From NCBI GenBank assembly GCA_945871415.1, contig CAMBWG010000020.1:1-13370 (forward strand): a stretch of DNA of 13,370 bases, in the 5' to 3' direction. The stretch comes from an uncultured Desulfovibrio sp. (GTDB taxonomy: Bacteria > Desulfobacterota > Desulfovibrionia > Desulfovibrionales > Desulfovibrionaceae). The notes under the pieces were generated by a model. It did no database searches. It saw only the letters and a list, made by a program, of their open reading frames with translations, and was not told the origin of the DNA. Shown piece after piece: positions 1-13,370 of the stretch; the stretch's first letter is position 1; every line of letters begins with the position of its first letter. A program made the position numbers and the translations under genes.

Positions 1-59
1 GCGAAACGACAGGCCGTATGGTTTGAAATGCAAAGCATTTCAAACTGAAAATGCTTTAG
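1..59 (+). repeat. Dispersed repeat, copy A (truncated by window edge)
   Basis: This is the right-hand part of the repeat family also seen at 2876, 4678, 6210 and 10592. It carries the GCGAAACGACAGGCCG core, then a perfect 11-bp hairpin at 21-45 (arms GTTTGAAATGC and GCATTTCAAAC, loop AAA), and ends in AAAATGCTTTAG. The left half lies outside the window, so the gene it adjoins cannot be seen. The arms differ from those of copy E, but both arms change together, so pairing is kept. Confidence 0.9.
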
Positions 60-113
60 TACCGCTGGATACGGCGTCGTCCCAGCGAGCGGGTTTTGGG
101 GAAGATGGGGGAG

Positions 114-171
114 TTTGAGGGGGAAGAAACCCCTTTTTGCCGCGAGCAAAAGGGGTTTCTTCCCCCTCAAA
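114..171. repeat. Long inverted repeat / hairpin downstream of hydG-like gene
   Basis: The arms at 114-140 and 146-171 pair over 26 bp with a single bulged T and a 5-nt loop (CGCGA). The core of each arm is GGGGGAAGAAACCCC or its complement. It lies 17 nt past the stop of the minus-strand gene, so it could end or protect that transcript. No U-tract follows on either strand, so this is not a classic rho-independent terminator. A smaller inverted repeat (CGCTGG at 63-68, CCAGCG at 82-87) lies beside it. It could also be a member of a second dispersed repeat family, but no other copy is in this window. Confidence 0.6.
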
Positions 172-187
172 AACATGATGAGAGACT

Positions 188-1579
188 CTAGATGAATTCG
201 TCCACGCGGCCGGCCAGCACCTTTTGCAGGATGCGGACGGCGGCCATGCGTTCGCCTTCGGTAAGCGCGCGCAGCTTTTCGGCAATGAGGCGATCGCCGA
301 GCCCGCGGGTGTAGGGGGTGGCGTAATGCAGCAGAAATTCCATGAAGGAGGCAATGGAATTAGGGCCGCACTGGCTCCGCATGCCGCAGTCCGACGTGAT
401 GTTGTAAAACTCGGAGCCGACGCGTCCGAGCCGCGGACAGGCCGTGCAGAAGGAAGGCAGATGGCGGCATTCCTCCAGCAGGAAGCGCACGACTTCATCC
501 ACATGAAGGTCTTCGCTCAGGGGGAAGCGCACGCCGTGTTCGCCCGCGTTTTCGTCCCAGTCCTGATAGGGGTTGGCCACGCTGCCCGTGATGAGCTGGG
601 ACGCGCCGACGCTGCAGCCGTTGCGCCAGAGGCCGGAAGGCTCGCGGGTTGTAAGAATGATGCCGGCTGTGGGCAGGGCCAGACGGGCGATGGCCACGCA
701 GCGGAGATATTCGGCATCGCGCAGAGCATACGGAGGCGCAAGCAGCGCCCCCGGAGCGGGACGCATGCGGAACAGGGAAACCGTGTGCGCGCCTTCGCCG
801 TAGAGGCGCAGCAGATGTGCCGAGTGCTGCGTCAGCGCCAGCAGATCGAACTCCCACGGCCCAAGGCCCAGCAGCAGCCCCAGACCGACTTCGTTCATAC
901 CTGCCTGCTTGGCAATGTCCGGTCCGTTCAGGCGTTTAAAGTAATTGCTCTTGGGCCCGGACTTGTGGGCGGCACGGTAGGAATCTTCGTGATAAGTCTC
1001 CTGATAAAGGAGAACGGTTCCAATGTCGTAACGCGTCAGCGTGCGGAAATCTTCTTCGGAGAGCAGGCCGGCATTGATGTTGACCCGGCGCAGTTCGCCC
1101 ATGTCTTCATAGACGGTGTACATGATGCTGACGGCTTCAGCGAGATATTCCACCTCGGCATTGGGCAGCTGGCCGCTGACGAGAACGACGCGCTTGTGCC
1201 CCTGCCGGATAAGATGAAGCGCCGCTTCCCGCATTTCCGGCGGCGTCATGTACCGACGTTCAATCAGCGTATTGCTGCGCCGGTTGGCACAATACAGGCA
1301 TTCGCTGCCGCAATGGTTGGAAAGATGCAGAGGGGCGGTCAGGACGACGCGATCGCCGTAGACCTTCTGCTTGACCTTGTCGGCCGCCTCGAAGACGGTC
1401 CGCAGACCTTCTTTGCTTTCCACGCGCAGCAGGGCGGCCACTTCGGCCAGACCGAGAGGCTGCAGGGCGAGAGATTTTTCCAGGATGGCGGACAAGGCGG
1501 CGCTGTCCGGTTCTGTGGCCTTGGCCAGGGTGCTTTCAATCTCTTGCGGCGTCAGCCACGCGGGCAACATATCTTTCAT
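188..1579 (-). CDS. hydG: HydG-like radical SAM enzyme ([FeFe]-hydrogenase maturation type)
   Basis: This 463-residue radical SAM protein has a CGSECLYC cluster-binding motif (Cys 90, 94, 97; CX3CX2C). Its C-terminal CX2CX22C motif (Cys 378, 381, 404) is the hallmark that separates HydG from the related ThiH. HydG cleaves tyrosine to give p-cresol plus CO and cyanide, and builds an Fe(CO)2(CN) synthon on its auxiliary cluster for the H-cluster of [FeFe]-hydrogenase. The length fits the family. I chose the ATG at 1579 because GGGGA sits about 9 nt upstream; the in-frame TTG at 1588 is too close to that site. hydE and hydF are not in the window. Several internal stretches read differently from the HydG sequences I recall (for example YGEGAHTVSLFRMRPAPG and the ITGSVANPYQDW region). 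A HydG paralogue with another role is therefore possible. Confidence 0.8.
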   Translation of the reverse strand: MKDMLPAWLTPQEIESTLAKATEPDSAALSAILEKSLALQPLGLAEVAALLRVESKEGLRTVFEAADKVKQKVYGDRVVLTAPLHLSNHCGSECLYCANRRSNTLIERRYMTPPEMREAALHLIRQGHKRVVLVSGQLPNAEVEYLAEAVSIMYTVYEDMGELRRVNINAGLLSEEDFRTLTRYDIGTVLLYQETYHEDSYRAAHKSGPKSNYFKRLNGPDIAKQAGMNEVGLGLLLGLGPWEFDLLALTQHSAHLLRLYGEGAHTVSLFRMRPAPGALLAPPYALRDAEYLRCVAIARLALPTAGIILTTREPSGLWRNGCSVGASQLITGSVANPYQDWDENAGEHGVRFPLSEDLHVDEVVRFLLEECRHLPSFCTACPRLGRVGSEFYNITSDCGMRSQCGPNSIASFMEFLLHYATPYTRGLGDRLIAEKLRALTEGERMAAVRILQKVLAGRVDEFI

Positions 1580-1768
1580 GGCGCGCAATCCCCAGTGCTT
1601 AGCGGGTTGATGGTGAAATCTCCGGGCTGGATGCCGTCGCAGCCCCGTAGTTGCAATGGGGAAAGTATAGTTTTTTTTTTCGGGAATTTCTAGGCGGTCG
1701 CGTTGTGAAATTTTGCGCTAAATCATGCCGCGTCAGAGGCTCTCCGGGGAAAGGGGGCGGCTCTCTGC

Positions 1769-1797
1769 TTGCGTGGCGCGGGTCCGAGTCCTATACT
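1769..1797 (+). promoter_or_regulatory. Candidate sigma-70 promoter for the BMP gene
   Basis: TTGCGT (1769-1774) and TATACT (1792-1797) are separated by 17 nt, and transcription would start about 45 nt before the ATG at 1850. The -10 match is good and the -35 match is partial, so this is a candidate only. Confidence 0.4.
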
Positions 1798-1813
1798 TCC
1801 TCCGCTGTAGACT

Positions 1814-1828
1814 GGAAGGTATACTTCC
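1814..1828. promoter_or_regulatory. Near-palindrome GGAAGGTATACTTCC, possible operator
   Basis: This 15-nt near-perfect palindrome lies just downstream of the candidate start point. Its right half, TATACTTCC (1820-1828), is an exact copy of 1792-1800, which overlaps the candidate -10 box. Two copies 28 nt apart around a promoter suggest a regulator site. No regulator gene is present nearby. Confidence 0.3.
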
Positions 1829-1849
1829 ACAACCAACGGGGAATATTAG

Positions 1850-2878
1850 ATGTTTTTCCGAAGAGTCTTGTCCTTTGTGCTGCTTTTTCTCGTCGTGCTG
1901 TCAGTTGCGGGGCCTGTTGCCGCCGCGCCCCTGCGCGTAACCCTGCTGCTGGAAGATCCCGATCCCGCCAATCCTCAGGCTGCGGATCTGCGGCGGGGGC
2001 TGGAGGAGGCCCGGAAGCGCTTCGGCATCGAGGCGCATATTGTTGCCGCTCCTGCCGGGGAGGATCAGACTGCCGTCTTTCGTGCCGCGGCCGCATCTTC
2101 GGATCTGGTGCTGATGGCTGATGCCCGTCTGCATGAGGTGCTGCGCGACAATGCCGCCAATTTCCGTAAAGTGCGCTTCGGCTGCATTGATACCGGCGTT
2201 CGCGCTCCCAATATCATGTCCGTGACATTTGCCGATGAGCAGGCGGCTTTTCTGGCCGGAGCCGCGGCCGCATTGACGGCCCGTTCCGGCGTTCTGCCCG
2301 GTGGGCTTACCGGGGAGGCCGTCGGCTGGCTTTCCGGCGAAAGTACGCCCATGGATGATTCCATGTTTGCCGCCTATGTGGAGGGAGCCCGGCTGATTTC
2401 TCCTGAAATACGCGTTATCCGCCGGGACGCCGGGTCCTTTACCGATGAGGCCGCCGCTGCCGGACAGGCCGACGGACTGATGGATGAAGGTACGGCCGTC
2501 GTCGCCGTCATGGCACGGCGCGCCGATGCGGCCGCCGTGAAACGCATTGCGGCGCGCGGCGGCTATCTTGTGGGAGAAACGTCCCGCCCGCTGCTGCCGG
2601 AGCGCACGGTAACGTCCATTGTGCGTCGTCTGGATCTGGCCGTTTTCGAGATTGTGGCCGCCGCTGCGGAAGGTCGCTTTGCCGGGGGCAAGATTATTAC
2701 CCGCACCCTGGAAGACGGGGGTGTTGTGCTGACTTCGCCGGAAGCCTTTGCGCGGCATTCCGGTCTTGCCGTGCCGCCGCGCGTGTTTTCCCGCCTTGAG
2801 GAATTGCGGCGCGAGCTGGCTTCCGGCAACATCCGGCTGCAAAGCCGTCGTCTGCCTACACTGTGCGATTGCTATTAG
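1850..2878 (+). CDS. BMP-family periplasmic substrate-binding protein
   Basis: This 342-residue protein has an N-terminal signal peptide (residues 1-26, cleavage after VAAA) and no lipobox cysteine, so it should be free in the periplasm. The body follows the BMP/PnrA family pattern: PNIMSVTFADEQAAFLAGAAAAL (residues 120-142, given as PNIMSVTF + ADEQAAFLAG + AAAAL), GSFTDEA (195-201), TVTSIVRRLDLAVFE (253-267) and GRFAGG (275-280). Members bind nucleosides or similar ligands for ABC importers, but no permease or ATPase gene is in the window. The loop that reads GVDSD in typical members reads GETSRP here (242-247), so the ligand may differ. GGGGAA lies 6 nt before the ATG. The stop TAG is the first three bases of repeat copy B, and the last residues (about 331-342) look unlike a family C-terminus. 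Confidence 0.85.
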   Translation: MFFRRVLSFVLLFLVVLSVAGPVAAAPLRVTLLLEDPDPANPQAADLRRGLEEARKRFGIEAHIVAAPAGEDQTAVFRAAAASSDLVLMADARLHEVLRDNAANFRKVRFGCIDTGVRAPNIMSVTFADEQAAFLAGAAAALTARSGVLPGGLTGEAVGWLSGESTPMDDSMFAAYVEGARLISPEIRVIRRDAGSFTDEAAAAGQADGLMDEGTAVVAVMARRADAAAVKRIAARGGYLVGETSRPLLPERTVTSIVRRLDLAVFEIVAAAAEGRFAGGKIITRTLEDGGVVLTSPEAFARHSGLAVPPRVFSRLEELRRELASGNIRLQSRRLPTLCDCY

Positions 2879-3024
2879 AACATTTCAACTTTGAAAAAGG
2901 TGAAACGCGAGGCGGCGGCACAGCGCCGTCCGGCCCGAAGTGAGCGGAAAAACCGCGCTTTTTCCGCGAAACGACAGGCCGTATGGTTTGAACCGCACAG
3001 CGTTTCAAACTGAAAATGCTCTAG
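2876..3024 (+). repeat. Dispersed repeat, copy B (full length, 149 bp)
   Basis: This is the reference copy. The left end is TAGAACATTTCAACTTTGAA; the right end, read in reverse, is CTAGAGCATTTTCAGTTTGA, so the ends are imperfect inverted repeats starting with TAGAGC. Inside are three stem-loops in order: a GC-rich one around 2912-2932, GCGGAAAAA...TTTTTCCGC (2943-2967), and GTTTGAA...TTTCAAAC (about 2986-3010). The first three bases are the stop codon of the BMP gene. The right end lies 17 nt before the exonuclease start. A reading frame through the right half is open into the exonuclease and could be mistaken for its N-terminus. Confidence 0.95.
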
Positions 3025-3041
3025 GTTCGGGAGAACTGCTG

Positions 3042-3575
3042 ATGCCTTTTTCGGCCCTGCCGTCATGTGTGGCCATAGATTTTGAAACGTCCGGATATGA
3101 CGCGGGAAGCGCCTGCGCCGTGGGGCTCGTTCGTCTGGAAAACGGACAGGTGACGGACAGTTTTTCGACGCTGCTGCGTCCGCCGTCTTCGCGGGTTCTG
3201 TTTACGGAAGTGCACGGCCTGACCTGGCCCATGCTGCGTGATGCGCCGACCTTTGCCGAGGTCTGGCCGCGCATGGCTTCCTTTATGGAGGGGGCGCAAT
3301 GGCTGCTGGCGCATAATGCGGGTTTTGATCGCCGGGTGCTGTATGCCTGCTGCAGAAACGCGGGCTTCGATCGTCCGGCCATTCCCTTTCTGTGCACGCT
3401 CAAGGGATCGCGGCGCTCGCTGCCGTTGCCGTCGCGCAAGCTGAACGTCGTCTGCGAGTACTTCGGCATTCCCCTGCGGCATCATGACGCGTCCTCCGAT
3501 GCCGAGGCCTGTGCCCATGTCTATGTGCGTCTGCGGGAGCGGGGCGTCAGCGATGCGGAGATGCGCCTGAAATGA
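3042..3575 (+). CDS. DEDDh-family 3'-5' exonuclease
   Basis: This 177-residue RNase T/DnaQ-type nuclease has all catalytic residues visible: Asp13 and Glu15 in AIDFETSG, Asp96 in AHNAGFD, and His148 with Asp153 in HHDASSD (H-X4-D, the DEDDh form). Proteins of this group trim 3' ends of single-stranded DNA or RNA; the substrate here cannot be read from sequence. It is a lone exonuclease domain, shorter than DNA polymerase III epsilon subunits that carry a polymerase-binding tail. The ATG at 3042 has GGGAGAA about 8 nt upstream. A longer frame starting at 2940 exists, but its first 34 codons lie almost entirely in repeat copy B, so it is rejected. The stop overlaps the next start (ATGA), pointing to translational coupling. 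Confidence 0.85.
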   Translation: MPFSALPSCVAIDFETSGYDAGSACAVGLVRLENGQVTDSFSTLLRPPSSRVLFTEVHGLTWPMLRDAPTFAEVWPRMASFMEGAQWLLAHNAGFDRRVLYACCRNAGFDRPAIPFLCTLKGSRRSLPLPSRKLNVVCEYFGIPLRHHDASSDAEACAHVYVRLRERGVSDAEMRLK

Positions 3576-4123
3576 TGTCCGCCGTGCCCAGTCTTCTGTT
3601 GCGGCGCATTCGTGTCGCTAAAGAACGTTTTTTACCGTTTCTGCGTCCTGCTGATGACAATGAAACCCTGTTGCGGCGTCATCTGCGGAAGGGGGAACTG
3701 TACGGTCTGTTTTGCAACAAACGGGAACCGGTGAGCATGGCCGTGGTGGCGGATGTCAGCGCGTCCTTTGCCGCCGGAGGCCGGGAAGCCGGACTTGCGC
3801 CCGCGCTCGAAGGGCTTCGTGTCTGTGAGTGTACGTTGCTGGCGACGGCGTCTGCCTTTCGCGGACAGGGCTGCGGAGCGCAGCTCCTGATGCGCCTGTG
3901 CGGTCTGTATGACGGCGCGTATGACGCCATGATTGCCGGAACGGGCGAGACGCCCCGCATGCGCCGTTTTTATGAGGGGCGTTGCGGCTTTCATCCCTGC
4001 TTCCGGCGCACCGGCTTTTTTCTGCACGGGTATCCGCAGCCGTTGATTGAAGATGGCGTGCAGCTTCGGGATATGCTTGTTTTCTGTCGCTTTTTGCGTT
4101 CCCGGGGAGGAAAAGGGGGATAA
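3572..4123 (+). CDS. GNAT-family N-acetyltransferase
   Basis: This 183-residue protein has the acetyl-CoA-binding signature RGQGCG (97-102, Q/RxxGxG/A) in FRGQGCGAQLLMRL, followed by RRFYEGRCGF (131-140), the usual C-terminal GNAT strand-helix pattern. GNAT enzymes move an acetyl group from acetyl-CoA to an amine on a small molecule or protein; the acceptor is not predictable. It overlaps the exonuclease by 4 nt (ATGA), so the two are very likely translated together. A second ATG directly follows the first. A strong terminator lies 21 nt after the stop, so this is the last gene of the unit. Confidence 0.8.
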   Translation: MMSAVPSLLLRRIRVAKERFLPFLRPADDNETLLRRHLRKGELYGLFCNKREPVSMAVVADVSASFAAGGREAGLAPALEGLRVCECTLLATASAFRGQGCGAQLLMRLCGLYDGAYDAMIAGTGETPRMRRFYEGRCGFHPCFRRTGFFLHGYPQPLIEDGVQLRDMLVFCRFLRSRGGKGG

Positions 4124-4144
4124 ACGGCAGGCTTTCGAGCAGTC

Positions 4145-4179
4145 AAAAAACCGCCGCACAACTGTGTGGCGGTTTTTTT
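4145..4179 (+). terminator. Rho-independent terminator after the GNAT gene
   Basis: CCGCCGCA (from 4151) pairs with TGTGGCGG (ending 4172), with up to two further pairs in the loop, and is followed by seven T (4173-4179). Six A precede the stem, so it could also work on the minus strand. It insulates the flagellar promoter 30 nt downstream. Confidence 0.95.
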
Positions 4180-4208
4180 ATATTGATATTATTGAATTTT
4201 TTTTAATG

Positions 4209-4224
4209 TGGCACGCATGTTGCT
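4209..4224 (+). promoter_or_regulatory. Sigma-54 promoter of flgB-flgC-fliE
   Basis: TGGCAC (4209-4214), five bases, TTGCT (4220-4224) matches the sigma-54 consensus TGGCAC-N5-TTGCW at every defined position. The invariant GG (-24) is at 4210-4211 and GC (-12) at 4222-4223. Transcription would start near 4235, leaving a leader of about 32 nt before the flgB ATG. Sigma-54 promoters need an AAA+ activator bound upstream, so an enhancer site is expected over or before the GNAT gene end. The flank between terminator and promoter is very A/T-rich. Confidence 0.93.
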
Positions 4225-4266
4225 TTTAACGGTGTACAACGAAAGCAATCACGTGGGAGACGTGTC

Positions 4267-4680
4267 ATGAAGAGTATGTTCAATGCGCAGGTTGATCTGA
4301 TCAGCAAGGTTATGGATATGCAGCTGCAACGGCAGAATGTTATCGCAAGTAACCTTGCCAATATGGAAACTCCCAATTACAAGCCGCGCGAGCTGGAATT
4401 TGAAGACGAGTTGCAGAAGGCTCTCGGCCTCGATATGCGCGGTACTATGGCCACAACCCGTGCGGGGCATATGCCTGCAATGTTTTCCGCAGAGACCTTT
4501 ACTCCCGAATGGTTCAAGCAGTTCAAGCCGCGCCAGATCCACGGCGAAGATCGGGTGAACCTGGATAAGGAAATGGCCAAGCATGCCAAGAATCAGCTCC
4601 AGTACTCGGCTCTGACCCAGATTCAGGCCAAGAACTTTGAAGGTCTGGCCTCGCTGATTCAGGATGCCAAGCAGGCTTAG
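4267..4680 (+). CDS. flgB: Flagellar proximal rod protein FlgB
   Basis: This 137-residue protein is a normal FlgB length. The N-terminal rod/hook signature is ASNLANMETPNYKPREL (27-43), which fits the flagellar bb-rod family motif. The C-terminal helix (KNQLQYSALTQIQAKNF) completes the two-helix coiled coil typical of rod proteins. FlgB is exported by the flagellar type III system and forms part of the rod that crosses the periplasm. GGGAG lies 7 nt before the ATG. It is the first gene after the sigma-54 promoter. Its stop TAG is the first three bases of repeat copy C. Confidence 0.97.
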   Translation: MKSMFNAQVDLISKVMDMQLQRQNVIASNLANMETPNYKPRELEFEDELQKALGLDMRGTMATTRAGHMPAMFSAETFTPEWFKQFKPRQIHGEDRVNLDKEMAKHAKNQLQYSALTQIQAKNFEGLASLIQDAKQA

Positions 4681-4798
4681 AGCGTTTCAACTTTGAAAAA
4701 GGGGTAAACGCGAGGCGGCGGCACAGCGCCGCCCGGCCCGAAGTGAGCGGAAAAACCGCGTTTTTCCGCGAAACGACAGGCCGTTGAAAATGCTCCAG
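4678..4798 (+). repeat. Dispersed repeat, copy C (121 bp, one hairpin missing)
   Basis: This copy lies inside the operon, between flgB and flgC. It matches copy B almost base for base but lacks 28 bp between GGCCGT and TGAAAATG, which is exactly the third stem-loop. The GC-rich stem (GGCGGCG...CGCCGCC) and the GCGGAAAAA stem are intact. The left TAG is the flgB stop; the right end has become CTCCAG. It must be transcribed in the flgB-flgC message, and the flgC ribosome site starts about 17 nt after it. Confidence 0.95.
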
Positions 4799-4826
4799 GA
4801 ATTGCAGGCAGTAAAGGAGGCTTATT

Positions 4827-5264
4827 ATGGACTTCATGACGGCGCTTGATATCAGTGCGTCGGGCCTGTCGGCCGACCGCACGCGCATGAATACCATTTC
4901 CATGAACCTGGCCAACGTCAAGACCACGCGCACCCCGCTGGGCGGTCCCTACCGCCGCCGCACGGTTGTGCAGGTGGCCACGGATGTGGACGATCCTTTT
5001 TCCATCCATATGCGTTCGGCGCTGGATCGCGAGCTCAAGGGCGTTCGCGTCATGTCGGTGAATATTGACAACCGCCCGCTCAAGCGCGTGTACGAGCCGG
5101 GGCATCCCGATGCCAATGCGGACGGGTATGTGTTCTACCCCGACATCAACGTGGTGGAAGAAATGGCGCACATGATGACGACGCAGCGCAACTACGAAGC
5201 CAACGTCACCACCATGGAAGCCATCAAGGGCATGTATACCAAGGCCCTGGAAATCGGTAAGTAA
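4827..5264 (+). CDS. flgC: Flagellar proximal rod protein FlgC
   Basis: This 145-residue protein has the rod motif near the N-terminus (SASGLSADRTRMNTISMNLANV, residues 11-32, written here as ISMNLANVKTTRT) and the C-terminal FlgC pattern (YPDINVVEEMAHMMTTQRNYEANV). It is a proximal rod component exported with FlgB. AAAGGAGG sits 6 nt before the ATG, an almost ideal ribosome site. Repeat copy C separates it from flgB, so the two are co-transcribed but not translationally coupled. Confidence 0.97.
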   Translation: MDFMTALDISASGLSADRTRMNTISMNLANVKTTRTPLGGPYRRRTVVQVATDVDDPFSIHMRSALDRELKGVRVMSVNIDNRPLKRVYEPGHPDANADGYVFYPDINVVEEMAHMMTTQRNYEANVTTMEAIKGMYTKALEIGK

Positions 5265-5323
5265 GACGGATTTTTTCGCTGCGGACGGGACAGTTCCGGC
5301 AGTGTCTGAAAAAACGGCACAGG

Positions 5324-5354
5324 GCGGCCGCGTTCCCGGGCAGGAACGCGCCGC
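5324..5354 (+). promoter_or_regulatory. Hairpin just upstream of the fliE ribosome site
   Basis: CGCGTTCC (5329-5336) and GGAACGCG (5343-5350) pair perfectly around a 6-nt loop, with four more pairs outside a bulge. The stem ends only a few bases before the GAGGAG of fliE, so it may affect fliE translation or mRNA stability. There is no U-tract, so it is not a terminator. Confidence 0.4.
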
Positions 5355-5372
5355 GGGAAGAGGAGAAAGATC

Positions 5373-5807
5373 ATGGGTGTGCAGTCTACGGGTATGAAGG
5401 CGTATGAAAATGCCGTGCAGCATTTTAATGCGGTGGAAAGCTCCCTGCGTCAGGGGATGCCGGTGCAGTACAGCCGCGGCACGGACAGAAGCCTGCTGCG
5501 CGACAGCGTGGATCGGAGCGAGGATTTCGGCTCGCACAGCGATTTTATGGTGCGGCGCGAAACGCGGCATACGGCTTTCGGACAGGACAACAGCTTTTCG
5601 CAGACGCTTTCCGAATCTCTGGCGCGGGTGAATGATTTGCAGCAGGCCAAGGCGCAGGCTGTGGAAGATTTTGCGTCGGGGCGCAATCAGAATGTGCACG
5701 AACTTATGGTGACCATGCAGAAGTCCAGCCTTGCCATGAAGCTGACCACGGCTGTGCGCGGCAAGGTGCTGGAAGCCTACAAGGAACTGGCCAAGCTGCA
5801 ATTCTGA
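5373..5807 (+). CDS. fliE: Flagellar hook-basal body protein FliE
   Basis: This 144-residue protein has its family-defining part at the C-terminus: NVHELMVTMQKSSLAMKLT followed by the TAVRGKVLEAYKELAKLQF end. FliE is the adaptor between the MS-ring (FliF) and the proximal rod and is the first rod-type protein exported. It is about 35-40 residues longer than the enterobacterial protein, the extra length being N-terminal. GAGGAG lies about 8 nt before the ATG. It ends the first flagellar unit. In most genomes fliF follows directly, whereas here more than 1.7 kb intervenes. Confidence 0.93.
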   Translation: MGVQSTGMKAYENAVQHFNAVESSLRQGMPVQYSRGTDRSLLRDSVDRSEDFGSHSDFMVRRETRHTAFGQDNSFSQTLSESLARVNDLQQAKAQAVEDFASGRNQNVHELMVTMQKSSLAMKLTTAVRGKVLEAYKELAKLQF

Positions 5808-6209
5808 TGTTCTTCCGTTTTCTCTGTGCCGGATGGAGGCTCGGAGAAAAAAACACCAGATCTTTCTTTCCCATGCCCAGGGTATGCCCGCAGCCGGAAG
5901 GCCGCTGCGGGCGGAGGGCGACGGAAAGCGGACACGGCGTCGCTGCCTTCATGCGCTGCTCCCTGTTCGCCGGAATACGCCGGAGCTGTCCGCGAGGAAG
6001 CGTCCGACGCTTCGGAAAAGGATGAGAAAGCGGACAGTCCGCCGCCGGTTCCCGCCGATCGGCGGGAAGACGACAGGCGCTGCCGCTCGAAAGGTCCTGA
6101 ACCGGCTGCATTTGCGGCCAAGGCCGGAACATGCGCTTTCAGGCCCTTCCCGGCTGTTTGCGCCGCGTCGGAGCGAGATTATATCATGAGACTGCTGTAA
6201 CGACGCCCG
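5808..6209. other. Gene-poor stretch after fliE
   Basis: I see no convincing gene in these 402 bases. Open frames exist on both strands, but they lack ribosome sites, are rich in Arg/Pro/Ser/Cys and use codons unlike the neighbouring genes. Two notable structures are present: GCCCGCAGC (5886-5894) with GCTGCGGGC (5904-5912), and a perfect 20-bp palindrome TTCCCGCCGATCGGCGGGAA (6049-6068). Neither is followed by a U-tract, so no standard terminator follows fliE here. The stretch could be decayed coding DNA. Confidence 0.5.
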
Positions 6210-6339
6210 GAGCGTTCCCCCGTTAAAAAGGGCAGCACAAGGCAGCCCGGCCCGAAGTGAGCGGAAAAACAGCGTTTTTCCACGAAACGACAGGCCGTGC
6301 GGTTTGAAATACGAAGCGTTTCAAACTGAAATTGCTCTA
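6210..6339 (+). repeat. Dispersed repeat, copy D (degenerate left end)
   Basis: The left end is worn (GAGCGTTCCCCCG) and the GC-rich stem is partly lost, but the core CCCGGCCCGAAGTGAGCGG, the GGAAAAAC...GTTTTTCC hairpin and the right end TTTCAAACTGAAATTGCTCTA are clear. The terminal CTA (6337-6339) is, on the minus strand, the TAG stop of the secreted-protein gene. So here it is the right end, not the left, that supplies the stop. Confidence 0.9.
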
Positions 6340-6864
6340 ATAAATGACGGGAAGATACTCCACGAAAATTTCTCCGTTGCCGTTGTAGAAGTCGGCGGTC
6401 AGCGTAATGACAGTGTACACGCTGCGCCAGCGATAACGGTAATGCTCGTGTCCGTAGATATGGCGTCCGGTCAGACTTTCATTACGATAGGGACCCCACT
6501 GGCGCGACAGGGCATGCGCCATGTCCCGGAAGGCTTTCATGGCGACGGCAAAGGTGCGGGCGCCGCAATAATGGAACAGCAGCCCGTTGAGGCGCTGCGT
6601 TTCGGTTGTGCTGACGTAGCCCAGAACCGGTTTGTCGGCAATGCTCATGGCGCTGGAAAGCGCATAGTGATACATATTCTGATCGGTGACGACAGGTTCA
6701 ATCAGCCGTTTTGCCGTGCCGAGAAAGGGCGGCAGCCCCGTGATGGGCGTACCCCAGCGCAGACCGTCAAAGGCCTCGCCGGTAAGGTGTTGCGTGGCCG
6801 TTGCCGGTGTGGCGGCCATGAGGAGCAGCAGCGCCGCAATAAGGAAGTGCTGTAGTCGTGGCAT
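6337..6864 (-). CDS. Secreted protein of unknown function
   Basis: This 175-residue protein has a clear signal peptide (hydrophobic 7-17, cleavage near ATPATA-TQ at 23). I do not recognise the mature domain. It starts with LTGEAFDGLRWGTPITGLPPF (27-47; key residues F32, L35, W37, G38), a pattern I associate with short periplasmic proteins of unknown role. It has one cysteine (Cys100) and an aromatic- and arginine-rich C-terminal half (YGHEHYRYRWRSVY). GGAGG lies 4 nt before the ATG, close but usable. It sits on the opposite strand between fliE and fliF, breaking the flagellar run. Its stop codon is the end of repeat copy D. Confidence 0.75.
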   Translation of the reverse strand: MPRLQHFLIAALLLLMAATPATATQHLTGEAFDGLRWGTPITGLPPFLGTAKRLIEPVVTDQNMYHYALSSAMSIADKPVLGYVSTTETQRLNGLLFHYCGARTFAVAMKAFRDMAHALSRQWGPYRNESLTGRHIYGHEHYRYRWRSVYTVITLTADFYNGNGEIFVEYLPVIY

Positions 6865-7079
6865 GAGACCTCCGGGGGTATGATCCGTCTTGAAATAGTG
6901 CGAGATTTTTTGTGCTCGCTGGCGAAAACAGGCGTCTTCAGCATGACACGAGAGCGTCCTGGCGTCCAGCGTCCCGGGAATTTTCGTTGCGCTCCCGTGC
7001 GCGGCGTGGCGGGCGGCGTACAGCCGTCGGTGTCCGGCGGCTTTTGCGGCAGGGAGGGGAGTAAGTTCCCGACAGTTTT

Positions 7080-7126
7080 GACGTCCTTGCGGCAGTGGGG
7101 AGATGTCGCGGGGGCGTCATTTTTTT
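7080..7126 (+). terminator. Rho-independent terminator 1 of 3
   Basis: The arms at 7080-7094 and 7104-7118 pair over all 15 positions if G-U pairs are allowed. The loop has 9 nt, and the stem is followed by A and seven T (7120-7126). Confidence 0.75.
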
Positions 7127-7195
7127 GTTCCCGACCGAAAAGGCCGGGGCGGTGCGCGCTGGACGGCGAATCCGGCCGGCGATCTGTCTGACAGC

Positions 7196-7218
7196 GCGCT
7201 CTTCCGGAGGAAGAGCGC
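7196..7218. repeat. Perfect hairpin GCGCTCTTCC / GGAAGAGCGC
   Basis: Two 10-bp perfectly complementary arms surround a 3-nt loop (GGA). No U-tract follows on either strand. It lies between terminators 1 and 2; its function is unknown. Confidence 0.55.
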
Positions 7219-7280
7219 CCCATGCTCTGCCGTCGATGCACGGCCTGCGGCCGTCCGCTGTGCTCCGGCGTCAGATGGAC

Positions 7281-7334
7281 GACGCGGCGCGGCGGATCGC
7301 GTGCGGCGATCCGCTGACGCGCGCGTCATTTTTT
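7281..7334 (+). terminator. Rho-independent terminator 2 of 3
   Basis: GCGGATCGC (7292-7300) and GCGATCCGC (7306-7314) form a perfect 9-bp inner stem. GACGCG (7281-7286) and CGCGTC (7322-7327) extend it across an internal loop. A and six T follow (7329-7334). The end GCGTCATTTTTT matches that of terminator 1. Confidence 0.75.
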
Positions 7335-7392
7335 CTTTGCCCTCCGGCGACGCCGCGGAACGGACAAAAAAGCCGATGAAAAGAGGCTCCGC

Positions 7393-7436
7393 GCCGTTTT
7401 TCCGTGCCCTTTGCGGCATGGGAAAACGGCTTTTTT
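7393..7436 (+). terminator. Rho-independent terminator 3 of 3
   Basis: GCCGTTTTTCCGTGCC (7393-7408) and GGCATGGGAAAACGGC (7415-7430) pair at all 16 positions with two G-U pairs, loop CTTTGC, followed by six T. It ends 5 nt before the sigma-54 promoter of fliF, shielding it from transcription coming from upstream. Confidence 0.92.
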
Positions 7437-7441
7437 CATTC

Positions 7442-7457
7442 TGGCACGGGCGTTGCA
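7442..7457 (+). promoter_or_regulatory. Sigma-54 promoter of fliF and downstream genes
   Basis: TGGCAC (7442-7447), GGGCG, TTGCA (7453-7457) is a full match to TGGCAC-N5-TTGCW. The expected start is near 7468, giving a leader of about 54 nt to the fliF ATG. With the site at 4209 it makes a pair of matching promoters, so both flagellar units probably answer to the same activator. Confidence 0.93.
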
Positions 7458-7521
7458 TAATACAGTGCGAGAACGAGGCGTCAAAGCCTTGTCAGGAACC
7501 GTCAGGATGAGGAGTAACACC

Positions 7522-9171
7522 ATGGCCACACCGCCTTTCATGTCCAGTATCAGTGAACGAATCAAAGAAGCCTGGGGCCGCATGAGCAAGGGGCAGCGGA
7601 TTTCCGTCTGTGCCGGGACCGTTCTCGTGCTTGCCGCATTCATAGGGCTGGCCATCTATTCCAGCCGTCCCGATTTTCAGGTGTTGTATTCCAACCTGAC
7701 GCCGGAAGACGCCAACCGCGTCATCAAGATGCTTCAGGCTGACAAGACGCCGTATCAGCTTGCCGACAACGGCACGACCGTCATGGTGCCGCGCGAGGTC
7801 GTCTATGCCCAGCGTATCCGGGTTGCCGGCGAAGGCGGTCTGGTGGGGCAGGGCATCGGCTTTGAACTTTTCGACAAGGTCAAGGTCGGTCAGACGGACT
7901 TTGTGCAGAAGATCAACTACACCAGAGCGCTGCAGGGCGAACTGGCGCGCACCATCAGCGAATTTCCCAGCGTCGAGAGCGCGCGCGTCCATCTGGTTAT
8001 TCCGCAGCGCAGTCTCTTTGTGGAAGATCGTCAGGCTCCGTCCGCATCGGTGGTGCTGAAGCTGCATTCGCCCACCCGCAAGCCGGACCCCAAGGAAATC
8101 AACGCCATCCTCAACATGACCGTCATGGCTGTGGAAGGTCTTGATCCCAATCATGTGTCCATTACCGACAACGGCGGCAAGGTGCTCTATCAGCCCGTAT
8201 CGGACAGTCTTGCGGGCGCCACCTCCACGCAGATGGAACACCGGCTTGAAGTGCAGCGCAACCTGGAGCGCCGCATTGAGGAAATGCTGCAGCCGCTCTT
8301 TGGTCCCGGTCGCGTCATTGCCAAGGTCAATGCCGACATGGACTTCAGCCAGAAGACCATCCGCCGCGAGCTCTATGATCCCGAAAAGGTGGCCGTGCGC
8401 AGCGAGCAGCGCAGCGAAGAAACGCAGCAGGGCCGCGCCAATCTTGAGGGCGGCGCTCCCGATGCCAACTTCCGCGGCGACGGCATCACCGGTTCCGTGT
8501 CCGACCAGAACGGCAGCCGCGAAACCCGTACCACCAACTACGAAATCAACAAGGAAGAACAGCAGATTGTCGCCAATGTGGGCGATCTGCGCCGCCTGAC
8601 CGTGGCTGTCATCATCGACGGCACCTATCAGAAGGTGGACGGCGCCTGGGCTTTCACGCCCCGCAGCAAGGAAGAACTTGATCGCGTGCGGCAATTGGTG
8701 TCAAATGCTGTTGGTCTGGATACGGCGCGCGGCGACTCCCTCGAAGTGAGCTCCGCTCCCTTCATGGATTCCGAACCGCCGGTTGACCCGAACTTTGGCG
8801 ACATCCTCGCCACCTATGCCGAACGTCTGGGCAAGCCGCTGCTCAATGCCCTGCTGGCCTTCCTCTTCCTGATGCTGGTTGTCCGCCCCGTGGTGCTGGC
8901 CCTCATCCGCCCGAAAGTGGAAGCCGGGGAAATGGTCGACGACCTTGTGGGCCTGCCCGCCGCCGAAGAGCAGCTTGCCCTCTATGAAGCGCTGGAAGAC
9001 GCGGCCAAGGGCGATGCGGAAGCGGCTGACGAGGATGAGGACGAAATGTCCTACAAGGATATTGAAGCTCTCAAGGCGCATATCTTCGCCCTGTCCGATA
9101 ATCACATGGAACAGGTGGTGACCCTTATGCGCGGCTGGATGGGAAAGAATGAAAGTAGTGCAAAAGCCTAG
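7522..9171 (+). CDS. fliF: Flagellar MS-ring protein FliF
   Basis: This 549-residue protein has a membrane segment at about 27-47 (SVCAGTVLVLAAFIGLAIYS) and the YscJ/FliF ring-building domains with FELFDKVKVGQTDFVQKINY and PSVESARVHLVIPQRSLF. A polar linker (about 290-350) comes next, then a second membrane segment at about 440-462 and an acidic cytoplasmic tail. The last helix (about 516-540, with F521, D525, H527 and W539) is the FliG-docking segment. FliF forms the ring in the inner membrane on which the rod, switch and export gate are built. GAGGAG lies 7 nt before the ATG at 7522. A longer frame from 7411 is rejected because it would begin upstream of the sigma-54 promoter. Confidence 0.97.
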   Translation: MATPPFMSSISERIKEAWGRMSKGQRISVCAGTVLVLAAFIGLAIYSSRPDFQVLYSNLTPEDANRVIKMLQADKTPYQLADNGTTVMVPREVVYAQRIRVAGEGGLVGQGIGFELFDKVKVGQTDFVQKINYTRALQGELARTISEFPSVESARVHLVIPQRSLFVEDRQAPSASVVLKLHSPTRKPDPKEINAILNMTVMAVEGLDPNHVSITDNGGKVLYQPVSDSLAGATSTQMEHRLEVQRNLERRIEEMLQPLFGPGRVIAKVNADMDFSQKTIRRELYDPEKVAVRSEQRSEETQQGRANLEGGAPDANFRGDGITGSVSDQNGSRETRTTNYEINKEEQQIVANVGDLRRLTVAVIIDGTYQKVDGAWAFTPRSKEELDRVRQLVSNAVGLDTARGDSLEVSSAPFMDSEPPVDPNFGDILATYAERLGKPLLNALLAFLFLMLVVRPVVLALIRPKVEAGEMVDDLVGLPAAEEQLALYEALEDAAKGDAEAADEDEDEMSYKDIEALKAHIFALSDNHMEQVVTLMRGWMGKNESSAKA

Positions 9172-9364
9172 CGGACGCCCTCAGCCCGTTGACGACGGGG
9201 GCAAGGACCTCCCCTCCCTCGCGGACATCAAGGCCCTGCGCCACGCCCAGAAGGAAACCAATCAGCGCGTGGAAGAATTGAAACTGAGGCTCTTCCGTAT
9301 GACGGATCAGCATATGGATCAGGCCGTCAATATCATTAAGCGGTGGCTTGACAAAAAGCAGTAA
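9149..9364 (+). CDS. Small protein resembling the FliG-binding tail of FliF
   Basis: This 71-residue protein overlaps the end of fliF by 23 nt in another frame. GGGAAAG lies just before its ATG, so translational coupling is likely. Residues 1-22 are polar and proline/glycine-rich; 25-70 should be helical, possibly coiled coil. Residues 43-69 (ELKLRLFRMTDQ + HMDQAVNIIKRWLDK) align without gaps to the last helix of FliF (ALKAHIFALSDN + HMEQVVTLMRGWMGK): 10 of 27 identical and most others conservative, including the Phe, Asp, His, Met and Trp positions. I infer that it binds the N-terminal domain of FliG. It has no signal peptide or membrane segment. I know of no named family for it. Confidence 0.75.
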   Translation: MKVVQKPSGRPQPVDDGGKDLPSLADIKALRHAQKETNQRVEELKLRLFRMTDQHMDQAVNIIKRWLDKKQ

Positions 9365-9383
9365 TCACGCCAAGTAATGAGAA

Positions 9384-9417
9384 AGTGATGCGCGGCTCGC
9401 AAGAGTCGCGCATCACT
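9384..9417 (+). terminator. Strong GCAA-capped hairpin after the FliF-tail-like gene
   Basis: AGTGATGCGCGGCTC (9384-9398) and GAGTCGCGCATCACT (9403-9417) pair at all 15 positions with one G-U pair around a GCAA tetraloop. No U-tract follows directly; the nearest T-run is at about 9438-9443. It may be a weak terminator, an attenuator or a processing/stability element that lowers or separates fliG expression from fliF. Confidence 0.5.
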
Positions 9418-9476
9418 CGTCGAGGCTCTCCGGCATATTTTTTCCCGGAGCGCCGATTTTTCATATTTGGGGCAGT

Positions 9477-9510
9477 GAGTTAAAAAAACTCGTAAAAATG
9501 TCTACATTTT
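9477..9510. promoter_or_regulatory. A/T-rich segment with two inverted repeats before fliG
   Basis: In a GC-rich setting this segment is markedly A/T-rich. It holds GAGTT-AAAAA-AACTC (9477-9491) and AAAATGT-CT-ACATTTT (9495-9510), the second a clean operator-like palindrome. It could be a protein-binding site or part of an extra fliG promoter, but I find no good -35/-10 pair and no sigma-54 or sigma-28 site. Confidence 0.35.
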
Positions 9511-9595
9511 ATATCAAGAAAAGCGGGTGCCGGCGCGCGTTGCGGGGAGAGGCGACAATCGTCGTGCAGCCGAAGGCCGCCGTGGAGGATCGGGG

Positions 9596-10594
9596 ATGGA
9601 ATTGACGGGACAGCAGCGCATTGCCGTACTTTTGCTTTCCATGGGTGACAAGTTCACTTCGGACGTGTTCAAACGCATGGATCGGCAGGAAATAGCCGAT
9701 GTATCCCGTGCGATTGTGGAGTTGCCGCCCGTGCCCAAGGATGTGGTTGAGCAGGTGCTGCGCGACTTCCACGAATCGCTGGTGGAAGGCGTGGACATGA
9801 TTTCCGGCGGCAGCGACACGCTGAAGCGGCTGCTTGTCAAAAATACGGACCCGGAAACGGCCAAGTACATCATGGACACCCTCAACCTTGATACCGGCCC
9901 GGCCCCCTTCCGCGAGCTCGGTCAGGTGAGCCCGCGCATGCTGTCGCAGATTCTGCGCAACGAACACCCGCAGACTCTGGCCCTGATTATGGGGCATCTC
10001 AATTCCGATCAGGCGGCAAGCCTGCTGACCAGCCTGCCCGCCGGCGTTCGCGCCGAAGTGCTGATGCGTCTGGCGCGTCTCGAATCCGTGCCGGAAGACA
10101 TGCTTATGGAAGTGGACAAGGTGCTGACGAGTCAGCTCATTGCCATGGGCGGCAAGGAAGGCAAGAAGGTCGGCGGCGTGCAGTCCGTGGCCGAAATCCT
10201 CAATGCCGTGGACCGCGCCACGGAAGAGGAAGTGCTGTCGGAAATCGAAGAAGATTCCGCCCAGATGGCCGAAGATATCCGCAACCTCATGTTTGTGTTC
10301 GAGGACTGCAAGAATATCGACGACAAGGGCATCCGCGAAGTCATCCGGGAAACGCAGCAGGAAGATCTCATTCTTGCTCTGCGCGGCGCCAGCGACGAGC
10401 TCAAGGAAAAGTTCTTCCGCAACATGTCCGAGCGTGCCGCCAACATGATTCGGGAAGAACTGGAATACATGGGCCCCACCAAGCTTTCGGACGTGGAAGG
10501 CGCGCAGCAGAATATTGTCAAGGTCGTGCGGCGGCTCGAGGCCGAGAACAAGGTTGTGGTCAACCGCGGCGGCAACAGCGACATCTTTGTTTAG
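9596..10594 (+). CDS. fliG: Flagellar motor switch protein FliG
   Basis: This 332-residue protein is a standard FliG length. The N-terminal domain (about 1-100) is the part that binds the FliF tail. The middle domain contains the signature EHPQTLALIMGHLN (about 124-137). The C-terminal torque helix contains the conserved charged run around FEDCKNIDDKGIREVIRE (about 238-255), which faces the stator. FliG sits on the cytoplasmic face of the MS-ring and converts ion flow into rotation. GGAGG lies 7 nt before the ATG at 9596; the longer frame from 9527 has no ribosome site. The stop TAG is the first three bases of repeat copy E. Confidence 0.97.
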   Translation: MELTGQQRIAVLLLSMGDKFTSDVFKRMDRQEIADVSRAIVELPPVPKDVVEQVLRDFHESLVEGVDMISGGSDTLKRLLVKNTDPETAKYIMDTLNLDTGPAPFRELGQVSPRMLSQILRNEHPQTLALIMGHLNSDQAASLLTSLPAGVRAEVLMRLARLESVPEDMLMEVDKVLTSQLIAMGGKEGKKVGGVQSVAEILNAVDRATEEEVLSEIEEDSAQMAEDIRNLMFVFEDCKNIDDKGIREVIRETQQEDLILALRGASDELKEKFFRNMSERAANMIREELEYMGPTKLSDVEGAQQNIVKVVRRLEAENKVVVNRGGNSDIFV

Positions 10595-10739
10595 AGCAAT
10601 TTCAGTTTGAAACGCCCGGCGTTTCAAACCATGCGGCCTGTTGTTTCGCGGAAAAAACGCGGTTTTTCCGTTCACTTCGGGCCGGGCGGCGCTGTGCGCC
10701 GCCTCGCGTTTTACCTTTTTCAAAGGCAAAACGCTCTAG
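10592..10739 (-). repeat. Dispersed repeat, copy E (full length, inverted)
   Basis: This is the reverse complement of copy B. On the plus strand it starts TAGAGCAATTTCAGTTTGAA and ends AACGCTCTAG. The GTTTGAAACGCC / GGCGTTTCAAAC stem (10608-10632) is a perfect 12-bp pair around one base. CGGAAAAA...TTTTTCCG and GGCGGCGC-TGT-GCGCCGCC follow. Its first three bases are the fliG stop codon. It lies between fliG and fliH and must be transcribed with them. Confidence 0.95.
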
Positions 10740-10979
10740 CGGCTCCGGGATGCGGAACCGGACGCGGCCGTCCTTTCGGTGCGCCGGAACCGCATCGGAC
10801 AAAAGCTCTCTGTTTTCTTTGGTCATGCTGCCCCCGGGCGCGGGCGTTTCTTCCGCAGCCGCCGGAGCATGGGCGTTTCTTTGTGGAGCGTCCTCCGGCG
10901 CGGCGGTCCGTGCTTCTGCCGGCTGTTCGGGAACATGGCTGGAACTGTCCACGCCGAAAAGAAAAAAGGAAGTACAACC
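10740..10979 (+). other. Non-coding leader between repeat E and fliH
   Basis: No gene is supported in these 240 bases. The start contains an inverted repeat: GATGCGGAACCGG (10749-10761) with CCGGAACCGCATC (10784-10796), 11 of 13 positions pairing. No promoter of sigma-54 or sigma-28 type is visible, so fliH is probably read through from fliG. A minus-strand frame is open through here but has no good start signal. Confidence 0.5.
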
Positions 10980-12506
10980 ATGCCCCTGGACGATTTGCGC
11001 AAGAAGTGGGGTACCATCTTCATGGGCGAGCGCGAAGCCACCGTGGAGGAACTGGACGCCATGCAGGAGCCCGCGCGGCGGGCTCAGGTGCGCCAGAAGG
11101 TGCAGGAAGACTATATGGAGCGCGTCCGCGAAAAGGCCACGGAGCGGGCGCGGCAGATTCTGGGCGAAGCCTACGCCGAACGCCAGAAGGTACTGGCCGA
11201 GGCCCGGGAAGAGGCGCAGCGTCAGAGCGATCTGATTCTGGCGGAAGTGGAACGCATTCGCCAGTCCACAAAAGAAGGCTATGAGGCCATGCAGGCGGAA
11301 CTGCAGAAGGCCGCCGATATCAGAGCCGAGGCCCAGCGCATCCGCGATGAGGCAGCCCGGATTCACGAATCCGCGCAGGCGGACGGCCATGCCGCCGGGG
11401 TGGAGAGCGCCGAAGGCGAGCTGCGGGCTTTCCGGGGCGAGCTGGGGCAGCATCTGGCGTGGGTGCTGCAGGCTCTTTCCGCGCAGTTTGAAACCATCGA
11501 CGCCCAGTGGCGCGAGGATCTGGCCGAGCTGACCCGCGTGGCCGTAAGCGCCGCCACGGGCCATGTGATGGATACGCAGCACGACGCCGTTGTGCGCGCC
11601 GTCCTGCTGGACTCGCTGTCGCTGCTGGAAAATCGCGCCACCATCACCGTCCGGGTACATCCCGAGGACGAGAAGATGGTGGGAACGTTGTTCAAGGCCG
11701 CGCGGGAACGCGCGCCGGAACTGCAGAACTGGGTTGTGGAAGGCGACGCTTCGCTGGAGCTGGGCGGCTTCATTGTGGAAACCAACAGCGGCAGCGTGGA
11801 TGCGCGCAGGGAATGCTTCAAGGATTTGGTTGACAGCGTGCTGATTCATCTGGCCCTGCCCGGCAGCGATGCGGAACGCACCGTGCGCGAGGCGGCCGAA
11901 GAGATGGCGCAGCGCGCTGTGCAGCGCATCAGGGCTCTTGCGCCGGTGGATGAAGCTCCGGAGGCGGAAGCTCCCGCTCCCGAGGCCGCGCCGGAAACCC
12001 CCGCGCCCGCCGCAGCGGCGGAACTTCCGTCGGAGAATGTGCCGGAAGACGTTCAGGCCGAAGCGGATGTCCTTTCCGATGGGGAACTTGATCGGACCCT
12101 GACGGAAACAGCGGGACAGCCGGGCGACGTCCAGTCCGAAGCCCTGCCCGAAGAGCCCGTCGTTGCGGACACGGCGATGGTGGAGGGTGCCGCTCCCGTG
12201 GAGAACAACAGCGCCGATGTCCTGCCCGCAGCGGAAGAACCGGCCCTGCCCGAGGGTACGGAGGAAGCCGCACCAGAAGCCCCGGAAGCCGCCTCTGCGC
12301 CTGCCGTCGCGGAAGAGGAAGCGTTGCCGGAACCGCGTTCCAACACCTCGCGGGCTGCGCTGGAAGACGAACTTTTCCCGCTGGAGGAACCGCCGGCCAC
12401 GCCTTCCGTCAGCGCGCCCGCGGCTCCGGCGGCGCCGCGTCCCAAACCGGCTCCCGCCACGTCTCCGGACATTCTGACCGGCGGCGGTTTCCTGCCCGGC
12501 GCGTAG
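10980..12506 (+). CDS. fliH: Flagellar export stator FliH with a long acidic Ala/Pro tail
   Basis: This 508-residue protein is about twice the usual FliH length. Residues about 30-160 are a long charged helix (Glu/Arg/Ala-rich) like the FliH coiled coil. Residues about 165-290 match the FliH/HrpE C-terminal domain (ITVRVHPEDEKMV, DASLELGGFIVET, SGSVDARRECF). From about 296 to 508 the protein is low-complexity, rich in Ala, Pro and Glu, ending PDILTGGGFLPGA. FliH holds the ATPase FliI in check and links it to the C-ring and export gate. AGGAAG lies 7 nt before the ATG at 10980. The frame is open further upstream to 10779, but there is no ribosome site there. Confidence 0.9.
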   Translation: MPLDDLRKKWGTIFMGEREATVEELDAMQEPARRAQVRQKVQEDYMERVREKATERARQILGEAYAERQKVLAEAREEAQRQSDLILAEVERIRQSTKEGYEAMQAELQKAADIRAEAQRIRDEAARIHESAQADGHAAGVESAEGELRAFRGELGQHLAWVLQALSAQFETIDAQWREDLAELTRVAVSAATGHVMDTQHDAVVRAVLLDSLSLLENRATITVRVHPEDEKMVGTLFKAARERAPELQNWVVEGDASLELGGFIVETNSGSVDARRECFKDLVDSVLIHLALPGSDAERTVREAAEEMAQRAVQRIRALAPVDEAPEAEAPAPEAAPETPAPAAAAELPSENVPEDVQAEADVLSDGELDRTLTETAGQPGDVQSEALPEEPVVADTAMVEGAAPVENNSADVLPAAEEPALPEGTEEAAPEAPEAASAPAVAEEEALPEPRSNTSRAALEDELFPLEEPPATPSVSAPAAPAAPRPKPAPATSPDILTGGGFLPGA

Positions 12507-12617
12507 CCTCCGGCATTTGCTCAAGCCGCCTCTTCCCGCGCAGCGGCGGTTGCGGGGGTGAGGGGCGGCGCTGTCTGTGATTCGTTTTTGAAACAGCTTC
12601 CAGAACAAGGAAAGACC

Positions 12618-13370
12618 ATGAAGCTTGATCCCCAGTCCTGTAGCCGTCTTTTGCAGGCGGGCAGCCCCATGAAGTTGTACGGCAAGGTGACCAAGGTGGT
12701 TGGTCTTGTGGCCGAAGGCAGCGGATTGCGGGCGCCTCTGGGGGCTGTCTGCCACATGATGCCTTCGGAGGACAGCGAGGGCATCGCCGCCGAAGTCGTA
12801 GGATTCCGCGACGGTAATCTGCTGTTCATGCCCTATGGCGATATGCGGGGTATCCGGCCCGGCAGCCGTATTCGCAATACCAGTTTGCCGCCGGTGTTTC
12901 CCGTGGGCCCGGAGCTGCTGGGGCGCGCCTTTGACGCCTTCGGCACGCCGCTGGATTCCGGTCCGGCCATCAGCACCGAGTTGTGCGCGTCGCCGTTGGC
13001 GCAGACCTCGGAAGGCAAGGCGGACTTTGCCGCGCAGATGGAGGCGCAGCGTCCCTTTACGCCGCAGTGGATTCTGGATGCGCGACGGGAATGGCATCCC
13101 GAGCTGGGCAGCCTGTATGCCGATCCGCCGAACCCTTTGCAGCGTCCCCGCATTACGGATATTCTGGACGTGGGCGTGCGTGCCATCAACGGTCTGATCA
13201 CGCTGGGCAAGGGGCAGCGCGTGGGCATCATGGCCGGTTCCGGCGTGGGCAAGTCCACGCTCATGGGCATGATGGCCCGCTACACCAAAGCCGACGTCAA
13301 TGTTATCGGTCTGATTGGCGAACGCGGCCGCGAAGTGCTGGAATTCATGGAGCGTGACCTCGGCCCCGAG
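12618..13370 (+). CDS. fliI: Flagellum-specific ATPase FliI (3' end outside window)
   Basis: The first 251 codons are present. After an N-terminal barrel (about 18-95) comes the hinge (GRAFDAFGTPLD, 102-113), then NPLQRPRI (172-179), DVGVRAINGL (184-193), the Walker A loop GSGVGKST (207-214) and GLIGERGREV (231-240). FliI hydrolyses ATP to help load export substrates at the flagellar type III gate. Between the hinge and NPLQR there are about 60 residues, where the enterobacterial protein as I recall it has under 30, so about 30 extra residues (roughly 120-165) lie just before the ATPase core. AAGGAAAG precedes the ATG. It follows fliH by 111 nt with no terminator between. Confidence 0.95.
   Translation, partial: MKLDPQSCSRLLQAGSPMKLYGKVTKVVGLVAEGSGLRAPLGAVCHMMPSEDSEGIAAEVVGFRDGNLLFMPYGDMRGIRPGSRIRNTSLPPVFPVGPELLGRAFDAFGTPLDSGPAISTELCASPLAQTSEGKADFAAQMEAQRPFTPQWILDARREWHPELGSLYADPPNPLQRPRITDILDVGVRAINGLITLGKGQRVGIMAGSGVGKSTLMGMMARYTKADVNVIGLIGERGREVLEFMERDLGPE

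Follow-up and report, generated by a model that had tools for sequence, protein, structure and literature searches.

A short IS630-type repeat with a YTAR target preference at stop codons of a Desulfovibrio genome

Results

The window (the whole stretch of 13,370 nucleotides analyzed here, from an uncultured Desulfovibrio sp.) contains several copies of a short repeat, labeled A to E, distributed among genes for a Bmp-family protein, a secreted-looking protein and the flagellar proteins FlgB and FliG (Table 1). A preliminary description of this DNA stated that the terminal TAG of copies B, C, D and E is the in-frame stop codon of the adjoining gene and that either end and either strand of the element are used; all four junctions confirm this. 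It also assigned the ends TAGAGC.../...GCTCTA to all four copies; the far ends of copies C and D differ and copy C is shorter by a hairpin. Copy E ends at position 10738, not 10739. From the G beyond its far end, the original stop codon at copy B is read as TAG. Genes were predicted by a self-trained gene caller, which in the window missed a 71-codon ORF (9149-9364) and added a doubtful one (6178-6283). The Rfam search of the window at the gathering threshold gave no matches, and neither did a megablast search of the fliF-fliG region against a plasmid collection. Terminator-like sites in the region number 17, compared with 10.0 expected (sd 3.4).

Table 1. Repeat copies and adjoining genes in the window. 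Junctions are given in frame.
Feature	Position	Strand	Description
Copy A	1..58	-	Cut by contig edge; visible end GCTTTA(G); no called gene stops there
Copy B	2876..3023	-	Complete; TA at both ends, G after far end
Bmp-family gene (BMP)	1850-2878; TAG stop 2876..2878	+	Stop supplied by copy B end; ...TGC TAT TAG AAC
Copy C	4678..4797	-	120 bp; both ends present, one internal hairpin missing; far end CTCCA then G
flgB	4267-4680; TAG stop 4678..4680	+	Stop at copy C end; ...GCT TAG AGC
Copy D	6208..6339	-	End at 6339 intact; far end decayed to CGGAGC
Minus-strand gene (secreted-looking protein)	6337-6864; TAG stop 6337..6339	-	Stop at copy D end; ...GTC ATT TAT TAG AGC (stop 6339-6337)
Copy E	10592..10738	+	Complete; TA at both ends; G beyond far end
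fliG	9596-10594; TAG stop 10592..10594	+	Stop at copy E end; ...GTT TAG AGC

The repeat, about 148 bp long, is a miniature inverted-repeat transposable element (MITE) of the IS630/Tc1-mariner type, as had been proposed: it is multicopy, has terminal inverted repeats (ends TAGAGCATTTT and TAGAGCGTTTT) and shares its ends with an IS630 element of close relatives. The core motif has 332 matches in the genome, with none for the reversed control, and a 146-column profile identified 250 non-overlapping matches in 950 kb. The element is too short for a transposase. TA is found at both ends in 34 of 118 complete copies; another 34 are one transition off and 50 show more changes, which suggests either considerable decay or the use of some other dinucleotides. 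Its predicted fold is very stable (z -6.5 for the consensus and -7.1 for copy E). RNA covariation analysis of 244 copies from two genomes yielded 204 double changes versus 90 in shuffles; because the copies share subfamilies and some insertions, we do not take this as proof of a functional RNA.

The IS630 element, approximately 1 kb in length, is present in relatives G190 and G167 in copies that are 90.5% identical and have no longer shared flank. Over 21 positions, its end is identical to that of the MITE at 20 in G190 and at 19 in G167. The transposase frame is open in G190, where the protein scores 193 bits against the IS630 transposase model (cut-off 100), and interrupted in G167. Judging from these sequences, we infer that the IS630 transposase is the putative enzyme that moves the MITE in trans. 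The window's own assembly, which is 79% complete, yielded no open IS630 gene of the matching type. The one DDE_3 match in this assembly (contig C172) was rejected as a candidate mobilizer: it covers only part of the domain, lies at the end of a contig and has no matching ends around the frame. This frame is of a different type and is present in G190 and G167 too.

We surveyed stop codons on contigs C1-C80, which total 950,302 bp or 37% of the assembly. Of the 124 complete copies, 39 coincide precisely with a called stop, as do 62 of 359 usable ends; the other 85 complete copies, a majority, are elsewhere. Against this genome-wide share, four of four in the window is a favorable draw. The predicted excess at stops over random TA sites was recovered in a naive count (odds ratio 4.3, p=1e-10), in which 39 stop-codon TA sites are filled and 470 empty versus 58 and 3,035 non-coding ones, with another 27 complete copies excluded that extend into called genes. 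The stop copies arose from insertions into the TA of stops of the TAR form (R, purine): 36 of 39 have a purine beyond the far end, and the fliG site is empty in three close relatives. When the far base is taken as the original third base, 11 of the 36 purine-type cases represent a conversion of TAA to TAG.

In those three relatives (G190, G167 and G183), fliG ends in GTC TAG, an empty CTAG site, where the window's genome has TA-element-TA. This pair of filled and empty sites shows the TA target-site duplication that the preliminary description had anticipated. The flgB gene ends in GCC TAG with no element in G183, and the same stop carries the element in G190 and G167; the stop of the minus-strand gene is also filled in G190. 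In G190, TAR also stands at the junction of stop sites C52 2611, C33 943, C4 9920, C3 8299 and C13 4963, as judged from alignments rather than from individual reading frames. Absence of TA from empty sites had been named as evidence against insertion at TA. The outcome is mixed. Of nine stop sites for which a relative offers an empty site that can be assessed, seven show TAR at that junction, one has TGA and one lacks TA; by our reading of alignments, six of about 14 assessable non-stop sites have TA in the relative. In other species, different short elements of the TAGAGC type are located on the same stops (fliG in G087 and G197, flgB in G163).

The element prefers YTAR (pyrimidine-TA-purine) as its target, at non-stop sites too: in complete copies away from stops, a pyrimidine precedes TA in 70 of 85 and a purine follows it in 67 of 85. 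Complete copies in non-coding DNA of the window's genome occupy 36 of 326 YTAR sites, 20 of 1,733 half-sites and 2 of 1,034 RTAY sites, making intergenic use of half-sites about ten times and that of RTAY about fifty times lower than that of YTAR. Few YTAR sites occur in coding DNA, and stop codons often form one. When only YTAR sites are compared in this genome, the stop excess is gone (26 of 219 stops, or 11.9%, versus 11.0% of intergenic sites). In the sister genome G190, it stays (30 of 170 stops, or 17.6%, versus 48 of 634 non-coding sites, or 7.6%; p=2e-4). The notion that YTAR fully accounts for the excess thus holds in the window's genome when intergenic sites are the reference, and fails in G190. 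At half-sites of the window's genome, occupancy is higher for stops (13 of 290) than for non-coding DNA (20 of 1,733; p=3e-4). The context-adjusted odds ratio for both genomes pooled is 1.63 (1.14-2.33) for intergenic spans of up to 600 bp and 1.95 (1.38-2.76) with no span limit. Compared with sites just downstream, stops show pooled odds ratios of 2.83 (60 nt) and 3.33 (150 nt); the corresponding values for the window's genome are 2.32 (0.99-5.45) and 3.41 (1.59-7.31). No rise in YTAR occupancy toward stops was found over 0-400 nt in both genomes: 4 of 63 sites are filled at 0-20 nt, 9 of 94 at 20-60 nt, 8 of 150 at 60-150 nt and 12 of 164 at 150-400 nt, compared with 56 of 388 stop sites. 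Near TGA stops only, the counts are small (2 of 13 within 20 nt and 1 of 30 at 20-60 nt).

Discussion

Copy number, target signature, TA duplication at fliG, the IS630 element of the relatives, empty stop sites and occupancy statistics were observed directly, and they are consistent with the following scenario. A non-autonomous MITE would be moved by the transposase of an IS630-family element that shares its TAGAGC ends. It inserts at TA, strongly favoring YTAR, and duplicates the TA. Such targets are scarce within genes, but every TAA or TAG stop following a codon that ends in C or T presents one. Insertion there rebuilds an in-frame TAG and leaves the protein unchanged. Since both ends begin with GAGC, the junction reads TAGAGC from either side, in agreement with the original suggestion that TAG is regenerated because the element begins with G. 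The gene would survive because the preferred landing sequence looks like a gene end and the stop is rebuilt. Insertions into coding DNA would mostly be lost, and better survival may be responsible for the excess remaining at stops. We assign a probability of roughly 0.8 to this reading, in which stop copies of an IS630-mobilized MITE with YTAR preference are mostly due to target choice combined with protein-sparing rebuilding of TAG. Landing on stop codons would come mostly from a preferred target that resembles gene ends; seeking of gene ends is not needed.

The preliminary description argued that insertions at stops are harmless and others are lost. Harmlessness stands, in that TAG is rebuilt and the protein unchanged, but the YTAR preference had been overlooked, and survivorship as the sole cause, with any TA used and stops over-represented by loss of other insertions, is very improbable. 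The 384 empty coding YTAR sites on C1-C80 are in line with it, and so, taken as a group, are the 27 copies among the 124 complete ones that extend into called genes. However, intergenic half-sites and RTAY sites are apparently equally harmless yet far less used than YTAR, so harmlessness alone cannot explain the excess. We give hardly any credence to the possibility that stop coincidences are C-terminal truncations from insertion into Tyr codons: a pyrimidine beyond the far end fits this origin in 3 of the 39 stop copies, and the IS630 copy in G167 does end a 344-codon frame with T beyond its far end, but the purine in the other 36 contradicts it for most copies, and fliG and flgB of the relatives carry a stop at the corresponding codon.

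Active direction to gene ends, the alternative offered earlier, would make the element a portable 3' end that combines stop codon and stem-loops in one unit. We regard recruitment of this type beyond YTAR, for example by terminating transcription or translation, as unlikely. The same applies to its cassette form, in which the IS630 machinery is favored at or recruited to stops and the MITE serves as a mobile cassette for gene ends, bringing a change of TAA to TAG and a strong RNA fold. The residual pooled, context-adjusted stop excess (1.6- to 2-fold over intergenic sites and about threefold over the next 60-150 nt) and the very stable predicted fold argue for recruitment, and the presence of such elements on fliG and flgB stops in different species for the cassette form. 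Orientation also counts in favor of recruitment: end R of the model is the stop-facing end in 41 cases and end L in 21 (p=0.015). However, YTAR occupancy shows no rise within 20-60 nt of stops (TGA-only counts being too small to tell) and non-stop insertions predominate. The R to L counts are 22 to 15 for complete stop copies (19 to 16 in G190) and 16 to 5 for partial copies (10 to 1 in G190). This lean is not specific to stops, because tandem non-coding copies lean likewise (32 to 23, and 40 to 16 in G190). Stop-linked copies are not better conserved than others (median score 135, n=39, versus 143, n=85; p=0.11), and the one terminator-like hairpin that copies B, C and E have in common lies on the sense strand for fliG, which for both BMP and flgB is the antisense strand.

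Target choice with rebuilding of TAG provides a simple quantitative route for a transposon to fill a compact genome with little damage, its motif being rare within genes and common at stops. It predicts that a TA-targeting YTAR element with stop-completing ends accumulates on stops, converts some TAA stops to TAG and, in related species, strikes the same stops. Close relatives that differ in whether a stop is filled make the effect of a stem-loop at the stop on expression testable.

Among open-licence papers, titles and abstract openings gave no account of this MITE family in Desulfovibrio and no IS630 MITE analyzed for stop-codon regeneration. Correia elements of Neisseria, named in the preliminary description, are likewise small TA-flanked MITEs with stem-loops (PMC2229807); we do not assign the Desulfovibrio element to them. 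RUP of Streptococcus pneumoniae, a 107-bp MITE with 108 copies, also targets TA, and its ends resemble those of IS630-Spn1, a member of the IS630 family (PMC2229807, PMC3049150). Hundreds of copies per genome, TAGAGC ends, a YTAR target and frequent stops distinguish the Desulfovibrio element, and the RUP accounts consulted in these two papers do not report them. BOX, another S. pneumoniae repeat, encodes the stop codon in 36 of 58 BOX-overlapping coding sequences; its inverted repeats are likened to ISSpn2, and stop regeneration at a target TA is not described in the BOX account consulted (PMC3049150). MITEPsy1 of Pseudomonas syringae inserts at CTAG or YTAA, which are YTAR-like sites, but it is listed as 'IS5?', with a 4-nt duplication and few copies, and the account consulted describes no stop-codon link (PMC3189936). 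ISY100 (947 bp) has a Tc1/mariner/IS630 transposase and a TA target with a slight A/T preference around it (PMC6400869); the present system has transposase superfamily and TA target in common with ISY100 as described there, and the IS630 element of the close relatives is of similar size, but the target preference seen here is strongly YTAR.

Copies in the window and in the genome

The sequence of the window, contig C20 of its assembly, bears out, with minor corrections, the preliminary description's claim that its four complete copies (B, C, D and E) terminate on in-frame TAG stops. Pfam searches identified one adjoining gene as coding for a Bmp/PnrA-like protein and found a rod-protein domain in the flgB product. 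The secreted-looking minus-strand protein had no Pfam match, and the gene beside copy E is presumably fliG, the name given in that description. A perfect 24-bp inverted repeat, terminator-like, lies at positions 114-171 of the window, directly downstream of a minus-strand radical SAM gene. The consensus of the miniature element (MITE) is predicted to fold into several hairpins closed by its ends (-69 kcal/mol, z -6.5); z values of the predicted folds are -7.1 for copy E, -3.2 for copy B and -4.1 for copy C.

Searching the window's assembly (2.56 Mb, 435 contigs, 79% complete) for the core motif with up to three mismatches gave 332 matches, and the reversed motif, used as a control, gave none. 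The census covered contigs C1-C80 (950,302 bp, 80 of the 435) and used a profile made from 127 near-complete matches that nhmmer found with copy E. Of the 256 hits it returned, 250 are non-overlapping copies or fragments, amounting to 3.1% of this DNA. Our own gene caller predicted 818 genes there, 783 with a stop. TAG was the commonest stop (330; TGA 235, TAA 218), also after removal of the 56 element-made TAGs, and likewise in the sister genome G190 (266 of 640). Exact stops accounted for 62 of 359 usable element ends; 119 followed a stop, 115 preceded a start, 7 had no upstream gene, and 56 overlapped gene calls (33, 17 and 6). A stop was found at an end of 39 of the 124 copies having both ends. 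In complete copies of both C1-C80 and G190, the end turned toward the upstream gene is more often model end R than end L; this holds at stops as well as in tandem spans.

Target signature

Element boundaries read Y-TA/GAGC. In 85 complete copies away from stops, a pyrimidine precedes in 70 and a purine follows in 67. Of 118 complete copies, 34 have TA at both ends, another 34 are one transition away and 50 show more changes. The base beyond the far dinucleotide in the 39 stop copies is G in 25, A in 11, T in 2 and C in 1. An original TAG or TAA would leave a purine there and a Tyr codon a pyrimidine; therefore, 36 of the 39 are consistent with restoration of a stop and 3 with truncation, and in 11 the stop would have switched from TAA to TAG. 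Coding TA sites of C1-C80 are strongly depleted in YTAR (just 384 of 15,560 empty sites); YTAR makes up 290 of 3,035 empty non-coding and 193 of 470 empty stop TA sites.

Occupancy of stop codons

In the window's genome, complete copies occupied 26 of 219 YTAR stops versus 36 of 326 non-coding YTAR sites (p=0.78), and 13 of 290 half-site stops (three of the 13 being pyrimidine-type truncations) versus 20 of 1,733 non-coding half-sites (p=3e-4); non-coding RTAY sites were occupied in 2 of 1,034 cases. Non-coding context rates predicted 27.5 stop insertions versus 39 observed. A second census, of 800 kb of G190 (208 copies), placed 44 of 337 ends exactly on stops, with YTAR occupancy of 30/170 at stops versus 48/634 in non-coding DNA (p=2e-4) and an odds ratio for stop over all TA of 5.0.

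After correction for the three flanking bases on either side, the stop odds ratio in spans up to 600 bp was 1.28 (0.76-2.17) for the window's genome, 2.06 (1.25-3.40) for G190 and 1.63 (1.14-2.33) pooled; the pooled value was 1.95 (1.38-2.76) without a span limit and 1.59 (1.06-2.40) in spans up to 300 bp. By type of span up to 600 bp, it was 1.18 (0.74-1.89) for tandem and 2.03 (1.07-3.88) for convergent spans. Compared with sites directly downstream of stops, adjusted ratios for the window's genome, G190 and both pooled were 2.32, 3.41 and 2.83 over 60 nt, and 3.41, 3.45 and 3.33 over 150 nt. YTAR occupancy did not climb toward the stop (4/63 within 20 nt, then 9/94, 8/150 and 12/164) and was 56/388 at the stop itself. 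We infer that the residual stop excess is probably a survival effect: selection would preserve an element end located at a stop codon and keep it countable, whereas promoters, ribosome sites and terminators are among the intergenic sites.

Empty sites in relatives

FliG proteins of three close relatives (G190, G167 and G183) are 98-99% identical to that of the window; their genes end in GTC TAG CGG or GTC TAG CAG and carry no element, and the window reads GTT TA-element-TAG CGG. At the flgB stop, an element is present in G190 and G167, and G183 has GCC TAG without one. The 3' end of the Bmp gene had no match in the G190 stretch compared. BLAST with joined flanks, run in both directions, produced 26 spanning alignments, for 16 of 127 complete copies in one and 10 of 133 in the other. 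They include seven stop cases, five of which have TAR in the relative. Counting fliG and flgB, seven of nine stop sites have TAR in the relative; the other two are given in the table. Of 19 non-stop cases, read by eye and with indels at many junctions, about 14 were assessable and six had TA.

Stop cases lacking TAR in the relative
Copy in	Contig	Position	Relative has
G190	C8	8266	TGA
Window's genome	C31	5752	no TA

Spread and candidate mobiliser

The core, within two mismatches, occurs in 7 of 149 family genomes, the window's own counted, and in none of the eight same-genus genomes among those 149. Four relatives picked by FliG similarity (G167, G190, G183 and G185) gave 43 to 48 scored matches each, with only 40 of 356 to 785 first-look candidates scored. 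An exact pattern run against the collection of named genomes retrieved Desulfovibrio, Mailhella and Desulfovibrionaceae assemblies among the matches listed (80 loci of 109 stretches). Among 30 fliG loci read, the stop in G087 and in G197 is occupied by short TAGAGC elements of a different kind, as is the flgB stop in G163 among 18 loci; their differing sequences suggest independent hits. A second, very short hairpin element of under 30 bp, TAGAGCAATTTC[AT]CTTTGAAATTGCTCTGG, sits exactly on stops in other species of the genus (G087 fliG and G163 flgB).

A DDE_3 search of the window's genome returned a single partial hit. Hits spanning almost the whole domain were found in G190 and G167, within a ~1-kb element that is 90.5% identical between both species and has unrelated flanks. 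In G190 its transposase frame is open over 326 codons; in G167 it is interrupted. NCBIfam identifies the G190 protein as an IS630-family transposase (193 bits against a cut-off of 100), and Pfam finds DDE_3 and HTH domains in it. The IS ends are TAGAGCGTTTCA[AC]CTTTGAAATG and TAGAGCAATTCAACTTTGA; the MITE end is identical to the IS end at 20 of 21 positions in G190 and 19 of 21 in G167, and a MITE copy directly adjoins the IS in G190. Three close species (window's genome C172, G190 C140, G167 C84) carry a further IS630-like transposase frame, about 260-281 codons long, preceded in C172 by a frame resembling a sigma-54-type regulator.

The stop-codon pattern is genuine and is largely explained by target choice and harmless TAG restoration; the modest residual excess leaves room for a further stop-codon preference. 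The repeat forms a new MITE family of the IS630 type that chooses YTAR targets.
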